A DNA stretch of 64,000 nucleotides from Nitrosospira multiformis (lineage in GTDB: Bacteria > Pseudomonadota > Gammaproteobacteria > Burkholderiales > Nitrosomonadaceae): positions 2,728,001 through 2,792,000 of the forward strand of contig NZ_FNKY01000001.1 in the NCBI RefSeq assembly GCF_900103165.1, in the 5' to 3' direction. Below, one piece after another: positions 1 through 64,000 of this stretch. Position 1 is the stretch's first letter, and every line of letters begins with the position of its first letter. Both the position numbers and the translations under genes were made by a program. The notes under the pieces were generated by a model that ran no database searches, was not told the DNA's origin, and saw only the letters and a program-made list of their open reading frames with translations.

Positions 1-952
<952 letters not shown>

Positions 953-973
953 CTAAATTTTATTAAGTTTTCC

Positions 974-1157
974 GTAGGATGGGTGGAGCGAAGCACAACC
1001 CATCATTCAGCCTGTTTCACCCCTCACCGCCGTCGCTTACCTTACCTCTCCAGCTCAAACCTTGAGGGCAAACTGGTTTCAACGGAATAAAACATACAAG
1101 GTGGCCAATCGGTAGGGGAGCGCGGGGTTTGATGGGTTACGGCCATGTTTACCCATC
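974..1157. repeat. Two short dyads of the GGATGGGT...ACCCATC type between pyrG and eno
   Basis: The 308-bp gap between pyrG and eno has no gene. It holds two related inverted repeats: GATGGGT (978-984) with ACCCATC (998-1004), and GATGGGT (1131-1137) with ACCCATC (1151-1157). A degenerate relative, GGATGAGTGGAG...GTAACCCATC, is at 3277-3301. Such GTAGGATGGGT-type palindromes are scattered through many proteobacterial genomes. Here they could form RNA hairpins between the two genes; no function is shown. Confidence 0.5.
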
Positions 1158-1221
1158 CTGCGTGGGCACCAAACCGGGAGTGGCTCATAAACAATATATA
1201 AATTTTATTAAGAAACTATTT

Positions 1222-1236
1222 AGCGCTTAAAAGCGC

Positions 1237-1237
<1 letters not shown>
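1222..1237 (-). terminator. Possible weak terminator overlapping the pyrG stop codon
   Basis: On the minus strand AGCGCTT-TT-AAGCGCT forms a 7-bp stem that begins at the pyrG stop codon and is followed by an A/T-rich run (AAATAGTTTCTTAATAAAATTT). The stem is GC-moderate and the downstream U-run is poor, so intrinsic termination is only a possibility; the dyad itself is plain. Confidence 0.3.
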
Positions 1238-3327
<2,090 letters not shown>

Positions 3328-3509
3328 GGGCCTGTTAACACTTATTTTGCACCCGCGACGGCGACGGATTTCATCCAGCACGAGGCATGAGCCGCGCGGC
3401 GGAGCAGGCCTCCGTAAGCGGCGAGTAACGAAGGGCTGGATGAAATCCGTCCAGTCCCTTCGGGTTGCTACACAAAAAACGCGGGTGCGAAATAAGTGTT
3501 AACAGGCCC
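3328..3509. mobile_element. MITE copy A (family 1), TA-flanked
   Basis: A 182-bp element without coding capacity. Its ends are near-perfect 30-bp terminal inverted repeats starting GGGCCTGTTAACACTTATTT, continuing to GCACCCGCG. TA stands immediately outside each end (3326-3327 and 3510-3511), which fits a TA target-site duplication. Inside is a second 16-bp inverted repeat, GACGGATTTCATCCAG (3363-3378) with CTGGATGAAATCCGTC (3436-3451), and a GC-rich centre (GCCGCGCGGCGGAGCAGG). Copies B (24499-24762) and C (51827-52007) share ends and interior. It lies about 100 bp past the 3' end of the L,D-transpeptidase gene. TA duplications are known for IS630/Tc1-mariner and some IS5-group elements; the parent transposase is not in this window. 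Confidence 0.88.
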
Positions 3510-3613
3510 TAATTATGGTGAAATTCTTTGGCTCGCGATCACCCTTATAGATTGGGCGCTCTGTTCATGTCTCAAGCCTCTCAAGATTTCGGATTTCGCG
3601 GCAGCCATAGCGA

Positions 3614-4092
3614 TCAGGCCTTAATATCGACTTCGGTTCTGGCGCTCACCAGATCGAACAATTCCAGCAAATCCTGGTTGCGCATGCGGATGCAGCCGAT
3701 GGAGCCGGGCTTGCCCATTTCCACGCTATCCGGGCTGCCATGGATATAGATATAACGGCGCATGGTATCCACTGGCCCCAGGCGGTTGAAACCCGGCTCA
3801 CAGCCGGAAAGCCACAGAATGCGCGTTAAAATCCAGTCACGGCCCGGAAAGCTGGCGCCCAGTTCCGGCGTGTAAATTTCACCCGTGGGCCGGCGCCTGA
3901 CGAACACGGTATTGACCGGCTGACCCGCGCCGATCTTAGCGCGAACGATGTGTTTTCCCAAGGGCGTGCAGAAGCTGCCGTTTACCTGTCCTACACCATT
4001 TTTTGCTGAGGAAATACGGTAGTGCCGGACAATATTCTCGTTATCGTCATATAGATACAGTTCCTGAGAGGGAATATTGATGATGATTCTCA

Positions 4093-4093
<1 letters not shown>
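3614..4093 (-). CDS. L,D-transpeptidase (YkuD domain), no signal peptide
   Basis: The YkuD fold catalyses L,D-transpeptidation of peptidoglycan stem peptides. The 159-aa protein is essentially one YkuD domain: an N-terminal strand pattern IIINIPSQELYLYDD, then the active-site signature with His118 (IHGSP), Ser131, Cys134 and Arg136 (SIGCIRM). There is no signal peptide or membrane anchor although the substrate is periplasmic, so either secretion is unusual or the substrate differs. Its ATG overlaps the tadA stop by one base (TGATG), implying translational coupling with tadA. Family assignment is firm; physiological role is inferred. Confidence 0.88.
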
Positions 4094-4608
<515 letters not shown>

Positions 4609-4794
4609 TCATTATTGGGGTTTGTACCCGTAGCAGGTGTGTAGGTCCAGCGCGATTTTATTACGTGCTTTGCTACTTATAACAATGTAGCCTAAAAATA
4701 ATAATGGAGGTTATATCATTTAGGAGCCGGAATCTTAAATGGAGTAACGACGGTACATGCGATATCCGCACTACGCGAAGGCAACCGGAGAAAA

Positions 4795-5742
4795 ATGACC
4801 ATGACAACCCGTTATGCGGTTGACGCCCGCAGCGCTTGGCCCAAGCTGCCCCTGCTGGAGGATTGGCAGGACACCTGCACCACCTTCCACATGTGGACAT
4901 AAGTCATCGGTAAAATCTGGTTAGCGCTTTCGCCAGACATCAACCACTGCTGGGGGTCAACGTTCTATGTCACCACGCGCGGCCTTACCACCTCGCCCAT
5001 CCCCTACGGGACGCTTACGTTTGCGATCGACTTCGATTTTATCGCCCACGTGCTGCGGATCACTACCTCATCAGGCGCCGATCAGGCATTTGCTCTCGAG
5101 CCTATGTCGGTCGCCAGTTTCTACCGCAAGACGATGCAGACACTCAGCGAACTGGGGATCGAAGTCAAGATCCTCGCCCGGCCGGTTGAGGTCGAAGTGG
5201 CAATCCCATTTGAGCAGGATGATCAGCATGCAAGCTACGATGGAGATACCGTTGCTCGCTTCTGGCATGTGCTCGTGCATGCCGATTGTATCTTTAAGGA
5301 TTTCCGCGCCCGCTTCATCGGCAAGGTGAGCCCGGTGCAATTCTTCTGGGGAGGAATTGATCTGGCTGTCACCCGGTTTTCCGGGCGAACCGCGCCGAAG
5401 CATCCCGGGGGCGCGCCCAACGTCGCTATCCGGGTAACGCAAGATGCGTATTCGCATGAAGTGTCGAGCGCGGGATTTTGGCCCGGGATGGGTTTAGGCG
5501 AGGCTGCTTTCTACGCTTATGCTTATCCCTTTCCCGCCGGTTTCGATAAATATCCCGTTCAACCAGCGGCGGCCTATTTCCATGACCAGCTCCGTTTTTT
5601 TATTCTTCCGTACGAAGCTGTACGAACAGCTGAAAATCCAGCGCAAACGCTCCTCCTGTTTCTCCAGACTACTTACGACGCTGCCGCTACGCTGGCGAAT
5701 TGGGATCGTCCCGCGCTGGAACGAAAAATTACCCAAACATAA
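4795..5742 (+). pseudogene. DUF5996 family protein gene interrupted by one in-frame TAA
   Basis: Conceptual translation from ATG 4795 (or ATG 4801 in the same frame) reads through W-P-K-L-P-L...FHMWT, meets TAA at 4900-4902, and then continues in the same frame for another 280 codons with VIGKIWLALSPDINHCW. The rest is well conserved: YVTTRGLTTSPIPYG, RFIGKVSPVQFFWGG, RFSGRTAPKHPGGAP, AYSHEVSSAGFWPG, FYAYAYPFPAGF. In relatives I recall, the residue at the stop is Gln (HLWTQIVGK), so CAA to TAA explains it with one change. Function of the family is unknown. It could be a recent pseudogene, a sequencing error, or be expressed from an internal start (first downstream ATG 5104, GTG 5050). Confidence 0.8.
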
Positions 5743-6094
5743 CAAGGGACGATCCATAGGGACGATCTCTCCCTGGATAAAATCAGCGGCGCGCGAGGCA
5801 ATGCAAGCAAAACGCATAAAATGCAGATCGCTAATAAGTACAACGGCATTGTGCCGCATGCGAATTCTTGCAAACGTTTCATGCCTGATTGTTGTCGCGC
5901 CTGGCATCCGGGTGCACATACCTCTTAACTGTCAAATCTGTCCAACCAATCTGCTGTAGCGGCAAGGTAGTGCTAAATCTGGACGGGTCAAACGCTTTGC
6001 CGTCGATCTCCTTTAATTCCGGCAACCTGTCAGACTACGCCTCCCTGCCCCCGATACGCTATAATGCCGGTTTTTTTGGCCTCGACAGATACCC
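5743..6094. other. Intergenic stretch before the ccm operon
   Basis: No gene is supported. The far end carries a -10-like TATAAT (6060-6065) 30 bp before the ccmA start; otherwise nothing recognisable. Confidence 0.45.
6060..6065 (+). promoter_or_regulatory. -10-like box upstream of ccmA
   Basis: CGCTATAATGCCG contains a perfect TATAAT 30 bp before the ccmA ATG. The same 13-mer stands upstream of guaB at 16928-16940. No good -35 hexamer is visible at 16-18 bp spacing, so this is a partial promoter match only. Confidence 0.45.
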
Positions 6095-6709
6095 ATGCTG
6101 GAAGGAAACAATCTGGAATGCGTGCGCGGCGACCGCCGATTATTCCGTGACGTCAATTTCTCCCTCGAAGCCGGTGGACTGATGCAGGTTCAGGGGCCCA
6201 ATGGCAGCGGCAAAACCAGTCTTCTGCGCATGCTGTGCGGGCTGGCGACGCCCGCCCACGGCGAGATCCGCTGGAATGGCGCTGAAATTCGCGCCCTGGG
6301 AGATGGTTATTACGCTGCGATGACCTATCTCGGACACTTGGGCGGCGTCAAGGACGATTTGACCGCTATTGAGAATCTGCGCATTTCCAGCGCGCTGGGA
6401 GGTGTCGAAATTGATGAGCGCAAAGCCCATGATGCCTTGCAGCACATGGGGTTGGGAGGACGCGAGTTATTGCCGGCCAAGGTATTGTCACAGGGACAGC
6501 GGCGCAGGGTAACGCTGGCACGCCTGTTGGTATGCGGAACCGTATTATGGATACTGGATGAGCCACTGACTGCGCTCGACACCGCCGCTGTGAAGCTGAT
6601 GCAAGGCTTGATGGAACAGCATCTGGAACATGGCGGCATGATCGTGATGACAACCCATCAGGAGATCGAGATAACCGCCGTTGCAACCCAGCGGTTGCAG
6701 CTCGCCTGA
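6095..6709 (+). CDS. ccmA: Heme exporter ATP-binding protein CcmA
   Basis: ATPase of the CcmABCD complex that releases heme-loaded CcmE in system I cytochrome c maturation; cytoplasmic face of the inner membrane. The 204-aa protein has Walker A GPNGSGKT (about 34-41), ABC signature LSQGQRRR (near 132) and Walker B LWILDEPLTALD (near 152), and matches CcmA length. First gene of ccmABCDEFGHI, all on the plus strand. ccmB begins one base after its TGA stop. Confidence 0.95.
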   Translation: MLEGNNLECVRGDRRLFRDVNFSLEAGGLMQVQGPNGSGKTSLLRMLCGLATPAHGEIRWNGAEIRALGDGYYAAMTYLGHLGGVKDDLTAIENLRISSALGGVEIDERKAHDALQHMGLGGRELLPAKVLSQGQRRRVTLARLLVCGTVLWILDEPLTALDTAAVKLMQGLMEQHLEHGGMIVMTTHQEIEITAVATQRLQLA

Positions 6710-6710
6710 C

Positions 6711-7370
6711 ATGTTTCTTTGGATAATTCAGCGCGACCTTCTGCTCGCGATGCGGCGGCGGTCAGATGTCCTGACGACACTATTTTTTTTCGTCATCGTC
6801 GTGAGCCTCTTTCCCCTTGGCGTGGGGCCGGAGATGAACATACTCCGGACCATGGCGCCCGGTGTGGTGTGGGTGGCCGCGCTGCTGGCCTCGATGTTGT
6901 CACTGGGGCGAATGTTCGCCAGCGACCATCTGGATGGCACACTGGAACAGATGCTGATCTCGCCTCAGTCACTTTCTCTTCTGGTAATGGGCAAGGCACT
7001 GGCTCACTGGCTGGTAACGGGCGTGCCGCTGGTGCTGATGGCGCCCGTGCTGGGCATCCAGTATGACCTGCCGGGAGATGCGCTACTGGTGCTGACTGCC
7101 TCGTTGCTGCTGGGAACGCCGGTACTGAGCCTGATTGGTGCTATCGGCGCGGCGCTCACCTTGGGGTTGCGAGGCGGCGGCGTACTGGTTTCGTTGCTGG
7201 TATTGCCGCTGTATATTCCGGTATTGATCTTTGGTGCGGGCGCGGTCGAGGCCAGTGCCGCCGGCTTGGGAGCCGGCGCACACATGTCGCTGCTGGGTGC
7301 TTTTCTGCTGGCGTCTCTGGTACTGGCGCCATGGACGGCCGCTCTTTCACTACGAATTTCAATGGAGTAA
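6711..7370 (+). CDS. ccmB: Heme exporter membrane protein CcmB
   Basis: Inner-membrane subunit of the CcmABCD ABC complex. 219 aa, about six hydrophobic segments, starting MFLWIIQRDLLLAMRRRSD as in CcmB proteins. The frame is open a further ten codons upstream inside ccmA, but ATG 6711, one base after the ccmA stop, matches family length (220 aa in E. coli). A 276-bp gap without a gene separates it from ccmC, the only sizeable gap in the operon besides the one before ccmF. Confidence 0.94.
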   Translation: MFLWIIQRDLLLAMRRRSDVLTTLFFFVIVVSLFPLGVGPEMNILRTMAPGVVWVAALLASMLSLGRMFASDHLDGTLEQMLISPQSLSLLVMGKALAHWLVTGVPLVLMAPVLGIQYDLPGDALLVLTASLLLGTPVLSLIGAIGAALTLGLRGGGVLVSLLVLPLYIPVLIFGAGAVEASAAGLGAGAHMSLLGAFLLASLVLAPWTAALSLRISME

Positions 7371-7646
7371 AGGAGCTTCCGAACAAACCATTTACGAGCG
7401 GATTGGCAGCAAAATCGGGATAGTCACGAGACGTGCTACAAAGGTCGTGGCCAGGTCGTAGCCAGCCGATGATGTCAGGAGTGCAGCGCGGCGAGCGCCC
7501 GTTCCTGCCAGCAGCCCGTGGAGATCCGCAAGAACTTATTCACAGGTTCCTGAAGAAACCAATTCTGAATTCAAGGTTTTTAGTTTAAAATTATGAGTTA
7601 CACACCTGAAGCGTAAACTTGGGATACGGAATGAGTATTTTTTAAC

Positions 7647-8387
7647 ATGGCGATAAACTGGTTCAAATATTCTTCCCCGGCAAGTTTCTATTTTCTTGCC
7701 GGTAAAATGATCCCGCTATTTTCCATCGCCGCGATTGTATTGTGTGCGGTGGGACTTTATATCGGCTTCTTTGTAGCCCCCACCGATTTTCAACAGGGTG
7801 AGGCCTATCGCATTATTTTCATCCACGTTCCCGCCGCCTGGATGTCCATGTTCCTTTACGTGATCATGGCGATGTGGGCCGGCATCGGCCTTGCCTTCAA
7901 TACGCGGCTTTCTTCGATGATCGCCACAGCCATTGCGCCGACAGGAGCGATGTTCACCTTTCTGGCCTTATGGACCGGTGCCCTGTGGGGCAAACCCATG
8001 TGGGGAACATGGTGGGTATGGGATGCGCGGCTCACATCCGAACTGATCCTGTTATTTCTTTACATCGGCTTCATGTCACTGCAAGCGGCAATCGACGACC
8101 CCCGCCGTGCCGACAAAGCGGGGGCCATGATTGCTCTGGTGGGCGTGGTTAACATACCCATCATCTATTTTTCTGTGAAATGGTGGAATACCCTGCATCA
8201 GGGAGCCTCCGTCAGTATTACCCAATCTCCCAAAATGGCCACGACCATGCTCACCGGCATGCTGATCATGTCGCTCGCGTGCTGGATGTATGCAATCGCG
8301 GTCGTTCTGATACGCACGCGGGCCGTCATTCTGGAGCGCGAACGTCACACGGCGTGGGTAGGTGAATTACAAGGAGCGGCGCGGTGA
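7647..8387 (+). CDS. ccmC: Heme exporter protein CcmC
   Basis: Delivers heme to CcmE at the periplasmic face of the inner membrane. The 246-aa polytopic protein has the tryptophan-rich WWD motif WGTWWVWDARLTSE and flanking histidines (FIHVPAAW and WNTLHQGAS) that coordinate heme in this family. Six membrane segments can be counted. Its TGA overlaps the likely GTG start of ccmD. Confidence 0.95.
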   Translation: MAINWFKYSSPASFYFLAGKMIPLFSIAAIVLCAVGLYIGFFVAPTDFQQGEAYRIIFIHVPAAWMSMFLYVIMAMWAGIGLAFNTRLSSMIATAIAPTGAMFTFLALWTGALWGKPMWGTWWVWDARLTSELILLFLYIGFMSLQAAIDDPRRADKAGAMIALVGVVNIPIIYFSVKWWNTLHQGASVSITQSPKMATTMLTGMLIMSLACWMYAIAVVLIRTRAVILERERHTAWVGELQGAAR

Positions 8388-8581
8388 TCTGGGCCAGTAT
8401 GTCGGATTTTCTGGATATGGGCGGATATGGATTTTACGTGTGGGGATCCTATCTGGTGGCGCTTGTTTGCATAGCCGGGGAAATTATTCTTGTTTTTAAC
8501 CGCAAGCGAACTTTGCTCCGGCATCTCAGTCTGATTCATCAGTCAACTAAACAAGAGAAGAGAAATGAAACCGCGTCATAA
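8384..8581 (+). CDS. ccmD: Heme exporter protein CcmD
   Basis: Small single-pass membrane protein of the CcmABCD complex needed for release of holo-CcmE. 65 aa from GTG 8384, with [19 protein letters not shown] followed by a basic stretch (NRKRTLL), the CcmD pattern. A strong AAGGAG at 8371-8376 is 7 nt before the GTG; an ATG at 8399 gives a 60-aa form but is 22 nt from that site, so the GTG is preferred. It overlaps ccmC at its start (GTGA) and ccmE at its end by 17 nt. Confidence 0.85.
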
Positions 8582-9014
8582 AAAACTGGCAATAATCGCG
8601 TCCGGCGTGACTGCGCTGGGTGTTGCTTCCATATTGGTGTTGAATGCGTTTCAGAGTAATCTGGTGTTTTTCTTCAGCCCCACCCAGGTGGCGGCCAATG
8701 AAGCCCCTCTGGGCAAAAGCTTTCGCATCGGCGGCCTGGTGGAAGAAGGCAGCGTCAAGCGTCAGCCCGATGGCGTAACGGTAAACTTCGTCGTGACCGA
8801 CACCGCAAAAGTGATCCCCGTTGTTTATACAGGGATTCTTCCCGATCTGTTCAAGGAAGGCAAAGGCGTGGTGGCTCAAGGTAAGCTGGCTGAAAACGGT
8901 GTTTTCCGCGCGGACGAAGTACTAGCCAAACACGATGAAAACTACATGCCGCCGGAAGCGGCAAGCGCCTTGGAACAAGCTGACAAGGCACGGAAAACAG
9001 TATTGGTGCAATGA
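8565..9014 (+). CDS. ccmE: Cytochrome c-type biogenesis heme chaperone CcmE
   Basis: Periplasmic heme chaperone that binds heme covalently and passes it to the CcmF/H ligase. 149 aa: a cytoplasmic basic start (MKPRHKK), one N-terminal membrane anchor (about 8-30), then an OB-fold domain. The heme-binding His123 and the conserved Tyr127 are in [11 protein letters not shown]. Start ATG 8565 lies inside ccmD and has AGAGAAGAG just upstream. Confidence 0.95.
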
Positions 9015-9108
9015 CCGCCGGCTCGCGAGGCGAGAAAATTTTTTCCTGATTCAAACAGGCCTGACCATGGCTTATAACTTATAACCCATCACTCACATCC
9101 TCTACACC

Positions 9109-11184
9109 ATGATCCCAGAACTCGGTAATTTCGCTCTGATACTCGCATTGCTGCTAGCGCTCATACAAGGTACTTTGCCCATTATTGGCGCGGCCCGTGG
9201 CATTCCTTCCTGGATTGCGCTGGCCCGGCCTGTGGTCCAGGGGCAGTTTGTATTTATCGCCATTGCATTCTTTTGCCTGGCCTACTCGTTCGTCAATAAC
9301 GATTTCTCGGTGATGAATGTGGCTCAGAATTCCAACTCCAAATTGCCGCTGGAGTATCGTTTCGCGGCGACCTGGGGTTCGCACGAGGGTTCGCTGCTGC
9401 TGTGGGTTTTCATGCTGGCAGCCTGGTCGATTGCCGTCAGTGTATTCAGCCGCCGCCTGCCGGACGAAATGGTGGCGCGAGTGTTGGGTGTAATGGGGCT
9501 GGTGAGTGTGGGTTTTCTGCTGTTCATGCTGTTTACCTCCAACCCTTTCGACCGCCTGTTGCCCGGCGCACCGGAGGGAAGCGATCTTAACCCCCTGCTG
9601 CAAGACCCTGGCATGGTGTTTCATCCGCCCATGCTCTATATGGGTTATGTAGGATTTTCCGTCGCATTTGCTTTCGCCATCTCCGCGTTGCTCAGCGGAC
9701 AGATGGACGCAACCTGGGCACGCTGGTCGCGCCCGTGGACTACCGTCGCATGGCTATTCCTCACCATCGGCATCATGCTGGGTAGCTGGTGGGCCTATTA
9801 TGAGCTCGGCTGGGGCGGCTGGTGGTTCTGGGACCCGGTGGAAAACGCATCCTTCATGCCATGGCTGGTGGGAACCGCGCTGGTTCACTCACTGGCGGTC
9901 ACTGAAAAACGCGGCAGCTTCAAGAGCTGGACCGTGTTGCTGGCAATATGCGCGTTTTCCCTGAGTCTGCTGGGTACATTTCTGGTTCGCTCGGGCGTGT
10001 TGACATCCGTTCACGCCTTTGCCACCGATCCCAAGCGCGGTATATTCATCCTGGCGTTCCTGGTTGTCGTCATCGGGGCCTCGTTGCTGTTATTTGCATG
10101 GCGGGCACCCAAGATTGGTTTGGGCGGAAAATTTGAACTGCTATCGAGAGAATCGTTGCTGCTTGGCAATAATCTGTTGATGATGGTGGCGGCGGGCAGT
10201 ATTCTTCTGGGCACGCTTTATCCGTTGCTGATGGATGCGCTTGAACTCGGCAAGATATCGGTTGGCCCGCCCTACTTCGAAGCGGTATTCGTGCCACTGA
10301 TGGCGCCGGCAGTTTTCCTGATAGGAGTGGGTCCGCTTGCGCGCTGGAAACAGGCAAGCCTGCCCGAACTCGCGGTGCGTTTGCGCTGGGCTTTTGCTGT
10401 GAGTCTTGTCACCGCGCTCTTAATGCCGTTCGTGATGGGTGAATGGAAGCCATGGGTGAGTTTCGGTTTGCTGCTGGCTTTCTGGGTCATTGCCAGCATC
10501 GTGGTGAGCCTGCTTCAGCGCATGCAAAATAGCGGTAAGCAAGGTCTGTTCGCGAAGCTTGCCGCGCAATCCCGCAGTTATTACGGTATGCATTTCGCGC
10601 ATCTGGGCATAGCGGTATTCATCATCGGCGTAACGATAGTCGGGGGTTATGAGACCGAAAAAGACGTACGTATGGAAATCGGCGATACGGTGGAAGTCGG
10701 CGGCTACACGTTCCGTTTCAACGGTTCGAAAAAGGTTCCCGGGCCCAATTACATGTCGGATATGGGTAATATAGATGTGCTGCGTAACGGTGAAAAAGTG
10801 CGCACCATGGAGCCGGAAAAACGGGTTTACGCCGCATCGGGAATGGCCATGACGGAAGCCGCGATAGATACGGGTATATTGCGCGATCTCTATGTTGCTT
10901 TGGGTGAACCGCTGGAAAACGGAGCATGGGTCGTACGGGTTTACCACAAGCCATTTGTGGACTGGATCTGGTTCGGATGCCTGCTGATGGCCTTCGGGGG
11001 CGCGCTGGCTGTGACCGACCGGCGTTATCGCCTGGCGGTACGCAAGCAACGTGAGACCCTTGATGACAAGAAGGTTGCCGGCAGGGAAGTCTCTACCGGC
11101 AGGAAGGCACCCGCTGGGCCTCTGATTCCGGGGGCCAGGAAGGCATCGGCTGGGCCCCTGATTCCGGGAGGCAGGAAGGCATGA
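9109..11184 (+). CDS. ccmF: Cytochrome c heme lyase subunit CcmF
   Basis: Core of the heme ligase (CcmFGH) that attaches heme to apocytochrome CxxCH motifs. 691 aa with about 14-15 membrane segments, the WWD motif WGGWWFWDPVENASFMPW near residues 235-252, and conserved histidines (HPPMLY, ALVHSLAV, SVHAFATDP). The last ~35 residues are an odd low-complexity tail: APAGPLIPGARKAS then AGPLIPGGRKA, encoded by a 36-bp tandem duplication. This tail is not part of the CcmF fold. Overlaps ccmG by four bases (ATGA). Confidence 0.95.
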   Translation: MIPELGNFALILALLLALIQGTLPIIGAARGIPSWIALARPVVQGQFVFIAIAFFCLAYSFVNNDFSVMNVAQNSNSKLPLEYRFAATWGSHEGSLLLWVFMLAAWSIAVSVFSRRLPDEMVARVLGVMGLVSVGFLLFMLFTSNPFDRLLPGAPEGSDLNPLLQDPGMVFHPPMLYMGYVGFSVAFAFAISALLSGQMDATWARWSRPWTTVAWLFLTIGIMLGSWWAYYELGWGGWWFWDPVENASFMPWLVGTALVHSLAVTEKRGSFKSWTVLLAICAFSLSLLGTFLVRSGVLTSVHAFATDPKRGIFILAFLVVVIGASLLLFAWRAPKIGLGGKFELLSRESLLLGNNLLMMVAAGSILLGTLYPLLMDALELGKISVGPPYFEAVFVPLMAPAVFLIGVGPLARWKQASLPELAVRLRWAFAVSLVTALLMPFVMGEWKPWVSFGLLLAFWVIASIVVSLLQRMQNSGKQGLFAKLAAQSRSYYGMHFAHLGIAVFIIGVTIVGGYETEKDVRMEIGDTVEVGGYTFRFNGSKKVPGPNYMSDMGNIDVLRNGEKVRTMEPEKRVYAASGMAMTEAAIDTGILRDLYVALGEPLENGAWVVRVYHKPFVDWIWFGCLLMAFGGALAVTDRRYRLAVRKQRETLDDKKVAGREVSTGRKAPAGPLIPGARKASAGPLIPGGRKA
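11101..11180 (+). repeat. 36-bp tandem repeat encoding the CcmF C-terminal tail
   Basis: Two adjacent 36-bp units (11101-11136 and 11137-11172), each beginning AGGAAGGCA and containing CTGATTCCGGG, are followed by a partial third unit AGGAAGGC that ends right at the ccmG ATG (11181). The units differ at a few positions. Each codes for RKA-x-AGPLIPG. The number of units could vary between strains without changing the frame. Confidence 0.85.
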
Positions 11185-11705
11185 CGCGTTTCCTGCTGCC
11201 GCTGGTAGCATTTATCGTACTGGTGGCGTTTCTGCTGGTTGGCCTGAACCTCAATCCGCGTCAGGTGCCTTCGCCATTGATTGGAAAGCCCGCTCCTGAA
11301 TTCCAGTTGGAGCAATTGCATGAATCGGAAAAGACGCTTACGTCCAAAGATAATCTTGGCAAGGTATGGCTATTGAATGTATGGGCTTCATGGTGCGTTT
11401 CGTGCCGCGAGGAACACCCGTTGCTGGTTGAACTGGCCAAATCCGGAATAGTTCCCGTCTATGGCCTTAACTACAAGGACGAGCGCGACCTGGCTTTACA
11501 GTGGCTAAGACAATTCGGTGATCCTTATACGGTCAGTATCCGGGACCCGGAAGGCAGGACAGGTATCGACTACGGTGTCTATGGCGTTCCCGAAACTTAT
11601 GTCATCGACAAGAACGGGGTCATTCGTTACAAACAGATTGGTCCGGTCACGGTGGAAGCGCTGGAAACAAAAATTCTGCCGCTGGTGAGGGAACTGCAAG
11701 GATGA
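11181..11705 (+). CDS. ccmG: Thiol:disulfide interchange protein CcmG (DsbE)
   Basis: Membrane-anchored thioredoxin that keeps apocytochrome c cysteines reduced. 174 aa: N-terminal anchor (about 4-23), then a thioredoxin fold with active site Trp71-Cys72-Val-Ser-Cys75 (WASWCVSCREEHP) and the cis-Pro loop GVPETYVID. The WCVSC active site differs from the WCPTC/WCVPC of many homologues. Four-base ATGA overlap with ccmF and with ccmH. Confidence 0.94.
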   Translation: MTRFLLPLVAFIVLVAFLLVGLNLNPRQVPSPLIGKPAPEFQLEQLHESEKTLTSKDNLGKVWLLNVWASWCVSCREEHPLLVELAKSGIVPVYGLNYKDERDLALQWLRQFGDPYTVSIRDPEGRTGIDYGVYGVPETYVIDKNGVIRYKQIGPVTVEALETKILPLVRELQG

Positions 11706-12256
11706 GTCTGGCATTTTTATCCGACCCATCGGGTTTGGACGGCCGCCCTGCGCGCACCGGTATCCACGAGAGACACTTCAACGTAAACAGCAAAATTTTC
11801 CTTCTGCTCGTCCTGATGCTCCTGCTACCTTCGAGCTGGGCAAAAGAAGCTGCACCCGTAGCAGAGGATCCGGAGATCGAGCGGCGCATGATTCATTTAT
11901 CTGAAGATCTGCGTTGCCTCGTCTGTCAGAACGAATCACTGGCGGGTTCACGGGCGGATTTTGCCAACGACCTGCGGCGTGAAATCCGGGAACAGATGAA
12001 AGCAAACAAGAGCGACAAGGAGATTATCGATTTCCTGGTCGCCCGTTATGGTGATTTTGTGCTTTATCGCCCGCCGGTTAAATCCACAACACTATTCTTA
12101 TGGTTCGGTCCCTTTGTTTTTCTGTTAATAGGGGCGGTACTACTGGTTATTTATCTTAAACGCCGCGGCAGGCAGGTTGGGGACGCGGTGCTATCCGAAC
12201 ATCAGCGCGAACAGGCTGAAGCATTGCTAAAGGAAGGCAAGGGTAACAACGCATGA
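11702..12256 (+). CDS. ccmH: Cytochrome c-type biogenesis protein CcmH
   Basis: Thioredox partner in the heme-ligation complex. 184 aa: the conserved LRCLVCQNES motif (Cys72, Cys75) in the periplasmic three-helix domain and a C-terminal membrane segment (about 132-150) followed by basic residues. The ATG at 11702 sits in an ATGA overlap with ccmG and leaves an unusually long, mostly hydrophilic ~29-residue n-region before the signal helix (KIFLLLVLMLLLPSSWA). No other ATG/GTG precedes that helix in frame, so the start is kept. Confidence 0.92.
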   Translation: MSLAFLSDPSGLDGRPARTGIHERHFNVNSKIFLLLVLMLLLPSSWAKEAAPVAEDPEIERRMIHLSEDLRCLVCQNESLAGSRADFANDLRREIREQMKANKSDKEIIDFLVARYGDFVLYRPPVKSTTLFLWFGPFVFLLIGAVLLVIYLKRRGRQVGDAVLSEHQREQAEALLKEGKGNNA

Positions 12257-13578
12257 CATCATTTTGGGTTGTAGCCGGCATTTTTATTGTCGGTGCTCTG
12301 CTGTTCGTACTTCCTACGTTGCTGAGAAAAAAAGATTATCAAGCTGGCGGGGGGCGCGACTCCACCAATATCAGTATCTATCGCGATCAGTTAGCCGATC
12401 TCGATAACGATTTACGCAGCGACATCCTGACACGTGAGCAATACGAGCAAAGCAAGCGGGAACTGCAGCAGCGAATGCTGGAAGACGTTCCCCAGGGAGG
12501 ATCCGTGACAACTGCTACATTAGTGGGCGGCGGCAACCGTAATGTTGCAACCATAGCATTGGTGGTGCTGGCGATACCCCTGCTGGCGGTCTCACTTTAT
12601 CTCTGGCTGGGCAATACGCGGGCGCTTACTCCGCAGCCCGCTGTCGAGCAGATGCCCATGCAGGGAATGACGGATGAAGGAGGTCATCAAAACTTTTCGG
12701 CGGTGCTGGATAACCTGACAGCGCGTCTCAAGGAGCAGCCGGATGATATGGAAGGCTGGGTCATGCTGGGAAGAACCTATGCAATGATGCAGCGCTTCCC
12801 TGAAGCGAAAAGCGCTTATGAGAAGGCGCTTGCCATGGTCCCGGATGATGCGGAACTATTAACCGATTATGCCGATATTGTCGCGATGACGAATAATGGC
12901 AGTCTGATGGGGCAACCTCAGGAACTGATCAATAAGGCATTGCGTCTCGATCCCAAGAATCCCAAGGCGCTGGCATTGGCGGGTACCGCCGAATTTGAGC
13001 AAAAAAGATTCAAGCAAGCGGCCGTATACTGGGAGCAATTACTGGTGCTCGTTCCGCCAGAGTCTGATTTGGCGCGATCTGTAAGCAATAGCATTGCCGA
13101 AGCGAAATCGCTGGCTTCAGGGAAAGGCAGCATCATGGCAAGAGCGCAGGATCAGGCGCCGGGCGGGCAGAATCCTCCTCCTGCCGGGAACAGGCCGGAG
13201 TCAGCCGCGGCTGCGGGGGCGGCCACAGCGGGTGGCGGCACACTTTCCGGTAACGTGACATTGAGTCCCGCCATGGCCGGCAAAGCGTCTCCCAATGACA
13301 GCCTGTATATTTTTGCTCGCGCCAAAGTGGGCCCGAGGGCGCCGCTGGCGACGCTGCGCCTGCAGGTCAAGGATTTACCAGCAACTTTCTCGCTGAACGA
13401 CTCGATGGCCAGATCCGGTGTACAGCTATCCACCTTTGCCGATGAAGTGGTGGTAGGCGCCAGAATCTCAAAATCCGGATCTCCCATGCCGCAAAGTGGT
13501 GATCTGCAAGGCCTCAGCCAACCCGCCAGGGTGGGCGACAAGGGAATTAATGTGGTAATCGATCAAACGTTACCTTAA
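12253..13578 (+). CDS. ccmI: Cytochrome c biogenesis protein CcmI (TPR)
   Basis: Apocytochrome c chaperone of system I. 441 aa: two N-terminal membrane segments (about 3-24 and 96-118) around a cytoplasmic loop with the leucine-zipper-like ISIYRDQLADLDNDL, then tetratricopeptide repeats (WVMLGRTYAMMQRFPEAKSAYEKAL and the LALAGTAEFEQKRFKQAAVYWEQLL region) and a C-terminal beta-rich domain (about 325-441) like that in long CcmI/CycH proteins. Last gene of the operon, ATGA overlap with ccmH. Its TAA stop touches a family-2 repeat. Confidence 0.92.
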   Translation: MTSFWVVAGIFIVGALLFVLPTLLRKKDYQAGGGRDSTNISIYRDQLADLDNDLRSDILTREQYEQSKRELQQRMLEDVPQGGSVTTATLVGGGNRNVATIALVVLAIPLLAVSLYLWLGNTRALTPQPAVEQMPMQGMTDEGGHQNFSAVLDNLTARLKEQPDDMEGWVMLGRTYAMMQRFPEAKSAYEKALAMVPDDAELLTDYADIVAMTNNGSLMGQPQELINKALRLDPKNPKALALAGTAEFEQKRFKQAAVYWEQLLVLVPPESDLARSVSNSIAEAKSLASGKGSIMARAQDQAPGGQNPPPAGNRPESAAAAGAATAGGGTLSGNVTLSPAMAGKASPNDSLYIFARAKVGPRAPLATLRLQVKDLPATFSLNDSMARSGVQLSTFADEVVVGARISKSGSPMPQSGDLQGLSQPARVGDKGINVVIDQTLP

Positions 13579-13752
13579 ACCCGGATAATCCATTAGCGGT
13601 TCTTCGAGCACGCGAGTGCTGATGGTCAGTTTGCGGCTATTTCTGTCGCTTGCCCGGCATCCATAGACCCGGCTATGAATTTCTCCCGACCGGCAACGCT
13701 GTTTTGCAACCCACTTCGCCATCATCTCGCATTCTACTAGATTATCTAGGTT
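13579..13752. repeat. Family-2 inverted-repeat element, copy 2a
   Basis: A 174-bp non-coding element that begins directly after the ccmI stop. Left end ACCCGGATAATCCATTAG; right end CTAGATTATCTAGGTT is a mutated inverted copy. Its reverse complement aligns along its whole length with the element at 48197-48352: shared blocks include GCGAGATGA, TTGCCGGT, GGGAGAA, GCCGGGCAA and GCCGCAAACTGACC. The two copies are therefore inverted with respect to each other. No coding capacity. Probably a small non-autonomous transposable element; it may have supplied the ccmI stop codon. Confidence 0.75.
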
Positions 13753-13877
13753 GAATAAGTCCCGAGTTTCTCAGCGGCGATCCACTGAGAAACTATCCAT
13801 ACGAAATCATCAGGCTGCATAAAGTGGAAGGCGCCAATAAGCAAAGCGCATTGCGCCGTATGCATGCCTATGAGTCG

Positions 13878-14174
13878 TTAAAAATGACGGGATAGCCGTC
13901 AGGCAAGGCGCGAAGAGGTACATAGTTTCCTATGCAACAACGAGCAACTCGGCGTGCCCGTGTCTAACGAACCCTTAAAAATGACGAGATAGCCAGCAGG
14001 CAAGGCGCGAAGAGGCGCATAGTTTTTCCTATGCAACGACAAGCAACTCGGCGTGCCCGTGTCTAACGAGCTCTTAAAAATGACGAGATAGCCGTCAGGC
14101 AAGGCACGAGGAGGCGCATAGTCTCCTATGCAACGACGAGCAACGCCGCATGGCGGCTATCTCGTCATTTTTAA
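13878..14174. repeat. Three tandem units of the nested-hairpin repeat (family 4)
   Basis: Units start at 13878, 13975 and 14074 (spacings 97 and 99 bp), each with TTAAAAATGACG(A/G)GATAGCC, then AGGCAAGGC(G/A)CGA(A/G)GAGG, an inner dyad CATAG-CTATG, and CAAC(A/G)AC(G/A)AGCAAC. The third unit is complete: its outer arms TTAAAAATGACGAGATAGCC (14074-14093) and GGCTATCTCGTCATTTTTAA (14155-14174) are a perfect 20-bp inverted repeat. In the first two units the right arm is replaced by CTCGGCGTGCCCGTGTCTAACGA. The block lies between convergent ccmI and ctaA, and the third hairpin with its T-run could act as a terminator for ctaA. Related copies: 18421-18519 and inside the MITE at 24529-24625. Confidence 0.85.
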
Positions 14175-15185
14175 TTAGCGAAGCTGGTGATTGACCCAGA
14201 GGGCGGCGGTAAACAGCAGCAGCGCACCTGCTTGGTGAGCTGCCGCCAGCGGTAGCGGAACAACCAGCAGCAAAGTGGCAATGCCGAGGCTTATCTGCAC
14301 TATCAGCATGATCAATAACAGATTGCAGGCAAGATGGGCCGAACCGGGAAGTGGTAGATTTTTCGATTTAAACCAGAAAATGGGAATCAGAGTCGCCAGC
14401 GTCCATGCGATCAGGCGATGATCGAATTGTACCGTCGCCATGTTATCGAAAAAATTGCGATACCATGGCTCCAGCATGAATATCTCCGGCGGAATGATGT
14501 GACCGTTCATCAACGGAAAGGTATTGTAAGCTCGTCCCGCATGGATGCCCGCGACGAATCCTCCTGACAAAACCATGATGAAGATGAGTGTGGTAAGCCC
14601 CAGGGAAAAGCGGTGTAAACCTCGCAATCTGATATTTCCATGCGATATATCAGCAGGAAGCAGTAGCTCTAACGCCACCCGGAACATTGCGGCATAAATA
14701 ATGAATGCAAGTCCTAAATGAGCGGTCAGCCGGTATTGACTGACATGCGGGTTATCCACCAGACCGCTTTTTACCATATACCAGCCCATCGCGCCCTGCA
14801 GACCACCCAGCACGAAAATTCCTGTCAGTTTCAGGCCCAAGGGCCGATCAATGCCTTTCCGGGCGAGAAAATATACGAATGGAATAAAGAAGGCCAGTCC
14901 GATGACGCGCCCAAGCAACCGGTGAAAATACTCCCACCAGAAAATGCCCTTGAATTCTTCCAGGCTCATGCCGAGATTAATTTTTTTGTACTGAGGTGTC
15001 TGATGATATTTCTCGAAAAGCACCTCCCAATCACTTTGGCTGAGTGGAGGAATCGTACCGACGATGGGTTGCCATTCAACAATGGAAAGTCCCGAATGGG
15101 TAAGCCGTGTCACACCGCCGACAACCACCATGGCAAACACCAGCGCGCAGCAAGTCAACAACCAGATGCCAATGGATTTTTGCAT
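14175..15185 (-). CDS. ctaA: Heme A synthase (CtaA/COX15)
   Basis: Oxidises the C8 methyl of heme O to a formyl group, giving heme A for aa3-type cytochrome oxidase; inner membrane. 336 aa, eight membrane segments, and the four heme-ligand histidines of the family: His88 (EYFHRLLGR), His156 (TAHLGLA), His256 (QFDHRLIAW) and His317 (AAAHQAG). The extended form with the acidic loop after helix I ([15 protein letters not shown]) is the proteobacterial COX15 type. Its stop codon abuts the family-4 hairpin array. Faces away from smpB with an ~80-bp gap on the same strand. Confidence 0.93.
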
Positions 15186-15269
15186 GATAAAATAAATAAT
15201 TCGCTATAAGCGGGAGTTGATGATTTATGGCAGACTTGAAACAAATCAGATCGCGGCTTTACGAGAGGA

Positions 15270-15713
15270 TTATTTCGCGCGCATCAGACGCTGTTTGTCA
15301 CGCATCCATTCTTTCTGTTTCTCGGATTCGCGCTTGTCATGCTGTTTCTTGCCTTTGGCCAACCCTATTTCGAGTTTGATTTTTCCGGCCTTATAGTGCA
15401 TATCCAGCGGCACCAGAGTGTAGCCAGCACGCTCCGCCTTGCCAATGAGCCGCTTGATTTCATCCGCATGCAGCAGCAACTTGCGAGTGCGGACCGGGTC
15501 CGGGTTGATATGGGTGGATGCCGTCGGTAAAGGACTGATATGGCAGCCGATGAGAAACAATTCGCTGTTGCGGATTATGACGTACGCTTCCTTTATCTGC
15601 ACCCGTCCCGCACGGATTGCTTTGACCTCCCAACCTTCAAAAACCACGCCGGTTTCATATTTTTCCTCGATAAAATAATCGTGAAAAGCTTTCTTATTCT
15701 GAACAATACTCAT
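15270..15713 (-). CDS. smpB: SsrA (tmRNA)-binding protein
   Basis: Required for tmRNA-mediated rescue of stalled ribosomes. 147 aa, with the OB-fold core ([33 protein letters not shown]) and the basic C-terminal tail that becomes helical in the A site ([19 protein letters not shown]). Divergent from ratA, an arrangement conserved in many proteobacteria. The ssrA gene itself is not in this window. Confidence 0.96.
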
Positions 15714-15929
15714 GTGGCAAGAAAAAGGGTGAGTTCCACGCGGGTTTCGTGTATTTTAACAGTTTCAATGCGGTCTCGGTGGATCATGGCAGTTTGTTTA
15801 TCCTGAATCCCGGGCCGGATTTCGCCGTAAAGGCGAAGGTCAAGTATGCAACCGATCTTTGTGGACATAGCGCCGAGATGAAAAATGAGTGTGAAATGAG
15901 CGGTCAAACGCCGAATTCAGGTCTATCCC

Positions 15930-16367
15930 ATGGCTGACATAGAAAAATCAGTTCTGGTCGGTTATTCCGCGAGCCAGATGTTCGCGCTGGTGGACGGGGT
16001 TGAAGCGTATCCCGATTTTCTACCGTGGTGCGGCGGTTCATCCGTGAGGCATCAGAGTGAAACCGTTACCCATGCGACGATCATGATCAATTATCACCAT
16101 ATCAAGCACAGCTTCACCACCGAGAATACCCGACACCCACCCGAATTGATTAACATAACACTGCTGGACGGACCCTTTCAAAACCTGGATGGCCACTGGC
16201 GTTTCATTCCCCTGTCGGAAGATGCCTGCAAGATAGAGTTTCGCCTACACTACACGTTCTCGCACATATTTCTGGAAAAGCTGGTAGGACCGGTATTCTT
16301 CATTATCGCCAACAGCTTTGTGGAAGCATTTATCGCACGGGCGGAAGTGGTTTATGGGCATTCATGA
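15930..16367 (+). CDS. ratA: RatA / COQ10-like START domain protein
   Basis: Member of the COQ10-START (SRPBCC) family. E. coli RatA has been described as an inhibitor of 70S ribosome association; yeast Coq10 binds ubiquinone. 145 aa: MADIEKSVLVGYSASQMFALVDGVEAYPDFLPWC is the family N-terminus, and the C-terminus has the amphipathic helix FFIIANSFVEAFIARAEVVYG. Divergent from smpB and overlapping rnfH by 14 nt, the classical smpB / ratA-rnfH arrangement. Whether it acts on respiration or translation cannot be read from sequence. Confidence 0.9.
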   Translation: MADIEKSVLVGYSASQMFALVDGVEAYPDFLPWCGGSSVRHQSETVTHATIMINYHHIKHSFTTENTRHPPELINITLLDGPFQNLDGHWRFIPLSEDACKIEFRLHYTFSHIFLEKLVGPVFFIIANSFVEAFIARAEVVYGHS

Positions 16368-16701
16368 ACGCACGATAGAGATTGAAGTCGTTTATGCGTT
16401 GCCGGACAATCAGTTTGTACGGCGGTTGAATCCGCCGGTTGGAATCACCGCGCGGCAGGCGGTGGAGCTTTCCGGCATCATCAACCTGTGTCCTGAAATT
16501 GATCTTTCACAAAACAAGCTGGGCGTATTTGGCAAATTGGTCAAACCCGATACAATTCTGCGTGATTGCGATCGTGTGGAAATCTACCGGCCATTGGCTG
16601 TCGATCCCGGAGAGGCGCGCAGGAAACGTAAGGAAGATTTCAAGGCAACGAAGAAAAATAGAGATACCGGCGTAGACGCACCCAGGAACGTCCCCCTGTG
16701 A
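16354..16701 (+). CDS. rnfH: RnfH family ubiquitin-like protein
   Basis: Small beta-grasp protein of the RnfH/UPF0125 family (also called RatB, PasI). About 115 aa from ATG 16354: IEIEVVYALPDNQFVRRL, a central SGIINLCPEIDLSQNKLGVFGK and the terminal signature RVEIYRPLAVDPGEARRKR. The frame stays open 12 codons further upstream, but ATG 16354, overlapping the ratA end, gives the family N-terminus. Function is unknown; it is almost always encoded beside ratA. Confidence 0.88.
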   Translation: MGIHERTIEIEVVYALPDNQFVRRLNPPVGITARQAVELSGIINLCPEIDLSQNKLGVFGKLVKPDTILRDCDRVEIYRPLAVDPGEARRKRKEDFKATKKNRDTGVDAPRNVPL

Positions 16702-16929
16702 ATGGCGGATAGACAGAGACAATGCAAACCCTCCGATTCCAGCGCGTTATCCTGTCTCATGGCTTGCCACAATCCTGAATCCAGTAGTTGACCATTCATT
16801 CTCCAGCTCAGCGCTATGATCCGCAAAAATCTTCCTGTTCTTCGACTTCACCACAATGGTGAGTTTCCTGCAGGAGGAATTCGATCACGAGCCATCAAGA
16901 TCAGGGTCCCCGCAGCCTCCGTGTTTCGC

Positions 16930-16935
16930 TATAAT
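16930..16935 (+). promoter_or_regulatory. -10-like box upstream of guaB
   Basis: CGCTATAATGCCG with a perfect TATAAT, 25 bp before the guaB ATG; the same 13-mer precedes ccmA. A clear -35 at the usual spacing is lacking. GAAGGA at 16946-16951 is the likely ribosome-binding site. Confidence 0.45.
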
Positions 16936-16959
16936 GCCGCTTTGTGAAGGATCAATATC

Positions 16960-18420
16960 ATGCGATTGGTTGAAAAAGCTCTGACTTTTGATGATGTTTT
17001 GCTGCTTCCCGCCCACTCCGGGGTTTTGCCGCGCAATGTTAATTTAACCACCCGGCTCACCCGCGCAATTTCCCTCAACATTCCACTGGTTTCCGCCGCC
17101 ATGGATACGGTAACCGACTCGCGGCTTGCCATTGCCCTCGCGCAGGAAGGTGGCATCGGCATCATCCACAAGAATATGCCTGCGGAAGATCAGGCAGCCC
17201 ATGTAGCCAAAGTCAAACGCTTCGAAAGCGGTGTGGTGAAGGAACCGATCACCATTCCCCCGGACATGACCGTCCGCGAAGTGCTCAATCTCATCCACCG
17301 GTACAAGATATCCGGTTTGCCGGTGGTGGAAGGCTCGAAAGTCGTGGGTATCGTCACCAACCGGGATCTGCGCTTCGAAACCAATCTGGATCAACCCATC
17401 AAGAACATCATGACGCTGAAAGAGCGGCTGGTGACAGTCAAAGAAGGGACGACTCGTGAAGAAGCAATGGCGTTGCTGCATAAACACCGGCTGGAGAGAG
17501 TACTGGTGGTAAATGGCGATTTCGAGTTGTGCGGATTAATTACCGTGAAGGACATTATCAAAACTTCGGAACATCCCAGTGCGTGCAAGGATGATCTGGG
17601 CCGTTTACGCGTGGGGGCTGCGGTTGGAGTCGGCGAAGGCAGCGACGAACGCGCGGAAGCGTTGGCTGAAGCAGGCGTGGATGTGATCGTGGTGGATACG
17701 GCTCACGGTCATTCCCAGAGCGTACTTGAGCGGGTACAGTGGGTCAAGAAGCGCTTTCCTCAAATTCAGGTTATCGGCGGCAATATTGCCACTGCTGCTG
17801 CGGCCAAGGCGCTGGTCGATCACGGAGCCGACGGCGTAAAAGTTGGAATAGGTCCCGGCTCGATTTGTACCACGCGCATTGTCGCCGGTGTGGGCGTACC
17901 GCAAATCACCGCGATCAAGAACGTATCGGACGCATTGAACAACACCGGCGTGCCGCTGATTGCCGATGGAGGCATCCGCTATTCCGGCGATATCGCTAAG
18001 GCCATCGCCGCCGGCGCCAGTTCCGTAATGCTGGGTGGATTGTTTGCCGGCACCGAAGAGTCTCCCGGAGAAATTGAACTCTTCCAGGGGCGATCTTATA
18101 AAACCTATCGCGGTATGGGCTCGCTTTCCGCCATGCAGCAAGGTTCCAGTGACCGCTATTTCCAGGAAGCCGGACAAGACACTGAGAAACTGGTGCCCGA
18201 AGGCGTGGAAGGCCGTGTACCTTTCAAGGGCAGCGTAATCGCCGTGATCCATCAGCTCATAGGCGGTATACGCTCGGGCATGGGTTATCTCGGCTGTGGA
18301 ACCATTGACGAAATGCACGCCAAAGCCGAGTTCATTGAAATCACCTCCGCCGGTATCCGCGAATCTCATGTTCATAACGTCCAGATCACCAAGGAGGCGC
18401 CAAATTATCACGTGGAATAG
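16960..18420 (+). CDS. guaB: IMP dehydrogenase
   Basis: NAD-dependent oxidation of IMP to XMP, first committed step of GMP synthesis. 486 aa TIM-barrel with an inserted pair of CBS domains (about 95-205: [20 protein letters not shown] and [19 protein letters not shown]). The catalytic Cys lies near residue 303 in [15 protein letters not shown], and the mobile flap [12 protein letters not shown] is present. Followed by guaA after 157 bp; this gap holds a family-4 hairpin. Confidence 0.97.
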
Positions 18421-18519
18421 TTAAAAAGCCGCCATGCCGCGTTGCTGGGTCGTTGATCGCATAGGAATCGCTACGCGCGTCCTTCGCCTTGCCTGACGCC
18501 AATTGAGTCATTTTTAACG
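18421..18519. repeat. Family-4 nested-hairpin repeat between guaB and guaA
   Basis: Read on the minus strand: TTAAAAATGACTC, then CGTCAGGCAAGGCGAAG, the inner CGTAG...CTATGCG dyad, CAACGCGGCATGGCGGC and TTTTTAA. The core matches the array at 13878-14174 but in the opposite orientation, and the outer arms are imperfect (GCCGCC against GGCG, A/T runs at both ends). It begins immediately after the guaB stop and could attenuate or terminate guaB transcripts. Confidence 0.75.
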
Positions 18520-18577
18520 TTTTCCTCGTGGTTTTGCCTGTTTGAAGTTACGATTTAAGGATTTCTGACGCACCCCG

Positions 18578-20140
18578 ATGCATCAAAAAATACTCATCCT
18601 CGACTTTGGTTCCCAATATACCCAGTTGATCGCCCGCCGCGTCCGGGAAACCAACGTTTATTGCGAAGTTCATCCCTGCGACGTCAGCTCGCAATTCATC
18701 CATGACTTTGCAGCGCAAGGCATTATTCTTTCCGGTGGTCCGAATTCCGTTGCGGAGGATGAAACACCGCGCGCCCCGCAAGCTGTCTTCGACTTGGGTA
18801 TCCCGGTACTGGGAATTTGCTACGGCATGCAGGTGATGGCTGCGCAGCTGGGCGGCGCGGTTGAAACTTCAAAAGTACGGGAATTTGGCTATGCTGAGGT
18901 ACGTGCGGAAAATCGAACCGCACTGATGCGTGATATTCACGATCGTACCGATGCGGAAGGCAAACCGGTTCTGGATGTGTGGATGAGTCATGGCGACAAG
19001 GTAACGGCGCTTCCTCCCGGTTTCAAGGTGATGATCAGCAATGCCGCCACGCCGAATGCCGCCATAGCGGATGAGGCACGCAAGTTCTATGGCATGCAAT
19101 TTCATCCCGAGGTCACCCACACCCTGCAAGGCAAGGCCATCATCGAGCGGTTTGTACATGAAATTTGCGGGGCCGGTTACGACTGGAATATGCCCGATTT
19201 CATGGAAGAAGCGATCGGCAGGATTCGCTCGGAAGTGGGCACGGATGAAGTGATTCTGGGTCTATCCGGCGGTGTGGATTCATCGGTCGCGGCGGCGCTT
19301 ATTCATCGCGCAATCGGAGAACAGCTTACCTGCGTATTTGTGGACAATGGTTTGCTGCGATTAAACGAGGCGAAGCAGGTAATGGACACCTTTAGCAGGA
19401 ACCTGGGTGTCAAAGTCATTCACGTCGACGCCGGCAAAGAATTTCTCGGTCACTTGCAAGGCGTTGCCGATCCCGAACAAAAACGTCGTATTATCGGCCG
19501 GGAGTTTGTCGAAGTATTTCAGCGCGAAGCCGCCAGGATCGCCAACGCCCGCTGGCTTGCCCAGGGAACGATCTACCCGGACGTGATTGAATCCGCTGGT
19601 GGTAAGACAAAAAAAGCTCATACCATCAAATCCCATCATAACGTCGGCGGCCTGCCCGATACATTGCATTTGAAGTTGCTGGAACCCCTGCGTGAACTGT
19701 TCAAGGATGAAGTACGTGAACTTGGCCTGACGCTGGGACTCCCGCACGATATGGTATACCGTCACCCTTTTCCGGGTCCTGGCCTGGGCGTTCGCATTCT
19801 TGGCGAGGTCAAGTACGAATATGCCGAGTTGCTGCGGCGTGCCGACGCGATTTTTATCGAAGAATTACGTGCTTCGGGCTGGTATGAAAAAGCCTCGCAA
19901 GCCTTTGCCGTCTTCCTGCCGGTAAAATCAGTCGGGGTGATGGGCGATGGACGCACCTATGATTACGTGGTGGCATTAAGAGCGGTCAAAACAGAAGACT
20001 TTATGACGGCCCACTGGGTGGAGCTCCCCTATACCCTGCTGGCCAGGATTTCTAATCGTATTGTCAACGAGGTTCGCGGCATCAATCGCGTCGTATACGA
20101 TATCTCCGGCAAACCACCTGCGACGATTGAATGGGAATAA
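18578..20140 (+). CDS. guaA: GMP synthase (glutamine-hydrolysing)
   Basis: Converts XMP to GMP. 520 aa: class I glutaminase domain with nucleophile Cys in GICYGMQ (about residue 82) and the HPE triad part in [13 protein letters not shown] pyrophosphatase domain with PP-loop GLSGGVDSS (about 227); C-terminal dimerisation domain ending [18 protein letters not shown], the family terminus. Completes the guanylate branch started by guaB. Confidence 0.97.
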
Positions 20141-20225
20141 ATTTGCATCATTCACTGTTTCTCGGCAAGCTTATCGATAAAAATATTAGGCCCATGGTTT
20201 AACCTTACGTAAACCGGTTCTATCA

Positions 20226-20861
20226 ATGAAGATAATTGCTACATCTGTCACTTTTCTGCCTCTCCTGCTTCTCGGCGAACCAGTGCTGGCGGAAGGAGGA
20301 AAGCAGTCAGAGAAGTTAAATACGTCAACCGTGAATTCAGCCGCGCAGATTGTCCAGCCTCACAATTCTGACATTAGGGTTAAAGTTGAGAATGATGGTG
20401 AACAAATCATTGTGAAGGCAACTTTTACTGTTCCGGCTGCGCCTCAGCAAGTCTGGGCGGTGCTGACCGACTTCGATAACATATCCAACTTTATTTCCAG
20501 CATCCAGTCCAGCAAAGTGGTCGGAAGATCGGGCGATGATATACATGTCTCCCAGCACGCGATAGAAAAATATGCCTTTCTAACGATTTCGCTTGAATCA
20601 GTACGAAAAATTAATTTGACCCCTTTCAAGAAAATCCATGAACGCATGATTAGCGGCAGCATGCGCAAAATGGAAGAAACGACACAACTATTGCCAGAGG
20701 GAAATCACACGCGTATTGTTTATCATGCGGAGATTATTCCTGATGTCTGGATTCTGCGGTTTATAGGACCCCACTTCATCGAGAACGAAGCGCGAAAGCA
20801 ATTCCAGGAAATATCCAACGAAATAATCAGAAGAAAACAACTGGCAGTCACCACTGGATAG
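20226..20861 (+). CDS. Secreted SRPBCC (START-like) protein
   Basis: 211 aa with a Sec signal peptide (MKIIATSVTFLPLLLLGEPVLA, likely cut after ALA-type site near 22) and a SRPBCC/polyketide-cyclase-like domain (about 55-205; FTVPAAPQQVWAVLTDFDN is the typical entry strand and helix). Such domains bind hydrophobic ligands, but the ligand is unknown. Periplasmic location is predicted. Stands alone 85 bp after guaA with a weak ribosome-binding site. Confidence 0.75.
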   Translation: MKIIATSVTFLPLLLLGEPVLAEGGKQSEKLNTSTVNSAAQIVQPHNSDIRVKVENDGEQIIVKATFTVPAAPQQVWAVLTDFDNISNFISSIQSSKVVGRSGDDIHVSQHAIEKYAFLTISLESVRKINLTPFKKIHERMISGSMRKMEETTQLLPEGNHTRIVYHAEIIPDVWILRFIGPHFIENEARKQFQEISNEIIRRKQLAVTTG

Positions 20862-21065
20862 TACTCCAGTAAGCAAAGTCGCTCAGATCACGCCAAAACT
20901 CTCCTGCATAAAGCCACAACCAAGAATCTGCCGACGCGCACCAACTCCCTTATGCGTCAGCGTCACCAGATTGATAATGTTGCGATAGGAAGTTGTTTTC
21001 CTCTCAATTCTTTTCTCACCCCGGAAATGCGGAGCACGCCAGAGAGAGCGGTGATCTCTGATCCT

Positions 21066-21215
21066 TCACAGGGGTTTGCGTCCACTAATGATTCTAAGTA
21101 ACACCACCACGATGGCGATCACCAACAGAATATGGATGAAACCACCCATGGTGTAAGAACTCACCAACCCAAGCAGCCATAAAATGATCAGAACGACAGC
21201 GATGGTATAGAGCAT
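21066..21215 (-). CDS. 49-aa lmo0937-type membrane protein
   Basis: Short gene: 49 codons from ATG 21215 with AAAGGAG 7 nt upstream. The product has two hydrophobic segments, MLYTIAVVLIILWLLGLVSS and FIHILLVIAIVVVLLRII, joined by YTMGG, and ends SGRKPL. This pattern is that of the lmo0937/DUF5670 family of tiny membrane proteins, widespread near stress genes and of unknown function. Last gene of a minus-strand run of small stress-type proteins. Confidence 0.85.
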   Translation of the reverse strand: MLYTIAVVLIILWLLGLVSSYTMGGFIHILLVIAIVVVLLRIISGRKPL

Positions 21216-21320
21216 GATATTCTCCTTTCATGTTTAACCTGTTTATCAACGTTCCTGACACTCATCCGGATTGTAGGACATACCGCCATTCAAGAATTAC
21301 CTGCGGATAGGGTCCCGGTT

Positions 21321-21725
21321 CTATTTTTCTCGCTCGGCATCGGCCTTGGCAGCGGCTTCCGCAGCTTTTGCATCTTTAAGGCAAATCCCTTTTGCGTCGC
21401 CGGCCCGATCGTCACACCGTTCTTTAGCGGTCGCGTAATCCGCCTCCGCCCTGGCGATACGGGCTTTATAGCGATTTTCCCTGGAAGGTTCATACTGAGC
21501 TTCAAGATCGGCTTCCGCGACCTCTTCTCCACCTTTCGCTTCAACTCGGCAAATATCCTTCGCATTCGCGGCGAGGGAATCACAATGCGCCTTTTGGGCC
21601 TTGTATTCGCGTTCTATGCGCTCCTTTTCCGCTTTGTACGCATCCTTGGACATGTGCTGCCCCGCCATCGTGCCGAAACTGAATACCAAGCCCGAGATTA
21701 TCGCGATGACTTTGAATTTATCCAT
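21321..21725 (-). CDS. Periplasmic Cys-repeat protein, hypothetical
   Basis: 134 aa with an N-terminal signal helix (MDKFKVIAIISGLVFSFGTMA) and a charged, predicted helical mature part. It contains an internal duplication: YKAQKAHCDSLAANAKDIC...AEADLEAQY, then YATAKERCDDRAGDAKGIC...AAKADAE. Each half has a pair of Cys spaced by ten residues (C-x10-C), suggesting helical hairpins with a disulfide each. Similar proteins accompany CsbD and BON proteins in betaproteobacteria. Function not known. AAGGA lies 6 nt before the ATG. Confidence 0.72.
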   Translation of the reverse strand: MDKFKVIAIISGLVFSFGTMAGQHMSKDAYKAEKERIEREYKAQKAHCDSLAANAKDICRVEAKGGEEVAEADLEAQYEPSRENRYKARIARAEADYATAKERCDDRAGDAKGICLKDAKAAEAAAKADAEREK

Positions 21726-21757
21726 GATTTCCTTAACTTATAATTCTAATACCATTA

Positions 21758-21788
21758 TGCGGCATGTCGCATTTCGCCACATGCCGCA
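21758..21788. repeat. Dyad TGCGGCATGT / ACATGCCGCA
   Basis: Perfect 10-bp inverted repeat with an 11-bp spacer (CGCATTTCGCC), between the csbD-like stop and the next gene's ribosome-binding site. The same half-site words (GCGGCA, TGTCGC, CCACATG) recur upstream of the PEP-CTERM genes at 27221-27290. Could be an operator or a transcript hairpin. Confidence 0.6.
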
Positions 21789-21793
21789 CCACT

Positions 21794-22012
21794 TTATTTA
21801 GGAGGATAGATATCCTTCTGGTTTTTCTCCCAGGTGGAAATTTGCTTTTCCGCCTCCTCCTTTGTAACCCCATACGATTCCTGAATCTTCCCCGCGAGCT
21901 GATCCCGTTTGCCTGCAATCACATCGAGATGATCGTCGGTTAGCTTGCCCCACTGCTCCTTGACTTTACCCTTGAATTGTTTCCAGTTGCCTTCTACTTG
22001 ATCCCAGTTCAT
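21794..22012 (-). CDS. CsbD family stress protein
   Basis: 72 aa, MNWDQVEGNWKQFKGKVKEQWGKLTDDHLDVIAGKRDQL, the unmistakable CsbD pattern, with a longer tail (ISTWEKNQKDIYPPK) common in proteobacterial members. CsbD proteins are general-stress-induced, structurally little defined, of unknown biochemical role. AAAGGAG is 6 nt before the ATG. Confidence 0.92.
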   Translation of the reverse strand: MNWDQVEGNWKQFKGKVKEQWGKLTDDHLDVIAGKRDQLAGKIQESYGVTKEEAEKQISTWEKNQKDIYPPK

Positions 22013-22089
22013 TTTTAACTCCTTTCATATGGATAATAGGACATGCAATTTCATTACGGTTTCTTTGATGCTCATTTCCAGCTACTTAT

Positions 22090-22677
22090 TTACTTCTTGA
22101 TGCTCAGTTCATTAATCACATTCTTCACGCCCTCGACTCCACGCGCGATCGCCGTTGCCTGGTCGATCTGAGTCTGATTGTCCACAAAACCGCTAAGCTG
22201 GACCTCACCGTCGCGCGTCACTGCGGCAATATCAAAGCTCTTAATACTCTCATCGGCAAGCAGCGCGGCTTTTACCTTGGCAGTAATGACGGCATCATCT
22301 ATTTTGTCGCCTATCGTCGTCGTGGTAATCTTTAAGTTCATCTTATTGTCCACGTTTTTGACACCCTCGACTCCACGGGCGACCGTAATGGCCCGATCGA
22401 TCTGAGCCTGGTTATCCACAAAACCACTAAGTTGAACCTCGCCTTTGCGTGTCTCGACCTTGATATCAAAACTCTTGACATCCTCATTGGCCAGTAGCGC
22501 CGATTTCACCTTGGTGGTGATGGTGCTGTCATCGATTTCCGTCCCTACTGTGGTTTTAGCCTCGGGCTTAGGCGCCTCAGGCGGCGCCGCTTTCTCCCCG
22601 CTTTTTCCACATCCGGCAATAGATAGCGCGCCGATGAGTGTGATGGTCAGAACGAGTAATCTATTTTTGGTATTCAT
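22090..22677 (-). CDS. Lipoprotein with two BON domains (OsmY-like)
   Basis: 195 aa from ATG 22677 (a TTG five codons upstream is less likely). Signal peptide with lipobox ALSIAGC, a Pro/Lys/Glu linker, then two near-identical BON domains (about 45-115 and 120-195): ALLANEDVKSFDIKV...GEVQLSGFVDN and ALLADESIKSFDIAA...GEVQLSGFVDN, each ending ARGVEGVKNV. BON domains bind phospholipid in OsmY/DolP-like proteins; a periplasmic envelope-stress role is inferred. First gene of the small stress-protein run. The family-3 repeat starts 50 bp upstream. Confidence 0.88.
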   Translation of the reverse strand: MNTKNRLLVLTITLIGALSIAGCGKSGEKAAPPEAPKPEAKTTVGTEIDDSTITTKVKSALLANEDVKSFDIKVETRKGEVQLSGFVDNQAQIDRAITVARGVEGVKNVDNKMNLKITTTTIGDKIDDAVITAKVKAALLADESIKSFDIAAVTRDGEVQLSGFVDNQTQIDQATAIARGVEGVKNVINELSIKK

Positions 22678-22726
22678 GCTTTTTTTCTCCAAAGTTGATT
22701 GAAATTGGAACTGTTAAAAGTACTCT

Positions 22727-22887
22727 CAGCCTGCCGGACTTGAGAAATCGAAGCGAGAAAGCGCCCGGATGGAAACAGATTCTGATGATGCTGCGGGCTG
22801 ATAGTTAATTCTATTAGCCAAAAAAGCGACGAAATACAAACCGGCCAGTTACTTTTACAGCCGATCTCATTCAAGTCCGGCAGGCTG
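22727..22887. repeat. Family-3 inverted-repeat element, copy 3a (complete)
   Basis: 161 bp, non-coding, with perfect 17-bp terminal inverted repeats CAGCCTGCCGGACTTGA and TCAAGTCCGGCAGGCTG. Interior landmarks shared with copies 3b-3d: AATCGAAGCGA near the left end, TTCTATTAGCCAAAAAAGC in the middle, CCGGCCAG and ACAGCCGAT(C/T)(T/C)C near the right end. Upstream of the BON lipoprotein gene, where it may replace or carry promoter sequence. Confidence 0.85.
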
Positions 22888-23352
22888 CCACAGGCATACT
22901 CTGCTCCACGGGTGCAATCATCCCTTTTTGACTCTAACTGATCAGTGCGGTGACACACACAATCAGGAAAATACTAAAAATGGAGCTTAACCAGGCAAAT
23001 AGAACAACTGCCAGAATTGCACACAAAACGATCGACGGGAGTGGTGCGACTTGAGAGTCGAGACTTGGGGCTCGAGATGGATTGGGGATTAATTCGGTTG
23101 ATAAATCACATACAAAGTGAAGACGCCGGTCTGAAGCACTGATGCCTCTTCCCGGCGTGTGATGTGTGACTCTGCGAAAGCAAGACTTAGCTGCTGGAAT
23201 ATCAGGCTGGATTTTTCACGGGGCAGGTAGCCCGGAAGGCCTAAAGGGGAATGGAAATGAATTCCGGATCGCCCAGCTATCAGCGCCCGTCACCATGCCT
23301 TGCGCCGAATTCATTATTCGCTCGACCCGGTTCCATGATGGCACGCCGCCCA
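22888..23352. other. Intergenic stretch with one doubtful small membrane ORF
   Basis: On the minus strand, 22934-23026 could encode about 30 residues (CAILAVVLFAWLSSIFSIFLIV...), a hydrophobic helix, but the only start in reach is TTG with no ribosome-binding site. Nothing else recognised. Confidence 0.3.
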
Positions 23353-23360
23353 AGCTCGCC

Positions 23361-24353
23361 TTATTTGGCTTGTATCTGATCAAAAACGCCGCCATGGGCA
23401 AAATGCCTGCTTTCCGCCAGATTCCAACCGCCAAAAACCTCGTCAACGGTAAATAGATCCATTGATGGGAGTTGCGTCGCGTATTTTGCGGCTATCCTTT
23501 CATCGCGTGGGCGATAGTGGTGTTTACCCGCGATATCCTGAGCTTTGGCGGTATAGAGATAATCGATATACGCTCGAGCCACGTCGCGCTCACCATCGGT
23601 GGCCGCATTGTCCACAATACTGACTGTGGGTTCGGCCATGATCGACATGGACGGAGCGACTACCTCAAACTTGTCGCCACCATGGTCCCTGACAACCCGA
23701 TGAGCTTCGTTTTCCCACACCAGCAGCACGTCGCCGATGCCACGCTCAACAAAGTTTGTCATCGCGTTACGGGTCCCGGCGTCCCCTGCTTTGACATTGG
23801 CAAACAATTTCCTGACAAATTCAAGTGCGCTTGCTTCATTGCCACCGGGTTGCTGGAGCGCATAACCCCATGCCGCCAGATAATTCCAGCGAGCGTCGCT
23901 TGAAGTTTTTGGATTGGGGGTAATCACTTCGACCCCCTGCTGTACGAGATCGTCCCAATCTTTTAGTTGCTTGGGGTTGCCTTTACGCACCAGGAACACA
24001 ATGGTCGAAGTATAGGGCGAGCTTTGCGGCGAAGATCCCTGCCAATCGGGCAAAGTGAATCGGGTATTCTTTTTGAGTGCCTCAGCATCATAAGATAAGG
24101 CAAGTGTAACGACACCAAGCCCATTCATCACGGCACGTACGGGCACGCCGGATCCACCGTGTGCCTGTTTGACCGTAACAGCGACACCGGACCGCGCTTT
24201 CCAGTGCCTGACAAATGCCTCGTTGAAATCCTCGTACATTTCCCACGCGGGATCAGCCTTGCTGCTATAGGAATGCAGGGCGGCGGCGGCAACTCCTAAA
24301 CTAAGCAGAATTACGAGGAGCGCAAAAATAAAATGGGAGCGATATAAACTCAT
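23361..24353 (-). CDS. Sulfate-type ABC transporter substrate-binding protein, orphan
   Basis: 330 aa; periplasmic binding protein of the Sbp/CysP family: signal anchor (FIFALLVILLSLGVAAAA), DPAWEMYEDFNEAFVRHWK, GSGVPVRAVMNGLGVVTLALSYD (oxyanion-binding SG/GG loop), ITPNPKTSSDARWNYLAAWGYAL and the C-terminal MDLFTVDEVFGGW. ATG 24353 is preferred because GGAGG stands 8 nt before it; ATG 24359 would be only 2 nt away. No cysTWA permease or ATPase genes are nearby, so its transport partners lie elsewhere. Ligand could be sulfate, thiosulfate or another oxyanion. Confidence 0.88.
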   Translation of the reverse strand: MSLYRSHFIFALLVILLSLGVAAAALHSYSSKADPAWEMYEDFNEAFVRHWKARSGVAVTVKQAHGGSGVPVRAVMNGLGVVTLALSYDAEALKKNTRFTLPDWQGSSPQSSPYTSTIVFLVRKGNPKQLKDWDDLVQQGVEVITPNPKTSSDARWNYLAAWGYALQQPGGNEASALEFVRKLFANVKAGDAGTRNAMTNFVERGIGDVLLVWENEAHRVVRDHGGDKFEVVAPSMSIMAEPTVSIVDNAATDGERDVARAYIDYLYTAKAQDIAGKHHYRPRDERIAAKYATQLPSMDLFTVDEVFGGWNLAESRHFAHGGVFDQIQAK

Positions 24354-24498
24354 TTTCATTTCCTCCAGAGTAATTACCAGAAAGAAAATCTAGCATTTGT
24401 TTATTTCACAGGTGTTGCATAAAGATGAAGAAATTGAGTAATCGGTCGCCCATCGGTCACCCTTTACTCGGCTGCCTACAGTCCCCCAATCCAATCTA

Positions 24499-24762
24499 GG
24501 GCCTGTTAACACTTATTTCGCACCCGCGTTGCTACACAAAAAACGCGGAGGCAAGGCGCGAAGCTTGGCCATAGTAGGCCTATGGCCAAGCTTCGTAACG
24601 CGGCATCCGCGTTTTTTGTGCGCAACCCGAAGGGACGGGACGGATTTCATCCAGCCCTTCGTTACTCGCCGCTTACGGAGGCCTGCTCCGCCGCGCGGCT
24701 CATGCCTCGTGCTGGATGAAATCCGTCGCCGTCGCGGGTGCAAAATAAGTGTTAACAGGCCC
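24499..24762. mobile_element. MITE copy B (family 1) carrying a nested hairpin, TA-flanked
   Basis: 264 bp, inverted relative to copies A and C, with the same GGGCCTGTTAACACTTATTT ends and TA on each side (24497-24498, 24763-24764). It is 82 bp longer because a family-4 hairpin core sits near its left end. The hairpin is flanked by an inverted duplicate of MITE sequence: TTGCTACACAAAAAACGCGG (24529-24548) against CCGCGTTTTTTGTGCGCAA (24607-24625). Lies between the divergent binding-protein and histidine-kinase genes, 34 bp before the latter's start, so it replaces much of their shared promoter region. Confidence 0.88.
24549..24606. repeat. Family-4 hairpin core inside MITE copy B
   Basis: AGGCAAGGCGCGAAG and AACGCGGCAT bracket a perfect 16-bp inner stem, CGAAGCTTGGCCATAG (24559-24574) with CTATGGCCAAGCTTCG (24580-24595), loop of 5. 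The bracketing words match the units at 13878-14174 and 18421-18519, whereas the outer arms match only the host MITE. Confidence 0.8.
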
Positions 24763-24796
24763 TAGGAGTGCACCGGAAAATTGAATTTGGAAATAA

Positions 24797-26935
24797 ATGG
24801 CAATCCACACGCCTCTACGTATAGAATTTTGCGTTGATGAAACCAGCGAATGGAGCAGAATCCCGGTGAACATAAAAAGCTTTACCAAATTTTCCAATGT
24901 TGCCCTCGCCTTGCTGCTTATTGGAACCGGGGCACTGGTATTTCATTCGCTGAGCATTCAACAAGAAATTTATAGTAACGAGCGGCATCGATTCCGTGCG
25001 GTTCTGCTTGCTGATGAGCTCCTTCAAAGCTCGGAAGACCTCACTAATATGGCGCGCTATTACGTGGTAACCGGGGACCCCAAATATGAGCAATTTTTTT
25101 TCCAGATCCTCGATATCCGCGAGGGTAGGCGGCCACGCCCTCTGAATTATTCCGCTCCTTATTCGCACCTGCTGATTGCGGGCGAAATATCTGTTATGGA
25201 GGAAGGTGACAAGATTCCATTGCTTGAGCTCATGCGCCGGGAGGGTTTCAGCAACGAGGAATTCACCCTGTTGCGGGAATCCAAGGAGAGATCGGACCAA
25301 CTGGCTCTTCTCGAAAAAGAGGCATTCGCGGCCATGAAAGGCCTGTATGACGATGGACAGGGTAATTTTACGGTACACCGTGCGCCGGATCGGGAATTTG
25401 CCATGAATTTGTTATTTGGCGAACGCTATGTCGACAAAAAAGCCGCCATTATGGCGCCGATCCAGAAATTCCTGGATTTATTCAATGAACGCATGCAGAC
25501 TGAATCGAACGTTGGCTCCGCCCGGCTCGAGCGCCAGATCATGTTTGAAATGGTGCTCATTTTCATTACGCTGCTTGCTACGGCGGTGATCATTTTTTAT
25601 ACACGTCTCGGGATATTGCAGCCGTTGGCTGAGCTCGGCCGTCAGGTGGCCGGGATCACGCGCGGCATTCGCCCCAGCCGTCATGGCGGAAGTGTAAGCA
25701 ATGAAGTGGCGGCCCTTGGCGAGGCATTGGTTCTGGCGGACGCGGAGAAGAGACAACTGCTTGAGAATGAACGGTTAGCCAGGAATGAAGCCGAGCGGGC
25801 CAGTCAACTGAAGGACGAATTTCTGGCAACTCTCTCTCATGAACTTAGAACCCCGCTCAACGCGATTCTGGGATGGTCCCAACTCATTTTGAGCGGAAAC
25901 ATGAAAAAAGAGGATATTCATCGGGGCTTGGAAACCATAGAACGGAACGCTCGCGCACAAAACAAGCTCATTGAGGATCTCCTCGAAATGAGTAGTATTA
26001 TTTCTGGAAAGGTCAGACTCGACATGCAGCAATTGGACGCCGCCGCGCTGGTCGAGGCGGCGGTCGAGTCGGTGAATCCGACGGTACAGGCCAAGGGAAT
26101 CATTCTGCAAAAAAACATCGACCGGCACATCGGCCCAGTCTCGGGTGATTCCAACCGGCTTCAGCAGATCTTCTGGAACCTCCTTTCCAATGCAATAAAA
26201 TTTACCCCTAAGGGTGGAAAAATTGAAGTTGTGGTTGAACAGATAGGTTCTTTTCTCGAAGTCAGGATCAACGATTCAGGTCTGGGCATTTCACCCGATT
26301 TTATGCCCTATGTTTTTGACCGCTTCCGGCAAGCCGATGCTTCACTGACCCGGCAGTATGGCGGTCTCGGTCTGGGTCTTGCCATCGTTAAGCAACTGGT
26401 GGAGCTTCATGGTGGAACGGTTCGAGCGGAAAGCGCCGGAATGGGTAAAGGAGCATCATTTATCACAAACCTGCCGCTGGCAACCACTAGTGATAAGCGG
26501 AAAAACGAGCCATCGCCGCTGACACGGGATGCCTTCGAAGGCGATCATTCCGTGCTCTCTGGAGTAAAAGTGCTGGTGATTGACGATGAACTGGACGCAC
26601 GTGAGCTTATCAAGGGAATACTCACTCACTATCAGGCCAGTGTGACCACCGCCGCGACCGCAATACAAGGACTCATGCTTTTACAGACCGGCAAACCCGA
26701 TGTGATTATTAGCGACATTGGCATGCCGGAGAAAAATGGATATCAGTTCATTCGAGACGTGAGAAATCTTTCCGGTGAAAACGGTGGCGAGACACCGGCT
26801 ATCGCGCTTACGGCATTCGCCCGTCCGGAAGACAAAATCAGCGCGATAAATGCCGGTTATCAAGGCCACCTCACCAAACCGGTGGAGCCGCGGGAACTCG
26901 TCGCCGCAATAATCGGCCTGGTTGAACGGCAATGA
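24797..26935 (+). CDS. Hybrid sensor histidine kinase with C-terminal receiver
   Basis: 712 aa membrane kinase. N-terminal transmembrane helix (about 36-55), a ~200-residue extracytoplasmic sensor region of unknown fold, second helix (about 250-272), then the HisKA dimerisation domain with phosphorylated His in [11 protein letters not shown] (near 350). The HATPase domain has [18 protein letters not shown] and [10 protein letters not shown], and the receiver domain (about 590-712) has VIDDELDA, phospho-Asp in [12 protein letters not shown] (near 638), LTAFA and the Lys in TKPVEP. The receiver has no output domain, so the signal must pass to another phosphotransfer protein or the receiver is self-regulatory. 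No partner regulator is adjacent; the PEP-CTERM block lies downstream. Confidence 0.9.
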
Positions 26936-27142
26936 AAGCCGCCACCACCCATTGATCCCCGCCATAGCGTATTCCCTGTTTTATAATTATGCTGAACAAA
27001 TAATAGGGATGTAACCTGCTGGAAGTCTCTCTGAAGCTTTATCGAGACATCTCCCAAGACCGGCTTGATAGTCATTTCAAGCTCCTGCCTTCACCATAAA
27101 TATAGATCTAATTTCTCTCGCAGTTCCTGCATCAATTAGATT

Positions 27143-27161
27143 TATGTCATATTATGACATA
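27143..27161. promoter_or_regulatory. 19-bp palindrome TATGTCATATTATGACATA (operator candidate)
   Basis: Perfect 9-bp half-sites TATGTCATA and TATGACATA around one central T, 240 bp before the first PEP-CTERM start. Shape and length fit a homodimeric regulator site; no regulator can be named. Confidence 0.5.
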
Positions 27162-27227
27162 TGGAAATCCTTTGCTCTTTTCCCTTCCATTTTGGTTACA
27201 AGCTTTCTGGTATTGATTATGCGACAT

Positions 27228-27262
27228 ATTGCCGCATGCGTCAATTTGTCACATGCGGCAAT
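27228..27262. repeat. Dyad ATTGCCGCATG / CATGCGGCAAT in a motif cluster
   Basis: Perfect 11-bp arms separated by 13 bp (CGTCAATTTGTCA). Flanked by GCGACATATTGCC on the left and GCGACAATATGCCACA on the right, which look like further copies of the same half-site. The words also occur at 21758-21788 and 31174-31206. Confidence 0.6.
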
Positions 27263-27318
27263 TTGACACACGCGACAATATGCCACATTGATTTATCGAT
27301 ATGAATAATAAATACTCG

Positions 27319-27356
27319 GCTGCATCGGTTTTGCTGATCAACCTGGCCGATGCAGC
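27319..27356 (+). promoter_or_regulatory. 10-bp stem-loop in the leader of the first PEP-CTERM gene
   Basis: GCTGCATCGG (27319-27328) pairs perfectly with CCGATGCAGC (27347-27356) across an 18-nt loop, followed by ATTTGTTT. It ends 45 nt before the start codon. Could be an attenuator or a 5' mRNA stabiliser; the T-run is poor for an intrinsic terminator. Confidence 0.45.
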
Positions 27357-27400
27357 ATTTGTTTCCACTTTATCAAACCATATCAATCGAGAGACTTTGT

Positions 27401-28198
27401 ATGAAAAAATCACTTAAATACGCACTTTTCGTGGCTGGAATGACTTCCCTGCCCGCGATGGCCCACATCGGCTATACCGGCCGCAATTTCGGCACCTTTG
27501 ACGACACTTACGCCATGTCCACCCGGTCGGACCAGGCGGTGACGGGTAACTACGGCTGGATCGACGGAACAGATGCCGACTACGGCGATGCGCATAAAAC
27601 ACTCGCGTACCGGTTTACATTGCTTGACCCCACCGACGTGACGCTCTCATTCCAGCAGGCAACTTCTCAAGTCACCGACCATAGCGGCAATGTCTCCACT
27701 TCGCAACTCGGACTGATGCCTGGTTTCTCGCTCTTTCAGGGACTTGCACACGTTGCCCCGATGGGGGCGGATTATGATTCTTCGGACATATCCAAGGCCA
27801 ACCGGCCTGATTATTCTGAAGGCTCATTCAGAGCACTGAACGACTGGAAAATCGGTAACGCCCCGGATACCGTCAATGGCATACCTGCCGCCTTGAGTTT
27901 CTTCAAATATATCGGTCATGCCTATGACGGTACAGGCTTTGGCTCGGATGGCACAGCGGACGGTATGGTGTCGCATACTTTCATGAACCTGGCACCCGGT
28001 GATTACTCGGTATTCCTGGGGGGAGCGGACTATCTGTCTCAGGACATCTCCAACCCAAATCTTCTGAATAAATATGGTGTTACCGGCACCTTGGTAGCCG
28101 GTGTGGTACCCGAACCTGAAACCTACGCCATGCTCCTGGCGGGACTGGGGTTGATGGGCGCTATGGTACGCCGGCGTAAATCACGTGGGAATACCTAG
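27401..28198 (+). CDS. PEP-CTERM sorting domain protein 1
   Basis: 265 aa exported protein. Signal peptide MKKSLKYALFVAGMTSLPAMA, a 210-residue domain of unknown fold beginning HIGYTGRNFGTF, and a C-terminal sorting signal: VVPEPETYAMLLAGLGLMGAMVRRRK, i.e. PEP motif, hydrophobic helix, basic tail. This signal is cut by exosortase (EpsH/XrtA) and linked to surface or exopolysaccharide export in Gram-negatives; no exosortase gene is in the window. The frame is open 17 codons upstream but ATG 27401 starts a classical signal peptide. Followed by a second PEP-CTERM gene with an almost identical tail. Confidence 0.88.
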   Translation: MKKSLKYALFVAGMTSLPAMAHIGYTGRNFGTFDDTYAMSTRSDQAVTGNYGWIDGTDADYGDAHKTLAYRFTLLDPTDVTLSFQQATSQVTDHSGNVSTSQLGLMPGFSLFQGLAHVAPMGADYDSSDISKANRPDYSEGSFRALNDWKIGNAPDTVNGIPAALSFFKYIGHAYDGTGFGSDGTADGMVSHTFMNLAPGDYSVFLGGADYLSQDISNPNLLNKYGVTGTLVAGVVPEPETYAMLLAGLGLMGAMVRRRKSRGNT

Positions 28199-28283
28199 GC
28201 AATGCCTGTAGCGCCTAAACAATTTCCGCTTCCCTCGTCCATCTATCCCGATGTTACGAGTTTATTCCAAGGAGAAATTAATC

Positions 28284-28949
28284 ATGAATAGATTCAAGAA
28301 ACGCCTGAGGCTGGCTGTCGCAAGTTCTGTGGCAGGCTCCCTGCTCGCCCTTGCGCCTGTGACTCACGCGGCGCCCAATACTTTTGATGACAACACATTC
28401 GGAGTGGCTTACGGTGTTTCAAACGGGGGGAGCAATCCCTTCTTTCCGATTTTTCAAGCCGATGCCACAGGCAGCGCGAGCTCCGTTGAGGTTGCCAATG
28501 CGTCTGGCTGGACCGTGGATACCATGGGTAACACCTTATCACTCACCTGGAACAAGGCTGCCGAATTCATGAATTCCGGCAGCCCCGCATTTATCGGCTT
28601 CAAGATCACCGATACCGGCAACCACTTGGCCGATTTCCTGGGTGCTTCAGTCACGAATACGACTTACACCCCTTCAACCTATGGCAATCTGGTGGAAGGA
28701 TTTGACCAAGCCCATGTAACATTCGACGCAAATAATATTTATGTCAACCTGAACACAGCCATGTGGCATGCCGCCCCCATGGCCAGCATGGGTGATCCCT
28801 TGCGTGATCACATTGCGTTGTCCGTGAACTTTCAATCGGCACCTCCCATTCCCGAACCGGAAACTTATGCCATGTTGTTGGCAGGCCTGGGTCTGATGGG
28901 CGCTATCGTCAGGAGGCACCAACGCAGTCTTGGCAATCATGGCGAATAA
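28284..28949 (+). CDS. PEP-CTERM sorting domain protein 2
   Basis: 221 aa: signal peptide (MNRFKKRLRLAVASSVAGSLLALAPVTHA), a mature domain of unknown function (APNTFDDNTFGVAYG ... ALSVNFQ), and the sorting signal IPEPETYAMLLAGLGLMGAIVRRHQR. ATG 28284 has CAAGGAGAAA about 10 nt upstream; the 11 codons above it lack family character. The mature part is not obviously related to protein 1; only the tails match. Lies 51 bp before the start region of the TonB receptor gene, so co-transcription is plausible. Confidence 0.87.
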   Translation: MNRFKKRLRLAVASSVAGSLLALAPVTHAAPNTFDDNTFGVAYGVSNGGSNPFFPIFQADATGSASSVEVANASGWTVDTMGNTLSLTWNKAAEFMNSGSPAFIGFKITDTGNHLADFLGASVTNTTYTPSTYGNLVEGFDQAHVTFDANNIYVNLNTAMWHAAPMASMGDPLRDHIALSVNFQSAPPIPEPETYAMLLAGLGLMGAIVRRHQRSLGNHGE

Positions 28950-29009
28950 ACCGGCATAAACCATCGTTGACAACAAAGGCCGCTCCCAACCGGGCGGCCT
29001 TTGTTTGTC

Positions 29010-31148
29010 ATGCCGTACTGGCACTTTTATGCGCCTGTTTGTATCTCGTTAATCCGACCGCAAGTTTATTACATCCCATTGACAAACTTCTTTACACATT
29101 TATTCCTCAGATGGCAGGCGTTTGCTTTTGCCTGGCCGTTTCTTGCCATTCTGGCGGGCGAGGCGACGGGACAAGAAGTCCTGCGCGAAATCAATGTAAC
29201 CTCCAATCGGGCGGTAAAGGAGCCCCTGGTAGAGAGCGAATCCCTTAAATGGATCAAGCGTCCAAGCAGCGATGCGGGCGAGTATCTGCAACAAAAACCT
29301 GAATTCTCCTCCACCAGGATCGGCGGCACGGCGGGGACCGTATTCCTGCGTGGCCTCGGTGGCCCCCGTTTGGGAATTGTCATGAATGATAGTTTGGAAG
29401 AAGCCGGGGCCAATCACGGTACGGACCCCGGTACTTCCTATATCCAGCCTGATGCCCACGATCATATAACCGTGGTGAAGGGACCGAATAGCGTGCTCTA
29501 TGGCTCCAGCATGGGGGGCCTGGTGATATTCAACGAAACGCCCAAGAAATTCGACAAACCTGGCGTACGTGTCCGGGCGGTTGGAGGGATGGGCAGCTTT
29601 GGCCGCCGCGATTTGACAATGGATGCCACGGTGGGGGCTCCGCTGGTTCAGTTACGGGGCGTTGTCAACTTTACCCGGGGCGACAATTACAAAGATGGTT
29701 CAGGCAGGGAAGTTTTCTCCTTTTTCAAGCGGGATTCCAACAAGCTGATCGCCACGTTCACGCCGACTTCGAACGTTACCGCTGAACTCAGCGCGGAGCA
29801 AGGTGATGCCCAGGTCGCATTCCCGGCTTTTTCCCTGATGGGGGACGGCATTCACTTCAAGCGGCAAATCCTCGGAAGCCGCTTCACGGTAGCAAATATC
29901 ACCAATAAATTCCGAAAACTGGAGGTGCAGTTCTTCGACCGGGACCTCGATCACCTGATGGACAATTTTACTCTCAGGCCGGTAACGGTCCAAGTACTTA
30001 ATCCGGATCCGCCGGGCCCATTAATCACCAATACCAATCGCAGAACCCTGAGGCAGAAGTTTCGAGGGCGATCGGCAAGGATTGCGGCTACATTTGATTT
30101 GAATGCCGCAACCGAGGTCATTATCGGATACGAACACAGGGACAACAAATATGCCGGCAACAATCAAACAGTCGGAACCCTTTGCATCATCACGACCTGT
30201 ACCACCAACGACATTTTTTCTCCTTTCTATGATTTGCATACGATCAGTAATTCGATGTTCTCCGAAGCTACACACCTCGTTAATGCTACGACCACGCTTA
30301 AATTTGGCGTGCGCCGGGAGTATTTTCATACGCGGGCGGGAGACTTGTTTACTTTTCTGGGAGCTCCCCTCGATACCTCGAATGGCCAACGTGATGATAC
30401 GCCTACCAGCACGTTCATCCGTCTTGAAAAAGAGATGCTGCCCGCTACGGTCGCCTTTATCGCTCTGGCTAACGGCGAGCGCCCGGCCAGTAATCTCGAA
30501 CGCGCCAGCTTCAACGGATTCAATCTAAAAAAAGAAAAGAACCGTGAAATAAATATCGGTTTGAGTGTGGATCGTCCCACCTGGCAAGCGTCGGTTACCG
30601 CATTCGGCAGCCGTATCAACGACTATATTCTGATTAATCAGGGTGTCATCTCAGCCAATGTGGACGTTGATCGCGTTGGCGCTGAAGTCGATCTGGTGAA
30701 GCAGATAACACCCAACTGGAGACTATTCGGTAACCTTGCCTGGATCAGGGCTGAGAATCTTACCGGCCACGGCCACGGCTCCGTCCCCCTGGCCCAGACA
30801 CCGCCGCTGGATAGCAGATTCGGTGCAATATTCCAGCAAGGAACATTCTCCCTCACATTAGGGGGACGTGTCGTAATGAAACAGGATCGTATCGATCCGG
30901 GTTTCGGAAATTCGCTCGGTATTGACAATCCGACCACCACACCGGGGTTTGAAACAGCCAACGTCTCGATGTCCTGGAAACCGCAGAAATACGTTCAGTT
31001 AAGCATGGGCGTCGAAAATATCTTCAACCGCACCTATTTTGAACACCTCAGCCGCAGAATGGGGGACATACCACCGGGATTTGTGAATCTTGGACGGGTC
31101 TATGAACCGGGACGCGCGGCGTGGTTCAGGATAGTCTTCAATATGTAA
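29010..31148 (+). CDS. TonB-dependent receptor, copper (OprC/NosA) type
   Basis: Outer-membrane beta-barrel with an N-terminal plug. Plug features: VFLRGLGGPRLGIVMND, NHGTDPGTSYIQPDAHDHI and VVKGPNSVLYGSSMGGLVIF; then FDKPGVRVRAVGGMGSFGRRD and NYKDGSGREV, which resemble the TonB-dependent copper receptor family. Barrel ends with aromatic AAWFRIVFNM. Start is uncertain: ATG 29010 (712 aa) leaves a long n-region; TTG 29079 would give a neater signal peptide (NFFTHLFLRW...LAILAGEATG). Copper import fits the demand of ammonia monooxygenase, but the substrate is an inference from similarity. Followed closely by the CTCC sialidase-fold gene. Confidence 0.82.
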   Translation: MPYWHFYAPVCISLIRPQVYYIPLTNFFTHLFLRWQAFAFAWPFLAILAGEATGQEVLREINVTSNRAVKEPLVESESLKWIKRPSSDAGEYLQQKPEFSSTRIGGTAGTVFLRGLGGPRLGIVMNDSLEEAGANHGTDPGTSYIQPDAHDHITVVKGPNSVLYGSSMGGLVIFNETPKKFDKPGVRVRAVGGMGSFGRRDLTMDATVGAPLVQLRGVVNFTRGDNYKDGSGREVFSFFKRDSNKLIATFTPTSNVTAELSAEQGDAQVAFPAFSLMGDGIHFKRQILGSRFTVANITNKFRKLEVQFFDRDLDHLMDNFTLRPVTVQVLNPDPPGPLITNTNRRTLRQKFRGRSARIAATFDLNAATEVIIGYEHRDNKYAGNNQTVGTLCIITTCTTNDIFSPFYDLHTISNSMFSEATHLVNATTTLKFGVRREYFHTRAGDLFTFLGAPLDTSNGQRDDTPTSTFIRLEKEMLPATVAFIALANGERPASNLERASFNGFNLKKEKNREINIGLSVDRPTWQASVTAFGSRINDYILINQGVISANVDVDRVGAEVDLVKQITPNWRLFGNLAWIRAENLTGHGHGSVPLAQTPPLDSRFGAIFQQGTFSLTLGGRVVMKQDRIDPGFGNSLGIDNPTTTPGFETANVSMSWKPQKYVQLSMGVENIFNRTYFEHLSRRMGDIPPGFVNLGRVYEPGRAAWFRIVFNM

Positions 31149-31173
31149 GCTGGCAACATAACGTCCGGGAGGT

Positions 31174-31188
31174 GCGACAAATTGTCGC
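31174..31188. promoter_or_regulatory. Palindrome GCGACAAATTGTCGC
   Basis: Perfect 7-bp half-sites around one A, followed by GCGGCAATATGTCACA, so the neighbourhood repeats the words of the 27221-27290 cluster. It stands 100 bp before the sialidase-fold start codon and just after the receptor gene. Candidate operator for the downstream gene. Confidence 0.5.
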
Positions 31189-31288
31189 GCGGCAATATGT
31201 CACATTCCCAAACAGATTTTTCCTCCTTACACTCCATATCACTGTCACCGTCCTAATTTTTGCCGGATCGAAACCGTTGATCTACAGC

Positions 31289-32542
31289 ATGCATGTCACA
31301 GCCGCACTAATCGGGTTAGCGATAGCAACCGTTTCGTGCGAGGCAGCGCAACCCCCCGTTGCCAAAATGCGTGTCATTGAAAACCCTGCCGCGGCCGGTG
31401 CGCAGTTTCCTCGTCTCGCATCGCTTCCCGATGGCGGGATATTGATGAGCTGGGTGGAGCCGGCTGGCAAGGATCATATTCTCAAATATGGCTTGTTACG
31501 CGATGGAAAATGGATACGCCAGGGCGAGGTCGCGCGCGGCGGAGACTGGTTTATCAATTGGAGCGATTTCCCATCTGTCGTAGCCATCGACAAGTCATTC
31601 TGGGTAGCGCATTGGCTGGTCAAACATAAAGGCGGCCGTACTTACGACTATGATATCGCAACATCCATTTCCAATGATTCCGGCGTAACCTGGAGCACTC
31701 CCAAATCACCGCATCGCGATGGATCTGCCGCCGAGCACGGTTTTGCCGTCATTTTTCCGGTGCATGGCGACGCCGGTATTATCTGGCTGGATGGACGTGA
31801 TCGCCTTGTGAAGCAAGATGGCGGCAAGCATAAGGGAAAATCCGGTAATTTTGCCTTGCGCTATACGCGCATTCATCGTGATGGTGGCATGGATAAGGAG
31901 CAGGTAATTGACGATAGCACCTGCACCTGCTGTTGGCCGACTGTGGCTGTGACACCGGCAGGCCCGGTGGCCGCCTGGCGCGGCCGCACCGATAACGAGA
32001 TCCGCGATCATCGGGTAGCGCGTTTGCACCATGGCAAATGGACAAAACCGGTACCGCTGCATGGAGACGGCTGGGAAATTGCCGGGTGCCCGGTCAATGG
32101 CCCGATGCTGGCAGCACGTGGAATGCAAGTCGCGGCGGTCTGGTTTACCGCTGCGGACGATCATCCGCGCATACGCGCCGCATTCTCCACGGATGGCGGA
32201 CAGAGTTTTGGCCAGCCCGTTGAGGTGGATAAGGCAGATCCATTCGGACGTGTGGGTGTCGCATGGAGCGATGATTACACCGCGGTCGTTTCGTGGATCA
32301 CTACGGCGAACGCAGGCACCAGAAAACCCGGCCTGGCACTACGCAAACTGCATGCCGATGGCTCGGCGGATCCGATCCAGCATCTCGGGGCGATCAGTGG
32401 CGGACGCGACACCGGCGTCCCGCAACTCGCTGCGTACGGGCAGGGTTTCGTCATGGCCTGGACGGGGGCAGCGCCAGATCACGGCATTGAGACAACATTT
32501 ATTCCAGATGGCTCGGCTGGCCCGGTTCCTTTGCGCCGTTGA
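31289..32542 (+). CDS. Secreted BNR/sialidase-fold protein with CTCC motif
   Basis: 417 aa from ATG 31289 (open further upstream inside non-coding sequence). Signal peptide HVTAALIGLAIATVSCEA; a Cys near its end makes lipoprotein processing possible but the lipobox is poor. The mature part is a beta-propeller: Asp-box-like SISNDSGVTWSTP and AFSTDGGQSFGQP, FPRLASLPDGGILMSW at the start. A conserved-looking DSTCTCCWPTVAV segment (near 210-222) offers a Cys cluster unusual for sialidases, and ALHHGKW/DHRVARLHH are His-rich. Because it follows a copper-type receptor, a metal-related role is more likely than glycoside hydrolysis; this is inference. Confidence 0.75.
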   Translation: MHVTAALIGLAIATVSCEAAQPPVAKMRVIENPAAAGAQFPRLASLPDGGILMSWVEPAGKDHILKYGLLRDGKWIRQGEVARGGDWFINWSDFPSVVAIDKSFWVAHWLVKHKGGRTYDYDIATSISNDSGVTWSTPKSPHRDGSAAEHGFAVIFPVHGDAGIIWLDGRDRLVKQDGGKHKGKSGNFALRYTRIHRDGGMDKEQVIDDSTCTCCWPTVAVTPAGPVAAWRGRTDNEIRDHRVARLHHGKWTKPVPLHGDGWEIAGCPVNGPMLAARGMQVAAVWFTAADDHPRIRAAFSTDGGQSFGQPVEVDKADPFGRVGVAWSDDYTAVVSWITTANAGTRKPGLALRKLHADGSADPIQHLGAISGGRDTGVPQLAAYGQGFVMAWTGAAPDHGIETTFIPDGSAGPVPLRR

Positions 32543-32622
32543 TTCTCCCTTACTTACCTCCCTCCGCCCAGACGCGCCGCTACACTACAGGAATACGCGG
32601 AAACGTATGGACAAAGGAAAAA

Positions 32623-32689
32623 GTCCGGTGCGAAATAAATCGCTACCGGACCAGGGGTATCCTTCAGGGGAGGGCAAGAAGGGATACCC
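32623..32689 (+). other. Two consecutive hairpins after the sialidase-fold gene
   Basis: GTCCGGT (32623-32629) pairs with ACCGGAC (32645-32651), then GGGTATCC (32655-32662) with GGATACCC (32682-32689). Loops are 15 and 19 nt. No poly-T tract follows. Possibly 3' mRNA structure; no known RNA family recognised. Confidence 0.35.
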
Positions 32690-32766
32690 ATGAGTATTCT
32701 CCTCTATTTCAGAAAATTCTCTGTTCGCTGTCCCACATAGAATAAAACAAATAAGCAATCAGCTTA

Positions 32767-33087
32767 TTATTCCCACATCACATTACAGTTTTTTTTTGCC
32801 GCCGCGGTGAGCAATTCGATCAGAGGCAACGCCCGGTATTCGAAACGCACAGCCTGATCGTCCCGTTCCTCGCCTTGAACATTGTCAGCCGATTCCGGCG
32901 TAGCGGCGGGCGTCGATTTTTCTGCCTCAATTGCGCGTTTCAAGCGATCAAGCGCGACCGGGACATCCTCGGCCAGTATTGCGCCAGGCACCGTCCCGCT
33001 GTGCCCCATCATCTTCAGCAGGCGCTGTGCAACATCACCAAACAAGGTAATGTCGGCGTAGGCGTCGCATTTGAATGTTGTCAGCAT
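32767..33087 (-). CDS. DUF1840 family protein
   Basis: 106 aa cytoplasmic protein, MLTTFKCDAYADITLFGDVAQRLLKMMGHSG, the recognisable N-terminus of DUF1840, with PGAILAEDVPVALDRLKRAIE and a C-terminal RALPLIELLTAA helix. ATG 33087 has GGGA upstream; five further codons lead to a TTG that is less likely. Function unknown; common in betaproteobacteria. Confidence 0.82.
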   Translation of the reverse strand: MLTTFKCDAYADITLFGDVAQRLLKMMGHSGTVPGAILAEDVPVALDRLKRAIEAEKSTPAATPESADNVQGEERDDQAVRFEYRALPLIELLTAAAKKNCNVMWE

Positions 33088-33198
33088 AAAACGTCCCGGC
33101 AAAAATTGTGGGAAATGAACGGGTGATCAAGACTGTATGGGAAAAGCGCTATGTTGCCCACGGCATACAAAGGTTCCATCGCGCCAGCCTCCCGGCCT

Positions 33199-34251
33199 TC
33201 ACACCGCATACTCAAGCTTGCGTCGCCTGTTGCATGCAATACCCAGAACAAACAGGCCAGCCACGAACATGGCCATCATTTCAGGTTCCGGCACGGCGCT
33301 GGCGAAAGCCGATGCGAGAATCGAATGCCCATGGGTCGTAGGATGAAAAGTATCCCAATAAAGGAAGCTGTCCGGATTGACACAAAGCCCGGAATCCGTC
33401 ACGCAGGCATTTTGCACATCGGCGAGGCCGTAATTGGCCGGATTCGCGATAACGCCGTTCACGAAAGTATAAGTATCGAATTGAAATATATTGGCATCGG
33501 GAAATTGCGAGCTTACGTTCCCCAGCTGGCTTGCCAGTTCATTATTGAACACAATGGAAAACATGTGCGCATCCGCCTTTGCCGGATCCCCAAGGGCGGC
33601 GACAGAGGGCGTGATGCTCAAGTCCGGAAGATTTGGAATTAGAAAATTTCTCGCACCCGCCCCTGCCAGCACGCTTACATATCCCGCAATATTCTGGGCG
33701 GCAAGCTGGGACGCTTCAACTGTAGTCAAGTCTTTGTGCGACAGATAGTCATTTGCTCCTCCCCACAAGAAATACAACGCGTTGGGATCGGCACTGCGAT
33801 TCGAATCACTTATGTATTGCCCCACTTCGTGGTTCATCCCCGGCAGGGGAAGTATGCCCGGAACAGGAATAGGAATAGGACCTGGAAGAAGGTTTCCCTT
33901 CTCGATTGCAGTGCCTCCATCGCCGTAGTTTCCGATACCCGAGGTGGCCCCTGCCACGGCATAGCTGCGAAAATTCGCAGTACCACTACTTGCCGCTCCC
34001 GGAAAGAGAGCATCCGCCAGATACTCCGTGGCAACTTTCCCATTGGAAACGCGTCCGTCAGCATAAGGAGGACAGGGGAAAAAACAATTGTCCAATAATC
34101 TTTTATAGAGGCTCAGCTCGGCATACTGACTATTTCCCGCGTCCGAGAGGCTGTCGCCGAATGCATACAAACCGCTGAAAGGCGTCGCGCCAACGTTGCC
34201 CCCCGCCAATAGCAAGGCAAAAAACGCGGCAAAAGACCCTTTTACGCTCAT
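33199..34251 (-). CDS. SGNH/GDSL esterase with PEP-CTERM sorting signal
   Basis: 350 aa exported esterase. ATG 34251 has AGGAG 7 nt upstream; a TTG two codons earlier is ignored. Signal peptide to about GGNVGA, then SGNH blocks: block I YAFGDSLSDAGN (catalytic Ser), block III WGGANDY (oxyanion Gly and Asn), block V DTFHPTTHGH (Asp and His). The C-terminus VPEPEMMAMFVAGLFVLGIACNRRRK is a PEP-CTERM signal, so the enzyme should be processed by exosortase at the cell surface. The Pro-rich segment PGPIPIPVPGILPLPG is an insertion. Substrate (lipid or acetylated glycan) unknown. Confidence 0.88.
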   Translation of the reverse strand: MSVKGSFAAFFALLLAGGNVGATPFSGLYAFGDSLSDAGNSQYAELSLYKRLLDNCFFPCPPYADGRVSNGKVATEYLADALFPGAASSGTANFRSYAVAGATSGIGNYGDGGTAIEKGNLLPGPIPIPVPGILPLPGMNHEVGQYISDSNRSADPNALYFLWGGANDYLSHKDLTTVEASQLAAQNIAGYVSVLAGAGARNFLIPNLPDLSITPSVAALGDPAKADAHMFSIVFNNELASQLGNVSSQFPDANIFQFDTYTFVNGVIANPANYGLADVQNACVTDSGLCVNPDSFLYWDTFHPTTHGHSILASAFASAVPEPEMMAMFVAGLFVLGIACNRRRKLEYAV

Positions 34252-34334
34252 GATCAATCTCCTTCGCTAATTTGATAACAGAAATCCCGCTCCGCTGATG
34301 GCAGTTATTGATTCATGCTAATAAGGGAACTCGA

Positions 34335-34652
34335 TTAGTCACGGTTTTTGATCAACAAACCTATCAAGACACCCAGTCCGATTGCCAGTCCAACCGTCCG
34401 CCAGGCATTTTCATGTACATATTCATCGGTTATCCGTGCCGCAGTCCGTGATTTATCAACGACGGAATCTTCAAAATCCTGCAGATATTCCTTGGCATGC
34501 GTCAAGTTCTCTTCGATTTTGTCACGCAAAACCTGAGCTTTGCCTCCGCTCTCGCTGCTTACGGATCTCATCAATTCCTCGGTATCGTTAATTACCGAAT
34601 GAAAATCTTCAATAAGCTTTTCTTTGCTTTCTCTGGCGGTATATTTTCCCAT
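34335..34652 (-). CDS. DUF883 (YqjD/ElaB-type) membrane-anchored protein
   Basis: 105 aa: mostly alpha-helical heptad-like body (KEKLIEDFHSVINDTEELM...KIEENLTHAKEYLQDFED) and a single C-terminal membrane helix (TVGLAIGLGVLIGLLI) ending KNRD, as in YqjD/ElaB, which bind ribosomes and inner membrane in stationary phase in E. coli. ATG 34652 with GGAGG 6 nt upstream was chosen over several upstream in-frame ATGs. Confidence 0.88.
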   Translation of the reverse strand: MGKYTARESKEKLIEDFHSVINDTEELMRSVSSESGGKAQVLRDKIEENLTHAKEYLQDFEDSVVDKSRTAARITDEYVHENAWRTVGLAIGLGVLIGLLIKNRD

Positions 34653-34912
34653 TGCATCCTCCATAAAAAAAAACAGTATAGCATCAGCGAAACTTCCCAC
34701 CAACGCCCGGCCAGGCGCCATTGTCATACCGCCGGACAAGATCGGAGCCGCCGCCCAAGAGTCTCATACTCTCTTTGTTTCCGCAAATCCGGTCTGTCTG
34801 GCACCGCACATACGGTACCTGAATTTCGGTGTAGCCTGCATCATCGAGTTCATTCCCCACTTCTGTCAACCATCTATAGAAATCAGTTGGAACCAAAAAC
34901 AGCGAGGAGCCG

Positions 34913-35491
34913 ATGTCATACCTGCATACCCCCAAGCAAAACCTTTTCCTGGCCGCTCTCCCCGAGGAGGTTTACGAGCGTCTGAAATCATGTCTTGAAC
35001 TTGTTTCCCTGCCGCAGGGATGGGCAGTCTACGAGGATGGCGGGGAAATTGACCTTGTTTATTTCCCCACCACCAGTATTATTTCACTGCTTGCAGTAAC
35101 GGATGAGGGAGAATCGGAGAAGATTGGCGTCATCGGTAATGAAGGCTTATTCGGCATTGCCATGCTTATGGGGAGAAAAACGGCACCAAACCGTGCAGTG
35201 GTACAAAACAGCGGTTATGGTTACCGCCTTAAGGCAGCTAATCTGAGAAAAGAGTTCGAGCTTGGCAGCCCGTTACGCTATTTGCTACAGCGTTATACGC
35301 AAAGTCTGACCGCAAAAATTGCACGAACTACAGTGCGCCCCATACATTCGGCTTCCGGAACCGGTATTTCCATAACCGGCTCATCCCCTTCCCGCATTGA
35401 TACCCTGGTTACGCAAGCCTTACAATCCTCGAAGTGGATTGAATCAACGCGTTCAGGCACGAACCTGCGCTCACCTCAGCGAGCAGCCTAG
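34913..35491 (+). pseudogene. Crp/Fnr-type regulator truncated after the sensory domain
   Basis: 192-aa frame with GAGGAG before ATG 34913. The first ~140 residues are a cNMP-binding-like domain closely similar to the intact regulator at 45016-45741 (YFPTTSIISL / YFPTSAIVSL, NEGLFGIAMLMG / NEGMLGVSLFMG, GYGYRLKA / GYGYRMKA, LLQRYTQSL / LLLRYTQAL). After KIARTT similarity stops: the helix-turn-helix is absent and the last 50 residues (RPIHSASGTGISITGSSP...) look like random coding. The frame ends one base before a family-3 repeat. Likely a decayed paralogue; a DNA-binding-deficient product is possible. Confidence 0.7.
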
Positions 35492-35653
35492 CAGCCTGTC
35501 TGACGTGAAGAATCGAAGCGAAAAAGAGGCCGGGCAAGACAGACTTCGACGATTTTTGAAGGCCAATAATTATTCTATTGGCTGAAGAAGCGGGGGTGAA
35601 ATATGGCCTGGCCAGCCTTTTTGCAGCGGACTTCCTTTAAGTCCGACAGGCTG
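35492..35653. repeat. Family-3 inverted-repeat element, copy 3b, overlapping the ndvB stop
   Basis: 162 bp from CAGCCTGTCTGACGTGA to AAGTCCGACAGGCTG, same orientation as copies 3a, 3c and 3d. Middle has TTCTATTGGCTGAAGAAGC; right part TGCAGCGGACTTCC. Its right 17 bp are read on the minus strand as the last codons of the glucan synthase gene (Ala-Cys-Arg-Thr-stop), so the insertion defines that C-terminus. Confidence 0.82.
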
Positions 35654-38600
35654 TGAGCCGGACCTGGGCAGTGTGCTGCAAGCGGTCGTCGACCAGAGCG
35701 ACGACCAGGTCATGTTGCGTCACCCCATCAATCGTGAGGCTCTCCTCCCCCTCCCCGTCGGCTATCTGTACGACAGTGATGCGATAGACTGTTTCCCGAT
35801 AGCGATAGCTCACCGTGAACGCCTCCCAATCCGCGGGCAGACAGGGCTTGAAATACAGCTTGTTTCCCTCCAGAGTAAGCCCCAGCAGTGTTTCCAGCAT
35901 CAGGCGATACAGCCAGCCGGCGGAACCTGTATACCACGACCATCCACCCCGTCCGGTATGAGGAGATACGGCATAAACGTCGGCTGAAACCACATACGGT
36001 TCGGTTTTATAGATTGCCGCCGCCTCCGGCGTCCGCGCATGATTCACGGGATTAATCATCGCCAGCAATTCCCACGCTCGTCTGTGATCCCCCAATCCGG
36101 CGAAGGCCATCGTTGCCCAGATTGCAGCATGCGTATATTGGCCGCCATTCTCGCGCACACCGGGGACATAACCTTTTATATAACCCGGATTCAGGGCTGA
36201 TTGATCGAAGGGTGGATCGAGCAGTTGAATCAATCCCGCGTCCCGCCGGACAAGATGCTGATCTAGCGCCTCCATTGCCTGGCGCTGGCGCTCGCCGGCG
36301 CCAGCGCCGGTCAATACCGACCAACTCTGCGCAATTGAGTCGATCCTGCATTCAGGATTGCTGGATGAACCCAGCGGGGACCCGTCATCGAAGAAGGCGC
36401 GGAGATACCAATCGCCATCCCAACCGTGGTGTTCGATATTCTTGCGCAGCAGATTCGCTTCCTTCTTGCAGCGCGCCGTAAAAACCGCATCGCCACGCTG
36501 CTCGGCAAGACTGGAAAATTGCATGAGCACGTCATACAGAAAAAATGCCAGCCAGACACTCTCGCCACGCCCGTGGAATCCCACCAGGTTCATGCCGTCG
36601 TTCCAATCCCCGCTGCCCATCAACGGAAGGCCATGCTCTCCGAATCGCAAGCCGTGCACGATGGCACGTACGCAATGTTCATACAGGTTCGCAATCTGTT
36701 CAGAGCGAACCGGCAAGTCATAGTATGACTCCTCATCAGCACCGACCTGCCGGCCCTCAAGAAAGGGGATGGACTCCTCCAGTACATTGATATCGCCAGT
36801 GGTGGCAATATAACGGCATGCCGCCAAGGGTAGCCAGAGATAGTCATCCGAACAGCGGGTCCGCACGCCGCGTCCTCCTGGTGGATGCCACCAGTGCTGA
36901 ACATCGCCTTCAATAAACTGGCGCGCCGCTGACCGGAGCAGGTGTTCGCGCATAAGCGCGGGCTCGGTATGAACAAGCGACATCACGTCCTGCAACTGAT
37001 CACGGAATCCGAAGGCTCCCCCGGATTGATAGTAACCGCTACGGCCCCACAAGCGGCACGCAAGAACCTGATATACGAGCCAGCCATTGATCATTACATT
37101 GACGGAGGGATCAGGTGTTTCCACCTGTATAGCGCCGAGCGTATGCCCCCAATACCGATGCACACTTCCCAGAACGTCATGCGCTGCGGTTGCTCCACGG
37201 AAGCGCTGCGCGAGCTTGACGGCATCATCGGTATCAGATCCGGCGCCCAAACGAAAGCATATCTCCCGCGACTGGCCATCCAGCAGATCGAATGGAATCC
37301 GGATAGCGCCACAGGGATCAAGCGCCGGGCCTACGCGCCCGGAAAGTAAGTCCGTGGACATCATCGCCGCCGGATTTCTGAAACCGCCATTGCGGCCAAT
37401 GAATTCGGTTCGATCGCCGGTCACACTGCGTACCGTGTCATCGGCATCAAAAAAAGCAACGCGCCCCGAGAACTCGTTGCTGTAGGGATTGCGTGCGAGC
37501 AAGACGCCGCTTCCGACGTCGATTTCGGTAACGACATGCATCCTGCTTTTCTCCGGCAAATCACCCAATACCCATTCGACGCATCCGGTTGCCGAAAGCT
37601 TGCGCAACCTGCCGGATTCGTTGCGAACTTTCAATACGGCAAATTTTACCGGAGCATCGAGCGCCACATAAACCCAGAGTTCGGAAGTAATGCCGCGTTC
37701 CGTATGCTCGAAAACGCTGTAACCGAACCCGTGGCGCGAAACATAAGGCGTCGCTCCACGCTTGGGTAATGGCGCCGGCGACCAGAAATAGCCGCTTTCT
37801 TCATCGCGCAGGTAATAAACCTCCCCCCCGGCGTCGCAAACCGGATCATTGCTCCATGGCGTCAAGCGGAACTCATGGGCGTTCTCGCACCAGGTGTAGC
37901 CTTGGCCGCTCTCGGTGATAACGGTCCCGAATTGTGAATTTGCCAGAATATTTGACCAGGGGACGGGTGTCGTCTGATCCCGTCCGGTCGTTATGATGTA
38001 CTCGCGTCCATCGGCGGTGAATCCTCCATACCCGTTGTCGAAGAGAAGCTGGCGGTCCGGCAACGTAATGTTTTGTACCACATCGAGCTGGCGATCCGGC
38101 TCCCACCTGATAGGCGGAGCCGGCAACTCCCCGGGGATGCGGCGCGTTATCTGCTCCGACAAACTGCCTTTACTATCGAGAACAATCACGCGTGCCACAG
38201 TTTGCAGCAGGATGCGATCCTCGGCGGCTATCTGCTCGGCGCGGCGGATGAAAATACCACCCGGCCGATCAAGCACGTGAGCTTCGGCACTGCCGGCGAC
38301 CAATCCCAAAATGTGATCATGCAGAAGCTGCCGATAGCTCGAATGGTCCTCGTTCCAGATGATCAAATCGACAATAAGCCCTTTCAAGCGCCAGTAGGCA
38401 TGCGCCTGTACCAACTGCCGCACCAGATCAATGTTGGCTACATCGCTGATCTGGAGCAGCACAATCGGCAGATCACCCGAAATGGCATACCCCCATAGCC
38501 CTGATTGATTGCGCTGATTCTTGCTCAATATGGCGCCATCGGCGCGAAGATAAGCATTGGCATAGAGCACCGAACCTGCCAGGCGGCCAAATAATTGAGC

Positions 38601-41600
38601 ATCGGTCTCGGTCGCGTTGAGCTGCCGTAATACAACCAGGCTGTGGGTCCATGCGAGATCAAAGACACGGTCCGACAAACGCGGATCCTGATACTTGTCC
38701 ACCAGATTCATGACGGCATGCCGAGAGTCGCCCGCTCCGGTAACGATATCGATCGTCACGGATTCTCCCGGTTTTATGGTGATGCGCCGCCGGATGGCTA
38801 CGATCGGGTCCAGAACCGAGCCGGCGCTCCCGGAAAGCGGCCCCGTTTTTGTCATCGCCTGCGGATTGGATACATTATTCCCGCGTCCAATGAACGCCAT
38901 CCGGTCCGTCTCATAGGAAACTGCCTCGCTACCGATTCCATGTAGCGTCATTAGATGAAACATCCAGGGTACCGGGTCGCTCTGGGAGCGAGGCCGCCGG
39001 CTGCAGAGAATCGCATACCGCTCGGGCAGTATTTCCGTCTGTACGAAGAGATTACCAAATGCCGGCGCTTGAGCGTCGGCTGCCGGCGTCGACAACACCA
39101 CCTCGGCATAGGAAGTGACCTCAATGGTCCGGTGTGTCCAGGCGCGATTGGTGACACGAACCCGGCGCAACTCGATATCATCTTCCGGCGATACCGTAAT
39201 CTCGGTGTGAGTGTCGAAATCGAGGTCACGGCGGCGGAATTCGACCCGTCCTTCAGAAAAGAGCACGCCATAACGCTTGGCTTCTTTTGATGTGGGCTGG
39301 TGCGTATTCGACCAGAACTCCCCGCTCGCCATGTCGCGCAGGTAACAGAAGTTACCCCAGTTGTCGCACGTGCTGTCTTCCCGCCAACGGGTGACAGCCA
39401 GATCCTTCCAGCGGCTGCTGCCACCGCCACTGTTGGTGACCATGACATAATACCGGCCATTCGACAGAAGCTGCACTTCTGGAATGGACGTGTTCGCGCT
39501 CGAAAATATGCGCATTGGCATGTCCGGAACCTCCTTGGCTACCCGGATATCGGGGAGTTCGGCGGCCTGTGAACGCAAAGCCGCCGCCTTCGGGATCCTT
39601 TCCTGCAGCAGCAGCATCGTTGCCTGAAACGATGGCTCGGATTCGAATCGCCGTTGCATGGGGCGATCCAGCAATACATATGCGAGGGAAAGCAGGCTCA
39701 TGCCTTGGTGATGAGCCATGAACGAGCGCACCACGGCACGTGCTTCGCCGTGTCGCAGTCGTGACGGTGTGTAGTCAACCGCTTCATAAAAGCCGAATTT
39801 CCCGACAAGATCTTCGGAAGCAAGCTGCTGAAGATTGCGGCACGCGGTCTCGGGAGCGATCATCAAGGCGAGCATGGAAGCATAGGGTGCAATGACCAAG
39901 TCTTCAGCCAGACCCCGTTTGAGTCCCAGTCCGGGGACGCCGAATGCACGATATTGGTAATTGAATTGAACGTCGACAGCATTGTAGCCCGACTCCGAAA
40001 TACCCCAGGGCACCCCGCGTTCCTCGCCATATGCGATTTGCCGGTCAACTGCCGCTTTGTAAGTCTGGTCGAGAAGCGTGTTGTCGAATGTGGGCATCAC
40101 CAGTAATGGCATGAGATACTCAAACATCGAACCGCTCCAGGACAACAAAGCGGACTCTCCTCCGACGGTTGTCAGCATGCGGCCCAGAGCGAACCAGCTT
40201 TCCTGGGGCAACTCCTCCTGCGCGATCGCAACGAAATTGCACAGTCTGGCCTCCGAGGCGAGCAGGTCGTAATAGCTTGCATCGAGCCGGCGTTCGCCGG
40301 CGTTGTATCCAATGGCAAGTTGCCGTTGCGCATGATTGAACAGGAAACCATATTCCATCCGCGACATTTCACCTGTTAACAGCACAAGGTGTTCGAGCGT
40401 ATCCAATTGGTGGCGCGCACGCTCATTCCCTTGCGCGGCAAGAAACTTCAGTGAAGGAATTTCCGTCGTATGCGCCGTGTCTGGCATGTCGGTCTTCGGA
40501 GCGGGCAACACGACTTGCGATATGAGACTGGTAAATTCGGCAAGTATATCTTCGCATTGCCTGTTCAAAATCTGTGCCCATTCATGAGCTTCGCCAGTAC
40601 CGGCAGCGGATTGCCCTTCGGCAATCTCATGGACCACTGCCCTGGAGCATACAACCAACTGGTCAAGCTCGACTCTTGCACTTGCGATCGTGAGAGGATG
40701 AGTGCCGGTCGCGGCCAAGAGTGCCTGTTTGAACTGCGTCAGCGAACTCGCGGGAGCGCCGGCGGCTTTCTCCAGAATCCGGAGCGTATCGTTCAGTCCC
40801 AGAAATATCTGTTCGCCAATAATTGGGGCATCCGCAACTTCCAGCAATCCCGCGCGTAATGTCAGCAGATGGCCCGCGAGGTTACCGCTATCCACTGTGG
40901 AGATGTAGCGCGTCAACGGCGCCCGTGTTTCCGTGTCGTACCAGTTGTAGAAATGACCGGCGTGCCGTTCCAGCGCTTCCATCGACTGGAGCGTATTTGC
41001 CGTACGATCAATGAGCTGCCCTACTCCGATGTAGCCAAAGTCGTGGGCGGCGATATTGGCCAGCAGCGCCAGGCCCATGTTGGTCGGTGATGTACGATGC
41101 GCGATCGTCGCGACAGGATGCTCCTGGAAATTATCTGGCGGAAGCCAATGATCCTTTGGGCCAACGAAAGTCTCGAAGAAAAACCATGTCCGGCGTGCAA
41201 CCTGACGCAAAAAGTGGATTTGCCCGATGGTCAATTCCGCACTTCGCGGGGGAAACGGCTGACTTATCCACCAGGCAATGGCGGGAGAACCTGCCCATAA
41301 TAATAACACCGGCAATGCGACGATTAACGCAAGCGGTTCCGTCATCGCGATTCCAATCATCCCGGCAATGGCGGTTGCCGGGCCCACCCACATTGTTCGA
41401 AAAGACATCCCGAGACCGGCAGATCCCTTGTCAACAATCACCGGATCGGATTCTCGTTCGACTTCGCGGGAGGGATTCCATTCGAGAAGCCGGCGGTGTG
41501 TGACCAGAAGCCTTATATGGGTTCGTACAATCGCATCGAGGCTGAAATAGGCTTCATAGGGAAGGCACACCAGTACAAATAATATTTGCCCGAAATGGCG

Positions 41601-44333
41601 CCCTGCCGCGCGTACAGTGGTAATCATATGCTGTCGCAGCGGCATCTCGGAAGGCTTATGCAGCAGATCCGAAATAATGGTTATCACGGCAGGGATAGCA
41701 AGCACGCCTATGACCGCCAGCGTCCAGAACCATGCGTGGGGAAGCACCCCCCATCCCAGCAGGAGGAGCAGTGTCAAGGCCGCCGGAACGAGACTGCGCC
41801 GCAGGTTATCCAGCAACTTCCACCGCGACAACGCCGATAATGGATTCGGATGGTGGTCCGCATCCATTCCCGGAACACGCCACAACAGCCAGGTGGCGAG
41901 TTGCCAGTCTCCCCGAATCCATCGGTGGCGGCGGCTCACGTCCGCGCTGTAACGCGAAGGAAATCCCTCATACAACAGGGCGTCACTCAACAAACCCGAG
42001 CGGGCATAACAACCCTCGAGAAGATCGTGGCTTAGAATCCGGTTCTCGGGAAGACGGTTGCAAAGTGCTTGCTCGAATGCATCCACATCATAGATACCCT
42101 TGCCCACGAACGAGCCTTCATAGAATAAATCCTGATAAACATCGGAGACAATTCGCGTATACGGATCTACCCCGGCTTCGCCACCGAAAAGCCATGCATA
42201 TCGTGACCGGTTTGTACTCGATAGACTCACCGCGACCCGCGGTTGCAGAATTCCATAGCCCTCGGTCACGAGCTTGCAGGTTCCATCCGCGCAAGTTGTG
42301 TCAAGCCGTGCGCGATTCAACGGGTGAGCCATTGAGCCGACAAACTGATACGCCGCCTCTCGTGGCAATTGGGTATCGGTATCGAGCGTGATGACATATT
42401 TCACTTCAGACAGTTCGGCTATGTTACCGACGACCAGGGAGAATGCGTCGCTTCCCGCACCACGCAACAAGGCATTCAAATTTGCGAGTTTCCCGCGTTT
42501 GCGCTCATGACCCATCCAGATCCGTTCCAGCGGATTCCAGCGGCGGGGGCGATGAAACAGAAAAAACGGACCATTAGTGCCGCCGGCCGGCAAGCCGGCT
42601 GCGGCAGCCATGTCATCCTCAGCCACACTGGGATATTTTTTATTCAACTCTTCGATACTTGCGCGTGCAAGCTGCAATAAAGATTCGTCTTCAGGCAGCA
42701 TTTCCCGGTCCGCATCCCGGAAATCAGTCAACAAACCAAAAAAAAGATTATCGTCGCGGTTGGCCAGAAATCTGACTTCAAGCGCTTCCACGAGATTCGG
42801 AACGTCGGAATTGTTCGTCAGCAGGGTCGGAACCACTACCAGGGTACGAAACGCCGCGGGTATTCTCGCGGAAAAATCCATACGGGGCAGCGAATGGGGC
42901 GCTACCAGTAATTGAGTCGCCCAATTTACCAGCGCTACGGCCAGTTGACTCGCCGCAAGAAGCGACAGTACCCCCACCGCTCCCAGTAGCCATTTGTTTG
43001 CGCCGCCGGCATACGCCTCGAGCAAAAGCCCACCCGTTATACTCGCCGTTATCAAGACGATCGCGCCAACATAAAAGAAAAGCGGATGCCGGCGGCCGGC
43101 ACGCGAGAGTTTTTCCGGGATTGACAAGCGTACCTGTGCCGCCTGTTCGAGATCGGGCAGGCCTATGTCAATCAGGTAGAAACCAACGTGCGACCTGGCA
43201 TCGCCGTCATTCTTCGCCGCGCCGTTTCGTGCCAACTGGAGCGCATGGCGCGCCACTTCCACTTCCGGAATGGAACTTGCCTTGGCCAGGCGCTCCACGG
43301 CATGCCGATAGTGATCACGGGTGGCAAAATCCATTCCGCCATAGACGCCCTTCGGATCTTCTCGCAACGTCTGTTCGACAACACTGATAGCTTCGACAAA
43401 CTCGCGCCAATCAATAGCGCCCAGCATGCGCAGGCTATTAATGCTGTTGGAGATCGAAACCTGATCAGCCGCCTGTTGCTGATTTCCAATGTGCACCATT
43501 TGCTCAATCGTTTGATTCGACTCGGCAAGCCGCTGTTCAATCCAGTTCAGGGGCAGCGCCAGCGCGGGCCCCTGTCCCTGCAACCGCCGCGCCAGTTCCG
43601 AAATGAATGGCGTGGTCATTGGCGGATCGGACCGAGCCATATCCGCAATGACGAGAACCAGACTCTTTGGGTCTTTTTCAGCGATCTTAGTGATCTCGTC
43701 AGCCCAGACGCCCGCAAGATTCCGGTCGATCCTGCCGGCCGCCACATGAACCCCCACGCGACGCAGATTTTCAAGGAGTGACAGCCGCAGCATGATTGGG
43801 ATCGCCCATAATTCCCCCAATTGCAGATCGGCAACAGCCTGGTACGCCATGACAAAGCGCCTGAGGCTCTCCGTATCGACCCTGCCATCTCCATGCGAGA
43901 TCGCCTGCAGAGCAATGTCATATACACGTGGAAGATTGGCCGATGGCCCGCGCGCGACGAGAGGCAATTCACGGCTGTAACTCTTGGGAAGATGACGCTT
44001 GGCGATGCGAATCTGCTCTTCTATCAAATAGAAATTGTCGAAAAGCCATTCGCCCGCCGGTGTAAGCGGCTTATCCGCGGTAACCGCTTCGGTCAATACA
44101 TTACAAATATTGAACAGCGTACTCTCGTTCTCATCCAGACGCGCCAGGAGCTGATCCGTACCACGCGCCGATGATAATTCGTGAGAAGCCGCAAGAATTC
44201 CACCATACAACTCCATCTGATCGGCGCTGAATAGCTCGGACCGCAGAGGTAATTCCTCGCCAAGCCGCACGCCTGGTTTTCCGATTTTACGAAACCTGGC
44301 GGTAACGGAGAGTAAAAGCTCGGAAACCGTCAT
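35637..44333 (-). CDS. ndvB: Cyclic beta-1,2-glucan synthase (NdvB/ChvB/Cgs type)
   Basis: 2898 aa, one of the largest proteins a bacterium of this type would make; Agrobacterium ChvB and Brucella Cgs are about 2830-2870 aa. Makes periplasmic cyclic beta-1,2-glucans from UDP-glucose (osmoadaptation, envelope). Order: N-terminal helical region (1-410); membrane helices near 415-480; GT84 transferase (about 500-810) with VITLDTDTQLPREAAYQF and RRHRWIRGDWQ; further helices near 840-1020; glycoamylase-like region (about 1040-1500: RTWFFFETFVGP, SWSGSMFEYLMPLLVMP); and two GH94-like phosphorylase modules (about 1590-2090, 2120-2880). The second has GSGDWNDGMNLVG near 2574, which includes the catalytic Asp; this module sets ring size in known enzymes. 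Frame is intact. Bracketed by family-3 repeats. Confidence 0.93.
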   Translation of the reverse strand: MTVSELLLSVTARFRKIGKPGVRLGEELPLRSELFSADQMELYGGILAASHELSSARGTDQLLARLDENESTLFNICNVLTEAVTADKPLTPAGEWLFDNFYLIEEQIRIAKRHLPKSYSRELPLVARGPSANLPRVYDIALQAISHGDGRVDTESLRRFVMAYQAVADLQLGELWAIPIMLRLSLLENLRRVGVHVAAGRIDRNLAGVWADEITKIAEKDPKSLVLVIADMARSDPPMTTPFISELARRLQGQGPALALPLNWIEQRLAESNQTIEQMVHIGNQQQAADQVSISNSINSLRMLGAIDWREFVEAISVVEQTLREDPKGVYGGMDFATRDHYRHAVERLAKASSIPEVEVARHALQLARNGAAKNDGDARSHVGFYLIDIGLPDLEQAAQVRLSIPEKLSRAGRRHPLFFYVGAIVLITASITGGLLLEAYAGGANKWLLGAVGVLSLLAASQLAVALVNWATQLLVAPHSLPRMDFSARIPAAFRTLVVVPTLLTNNSDVPNLVEALEVRFLANRDDNLFFGLLTDFRDADREMLPEDESLLQLARASIEELNKKYPSVAEDDMAAAAGLPAGGTNGPFFLFHRPRRWNPLERIWMGHERKRGKLANLNALLRGAGSDAFSLVVGNIAELSEVKYVITLDTDTQLPREAAYQFVGSMAHPLNRARLDTTCADGTCKLVTEGYGILQPRVAVSLSSTNRSRYAWLFGGEAGVDPYTRIVSDVYQDLFYEGSFVGKGIYDVDAFEQALCNRLPENRILSHDLLEGCYARSGLLSDALLYEGFPSRYSADVSRRHRWIRGDWQLATWLLWRVPGMDADHHPNPLSALSRWKLLDNLRRSLVPAALTLLLLLGWGVLPHAWFWTLAVIGVLAIPAVITIISDLLHKPSEMPLRQHMITTVRAAGRHFGQILFVLVCLPYEAYFSLDAIVRTHIRLLVTHRRLLEWNPSREVERESDPVIVDKGSAGLGMSFRTMWVGPATAIAGMIGIAMTEPLALIVALPVLLLWAGSPAIAWWISQPFPPRSAELTIGQIHFLRQVARRTWFFFETFVGPKDHWLPPDNFQEHPVATIAHRTSPTNMGLALLANIAAHDFGYIGVGQLIDRTANTLQSMEALERHAGHFYNWYDTETRAPLTRYISTVDSGNLAGHLLTLRAGLLEVADAPIIGEQIFLGLNDTLRILEKAAGAPASSLTQFKQALLAATGTHPLTIASARVELDQLVVCSRAVVHEIAEGQSAAGTGEAHEWAQILNRQCEDILAEFTSLISQVVLPAPKTDMPDTAHTTEIPSLKFLAAQGNERARHQLDTLEHLVLLTGEMSRMEYGFLFNHAQRQLAIGYNAGERRLDASYYDLLASEARLCNFVAIAQEELPQESWFALGRMLTTVGGESALLSWSGSMFEYLMPLLVMPTFDNTLLDQTYKAAVDRQIAYGEERGVPWGISESGYNAVDVQFNYQYRAFGVPGLGLKRGLAEDLVIAPYASMLALMIAPETACRNLQQLASEDLVGKFGFYEAVDYTPSRLRHGEARAVVRSFMAHHQGMSLLSLAYVLLDRPMQRRFESEPSFQATMLLLQERIPKAAALRSQAAELPDIRVAKEVPDMPMRIFSSANTSIPEVQLLSNGRYYVMVTNSGGGSSRWKDLAVTRWREDSTCDNWGNFCYLRDMASGEFWSNTHQPTSKEAKRYGVLFSEGRVEFRRRDLDFDTHTEITVSPEDDIELRRVRVTNRAWTHRTIEVTSYAEVVLSTPAADAQAPAFGNLFVQTEILPERYAILCSRRPRSQSDPVPWMFHLMTLHGIGSEAVSYETDRMAFIGRGNNVSNPQAMTKTGPLSGSAGSVLDPIVAIRRRITIKPGESVTIDIVTGAGDSRHAVMNLVDKYQDPRLSDRVFDLAWTHSLVVLRQLNATETDAQLFGRLAGSVLYANAYLRADGAILSKNQRNQSGLWGYAISGDLPIVLLQISDVANIDLVRQLVQAHAYWRLKGLIVDLIIWNEDHSSYRQLLHDHILGLVAGSAEAHVLDRPGGIFIRRAEQIAAEDRILLQTVARVIVLDSKGSLSEQITRRIPGELPAPPIRWEPDRQLDVVQNITLPDRQLLFDNGYGGFTADGREYIITTGRDQTTPVPWSNILANSQFGTVITESGQGYTWCENAHEFRLTPWSNDPVCDAGGEVYYLRDEESGYFWSPAPLPKRGATPYVSRHGFGYSVFEHTERGITSELWVYVALDAPVKFAVLKVRNESGRLRKLSATGCVEWVLGDLPEKSRMHVVTEIDVGSGVLLARNPYSNEFSGRVAFFDADDTVRSVTGDRTEFIGRNGGFRNPAAMMSTDLLSGRVGPALDPCGAIRIPFDLLDGQSREICFRLGAGSDTDDAVKLAQRFRGATAAHDVLGSVHRYWGHTLGAIQVETPDPSVNVMINGWLVYQVLACRLWGRSGYYQSGGAFGFRDQLQDVMSLVHTEPALMREHLLRSAARQFIEGDVQHWWHPPGGRGVRTRCSDDYLWLPLAACRYIATTGDINVLEESIPFLEGRQVGADEESYYDLPVRSEQIANLYEHCVRAIVHGLRFGEHGLPLMGSGDWNDGMNLVGFHGRGESVWLAFFLYDVLMQFSSLAEQRGDAVFTARCKKEANLLRKNIEHHGWDGDWYLRAFFDDGSPLGSSSNPECRIDSIAQSWSVLTGAGAGERQRQAMEALDQHLVRRDAGLIQLLDPPFDQSALNPGYIKGYVPGVRENGGQYTHAAIWATMAFAGLGDHRRAWELLAMINPVNHARTPEAAAIYKTEPYVVSADVYAVSPHTGRGGWSWYTGSAGWLYRLMLETLLGLTLEGNKLYFKPCLPADWEAFTVSYRYRETVYRITVVQIADGEGEESLTIDGVTQHDLVVALVDDRLQHTAQVRLTACRT

Positions 44334-44346
44334 GTCTCTATTGATC

Positions 44347-44488
44347 CACGGATTTAAGAAACTGAAGCAAGGAGGCTGGATGTGGATTGATTTTGAAGGC
44401 CAATAGCGATTCTATTAGCTGAAAAAGTGTCAAAATATGGACCGACCAGACGTTTTTGCAGCCGATTTCCTTTAAACTCGACAGGCTG
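44347..44488. repeat. Family-3 inverted-repeat element, copy 3c (left end decayed)
   Basis: Begins about 14 bp upstream of the ndvB start codon with CACGGATTTAAGAAACTGAAGC, a worn form of the CTGCCGGACTTGAGAAATCGAAGC left end. It continues with TTTTGAAGGCCAATAGCGATT and TCTATTAGCTGAAAAAG, and ends TTTAAACTCGACAGGCTG. Direct orientation relative to copy 3b at the other end of the gene. It occupies the place where an ndvB promoter would be expected. Confidence 0.7.
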
Positions 44489-45015
44489 CCAGCTTTCAAT
44501 TGAATTTCTCCAGGTTGCCGCGATGGCTATGGGTATTTCGTATGTCGCGGCCTTATTTTGATTCAGGGGTTGTAAAATCTTGGCCGGCGTGTGAGGTGTT
44601 GTTGACTGGGAGCAGATGAAAAGAAAAATACTATTCTGGAAATAATTACCAAGGCCTCTCTTGCAAGCCGCAAATCTTCCATAGGGGGATTACCGCCTAC
44701 CTCCATGGACTTTTATTTCGCCTGCATTTCATTCTTTACCGATTTCACGCCGCTGACACATTTTGCGAACGCATCCCCGATACCCAGCCCGTTACAACAC
44801 GAAAACGATGATAGGGCTTAGCTCATCCATAGTATGTACGCTATCGCACAAAATGGAGACTCGATAGAGATAGTATGCCGGGGAAGTGCTATTATAATTC
44901 GCACGGGAGGCGGTCTAGCGGCAGAAATAAGGAATCGGCATATGCGGAATCTCTTGATTCCATTTTGGGCCGCCCCGGCCGCGCTTAACTTTTACAGTCC
45001 ACTGTAAGCTAGCAA
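44489..45015. other. Intergenic stretch between ndvB and the Crp/Fnr gene
   Basis: Holds a probable BON-domain gene remnant (44713-44840) and a TATAAT at 44893-44898 without a clear -35. No intact gene. Confidence 0.4.
44713..44840 (-). pseudogene. Remnant of a BON-domain gene with a frameshift
   Basis: On the minus strand one frame reads VVTGWVSG and the next frame continues DAFAKCVSGVKSVKNEMQAK-stop. Together these resemble the end of a BON domain (compare VQLSGFVDN...VEGVKNVDNKMNLK in the lipoprotein at 22090). One frameshift separates the halves and no upstream part survives before an in-frame TGA. A tentative call from a short stretch. Confidence 0.35.
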
Positions 45016-45741
45016 ATGCCCAGTTCCTGCCAACATCAGCCCATCCAGAATCAGCTCCTCGCTGCGCTGCGGACGACTCAGCTCGAACGTTTGGCGTCTC
45101 ATCTGGAGCTGGTTCATATGCCGCTTGGGGACGTTCTGTGTGAATCTGGCGGCCGTCTTCATTATGTGTACTTTCCAACTTCGGCTATCGTCTCCCTGCA
45201 TTACATCCTGGAAAACGGAGCCTCTTCCGAGATCGCCGGTGTGGGTAACGAGGGTATGCTCGGTGTTTCACTCTTCATGGGAGGTGAAACCACACCTAGT
45301 TGGGCCACCGTACAAACGGCCGGGTATGGCTACCGCATGAAAGCCGGGTTAATGCTGCAGGAGTTCAATCAGGCAACGCCTATTCAGCGCTTGCTGCTGC
45401 GTTACACCCAGGCGCTGATGACGCAGATCTCCCAGACCGCGGTATGCAATCGCCATCATACGATCGAGCAACAGTTGTGCCGCTGGTTGTTATTAACGCT
45501 AGACCGGTTAGGGTGTCAGGATTTGACCATGACGCAGGAATTGATTGCCAGCATGCTCGGGGTGCGGCGCGAGGGAATTACCGAAGCCGCCGGTAAATTG
45601 CAAAACGCCGGAATGATTCGCTATCGTCGCGGCCATATCATGGTACTTGACCGAGCTGGACTGGAAAAACACGTTTGTGAGTGCTATCACGTGGTAAAAA
45701 AAGAATTTGACCGTCTATTTTGGGATGTGCGGAAATTCTAG
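45016..45741 (+). CDS. Crp/Fnr-family transcriptional regulator (intact)
   Basis: 241 aa: N-terminal cNMP-binding-like beta-roll (about 15-135; VLCESGGRLHYVYFPTSAIVSL, GVGNEGMLGVSLFMGG), dimerisation helix (about 138-165), and a winged helix-turn-helix (about 170-225: MTQELIASMLGVRREGITEAAGKLQNAG). The beta-roll lacks the cyclic-AMP-contact motif of Crp and has no FNR-type N-terminal Cys cluster, so the signal is unknown. Start at ATG 45016; no strong ribosome-binding site seen. Paralogue of the truncated gene at 34913, on the other side of ndvB, which makes ndvB a candidate target. Confidence 0.88.
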   Translation: MPSSCQHQPIQNQLLAALRTTQLERLASHLELVHMPLGDVLCESGGRLHYVYFPTSAIVSLHYILENGASSEIAGVGNEGMLGVSLFMGGETTPSWATVQTAGYGYRMKAGLMLQEFNQATPIQRLLLRYTQALMTQISQTAVCNRHHTIEQQLCRWLLLTLDRLGCQDLTMTQELIASMLGVRREGITEAAGKLQNAGMIRYRRGHIMVLDRAGLEKHVCECYHVVKKEFDRLFWDVRKF

Positions 45742-46234
45742 CCCGGATATTCCTGCCAGATCGCGGAAATAAAAGCTCATTGCAAGTAATTTTACGCTTT
45801 TTGGGCCAAGCCAATGGCTGAGCCTATCGGCGCGAGGCAAGCCACAGAGGTACTTGAACCACCCATCAGCATCTGCGAAAGCTGACGGCAAGAATCGGGC
45901 TTGACTCTACTCAATGCCATTATTCATGGCGGTTACGATAATTCTTCGGGCGCCCCGATAAAATATCCGGGCACATCGCGATTTCACTCTTCTTCCTCTC
46001 GCCTCTCGCAGCACATCGTCATTGAATTGCTCCATTCGGCTCCTGAACTTCCTCCGGCATCCATTCTGTTTTTTAATGACGTCACTTGCAATCAAACATG
46101 GAATGTGTGCGCTGACGTACCGACCATGACGGTCGATAAAAACTAAAATTCGTTCAGGAAACTCGCGGGAAGCGGTTCCGTATGTATGTCAAATGACTCC
46201 CCTCGCATTCTTTGAATCATAAATCCCGCTGGCC
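45742..46234. other. Intergenic stretch before the AsmA gene
   Basis: No gene, repeat or RNA recognised; short open frames here have no ribosome-binding site and no family pattern. Confidence 0.4.
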
Positions 46235-48196
46235 ATGAGAACTCGTTCCAAAAAAATACTGGTTACCTTCGCCGCGATATTCGCAATCATTGTGATAACC
46301 ATTTCCCTATTCGACTGGAACATGCTGAAGCCATATATCGAACGGCAAGTCACCGAAAAAACTGGCCGTGAATTCATAATTAGGGGCGATCTCGACGTCA
46401 ATTTGTTCTTCAACCCGAAAATTAGCGTTGAAGGACTCTCGCTTGCCAATGCCGATTGGGGCACTGGGCAGCCAATGCTCGATATTGAGAAACTCTCATT
46501 CCGTATTTATCCGTGGAAACTGTTCTGGGGGGAGATCGTTCTGCCGGAATTATCGATATCGCAGCCGAAGATCCTCCTGGAAAAGAGCCTGGATGGAAAG
46601 CGCAACTGGGTTCTGAAAGAGGAGGAAAAGGAAACGGAATTGCCAAAAATCGGCAAGCTCATCGTTGATCAAGGTACGCTCATCTTTCGCGATCCGAAGA
46701 CCGAGACCGACATCACCGCAAGGATAGCGACTGATTCAGCATCAACCGATGCACGGGAAACACCCATCAATATAGTGGCTGAAGGCAAATTCACGAGTTT
46801 GAAATTTACCTTCCAAGTCCACGGGGGGGAAGTGATATCGCTCATGGACAAGAGCCGCGCCTATCCTGTCCAGGGAAATGTCCAGATCGGAACCACGCAT
46901 GCCACGTTTGACGGTACGATTACCGGACTCCAGGCATTGTCAGCAATGGATTTGAAATTGGAAGTGCGTGGTGACGATCTATCAGCGCTTTATCCGATAA
47001 CGGGAATTGTGATTTTCCCTTCGCCCCCATACCGAATTTCAGGAAGACTTCAGCACCAAAAAACCGAGTGGTCTCTGAATGGGTTCACCGGAGAGGTGGG
47101 CACGAGCGATCTGGGCGGGCATATTCTTTTTGATACCGGAGGCAAACGTCCGATGCTGCGTGGAGAAGTCGTATCGCAACTTCTCGACCTGGAAGATCTG
47201 GGCGGATTTATCGGAGCAAGAAAAGGTCCTCAACCGCAAGACAGTCCGGCGGAGAAACAGGAGAAAAAAGCCTCGAAGGCAGCCCAGCGCCACCGTATGC
47301 TACCCGATCAGGAGTTCAGCGTCGAGCGACTGCGCGCAATGGACGCTGACATTAAGTTCACTGGGCAATCTATTCGCAACAAAGATTTGCCGGTCAAACA
47401 TCTGACAACACACACCCGGATCGACAATGGCCTAATGAAGCTTGATGCGGATTTCACGGTCGCGGAAGGTAGTATCAATGCTAACGTAACAGTGAATGCC
47501 CGCGACGATCCCCCGGTTGCAGAAACCCGAGTCGATGTCAAAAGATTGCAGTTGCCAAAGCTGCTTCCCAAGATGGAACTCATGCATGACAGTCTGGGCC
47601 TGATCGGTGGCAGAGCGAGTATTAAGAGCCAGGGAAAATCCGTAGGCGCGCTTTTGGGGTCGGCCGATGGCCGCTTTGGACTGATAATGTCCGGAGGTCA
47701 AATCAGCAATATGATGCTGGAAATCGTAGGGCTCGATGGGGCCGAGATTCTTAAATTCCTGGTGATTGGCGATAAGAATGTGAAAGTACGCTGCGCCGTA
47801 GCCGATTTCGAAATAAAAAGGGGCGTAATGGAAAGCAAGGCTTTCGTCATTGACACAACAGATACCAATATTCTTGGGGACGGGCAGATAAGCTTAGCCG
47901 AGGAAACCATAAAAATGAAACTGTCTCCCGAGCCTAAAGACTTCAGCATTGTAAGCCTCCGTACGCCCGTTCATATTTCCGGCACCTTCAAGGAACCTAC
48001 CATTTATCCGGATAAAATGCTGGCTATACGTGTCGGTGCAGCGGTATTGCTGGGTGTTTTCGCTACGCCGGTTGCTTCACTGATTCCGTTGATCGAAACA
48101 GGCCCCGGCGAGGATCACAATTGCAGGGCATTGATTGCCTCGGTGAAAAAACCGCTTCCCGGGAAGCAAAATGCTCAGGTTGAGAAGAAAAAATAA
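46235..48196 (+). CDS. AsmA family protein
   Basis: 653 aa: N-terminal membrane anchor (about 8-26) and a long periplasmic beta-rich body of the AsmA/TamB-like superfamily (bridge-like lipid-transfer proteins between inner and outer membrane). Typical features are GREFIIRGDLDVNLFFNPKISVEG after the anchor, repeated LxIDQGTLxFRDPKT-like strands, and the C-terminal AsmA_2-like domain with LGSADGRFGLIMSGGQISNMMLEIVGLD and VHISGTFKEPTIYPD. A Lys/Gln-rich linker (PQPQDSPAEKQEKKASKAAQ) divides two halves. The stop codon touches a family-2 repeat. Confidence 0.86.
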   Translation: MRTRSKKILVTFAAIFAIIVITISLFDWNMLKPYIERQVTEKTGREFIIRGDLDVNLFFNPKISVEGLSLANADWGTGQPMLDIEKLSFRIYPWKLFWGEIVLPELSISQPKILLEKSLDGKRNWVLKEEEKETELPKIGKLIVDQGTLIFRDPKTETDITARIATDSASTDARETPINIVAEGKFTSLKFTFQVHGGEVISLMDKSRAYPVQGNVQIGTTHATFDGTITGLQALSAMDLKLEVRGDDLSALYPITGIVIFPSPPYRISGRLQHQKTEWSLNGFTGEVGTSDLGGHILFDTGGKRPMLRGEVVSQLLDLEDLGGFIGARKGPQPQDSPAEKQEKKASKAAQRHRMLPDQEFSVERLRAMDADIKFTGQSIRNKDLPVKHLTTHTRIDNGLMKLDADFTVAEGSINANVTVNARDDPPVAETRVDVKRLQLPKLLPKMELMHDSLGLIGGRASIKSQGKSVGALLGSADGRFGLIMSGGQISNMMLEIVGLDGAEILKFLVIGDKNVKVRCAVADFEIKRGVMESKAFVIDTTDTNILGDGQISLAEETIKMKLSPEPKDFSIVSLRTPVHISGTFKEPTIYPDKMLAIRVGAAVLLGVFATPVASLIPLIETGPGEDHNCRALIASVKKPLPGKQNAQVEKKK

Positions 48197-48352
48197 GTCC
48201 GGATAATCCATTAGGACGCGAGATGACGGCGAGACAGCTTTGCCGGTTGGGAGAAGTCGCCGGGCAAACGGCGAAAATGGCCGCAAACTGACCGCAGCGC
48301 TCGCATAGGCTTGAAGAGCCGCCTATTGGATGCCTAATGGATTATCTGGGTT
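48197..48352. repeat. Family-2 inverted-repeat element, copy 2b
   Basis: 156 bp directly after the AsmA stop: left end GTCCGGATAATCCATTAGG, right end CCTAATGGATTATCTGGGTT, near-perfect inverted repeats of about 17 bp. Interior matches the reverse complement of copy 2a at 13579-13752. No coding capacity. Confidence 0.78.
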
Positions 48353-48524
48353 AAGCAGGAATCCATTGGCTCGCTGGTATGTGTGCCAGCGAACGGAATG
48401 ATAGCGGCAATTGATGGAAATTAAGATGGAAATTAATCGTGAGCGGCTTTGCCGCCGCCATGGAAACAGGCGCATGAATATTTGATCATGACTGTATCGA
48501 AAATAGATATCAGGAGGCCACATC

Positions 48525-48710
48525 ATGCCAAGAGGCGATAAATCATCCTACACGGATAAGCAGAAACGGCAGGTGAAACATATTGAAGAAGGATATGAGA
48601 AACGCGGCGTTTCTAAAGAAGAGGCGGAGCGGCGTGCCTGGGCAACTGAGAACAAAATATCCGGTGGCGGAAAAAAATCCGGCTCAGGCAGGGATTCCAA
48701 GAAATCCTGA
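48525..48710 (+). CDS. Small conserved basic protein
   Basis: 61 aa, MPRGDKSSYTDKQKRQVKHIEEGYEKRGVSKEEAERRAWATENK followed by a Gly/Ser/Lys tail. The pattern is widespread in proteobacteria and is often labelled 'plasmid stabilization protein', but nothing here supports a plasmid function. Highly charged, no membrane segment; AGGAGG lies 9-10 nt before the ATG. Role unknown. Confidence 0.75.
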   Translation: MPRGDKSSYTDKQKRQVKHIEEGYEKRGVSKEEAERRAWATENKISGGGKKSGSGRDSKKS

Positions 48711-49083
48711 TGTCTCTTATCTAAGATTCCACTCGCCCTTCCGGGCAGGAGAAAGAATTCGCGATAGAAAGTTAGGTGCTTTTTCCATGTGCTATAGACA
48801 TAAGAAGAGCCCTGGTTAAGGCGCTGTGGGTATGTCGTGGGCAAACAGGTAAACACAAGATGCTGGCCATCCCAGGCAGCTCCCTATATGGGGAAAGTAG
48901 CAAAGCCTGATAGTCTGAGGTAAGCTATGCGTTATTCGATAGCAAAAAATATTGACGACTCGATTGTCATTTTTGCTCTGGCTGTAAATCGGGTATAACG
49001 AGTACCACTCATATTTTATTTAGACTGAAACCTATCCCGATCTCATCCTCAATCCGCGGACTAAGAAAGCAGGAGCATGAAGT
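48711..49083. other. Intergenic stretch before the SRPBCC-LOV genes
   Basis: No supported gene; a 23-codon open frame at 48928-48999 is too short and has no family pattern. The promoter of the next operon should be here but was not recognised. Confidence 0.4.
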
Positions 49084-49578
49084 ATGTTCAATTTAGGGTC
49101 CAAGGAACCTGTAATAGCGAAGGCGAGGACATTAATCGAGCGTCCTCCGGCCGAGATATTCAGGTATTTGGGCGATGGATTCTTTGAAAATTATCCGAAA
49201 TGGTCCCCTGAGGTCATTGAACTTGAATGCATCACCGATGGCCCGGTGAAACTGGGAACGATAGCAAGGCAAGTACGTATTGACCAGGGGCGCCGCTCGG
49301 AAACAAAATTCACCATCAATGTTTATGAACGGGATAAACGCTTGGGCTTTATCGGTGTTTCAGATCCTTTTCTCTGCATCTACGAGTTGCGGGAGATTAA
49401 TTCCGGCACGGCTGAATTGATCTTTACTTTTGAATTGAGTGAAATCCAGCTATTTATGCGTCCCTTCGAGAAGCTGATCCGCGTGGTGGTTCAGGAAGGC
49501 GCCGAACGCACGGTGAGAAACCTGAAACAATTAACCGAAGCCAGCAAGGCGGTTTCACCAAATCCTCCACGTCCCTAA
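49084..49578 (+). CDS. SRPBCC (START-like) family protein
   Basis: 164 aa cytoplasmic single-domain protein: ARTLIERPPAEIFRYLGDGFFENYPKWSPEV is the typical first strand-helix of polyketide-cyclase/START-like folds, with a long C-terminal helix (FEKLIRVVVQEGAERTVRNLKQL). Ligand unknown. Only 18 bp separate it from the LOV gene, and AGCAGGAGC precedes its ATG, so the two are likely translated from one mRNA. Confidence 0.8.
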   Translation: MFNLGSKEPVIAKARTLIERPPAEIFRYLGDGFFENYPKWSPEVIELECITDGPVKLGTIARQVRIDQGRRSETKFTINVYERDKRLGFIGVSDPFLCIYELREINSGTAELIFTFELSEIQLFMRPFEKLIRVVVQEGAERTVRNLKQLTEASKAVSPNPPRP

Positions 49579-49596
49579 ATTATCCAGGAGAAGAAA

Positions 49597-50070
49597 ATGA
49601 CCTTTGTGGTTGAAAAAGACCCCGGATTGATTCCTCAAATCCTATCCCAAATACTGGATGGCTCCATTAATGGCATCACGCTGGTGGATCCGGATCAGGA
49701 AGATATGCCTATCGTTTATGCGAACAGTCAATTCACGGCCATGACAGGATATTCCCAGGAGGAGATTCTCGGACGCAACTGCCGTTTTCTGCAAGGGAAT
49801 GATCGGGATCAGGAAGCGCGTTTTGCGATAAAGCAGGCGATCGAAAATTGCCAGCCTGTCGAAGTCACGATTCGCAATTATCGAAAGAATGGAGAACTTT
49901 TTTTTAACCATCTGGCGCTCACCCCGCTTCTCGATGGAGAGAAAAGACTTATTTATTATCTCGGCATCCAGTATGACGTAAACCGGAACCGTGAAATGAT
50001 CTCCAAGCTTAGCATGCGACAGGAAGCGGATACTCGGCGATTACTGGCTTCATTATTGCCAAGGCCCTGA
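49597..50070 (+). CDS. Short LOV-domain blue-light sensor protein
   Basis: 157 aa: a single LOV (PAS) domain plus short flanking helices and no effector domain. All photochemical residues are present: the adduct-forming Cys62 in GRNCRFLQ, Asn94 and Asn104 (NYRKNG, FFNHLAL) that hold the flavin ring, and Gln125 in YLGIQYDV. Gly59-Arg60-Asn61 and the entry IVYANSQFTAMTGYS are canonical. The C-terminal helix (EMISKLSMRQEADTRRLLASLL) could dimerise or signal, as in Pseudomonas short LOV proteins. GGAG precedes the ATG. Binding of FMN and light response are predicted from family knowledge. Confidence 0.9.
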   Translation: MTFVVEKDPGLIPQILSQILDGSINGITLVDPDQEDMPIVYANSQFTAMTGYSQEEILGRNCRFLQGNDRDQEARFAIKQAIENCQPVEVTIRNYRKNGELFFNHLALTPLLDGEKRLIYYLGIQYDVNRNREMISKLSMRQEADTRRLLASLLPRP

Positions 50071-50189
50071 TACCAGGGTACGTTATCAAAGTATATGCAG
50101 ACAAAAAATCAGCGTACGGGTCAAACTCGCATGAGTGCCTTCATATGAATGTGTATAGCCGGGTTATTCAACTACATTAAGAGGTTTTT

Positions 50190-51224
50190 ATGGCTCAGGA
50201 AACGTCTGCAAACATTCAACAGCCCCGGTCGGACGACCGGCCTTTATGGGATGTCGCGTTCGCGGTTTACGGATATCCGGCGCTACTGATAGCCCACAGG
50301 TTGAAGGTCTTTGCATTGCTTGAAGAGGGAGGCCGGACACTTCCCGAGATCTGCGACATGCTGAGCATTCAGCGCCGCCCGGCCGAGGCTATCCTGACGG
50401 CAGCCACGGCGTTGGGTTTTCTTTCACTGCAAAACGGCTGTTATTCTCTTACCGCACGCTCGGAAGACTACCTTCTCGAAAGGAGCCCCTACTATTTCGG
50501 TTTCTTCTGGGACATGATGATCGATAATTCCCAGGTATTTTCCTATGCAAGCCTGGAACAGGCGGTACTCACAAATTCTCCTCAGGCCTATGGGGGCGGC
50601 GATATCTACAAGTCTCATGACGAGCAGGCGGAGCTTGCGCGGAGATTCACCCGTGGGATGCACAGCATCAGCATGACGTTGGCCACTACGTGGCCAAGTA
50701 CCCTGGAACTTGACCGTCATCGCATGATGCTCGACATTGGCGGGGGTTCAGGCGCTCACTCGATCGGAGCAGCGTTGAAATTGCCGGGTTTACATGCGCT
50801 GGTTCTGGACCTGGATCCGATATGTGAGGTAGCTCAAGAGTTCATTGCCCGGCACAACTTACAGGACCGCATAAAAACCCATGTTGCCGACATGTGGAAC
50901 GACCCGTTTCCTGAAGCCGATCTCCATTTCTACTCCAACATCTACCACGATTGGCCCGCGGAAAGAGGTCAGTTTCTCACGGAGAAAAGTTTCAAGAGTC
51001 TGAAGCCCGGTGGACGTATTATCATCCATGACGTAATCTATAATGACGAAAAAACCGGTCCTTTTGCGCCTGCGGCGTATAGCATGCTCATGATGGGATG
51101 GACGGAAGGGGCGTCATACTCAGGCCCCGAATTATCGAAAATGCTGAGGGATGCGGGATTTGATGACATACAGGCCTACCCCGCTTTCGGGCATTACTCT
51201 ATTGTTACCGGTATCAAGCCTTAA
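50190..51224 (+). CDS. SAM-dependent O-methyltransferase (HIOMT/plant OMT type)
   Basis: 344 aa: N-terminal winged-helix dimerisation domain (about 20-105; GYPALLIAHRLKVFALLEEGG, LSIQRRPAEAILTAATALGFL) and a class I SAM fold with motif I LDIGGGSGAHSIGAAL, an acidic LDLDPICEVA, and DLHFYSNIYHDWP, where the HDW corresponds to the catalytic-loop position of this family. C-terminal GRIIIHDVIYNDEKTGP. Substrate unknown (phenol, pigment or similar). 120 bp after the LOV gene, in the same direction. Confidence 0.87.
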   Translation: MAQETSANIQQPRSDDRPLWDVAFAVYGYPALLIAHRLKVFALLEEGGRTLPEICDMLSIQRRPAEAILTAATALGFLSLQNGCYSLTARSEDYLLERSPYYFGFFWDMMIDNSQVFSYASLEQAVLTNSPQAYGGGDIYKSHDEQAELARRFTRGMHSISMTLATTWPSTLELDRHRMMLDIGGGSGAHSIGAALKLPGLHALVLDLDPICEVAQEFIARHNLQDRIKTHVADMWNDPFPEADLHFYSNIYHDWPAERGQFLTEKSFKSLKPGGRIIIHDVIYNDEKTGPFAPAAYSMLMMGWTEGASYSGPELSKMLRDAGFDDIQAYPAFGHYSIVTGIKP

Positions 51225-51372
51225 GCTCCCTATACCCTCTGAAATTTCCGTTAACGTACGATCAAATATTGCCATCCGGACCCTCGGGCGGCATTCGTCT
51301 CACGAAATTGAAACAGTCCCAGGACTCGACGGTCTAACGGTCTAACATCAAACCTGCTCCAATCAACTCATC

Positions 51373-51771
51373 ATGACTGATTCAATAAAAACTTTGACTT
51401 ACGGCATAGTAACGGTTCTGCTGTCCCTTGCGATCAGTATCGGGCTGGTTCATGCGGAAGAGGACCATGGCAAGAAGGCCAAGGAACATTTGGAAGAGGC
51501 GATTAAGAGTGGAAAGGAAGGTAGTACGAAAGGTATCCTCAGCCACAGCGAAGAAGCCAGAAAGGAATTGATCGAGCAGAACAAGGATCACCCTTACACC
51601 AATCTTCAGAAACCCATATACGGCGAGCATCAGAAGGCGGAACACGATAAAGAAGCCTTCGAAGAAATCGAGGAAGCCATTGAGGAAGCTAAAGAAGGCC
51701 ATACCCAGGAAGCTGTTGAAGCTGTGGAGAGAGCTTCCACTCATCTGCGTGAGAAAGAGCAATCCAAATAA
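51373..51771 (+). CDS. SmbP-like small metal-binding protein
   Basis: 132 aa: signal peptide (about 1-28, ending LVHA), then a helical, Glu/Lys/His-rich mature protein: DHGKKAKEHLEEAIKSGKEG, ILSHSEEARKELIEQ, EIEEAIEEAKEGHTQEAVEAVERASTHLREK. The H/E-x3-A-x2-H/G heptad-like repeats resemble SmbP, a periplasmic copper-binding protein described from Nitrosomonas europaea, though this copy is poorer in His and richer in Glu and has a linker with YTNLQKPIYGEH. Metal binding is therefore likely but may be weaker. A MITE follows its stop by 55 bp. Confidence 0.78.
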   Translation: MTDSIKTLTYGIVTVLLSLAISIGLVHAEEDHGKKAKEHLEEAIKSGKEGSTKGILSHSEEARKELIEQNKDHPYTNLQKPIYGEHQKAEHDKEAFEEIEEAIEEAKEGHTQEAVEAVERASTHLREKEQSK

Positions 51772-51826
51772 GCAGGCCCCCAAAAAAACAGCTCACCGTG
51801 CACGCTCACCCGGATCGCAGCAACTA

Positions 51827-52007
51827 GGGCCTGTTAACACTTATTTTGCACTCGCGACGGCGACGGATTTCATCCAGTACGAGGCATGAGCCGCGCGGCG
51901 GAGCAGGCCTCCGTAAGCGGCGAGTGACGAAAGGCTGGATGAAATCCGTCCCGTCCCTTCGGGTTGCGCACAAAAAACGCGGGTGCAAAATAAGTGTTAA
52001 CAGGCCC
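51827..52007. mobile_element. MITE copy C (family 1), TA-flanked
   Basis: 181 bp, same orientation and interior as copy A, with GGGCCTGTTAACACTTATTT ends and TA at 51825-51826 and 52008-52009. Inner inverted repeat GACGGATTTCATCCAG / CTGGATGAAATCCGTC is conserved. It separates the convergent 3' ends of the SmbP-like gene and ligD. Confidence 0.88.
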
Positions 52008-52029
52008 TAGTCGTCCTCTTATTCTAATG

Positions 52030-54582
52030 TCACTCGGCTTGACTGGATGCCCCTCCGCCCGGTTTGAATCCTAATATTTTCATCGCCGGCAATATCGACT
52101 GCCGGGTGGCGTCATAGTCTGCCCAAGGCTCATTACCTTTATCGAGGCGTTCATGAATATTGGAGGCCGACCAGTGGCTGGGGCTCGTAAGCGACTCCAG
52201 CTCTTCCCATGCCACAGGCACGGATACACCCAAACCCTCGCGGGCACGAACTGACCAGGCAGACACGGTAGTAGCACCAAAACCGTTGCGCAGGTAATCA
52301 ATAAAGATCTTTCCAACACGGTTACGCGGTCCGCTTTTTGACACGAAGCGCTGCGGGATCGTTCTGGCAAGATGCTGAACAATCGCTTGAGAAAAATCTT
52401 TCACCGTGTCCCAATCGCGCAGCCTCTTGATTGGAACGGCAATATGCAAACCTTTTCCTCCGCTGGTTTTAAGAAATGACCTTAATCCCAACTCGTTAAG
52501 AAATACGCGAACTAGCTGTGCTGATTCCTGGATAAGCTTCCACGTCACCCCCTCGCCGGGATCGAGATCGAATGTTATTCGATCGGGCTTGCCGATGGCA
52601 TTCTTTGTGGCATTCCAGGCGTGAAATTCGATCACGTTCATTTGAGCGGCTGACAGCAGGCCTTCAGCCGTTGAAATTTCAAGCAATGGCTCATGCCCGG
52701 GATCCAGCGCTGGATCGAGCTGATTAACCCCCGGCATATTCTCTTTCTCCCAGTGTTTCTGGAAAAATAACTGGCCCGTAATACCGTCCGGCGCGCGCAC
52801 CAGTGATACCGGTCTTCCCTCAAGATGCTCCAGCATTAAAGGGGCAACCAGCGAATAATAGCGAATGAGTTCCATCTTGGTGAATCCAGTGGATGGATCG
52901 ATTACGCGCTCGGGATGAGTAACTCGCAAAGAGGGGGGAATTGAAGTCATTATCGCGGGTTTTTCTGTAATGGGATGAACCGGCTTCTCACGTGTAATGG
53001 CCGCCGCTTTCTTATCGGTACGCAAACCATGAAAAACCGAGTGACGTATCCGGCCATCCCGCGTCCATTCGCCGAAGGAAACCTCCGCTACGAGCGTCGG
53101 CATAACCCAATGGGCCTTCCGATCGATATCGGCGGCTTCGTTGAAAGGACTGTACGTTGACCCGATTTCTTTTAACTTCGCTTTAAGTTCGTGAAGCGTC
53201 TTATCGCTAAAGCCCGTACCCACATTGCCGGCATATTGGAGCTTTTTGTCATCATCGTAAAAACCGAGCAGAAGCGAACCTAGTCCTACGCGCGAGCCTT
53301 GTGGACTGGTATAGCCTCCGATCACGAATTCCTGCCGTTGCCCACACTTGAGTTTTATCCAGTCAGAGGAACGGCGGGAGACGTACGTCGAGGTCTTGCG
53401 TTTACCGATAACGCCTTCCAGTCCCATGTGGCATGCCGACGCAACGATATCACCGGCCGGGGCATCAAAGGTTTCACTGAAGCGCACCGGGTCCGGAGTC
53501 GATTTCTCAAAGAATGTTTTCAGAAATGTACGGCGTTCGGTGACGGAAACACCCCTCAAATCGTATCCGTCATAAAACGGAATATCGAACAGATAGTAGA
53601 CGATGCCCTGCGTCCGCGAGCTATCGAAGGCATTCTGCAAGGCCTGGAAGTCCGGAATGCCGTTTTCGTCCAGCACAACGATTTCACCATCCAGCCACCC
53701 CGATCTCAGACCCAGTTTGCCCAATGCCTTTACCAAGTCAGGCAGCTTATGGGACCAGTCGTTACCGTTACGCGTGAGCAACTGAATCTTCTTACCCTCG
53801 ATCCTGCATAGTATTCGATAACCGTCAAACTTGATTTCGTATACCCAATCGGCCGATTGAGCAGGAAGGCTATCCACAAGCGTTGCAAGCTGGGGTTGCA
53901 GGGTTGGAGGAAGAGTGGCTTTAACGGCGTTTTCAGGCAGGCCCGCGGCATATTTCTGTTTTTCCGTCGCACTGGCTGCCGCTGGCTTGGTAGCTTTTTT
54001 TAAACGATGAGATTCCAGTCCGGCGACGCTATCGGGCAACTCATCCACAACACTGTACTCTTTGGATGAACGAACATACTCATCCTTCTCTTTGATAAGC
54101 AGCCAGGGCTCTTGTTTTCCCTCCTCCTTGCCTTTCATGCGAACCAGCGTCCAGTGACCTTTCAGTTTGTGTCCGCGAAGTTCAAATTTCAGCTTGCCGT
54201 CGCTATAGCCCTTGCGGGGATCCTGAAGAGGAACCCAGATTCCCTTGTCCCAAATGATAACCTTACCCGCCCCATACTGTCCGGCTGGAATTCGGCCCTC
54301 GAAGCGGTTGTAGGAAACAGGATGATCCTCAACATGAATTGCCATCCGTTTGTCGCTGGAATCATAGCTGGGCCCCTTAGGAACGGCCCAGCTTTTCATT
54401 GTTCCATCAAGCTCCAGTCTGAAGTCATAGTGCAACCGGGTTGCCCAGTGTTTCTGCACGACAAACGACAACGCCGCTTCATTTGCCTCGGCGTCTTTAC
54501 CAGTCTCGTCCGGTTCGGGTGTTACTGAAAAATTACGTTTGTCCCGGTAGGCTTTGAGTGAATTCCGCAGCGCCATACTCAT
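52030..54582 (-). CDS. ligD: ATP-dependent DNA ligase D (NHEJ)
   Basis: 850 aa multidomain end-joining ligase. Order: 3'-phosphoesterase (about 35-190; HWATRLHYDFRLELDG, KGPSYDSSDKRMAIHVEDHPV), ligase with the AMP-lysine motif YEIKFDGYR (about 250) and EGVIGKRKTS, then a primase-polymerase domain (about 560-850; LSVTHPERVIDP-like entry, IRYYSLVAPLMLEHLEGRP, TFDLDPGEGV with metal-binding Asp residues, GGKGLHIAVPI). This PE-ligase-polymerase order equals Pseudomonas LigD. Its ATG overlaps the ku stop by four bases. Confidence 0.95.
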   Translation of the reverse strand: MSMALRNSLKAYRDKRNFSVTPEPDETGKDAEANEAALSFVVQKHWATRLHYDFRLELDGTMKSWAVPKGPSYDSSDKRMAIHVEDHPVSYNRFEGRIPAGQYGAGKVIIWDKGIWVPLQDPRKGYSDGKLKFELRGHKLKGHWTLVRMKGKEEGKQEPWLLIKEKDEYVRSSKEYSVVDELPDSVAGLESHRLKKATKPAAASATEKQKYAAGLPENAVKATLPPTLQPQLATLVDSLPAQSADWVYEIKFDGYRILCRIEGKKIQLLTRNGNDWSHKLPDLVKALGKLGLRSGWLDGEIVVLDENGIPDFQALQNAFDSSRTQGIVYYLFDIPFYDGYDLRGVSVTERRTFLKTFFEKSTPDPVRFSETFDAPAGDIVASACHMGLEGVIGKRKTSTYVSRRSSDWIKLKCGQRQEFVIGGYTSPQGSRVGLGSLLLGFYDDDKKLQYAGNVGTGFSDKTLHELKAKLKEIGSTYSPFNEAADIDRKAHWVMPTLVAEVSFGEWTRDGRIRHSVFHGLRTDKKAAAITREKPVHPITEKPAIMTSIPPSLRVTHPERVIDPSTGFTKMELIRYYSLVAPLMLEHLEGRPVSLVRAPDGITGQLFFQKHWEKENMPGVNQLDPALDPGHEPLLEISTAEGLLSAAQMNVIEFHAWNATKNAIGKPDRITFDLDPGEGVTWKLIQESAQLVRVFLNELGLRSFLKTSGGKGLHIAVPIKRLRDWDTVKDFSQAIVQHLARTIPQRFVSKSGPRNRVGKIFIDYLRNGFGATTVSAWSVRAREGLGVSVPVAWEELESLTSPSHWSASNIHERLDKGNEPWADYDATRQSILPAMKILGFKPGGGASSQAE

Positions 54583-55490
54583 ATAGTACGGCGCTTGGGT
54601 GCCCCGCCGGTTCGGGTTGATACGTGCATATCCTTCACAGATTTTCTGACTGACGTTTCGTCATGATTATCGTCCTTGGCTCCCCCTTTTCTCAGACTTC
54701 GCTGGAGCAGTTCGGTAAGGTCGAGAATTTGCGCCCCGCCAGCGGATGTTTCCGCCTGCTCAGGTTGAACCACAGACTGGATATCGCCGGTTTCCGCCTT
54801 TTGACGTACGAGTTTCATGATCTCATCCTTAAAGGAATCCCGATATTCTTCGGGATTCCACGCCAAACTCATATCATTGATCAGTTGCTCGGCCATTTTT
54901 AATTCTTTTTCAGTAATAGCTGATGCTTTCATGCCTTCAGCGGGAAGATCCAAATTTTCCCAACTGCGAATTTCATTACCCCAGCGCAGCAAATTCAATA
55001 CCAGCACCGGACCTGATGGGATGAGCGCAGCCAAATGCTGCTTGGTTTGAATGACCACACGCGCAATACCAATACGCTGAGTCTTGTGAAGGGCTTCACG
55101 TAAAAGCGCGTAGACTTTGGCGCCCTTATTGATCGGCGCTACAAAATAGGGGCGTTCCAGGTATAGAAATGGGACATCCGTATGAGAGACAAATGTTTCG
55201 ATCTCGATTGTTTGCGTAGCCTTTGGATAAGCTGCCGATATCTCCTCCTGGCTCAGAATGACATATTGGCCATCTTCATATTCGATTCCCTTGACGATAT
55301 TTTCCTTGTCGACCTCTTTACCTGTTCTTTTATTAATACGCTTATAACCCACCGGATCCATGCTGCGTTTATCCAGCCAATCGAAATCAAGCCCCTCCTC
55401 CGACGTTGCGGAATGAAGCGCTACGGGTATATGCACCAGTCCGAAGCTGATAGCGCCTTTCCATAAGGTCCGATTACCTGAGGTAGTCAT
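54579..55490 (-). CDS. ku: Ku homologue, NHEJ end-binding protein
   Basis: 303 aa: the bacterial Ku core (LWKGAISFGLVHIPVALHSAT, FDWLDKRSMDPVGYKRINKRTGKEV, FVSHTDVPFLYLERPYFVAP) that forms a homodimeric ring on DNA ends, and a basic C-terminal tail (SLRKGGAKDDNHDETSVRKS...GGAPKRRTI) of the kind that recruits LigD. First gene of the ku-ligD pair (ATGA overlap). Confidence 0.95.
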   Translation of the reverse strand: MTTSGNRTLWKGAISFGLVHIPVALHSATSEEGLDFDWLDKRSMDPVGYKRINKRTGKEVDKENIVKGIEYEDGQYVILSQEEISAAYPKATQTIEIETFVSHTDVPFLYLERPYFVAPINKGAKVYALLREALHKTQRIGIARVVIQTKQHLAALIPSGPVLVLNLLRWGNEIRSWENLDLPAEGMKASAITEKELKMAEQLINDMSLAWNPEEYRDSFKDEIMKLVRQKAETGDIQSVVQPEQAETSAGGAQILDLTELLQRSLRKGGAKDDNHDETSVRKSVKDMHVSTRTGGAPKRRTI

Positions 55491-55849
55491 GATTTATGCC
55501 AGAAAAAATAATTCAAAATTATGCCGTTTCGTAATTTGGAATTAACTTTTATAGGCAGAGCTTTCCGGAGAATCGCGAAGCATCCGCCATCGCCGGTATA
55601 CAACCGGTGCTGGCTACTCACTCTATACCCGGAAGTGTATTCTTCCCTACATTCCTTTCATTGTATGTGCGATTGCACACGGACCGGCTATCATGGATCT
55701 ATATTCGATTAACCGTCAGTGGCGATTCATTCCTTGAATACCACCGGCGAGCCCCTTGTATCATGCTTTAAAACAATCAAGAATGGTTGACGGAGAGAGT
55801 CTCACCCGTCATTTGATCAAACACACACTCATGAGAAATACAAACTGAT
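55491..55849. other. Intergenic stretch between ku and a small membrane gene
   Basis: Divergent promoter region; no gene, repeat or clear promoter motif recognised. Confidence 0.4.
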
Positions 55850-56086
55850 ATGGATTATTTTTCCCTAATACAATGGCCTGCAATGGTGATCAACATACTG
55901 TCTGTCTGGATGCTGACTTCTCAATCCAAAGGTAAACGCCACGCTGGATTTTTACTTTCTCTCCTTAGTAATCTCTTATGGGTTATCTGGGGGTGGCATG
56001 TACAAGCTTTTGCAGTTCTGGGTCTTCAGATTGCACTGGCCACCCTCAATATCCATGGCGTGCGTAAAACGGAAAGTAATGCGTAG
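55850..56086 (+). CDS. Small membrane protein of unknown function
   Basis: 78 aa with three short hydrophobic segments (FSLIQWPAMVINILSVWML, AGFLLSLLSNLLWVIWGW, AFAVLGLQIALATLNI) and a cytoplasmic-looking tail. The N-W-G and Q-x-x-L-x-x-x-N pattern is reminiscent of half-length SWEET/PnuC-like proteins, but this is weak. No ribosome-binding site stands out (ACAAACTGAT before the ATG). Likely real from its composition. Confidence 0.6.
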   Translation: MDYFSLIQWPAMVINILSVWMLTSQSKGKRHAGFLLSLLSNLLWVIWGWHVQAFAVLGLQIALATLNIHGVRKTESNA

Positions 56087-56337
56087 TCAGTGGGCAGCCT
56101 ACCCATGAAGTAACGTCCGGGCAGTCTTCAGAAGCGCGCCGATGGCAAATTTGAAGCTCGTTCCATAGATTATGTGGCACGAGCCTGGATGTATAAAGGG
56201 AAAAAACGGGGGGTTTGCCGAACGGATCTTCGATCGATCCATGAAAGCTAAACCTGGAATATGTGATGTCGATGGATACCGTTTTTGCTGGAAAATGTTC
56301 TGAAATCTCGGGCGATTACCGAGTCGCTTCTGCATTC
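56087..56337. other. Intergenic stretch left of the family-3 fragment
   Basis: No gene recognised between the small membrane gene and the repeat fragment at 56338. Confidence 0.35.
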
Positions 56338-56428
56338 CCTAGCCTATATGGATAGCCGCTCTTATTGGCTGGAAAAGCATATGGACCGGCCAGATGCTTT
56401 CCAGCTGATTTCCTTTAAGTCCGGCAGG
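56338..56428. repeat. Family-3 element fragment, copy 3d
   Basis: About 90 bp equal to the right half of the family: TCTTATTGGCTGGAAAAGC, ATGGACCGGCCAG, TTCCAGCTGATTTCCTTTAAG, TCCGGCAGGG. Same orientation as the other three copies; the left end is lost and the last bases of the right end (CAGGCTG) have changed. It ends one base before the FkbM-type gene's stop codon. Confidence 0.7.
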
Positions 56429-56429
56429 G

Positions 56430-57185
56430 TTAGGCTCTTTCAAATATAAAACAGGTTTCCCCCCAATTTCTGGTAGTTTTGAACTTCACTTTGAAGCCTG
56501 CCTGTTCCAACAGCTTTACCGCTTCCTCCTGCTCTTCAGGAGTTCCCAGTTCAACGATCACAGATCTGACATTCGGGTTTCTGAGGGTATTCCCCGCACC
56601 TTTAATAATGGGGATCTCGATACCGTCGACATCTATCTTGATATAGTTGGGACAGGGCAGCCCCCACTTGTCGCATAAATCGTCCAGCGTTACACCGAAC
56701 ATGCCCTGGATATGGCTGGCCGGTCGTTTCATGGTCTTCAAGTCTTCTTTCCCGAACTGCGAACGGTTCCCACCTGCGCTGAATTTCGGAATATACAACT
56801 TGGAGAACTCGCTGACCCCTGATATGGCAACGCCATACGCGGTAATATTCTTCTCAAGTTTATTGAGATATATATTCTTGTTGAGCAGATAATAATTGAT
56901 GCATTGGGGCTCAAAGGCATACACCTGGATGGCGTCGCCAAACTTCTTCGCGGGATATAACGAGTATTGCCCGATATTCGCGCCCAAATCAAAAAAAACC
57001 GAATTGGGTTCAAAGGTATCAAGCCAATCCAGCGTATCCGGCTCCTTCATGGAATATGTTTTTGCTCGTTGAAGCGTCCGCACATTGTCCACCGCGATAC
57101 GTATGGACTGGCCTTTGACGTTGACTTTCGTATAGCCGCCACTCATACCATAAAGTGCCGCAAGAAATCCTGACAGAATATTCAT
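56430..57185 (-). CDS. FkbM family methyltransferase
   Basis: 251 aa SAM-dependent methyltransferase: motif I FFDLGANIGQYSLYPA, VYAFEPQCINYYLLNKN, and the FkbM-type NYIKIDVDGIEIPIIKGA with the Asp pair. Such enzymes methylate sugars in surface polysaccharides or secondary metabolites. Sits with two polysaccharide-type genes on the same strand, so glycan methylation is likely. Composition (Lys/Asn-rich, lower GC) differs from the neighbours, suggesting later acquisition. Confidence 0.85.
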   Translation of the reverse strand: MNILSGFLAALYGMSGGYTKVNVKGQSIRIAVDNVRTLQRAKTYSMKEPDTLDWLDTFEPNSVFFDLGANIGQYSLYPAKKFGDAIQVYAFEPQCINYYLLNKNIYLNKLEKNITAYGVAISGVSEFSKLYIPKFSAGGNRSQFGKEDLKTMKRPASHIQGMFGVTLDDLCDKWGLPCPNYIKIDVDGIEIPIIKGAGNTLRNPNVRSVIVELGTPEEQEEAVKLLEQAGFKVKFKTTRNWGETCFIFERA

Positions 57186-57563
57186 GAAAAATGGGCCCTT
57201 GTTGGTAACCGTGAAGTCATAAGTGAAAGGTGGATTAATGCTGGAAAAATAGCTGGTTTATTCCTTCCAGCCTAAATCCGGGAGTTGGACCGGGTGGAGT
57301 ATGCGGGTTCTTTCGGTGCCGGGAGCAAGGCGCAACGACGCGGAATGATCATTCCATTCCAAGGGATTGGAGCACGGCCATGTGCCGTAAGAACCGAGTA
57401 GTTCGTCCGCTAGCAAGCTCACCCTAACGATAAAAGTAAAGTGGTGCACAAAATCTCTATGGATCATAACACTAATTTAAAAAATGAACGGTCAGCTACC
57501 AGATTTAGGTTTAATCCAAATATTTTTGATGTGACCCCGCAGCAAGGCCAGGGGATCTCCCAA
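57186..57563. other. Intergenic stretch between FkbM and GT2 genes
   Basis: Contains one 7-bp dyad, GCTGGAA (57240-57246) with TTCCAGC (57265-57271). No gene recognised. Confidence 0.4.
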
Positions 57564-58526
57564 CTAGCGCGTCAAATCCTGGTAAAAACTTCTGAATCCT
57601 TTGGCATAGCGATGGTAACGCAGTGCGACGAGCTCACGCAGCGCACCAGGCAGCCGGCGCCAGCGCGCGTCGGGCAGCGCGGCAATCGCGCGCAAAAAAT
57701 TGAGTGTCCCTTCAAGACGCTGAATATTGTGTCCGCTCTCGGGAAAACGATTGCCCAATTCCAGTAAGTGCTCCAACGCTTTTTCATAGCGGAGAACCTG
57801 CGGGCCATGAACCGCGGCACAGGTCCTGCCCCGATTCTGGCCCGGGCGCGGGATGCCAATCTGATTTGCACCATGTTGACGATAAGCGATCAGTGGTGTG
57901 GGCAGAGCAGCCAAATTTGACGTGGCGCCCATCAGCATAGCGATCCAGGCGTCATGCACCCATATGTCAGGTATCGGCAGCAAAAGATCCCGGTAACGGG
58001 AGCGAAAAGCCATGGTCGCGCCGGTTACCACGTAACGTCTGAGCAGCACCGAGAACGCATCGCCGGCCTCGAACCGTATCTGCTCCCACGGACGGAATCG
58101 CACCGCCTCCCATAGACGCAATCCCAATGGATGCAGATTCTGGTCGACCACATCCGCATCCGTAAATACCACGCCCACCCCTGGATCATCCATGAAACGC
58201 TTTTCTATGAGCGCAATCTTGTTGGGGTACCAGACATCGTCCTGATCACATAGAAAAATAATGTCGCCGTCGCAGGCACTTATGGCAACTTCAAAATTAC
58301 GCGTCGAGCCAAGGCGCTCGCTGTTAATCAGCAACCGTACGGGAAAAGATGCATGCCGGGCAAAATCCAGTACGATAGCGCGTGTCGCATCAACCGAGGC
58401 GTCATCGGATATCACCAGTTCGTCCGGCAGCCGGGTCTGGCGAATGATGCTGTCGAGCTGCTCCGCGAGATAGCGCTCACCATTGTACGTAGCTAAAGCG
58501 ATAGACAACGATAGCCGTGTATTCAT
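57564..58526 (-). CDS. Glycosyltransferase family 2
   Basis: 320 aa GT-A fold transferase of the rhamnosyl/O-antigen type: LSIALATYNGERYLAEQLDSI, ISDDASVDAT, the nucleotide-metal motif FLCDQDDVWYPNKI, and the acceptor-side VHDAWIAML. Cytoplasmic, no membrane helix. C-terminal part (LRYEKALEHLLELGNRFPE...YHRYAKGFRSFYQDL) is helical and basic. Acts in building a surface glycan; sugar unknown. Confidence 0.9.
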   Translation of the reverse strand: MNTRLSLSIALATYNGERYLAEQLDSIIRQTRLPDELVISDDASVDATRAIVLDFARHASFPVRLLINSERLGSTRNFEVAISACDGDIIFLCDQDDVWYPNKIALIEKRFMDDPGVGVVFTDADVVDQNLHPLGLRLWEAVRFRPWEQIRFEAGDAFSVLLRRYVVTGATMAFRSRYRDLLLPIPDIWVHDAWIAMLMGATSNLAALPTPLIAYRQHGANQIGIPRPGQNRGRTCAAVHGPQVLRYEKALEHLLELGNRFPESGHNIQRLEGTLNFLRAIAALPDARWRRLPGALRELVALRYHRYAKGFRSFYQDLTR

Positions 58527-58627
58527 CTCATTGGCAAACCATCAACGGCATTTCTTCAAGATGCCTTGCCTTAGGAGCAATTACACGCGCCCATTGTGAA
58601 ACCGGGACTCCCGGCCACGTCATGAGG

Positions 58628-59947
58628 TCATCCAACGGCGAGATTCACGGCACGTTCGTCCGGACAAGACTGATCCTGGCTGGCTGGTGGCCGCCCTTGC
58701 CCTTCCAGCAACGCCACATAGCGGGATAGCACGTCCGGGTCTCCCACATCGATCATTTCCTTCACAAAGCGCTGGTGGTGCGCTTCAATGTAAAAATTGT
58801 CGCAGCCGTGGCTAAGAAATCCTTCGATCTGCCGGTAAACGTCATCCCGGCAGCGCAGTTCCGTCTCGGGCAGATATTCCGCCAGCGCGGAGCGTCCCGC
58901 ATGCAGGTAATCCCCCGCCAGCACCGGTTTCTTGGCTTTGACCGCTTCAAATACCACCGAGGTGGCCAGGTCGATGATGACGTCCGCCCAGTTCATGAGG
59001 TAGATGGAGTGGATGTCACCGGCCACGCTCACGTTCGGCAAACGCCGCAGAGAGGCATCCCTGGTCAGGGATTGCTGCCAGCCACCGCGGGTGTGCGGTT
59101 TGATGATCAGCTCTACGCCCGGGAAGCCGGCCACGATGCGCACCACTTCACCCACTTCTTCCCAGAATGTGGAAAAGTTGCTCTTTCTCAGGAAGATGAC
59201 GACTTTGAGCCGGCTGTCGGAGCGGGTCAGCGGCGAGGGCGGCATCAGGGTGGCCAGCTTGGCGAGCCATTCGTCGCAGTAGCGCGGCGAGCCCAGGACG
59301 GCCAGCTTCTGGTTGTCCATGAAGGGCCGAAAACGCACCGAGCACAGTTCGTTCGGCACTACCACTTTGTCGAATATCCCCGCATTGGCAAAGGTGGTAT
59401 CAGGCTCCAGGCGCAGTTCTCGCCGCCGGATCAACTGGCTCGCATGCGGGCTGTCTCCATGCGGCAGCGATACGGTGCCAAGTCCCATGGCGCGCGCTGT
59501 CGAGAGGACTATCTTGACCCATTCCAGGCAGATGGAGGAGTTTCTTTCGATCCAGTCAAATACCACCACACCTCCCTGTGCGTCCCCAAAGCTGCGGGTT
59601 AGCAGGCGTTGGGCGGTACTGTGCCATACCAGTGCGCGTTGCTTGGCGTCATATGATTTCGCCAGTGCCGCCATGATCGGGCCTATGAAAGGGCGCCGCA
59701 AGCTGCGGATCAGTAGCAGCGTCTGCAGAAACCAGCGGGCAAATTCAACCGGCGGCAACAGGTCTCTGATGTGGGCCATGCGCACGCCATTGAGCTTGCG
59801 CAGAAATTCAATGCGGTAGTCATTGCGAAACCGCGACTTGCCTATCAGCACAATATCGCACGTATGCCCCGAATCAATCCACTTGTAGATCACCGGGGTA
59901 ATATGATCAATGTCGTTATAATGACGGAGAAAAAACAGGGCTTTCAT
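58628..59947 (-). CDS. CDP-glycerol-transferase-like polysaccharide protein
   Basis: 439 aa, not closely matched by name. N-terminal half has MKALFFLRHYNDIDHITPVIYKW and GTVSLPHGDSPHASQ (a UDP-sugar-epimerase/GT-B-like beta-alpha pattern). C-terminal half has VELIIKPHTRGG, DIHSIYLMNWADVIIDLATSVVFEAVKAKKPVLAG, the D-x3-S-x3-EA...KPV signature of CDP-glycerol glycerophosphotransferases and related capsule enzymes. Probably a GT-B transferase in the same surface-glycan pathway as the adjacent GT2. Confidence 0.65.
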   Translation of the reverse strand: MKALFFLRHYNDIDHITPVIYKWIDSGHTCDIVLIGKSRFRNDYRIEFLRKLNGVRMAHIRDLLPPVEFARWFLQTLLLIRSLRRPFIGPIMAALAKSYDAKQRALVWHSTAQRLLTRSFGDAQGGVVVFDWIERNSSICLEWVKIVLSTARAMGLGTVSLPHGDSPHASQLIRRRELRLEPDTTFANAGIFDKVVVPNELCSVRFRPFMDNQKLAVLGSPRYCDEWLAKLATLMPPSPLTRSDSRLKVVIFLRKSNFSTFWEEVGEVVRIVAGFPGVELIIKPHTRGGWQQSLTRDASLRRLPNVSVAGDIHSIYLMNWADVIIDLATSVVFEAVKAKKPVLAGDYLHAGRSALAEYLPETELRCRDDVYRQIEGFLSHGCDNFYIEAHHQRFVKEMIDVGDPDVLSRYVALLEGQGRPPASQDQSCPDERAVNLAVG

Positions 59948-60039
59948 GTTCCGCTATTTTAGTAGAGGGTTCTCTTTCTCGGGAGATGCATCCGTTCCCG
60001 TTTACAGAGCATGCGGTACGCAATGGAATTTGATATCGA

Positions 60040-61164
60040 TCACTTCAACTGTTCATAGAGGAGATTCAGTATTCGCCCCGAGGTATTGGATTTCTCCGGC
60101 TCACCGTCCTTATTAAGCACCTTGACTTCGCTGCCTGCTTCCGCCTCGCTAAGCTGGATACGGTATTGATCCGGCTTGTCGCTGGCATCGTCGCGCCAGA
60201 AGAGAAGTTTCGAAAGCATACCGCCGCCAGTACGATTATCCGCATCAGGGTTGATATAGCGCACGAAATAAATACCTTGGGAACGATCACGATCCTCGAC
60301 AGTAAAGCCGATACGGTCAAGCGCCAATCCAACGCGGCGCCAGGAGCGGTCAAATGGCTCGTTCAAGGTAAGTATCCCACCCTTTTCACGGTCGATGCGG
60401 GCGCGCTCCTGGACAGTGCCGGAATTAGCCAACGCTGTTCTGGCGCGTTCTTCCTCAACGCCAAAGCGCATCATCAGACGGGCAAGCATCTCGGCTTCCA
60501 GCTCGGGATCGGGCGGACGGGGCTGCCATACTGTGCGGACATTGCCCTCCATCACTTCGTCCATGCCACGATGACTGATATAAATTTCGGTGGTGCCCCC
60601 TTCCCCCCGTTCCAGACGGGTACGAAACTTGTCACGCTCGGCGGTCGAATATAATGTATCCAGAATTTTGGAAAGAGCGTTGCGAATAAGATCATCCGGA
60701 ATCTTGGCGCGATTCTCCGCCCAGTCGGTTTCCATCACGCCGGTTGCCGGCATTTCTATCTTGATGAGAAAACCCAATTCGTGCCAGAACTCCTTTACAA
60801 CGGGCCATATTGCTTCCGGTTCCCCCCTTACCACCAGCCAGCGCTGAGTCCCGGAACGTTCCATGCGCACCACGTTTTCATCCGGAGAGGCAGGTAAAAC
60901 AGAAGTGCCACCACCACCAGCAGCAGGCTGCTTGTTGCGCTCTTTGTTATAAGCGGAGAAGGTCGCGCTTCCCGATGGATTGATATCGGGCACAACATAA
61001 CGCTCATCCGTACCGGGCGCGGTCAAATCAGGCGGCACTTCCAGTGGCGGAAGCTTACCCGCCGATTTGTAATTGATTTTTTTTGCTTCCGGCAGTATAT
61101 GACAGCCTGCCATCATTGCCGCCAGGCATAACGCAACCGCTATCCGCCATCTTATGTGTAACAC
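60040..61164 (-). CDS. bamC: Outer-membrane assembly lipoprotein BamC
   Basis: 374 aa lipoprotein of the BAM complex (NlpB). Signal peptide with lipobox-like MMAGC, the unstructured conserved N-terminal segment YKSAGKLPPLEVPPDLTAP...YVVP that binds BamD, then two helix-grip domains (about 100-215 and 255-374; WLVVRGEPEAIWPVVKEFWHELGF and FDRSWRRVGLALDRIGFTVEDRDRSQGIYFVRY). A Gly-rich linker (PAAGGGGTS) stands between. Located 35 bp after dapA, the classic dapA-bamC order. Confidence 0.93.
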   Translation of the reverse strand: MLHIRWRIAVALCLAAMMAGCHILPEAKKINYKSAGKLPPLEVPPDLTAPGTDERYVVPDINPSGSATFSAYNKERNKQPAAGGGGTSVLPASPDENVVRMERSGTQRWLVVRGEPEAIWPVVKEFWHELGFLIKIEMPATGVMETDWAENRAKIPDDLIRNALSKILDTLYSTAERDKFRTRLERGEGGTTEIYISHRGMDEVMEGNVRTVWQPRPPDPELEAEMLARLMMRFGVEEERARTALANSGTVQERARIDREKGGILTLNEPFDRSWRRVGLALDRIGFTVEDRDRSQGIYFVRYINPDADNRTGGGMLSKLLFWRDDASDKPDQYRIQLSEAEAGSEVKVLNKDGEPEKSNTSGRILNLLYEQLK

Positions 61165-61199
61165 TCAACTCCTCTGGATCGCAAATTTCACCCGCACAT

Positions 61200-62075
61200 T
61201 TATAGGACTATCCCAGCCTGATCCATCGCTTCTCTGACAATCTGATGATATTGATCCGACAGTGACGTCAAAGGCAGACGCAGGCCGGGACCTATCAACC
61301 CCATTTGAGCGACTGCCCACTTTACCGGGATCGGATTGGCTTCAATAAATAAATCCTGGTGCAGCCTCAACAGCTTGGCGTTGACGGCACGGGCCGCGGC
61401 AAGATCCCCCGCTAGCGCCGCGATGCACATTTCATGCATCAGCTTTGGCGCAACATTGGCAGTGACCGAAATCACGCCGTGACTGCCAAGTAACAGCAAC
61501 GCCAGGGCGCTTGCATCATCTCCGCTATAAACCGAAAAATCCCGCGGAACCCTGCACAACAGATCAAAGCCACGCCCCATGTCACCGGTCGCATCCTTGA
61601 TGCCGATAATATTGGGAATCTCGGCGAGCCGCAGCACGGTATCATTGGCCAGATCCGCCACCGTCCTGCCGGGCACATTGTACAGAATCTGCGGAATATC
61701 CACCGCTTCCGCCACTGCCCGGAAGTGCCGGTATAAACCTTCCTGAGTGGGTTTATTATAATAAGGAACCACAGACAAGCTCGCGTCCGCACCCGCATCT
61801 TTCGCGTAGACCGACAGATCGATCGCTTCCCGCGTGGAATTCGCACCCGTACCGGCAATCACCGGCATGCGCCCGGCAGCACGCTCCACCGCGATGCTAA
61901 TGAGGAGTCGATGTTCATCGAAATCGACTGTTGGAGACTCGCCCGTAGTGCCAACCACCACGATGCCGTCGGTTCCTTCCCGCACATGATAATCAATCAG
62001 GGCGCGGAAACGCTCCAGATCCAGTCCGCCGTCTTCGTGCATCGGCGTAACAATAGCGACCAGACTACCTCTCAT
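61200..62075 (-). CDS. dapA: 4-hydroxy-tetrahydrodipicolinate synthase
   Basis: Condenses pyruvate and aspartate semialdehyde, first step of the lysine/meso-diaminopimelate branch. 291 aa from ATG 62075 ([17 protein letters not shown]), which equals family length; ATG 62090 would add MRSVE and has a slightly better upstream GGA, so the start is not fully fixed. Motifs: [30 protein letters not shown] and the Schiff-base Lys in [11 protein letters not shown]. Upstream of bamC on the same strand. Confidence 0.95.
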
Positions 62076-62312
62076 TTCCACACTACGCATGACATCTATC
62101 CGGCAAAAAAGCGATATTTTACCTGAATCTCGCAACTCCCAAGAATATTCGCGATATCATGCCGCGCATCGCTATCGGACGAATCCGAAAAGGACAATCC
62201 GCAGCGGGATGCGGACTTCGCATGGGGGATGTAACGTAGTCGCGGCATCCCCTGCGCTGTCCAATCCCGCGCTTCTATATGAAATATGATCAGTCAACTG
62301 CCCGATTCAGGA

Positions 62313-64000
62313 TCATGCCTTCGAGAAAACCATCGCTCCGTTTCGGCAATCTACGGTGATGACGTCGTTGGCGCCAAAGCGGCCCTCCAGTATTTCTTTT
62401 GCCAACGGGTTCTCGATCTGTGCCTGAATCGCGCGCTTCAACGGACGAGCGCCAAAAACCGGGTCGAAACCAGCCTGGGCAAGTTCCGCCAACGCGGCAT
62501 CCGATACGTTCAGGTTCATCTGGAGCTTTGCCAGCCGCGCTTCGAGGTATTGCAACTGTATTCGCGCGATGGATTGAATGTGCTTCTCATCCAGCGCATG
62601 GAATACCACCACCTCATCGATACGATTGATGAATTCAGGACGAAAATAGGTTTTCACTTCGCCCATCACCGCCAGCTTGATGACTTGGTAATCGTCGCCC
62701 GCCATTTGCTGGATCATTTGCGAACCGAGATTGGAGGTCATGACAACCACCGTATTTTTAAAATCCACAGTGCGTCCCTGGCCATCAGTCATGCGCCCGT
62801 CATCGAGAACCTGCAACAGGACATTGAATACATCGGGATGCGCCTTCTCGACTTCATCCAGCAGAATCACCGAATAAGGTTTTCTGCGCACCACTTCGGT
62901 AAGGTAGCCCCCCTCCTCGTAACCCACATAACCGGGTGGCGCCCCGATCAATCGCGCAACCGAATGCTTTTCCATAAACTCGGACATGTCGATGCGAATC
63001 AAATGATCTTCGGAATCGAACAAAAACCCCGCCAGTGCCTTGCACAACTCCGTTTTACCCACGCCGGTGGGTCCAAGAAATAAAAAAGAACCATAAGGCC
63101 GGTTGGGATCCGAAAGCCCGGCTCGCGAGCGGCGGATGGCATCAGATACCAGGCGAACCGCTTCATCCTGGCCCACCACCCGTTCATGCAGTTTTTGCTC
63201 CATATGCAGAAGTTTTTCACGCTCGCCCTGCATCATTTTAGAAACGGGGATGCCGGTCGCGCGGGAAACCACCTCAGCGATTTCTTCCGCACCCACCTGA
63301 GTGCGAAGCAACCTTGGCTTATTTTCCACACCGCTTTGCCCAGGCGTTCCGCTCTGGCGCTCCTGGTTGTTGAGTTGCGATTGCAATTGGGCTTCCAATT
63401 GTGGAATACGGCCGTACTGCAGTTCCGAAACTTTTTGCCAATCTCCTTTTCGCGTAGCCGCTTCTATCTCCAGCTTGACCTTTTCCATCTCCTCCTTGAT
63501 ATGCTGAGAACCCTGCACTTGCGATTTTTCCGCCTTCCAGATTTCTTCCAGATCGGCGTACTCGCGCTCCAGCTTCATTATTTCATCTTCCAGTAAATTC
63601 ATGCGCCTCTGCGAGGCTTCATCCTTTTCCTTCCTGACCGCTTCGCGCTCGATCTTGAGCTGGATAAGACGCCGGTCGAGCCTGTCCATCGACTCCGGTT
63701 TCGAGTCGATTTCCATACGAATTCTTGCCGCCGCCTCATCGATCAGATCGATGGCTTTATCCGGCAGGAAGCGATCGGTGATGTAGCGGTGAGAGAGTTC
63801 AGCCGCAGCCACAATGGCCGGATCAGTAATATCGACACCATGATGCAGCTCGTATCTTTCCTGCAATCCGCGCAAGATAGCAATGGTCGCTTCCACTGTC
63901 GGCTCATCCACCAGCACTTTCTGGAAACGCCGTTCCAGCGCGGCATCCTTTTCGACATATTTACGATATTCGTCCAGTGTGGTGGCGCCCACGCAATGCA
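62313..64000 (-). CDS. clpB: ClpB disaggregase, C-terminal part (runs off the right edge)
   Basis: Hexameric AAA+ chaperone that rescues aggregated proteins with DnaK. In the window: the end of NBD1 ([24 protein letters not shown]), the coiled-coil middle domain (about 120 residues, [21 protein letters not shown]), and NBD2 with Walker [10 protein letters not shown], Walker [14 protein letters not shown], arginine-finger region and [15 protein letters not shown]; the end is MVFSKA. The frame is open to base 64000 and continues beyond it. Presence of the middle domain distinguishes ClpB from ClpA/ClpC. Confidence 0.96.

Follow-up and report, generated by a model that had tools for sequence, protein, structure and literature searches.

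The hairpin core described here probably marks a Correia-type superfamily of MITEs which extends across phyla, is of one structural kind, and whose members share one strand-specific hairpin and, with it, some partner. Each element would be composed of two transposon ends and one or two hairpins of ~100 nt. The hairpin tip would be a conserved motif in two parts (5' GGCAAGGCRCRA and 3' GCAACGCNGC), closed via two tandem G.A mismatches, or via Watson-Crick pairs in variants, with a variable inner stem above it; the outer arms and the terminal repeats could change freely while remaining complementary, thus each family would have its own set. The computed support covers the anatomy of the elements, the flanking duplications, the covariation, the strand asymmetry, the distance between core and element end, and the match to the 105-bp Correia element.

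The window (the whole 64-kb stretch of DNA analysed) contains the 15-nt core word at 13901, 13998, 14097 (with 2 mismatches) and 24549. Since this word alone is not rare (4 occurrences with up to 3 mismatches in the window vs 2.9 expected), a covariance model of the whole core hairpin, R1, was constructed from 16 diverse copies (alignment A1), the window copies at 14074 and 24529 being among these training sequences. With the threshold at E<=0.00035, R1 recognized eight hairpin places of the window, namely 3356-3457, 13895-13961, 13996-14056, 14075-14173, 18412-18516, 24527-24628, 24633-24734 and 57298-57402. Core and arms together were significant, with E values of 1.2e-23 and 3.8e-15 for the two best places, both of which are training sequences. 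The initial annotation had listed five copies of the core: all of them were recovered by R1 and their core is real, but only two are full palindromes, since those at 13878 and 13975 are without the right arm and the one at 18421 has partly lost one arm. Three places had been missed, 3356-3457, 57298-57402 and, on the minus strand, 24633-24734. Complementary arms were located at 14074-14100/14148-14174 and 24535-24552/24603-24620; the full palindromes, 14074-14174 and the MITE hairpin, had folding z values of -8.5 to -10.8 on both strands, and the values were +0.4 to -1.8 for the copies at 13876 and 18419, the only incomplete ones that were folded.

The MITE at the finding site (family M; 24499-24762, plus strand, 264 bp) is the long, twin-hairpin form, with terminal inverted repeats at 24496-24528 and 24733-24765 that are 97% complementary, and with TA on both sides. 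Its first hairpin, H1 (24527-24628, plus strand; R1 70.1 bits, E 3.8e-15; core word at 24549-24563), is of the beta type, in which Watson-Crick GAAG/CTTC replaces the tandem G.A. The second one, H2 (24633-24734, minus strand; R1 41.5 bits, E 5.5e-8), has the same core architecture with arms GACGGATTTCATCCAGC and is inverted relative to H1. In twin-hairpin elements GCAACCCGAAGGG connects the two inverted hairpins, and its other strand, CCCTTCGGG, is a possible UUCG tetraloop hairpin; this joint occurs in the window at 24499-24762 and also in other families (L152, L156, L159, L188). Two short M copies lie on the minus strand: one of 182 bp (3328-3509), in which the H1 core is absent and H2 is retained (3356-3457, E 2.8e-7), and one of 181 bp (51827-52007), in which the H1 core is likewise absent.

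The T hairpin forms a tandem array on the plus strand. According to arm pairing and R1, copies 1 (13878-13972) and 2 (13975-14071) consist of the left arm and the core without the right arm, and copy 3 (14074-14174; R1 104.1 bits) is a complete hairpin of the alpha type, having the double tandem G.A and arms 93% complementary over 27 nt. The number of units in this array (window 13878-14174; L095, L096) varies between sister species, with three here, eight matches in G014 (one of them partial) and six in G021; the units are ~94-101 bp apart and one unit in each array retains the right arm. A decayed T hairpin (18412-18519, minus strand; R1 29.6 bits), with one arm partly missing, is situated between guaB-like and guaA-like genes, named by eye, as in the following. 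This guaB-guaA copy is present in G014, which keeps both arms, in G002 and in G021, it is absent from G017, and it is old. Near to it, at 18562-18578 on the plus strand, there is a possible remnant of an M2 transposon end (match with up to 4 mismatches, by eye against L032). An M3 MITE of 239 bp (57271-57509, plus strand; ends at 57271 and 57493-57509, hairpin at 57298-57402) was identified by R1 and by its end match. Single M3-like transposon ends were also seen at 15905, 16774 and 62295, where no full element was recognized.

In the genome as a whole (G000) at least 53 R1 hairpins were found when 150 of 1004 candidates were scored. The core is present in at least four hairpin types with distinct arms (T, M-H1, M-H2 and M3), within three MITE families that have different ends: M, the family of the finding site, M2, the host of T, and M3. 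The ends of M are CTAGGGCCTGTTAACACTTATTTCGCACCCGCG (33 bp, inverted, 97% complementary), and its copies are 264-266, 209, 181-182 or 176 bp long. A complete M2 was recognized by eye at L032 (G000:C1:3028148). M3 has the ends CCTAAATCCGGYAGTTG and a single hairpin adjoining one end; its end pattern occurs at 213 places of the genome and the reversed pattern at none (0), so that M3 may number about a hundred copies. As MITEs, M and M3 possess terminal inverted repeats, and target site duplications accompany both of them: identical 5-bp flanks were read by hand in 10 of 15 distinct M3 copies, and TA stands on both sides of M in 21/21 copies with exact ends, the latter being the weaker evidence since TA is palindromic and indistinguishable from the end of the repeat. 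The proposal that the elements are unlike a simple REP was right: a simple REP could be rejected on account of its wrong size and the presence of transposon ends. Their supposed difference from MITEs that form target site duplications was not upheld by these flanks. Inspection by eye revealed no pairs of M ends 0.4-3 kb apart in G000 and no recognizable transposase among the open reading frames of five G000 stretches; no transposase with matching ends was found from the end spacing of M and, among the matches listed, of M3.

The initial annotation regarded the outer arms as specific for each locus and as copies of the local target. At the loci examined the hairpin arms are family-specific, not locus-specific. 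Among the 17 exact matches of the 15-nt core word in the genome, 15 lie in M and two in T; the arm of the M matches is the same apart from at most two changes, one match (L007) being cut off behind the core, and the T places, seven in number, resemble one another in having TTAAAAATG-like arms. The left arm TTGCTACACAAAAAACGCGG was found in all 16 distinct long M sequences examined, exactly in 11 and with one change in five. A fixed core within palindromes that have different outer arms was borne out, both by the families of this genome and by the pattern loci across species. The arms were expected to be complementary within and unrelated between loci, and this holds for the loci as a group across species; within each family of this genome the arms are alike.

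It was also confirmed that MITE copies A and C carry the arm sequence only once, as probable deletion derivatives. In long M copies GCACCCGCG stands to the left of H1 and GCATCCGCG to the right, and the junction of the short M carries the T of the right-hand repeat in 4/7 distinct short copies, a T that the left repeat has in 0/16 long copies. Comparison of these repeats indicates that the coreless short copies probably arose from long ones by deletion between GCACCCGCG and GCATCCGCG; the 209-bp form fits another possible slip, between CGCGG repeats. The comparison with empty sites was informative in part: in the two sister genomes of greatest similarity, which are of sister species, the syntenic region is without the MITE found here at 24499, but their flanks are too diverged for the exact insertion junction to be read.

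The idea that the core inserts in a hairpin-mediated or template-switching event and forms its arms by copying the local target in inverted orientation was therefore rejected and has hardly any probability left. It agrees with the single arm of copies A and C in the window and with arms that are complementary within families and different between them, but it is contradicted by the identity of the arm (up to one change) at 16 distinct long M loci, by the flanking duplications, by the two sisters whose syntenic site is without the MITE, and by the chimaeric deletion junction in 4/7 short copies. The initial annotation had itself named one conserved arm sequence as evidence against target copying, and one conserved arm is what was found within families, thus the idea is already refuted there by its own criterion.

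The core is not confined to this genome. With R1 at E<=1e-4 it was detected in 145/399 genomes of the order (70/158 genera) and in 88/398 genomes of the phylum (46/213 genera), where at most 10 candidates were scored per genome in both scans; in 44 of the 145 order genomes the best E is above 1e-8, and such weak matches could include plain palindromes. An exact pattern search that fixed only the two core words and left the arms free recovered the motif GGCAAGGCGCGA ... GCAACGCNGC in genomes labelled Proteobacteria, Acidobacteria, Verrucomicrobia, Myxococcales and others. At least 119 stretches of named genomes have this core-word pattern, with the labels Pseudomonas, Variovorax, Massilia, Salinisphaera, Lysobacter, Acidobacteria, Desulfobacterales, Myxococcales, Nitrospinota, Verrucomicrobia, Planctomycetota and others; many of the genomes are metagenome bins and the labels are as deposited. 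In 80 of these at least 119 stretches R1 found 93 hairpins at E<=0.01. Both core words were recovered within two mismatches in 39/41, 88/93 and 31/37 rows of three model alignments vs 13/2050 shuffled rows; A3 was chosen for the core words, so only A2 and A4, which contain the best loci of each scan and not the weak ones, are independent in this respect. Open frames of at least 100 aa cover 39 of the 120 pattern hits, and these are perhaps spurious frames in GC-rich DNA.

The anatomy of the elements is also regular outside the window. Among 85 loci for which 450 bp of sequence was available on each side, 53 have inverted repeats around the hairpin that lie above the 99% point of the null, and the same set with looser flank limits yielded 55 elements with recognizable ends. 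These fall into three sizes, 157-190 bp (25 elements), 233-249 bp (17) and 266-287 bp (13), centred at about 160, 238 and 270 bp. In the 55 elements the distance from the nearer end to the start of the core is 48-65 nt (median 52), and the end sequences differ. Elements of the smallest class are end-to-end palindromes whose tip is the core, and 51-59 nt lie on both sides of it in 21/25; the middle class resembles M3, and the large one (class 3) has the twin-hairpin form seen in the MITE of the window, with inverted hairpins each adjoining an end. The Pseudomonas loci L181, L192, L229 and L240 have this twin-hairpin form.

Across species and as a group, the loci have arms that are complementary to each other and bear no relation to those of other loci. 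After 11 edge hits were dropped from the 120 pattern hits, the arms of the remaining 109 had 15.1 of 24 Watson-Crick pairs with their own partner vs 10.2 +- 1.65 with arms of other loci; the 99% point of the cross-locus null was exceeded in 46/109 loci and not in 63/109, and left arms of different loci were identical at 9.8 of 24 positions. In alignment A2 (41 rows) 88.1% of the cells were paired and 34/35 pairs had double changes. The covariation of A2 was 0.804 vs 0.190 when shuffled and at most 0.150 when slid, A2 being fitted to the model, which favours it; in A1, which was aligned without the model, it was 0.573 vs 0.204 shuffled. In the T-type core CGAGGAG stands against CGACGAG, giving the steps C-G, G.A, A.G, G-C, G.A, A.G and G-C. 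Between the two G.A positions a Watson-Crick pair stands in 102/109 distinct hits vs 39.1 +- 4.5 (maximum 53) in 2000 shuffles, and these pairs are split into G-C 49, C-G 36, A-T 11 and T-A 6. The full double tandem G.A is present in only 56/109 pattern hits. RNA often contains tandem sheared G.A pairs, and the G.A tandems of the core are presumably sheared as well. In some groups a second asymmetry recurs in the outer stem, recognized by eye as GGATTTTT against AAAAGACC and as GAGGCGCCC against GGGATG (L186, L219, L245, L251, L253, L267, L296; L187, L196, L202, L228, L260), which suggests another conserved internal loop.

One particular strand seems to be selected to fold. The opposite strand would show C.T mismatches where the core has G.A, and in the arms of 54 loci (those with at least 14 of 22 pairs, aligned by Watson-Crick pairing only) there were 100 G.T mismatches vs 27 A.C, and 94 G.A vs 18 T.C; G.T was commoner in 34 of these loci and A.C in six. 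In the model alignments the strand asymmetry was 312 to 84. The excess of G.T and G.A over A.C and T.C is interpreted to mean that selection acts on how one strand folds. Folding energy was uninformative as a test of the strand, the conserved strand being not consistently favoured (T -56.1 vs -51.0, M -62.5 vs -65.3 kcal/mol, conserved vs other strand).

The orientation of the elements was even in both tests. Relative to the flanking genes 46 intergenic loci were divided 14/11/11/10, thus read-through transcription is not the explanation and a cis-acting RNA was rejected. Relative to replication, with origin and terminus guessed from GC skew, 37 of 90 plus-strand M3-end rows among the matches listed were co-oriented, 43 anti-oriented and 10 ambiguous (P 0.58), and replication-strand targeting was rejected on this count of 37 vs 43. 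Since there is no bias relative to genes or replication, the relevant single strand is not marked out by anything in vivo.

Among known repeats the Correia element, which has words similar to the core, was searched with R1. The 105-bp Correia element of Neisseria gonorrhoeae (L440) was matched end to end with an E value of 4.6e-12 for 305 bases; the score was 48.5 bits, vs 16.2 bits on the opposite strand. A hairpin beside it, presumably a pair of Neisseria uptake sequences, had 19.2 bits, which illustrates that weak matches in the genome scans could be plain palindromes. The 155-bp Correia was not recovered by R1, because its 50-bp internal piece hides the element. Two 2.17-Mb gonococcal records of chromosome size, NZ_CP119140.1 and NZ_CP119142.1, are filed in the plasmid collection. 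Correia (CREE/NEMIS) resembles M in its TA ends and long terminal inverted repeats, and, like members of the present superfamily, it has the core on the same strand, in its case in one hairpin. It differs from M in its ends (TATAGTGGATTAA in Correia, GGGCCTGTTAACAC in M), its arms and its size (105 or about 155 bp in Correia, 264-266 or 181-182 bp in M), so M is not a Correia element by size and ends, and the twin-hairpin form was not seen in the two Correia copies examined. The relevant passages of PMC2229807 and PMC10969869 report an IHF site in the 50-bp insert of Correia, RNase III processing and promoters; they treat Correia, ERIC and others as separate MITEs, most of them with TA ends and stable stem-loops, and make no mention of a core common to them.

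ERIC (IRU, RU-1) of enterobacteria is listed as a small palindromic element with TA ends in Table 1 of PMC2229807. By eye, two tandem G.A steps can be placed next to its inner stem too (L439, pgk-fbaA, E. coli), and R1 gave 4.4 bits (E 2) at the right place, which does not demonstrate a relation. REP and REPIN sequences, which possibly act as folded single strands, are like the present elements dispersed intergenic palindromes. The elements described here differ from REPs, which have 20-40 bp according to PMC3733652, by their length of 157-287 bp, the ~100-nt hairpin, the terminal repeats and the flanking duplications. R178 and R200 of Pseudomonas fluorescens, compared by the sizes and counts in the relevant passages of PMC2718517, are intergenic repeats of the same bacterial group. 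A known RNA family was rejected as well: cmscan with Rfam at E<=10 on window positions 13500-25000 gave two chance-level matches, neither of them on the hairpins.

As to their mobility, the elements may have been moved as double-stranded DNA by insertion-sequence transposases acting in trans, as the ends, the duplications and the copy number suggest, and the different ends together with TA vs 5-bp duplications point to different transposases for different families. The tip of the hairpin would be recognized in one particular single strand. Tentatively, and at somewhat less than even probability, we favour as the recognized strand an intermediate of single-stranded DNA that is folded and to which a conserved protein would bind: single-stranded DNA could be exposed in replication or transposition and would then fold into the hairpin. 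This is preferred to an RNA of the element, which is the next candidate with a chance of roughly one in three. In that case the element would make or lie in an RNA whose folded core is recognized, for example by RNase III, or protects it, for example from that enzyme. G.U-type wobbles exceeding A.C would suit such an RNA, as would the tandem sheared G.A pairs so common in RNA. The RNase III processing and promoters reported for Correia, in the relevant passages of PMC10969869 and PMC2229807, are also in line with it. Against it stand the unbiased orientation to genes in 46 intergenic loci, by which read-through transcripts would contain either strand, and the lack of any Rfam match on the hairpins at E 10 in window positions 13500-25000.

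The position of the core, ~52 nt from the element end in all size classes, and the inverted hairpins of class 3, each adjoining an end, would also be expected if the hairpin acted only in cis, as subterminal DNA of parent insertion sequences kept for their transposase, the twin form being both ends joined after loss of the gene. This is unlikely, since ends and flanking duplications differ widely among families that share the core, no inverted hairpin pair around a gene-sized gap was seen by eye in 80 loci (up to 8 kb), and a strand asymmetry is unexpected for a double-stranded binding site. Less likely still is the birth of new families by a strand switch at the core that copies a resident insertion-sequence end into an inverted duplicate, the arms then coming from transposon ends and not from targets. 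The smallest elements, single end-to-end palindromes with the core at the tip and 51-59 nt on both sides in 21/25, and the joint change of arms and ends between families could be understood in this way, but the arms of T and M-like families change gradually by paired substitutions, which ordinary compensation explains, and a donor end was not found. It is similarly doubtful, at about the probability of the cis-acting hairpin, that the motif is a real selfish unit in the fullest sense, with one single-stranded DNA fold with two stacked tandem G.A steps defining a trans-phylum, non-autonomous superfamily that includes Correia, swaps arms and ends between unrelated transposases, is bound by a conserved host protein and maybe makes new families by copying a transposon end.

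Among the matches listed from open-access main texts, in which absence is weak evidence, nothing on MITEs of Nitrosospira, Nitrosomonas or Betaproteobacteria, on MITEs with a conserved core, on repeat families or on Correia outside Neisseria describes the present elements, and the papers matching sequence words are unrelated, judged from their listing. Bacterial MITE families are usually catalogued genus by genus and assumed to be the leftovers of a founding insertion sequence. That families with unrelated ends have a strand-specific hairpin in common, and have it at a fixed position, implies a common function that is independent of the transposase, over a span from Betaproteobacteria to genomes labelled Acidobacteria and Verrucomicrobia. 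The presence of the motif, with differing arms and ends, in many unrelated bacteria, the gonococcal Correia included, points to a common working part. The much-studied and still unexplained Correia repeat thereby gains relatives in harmless bacteria, and a precise motif is now available for fishing out its partner.
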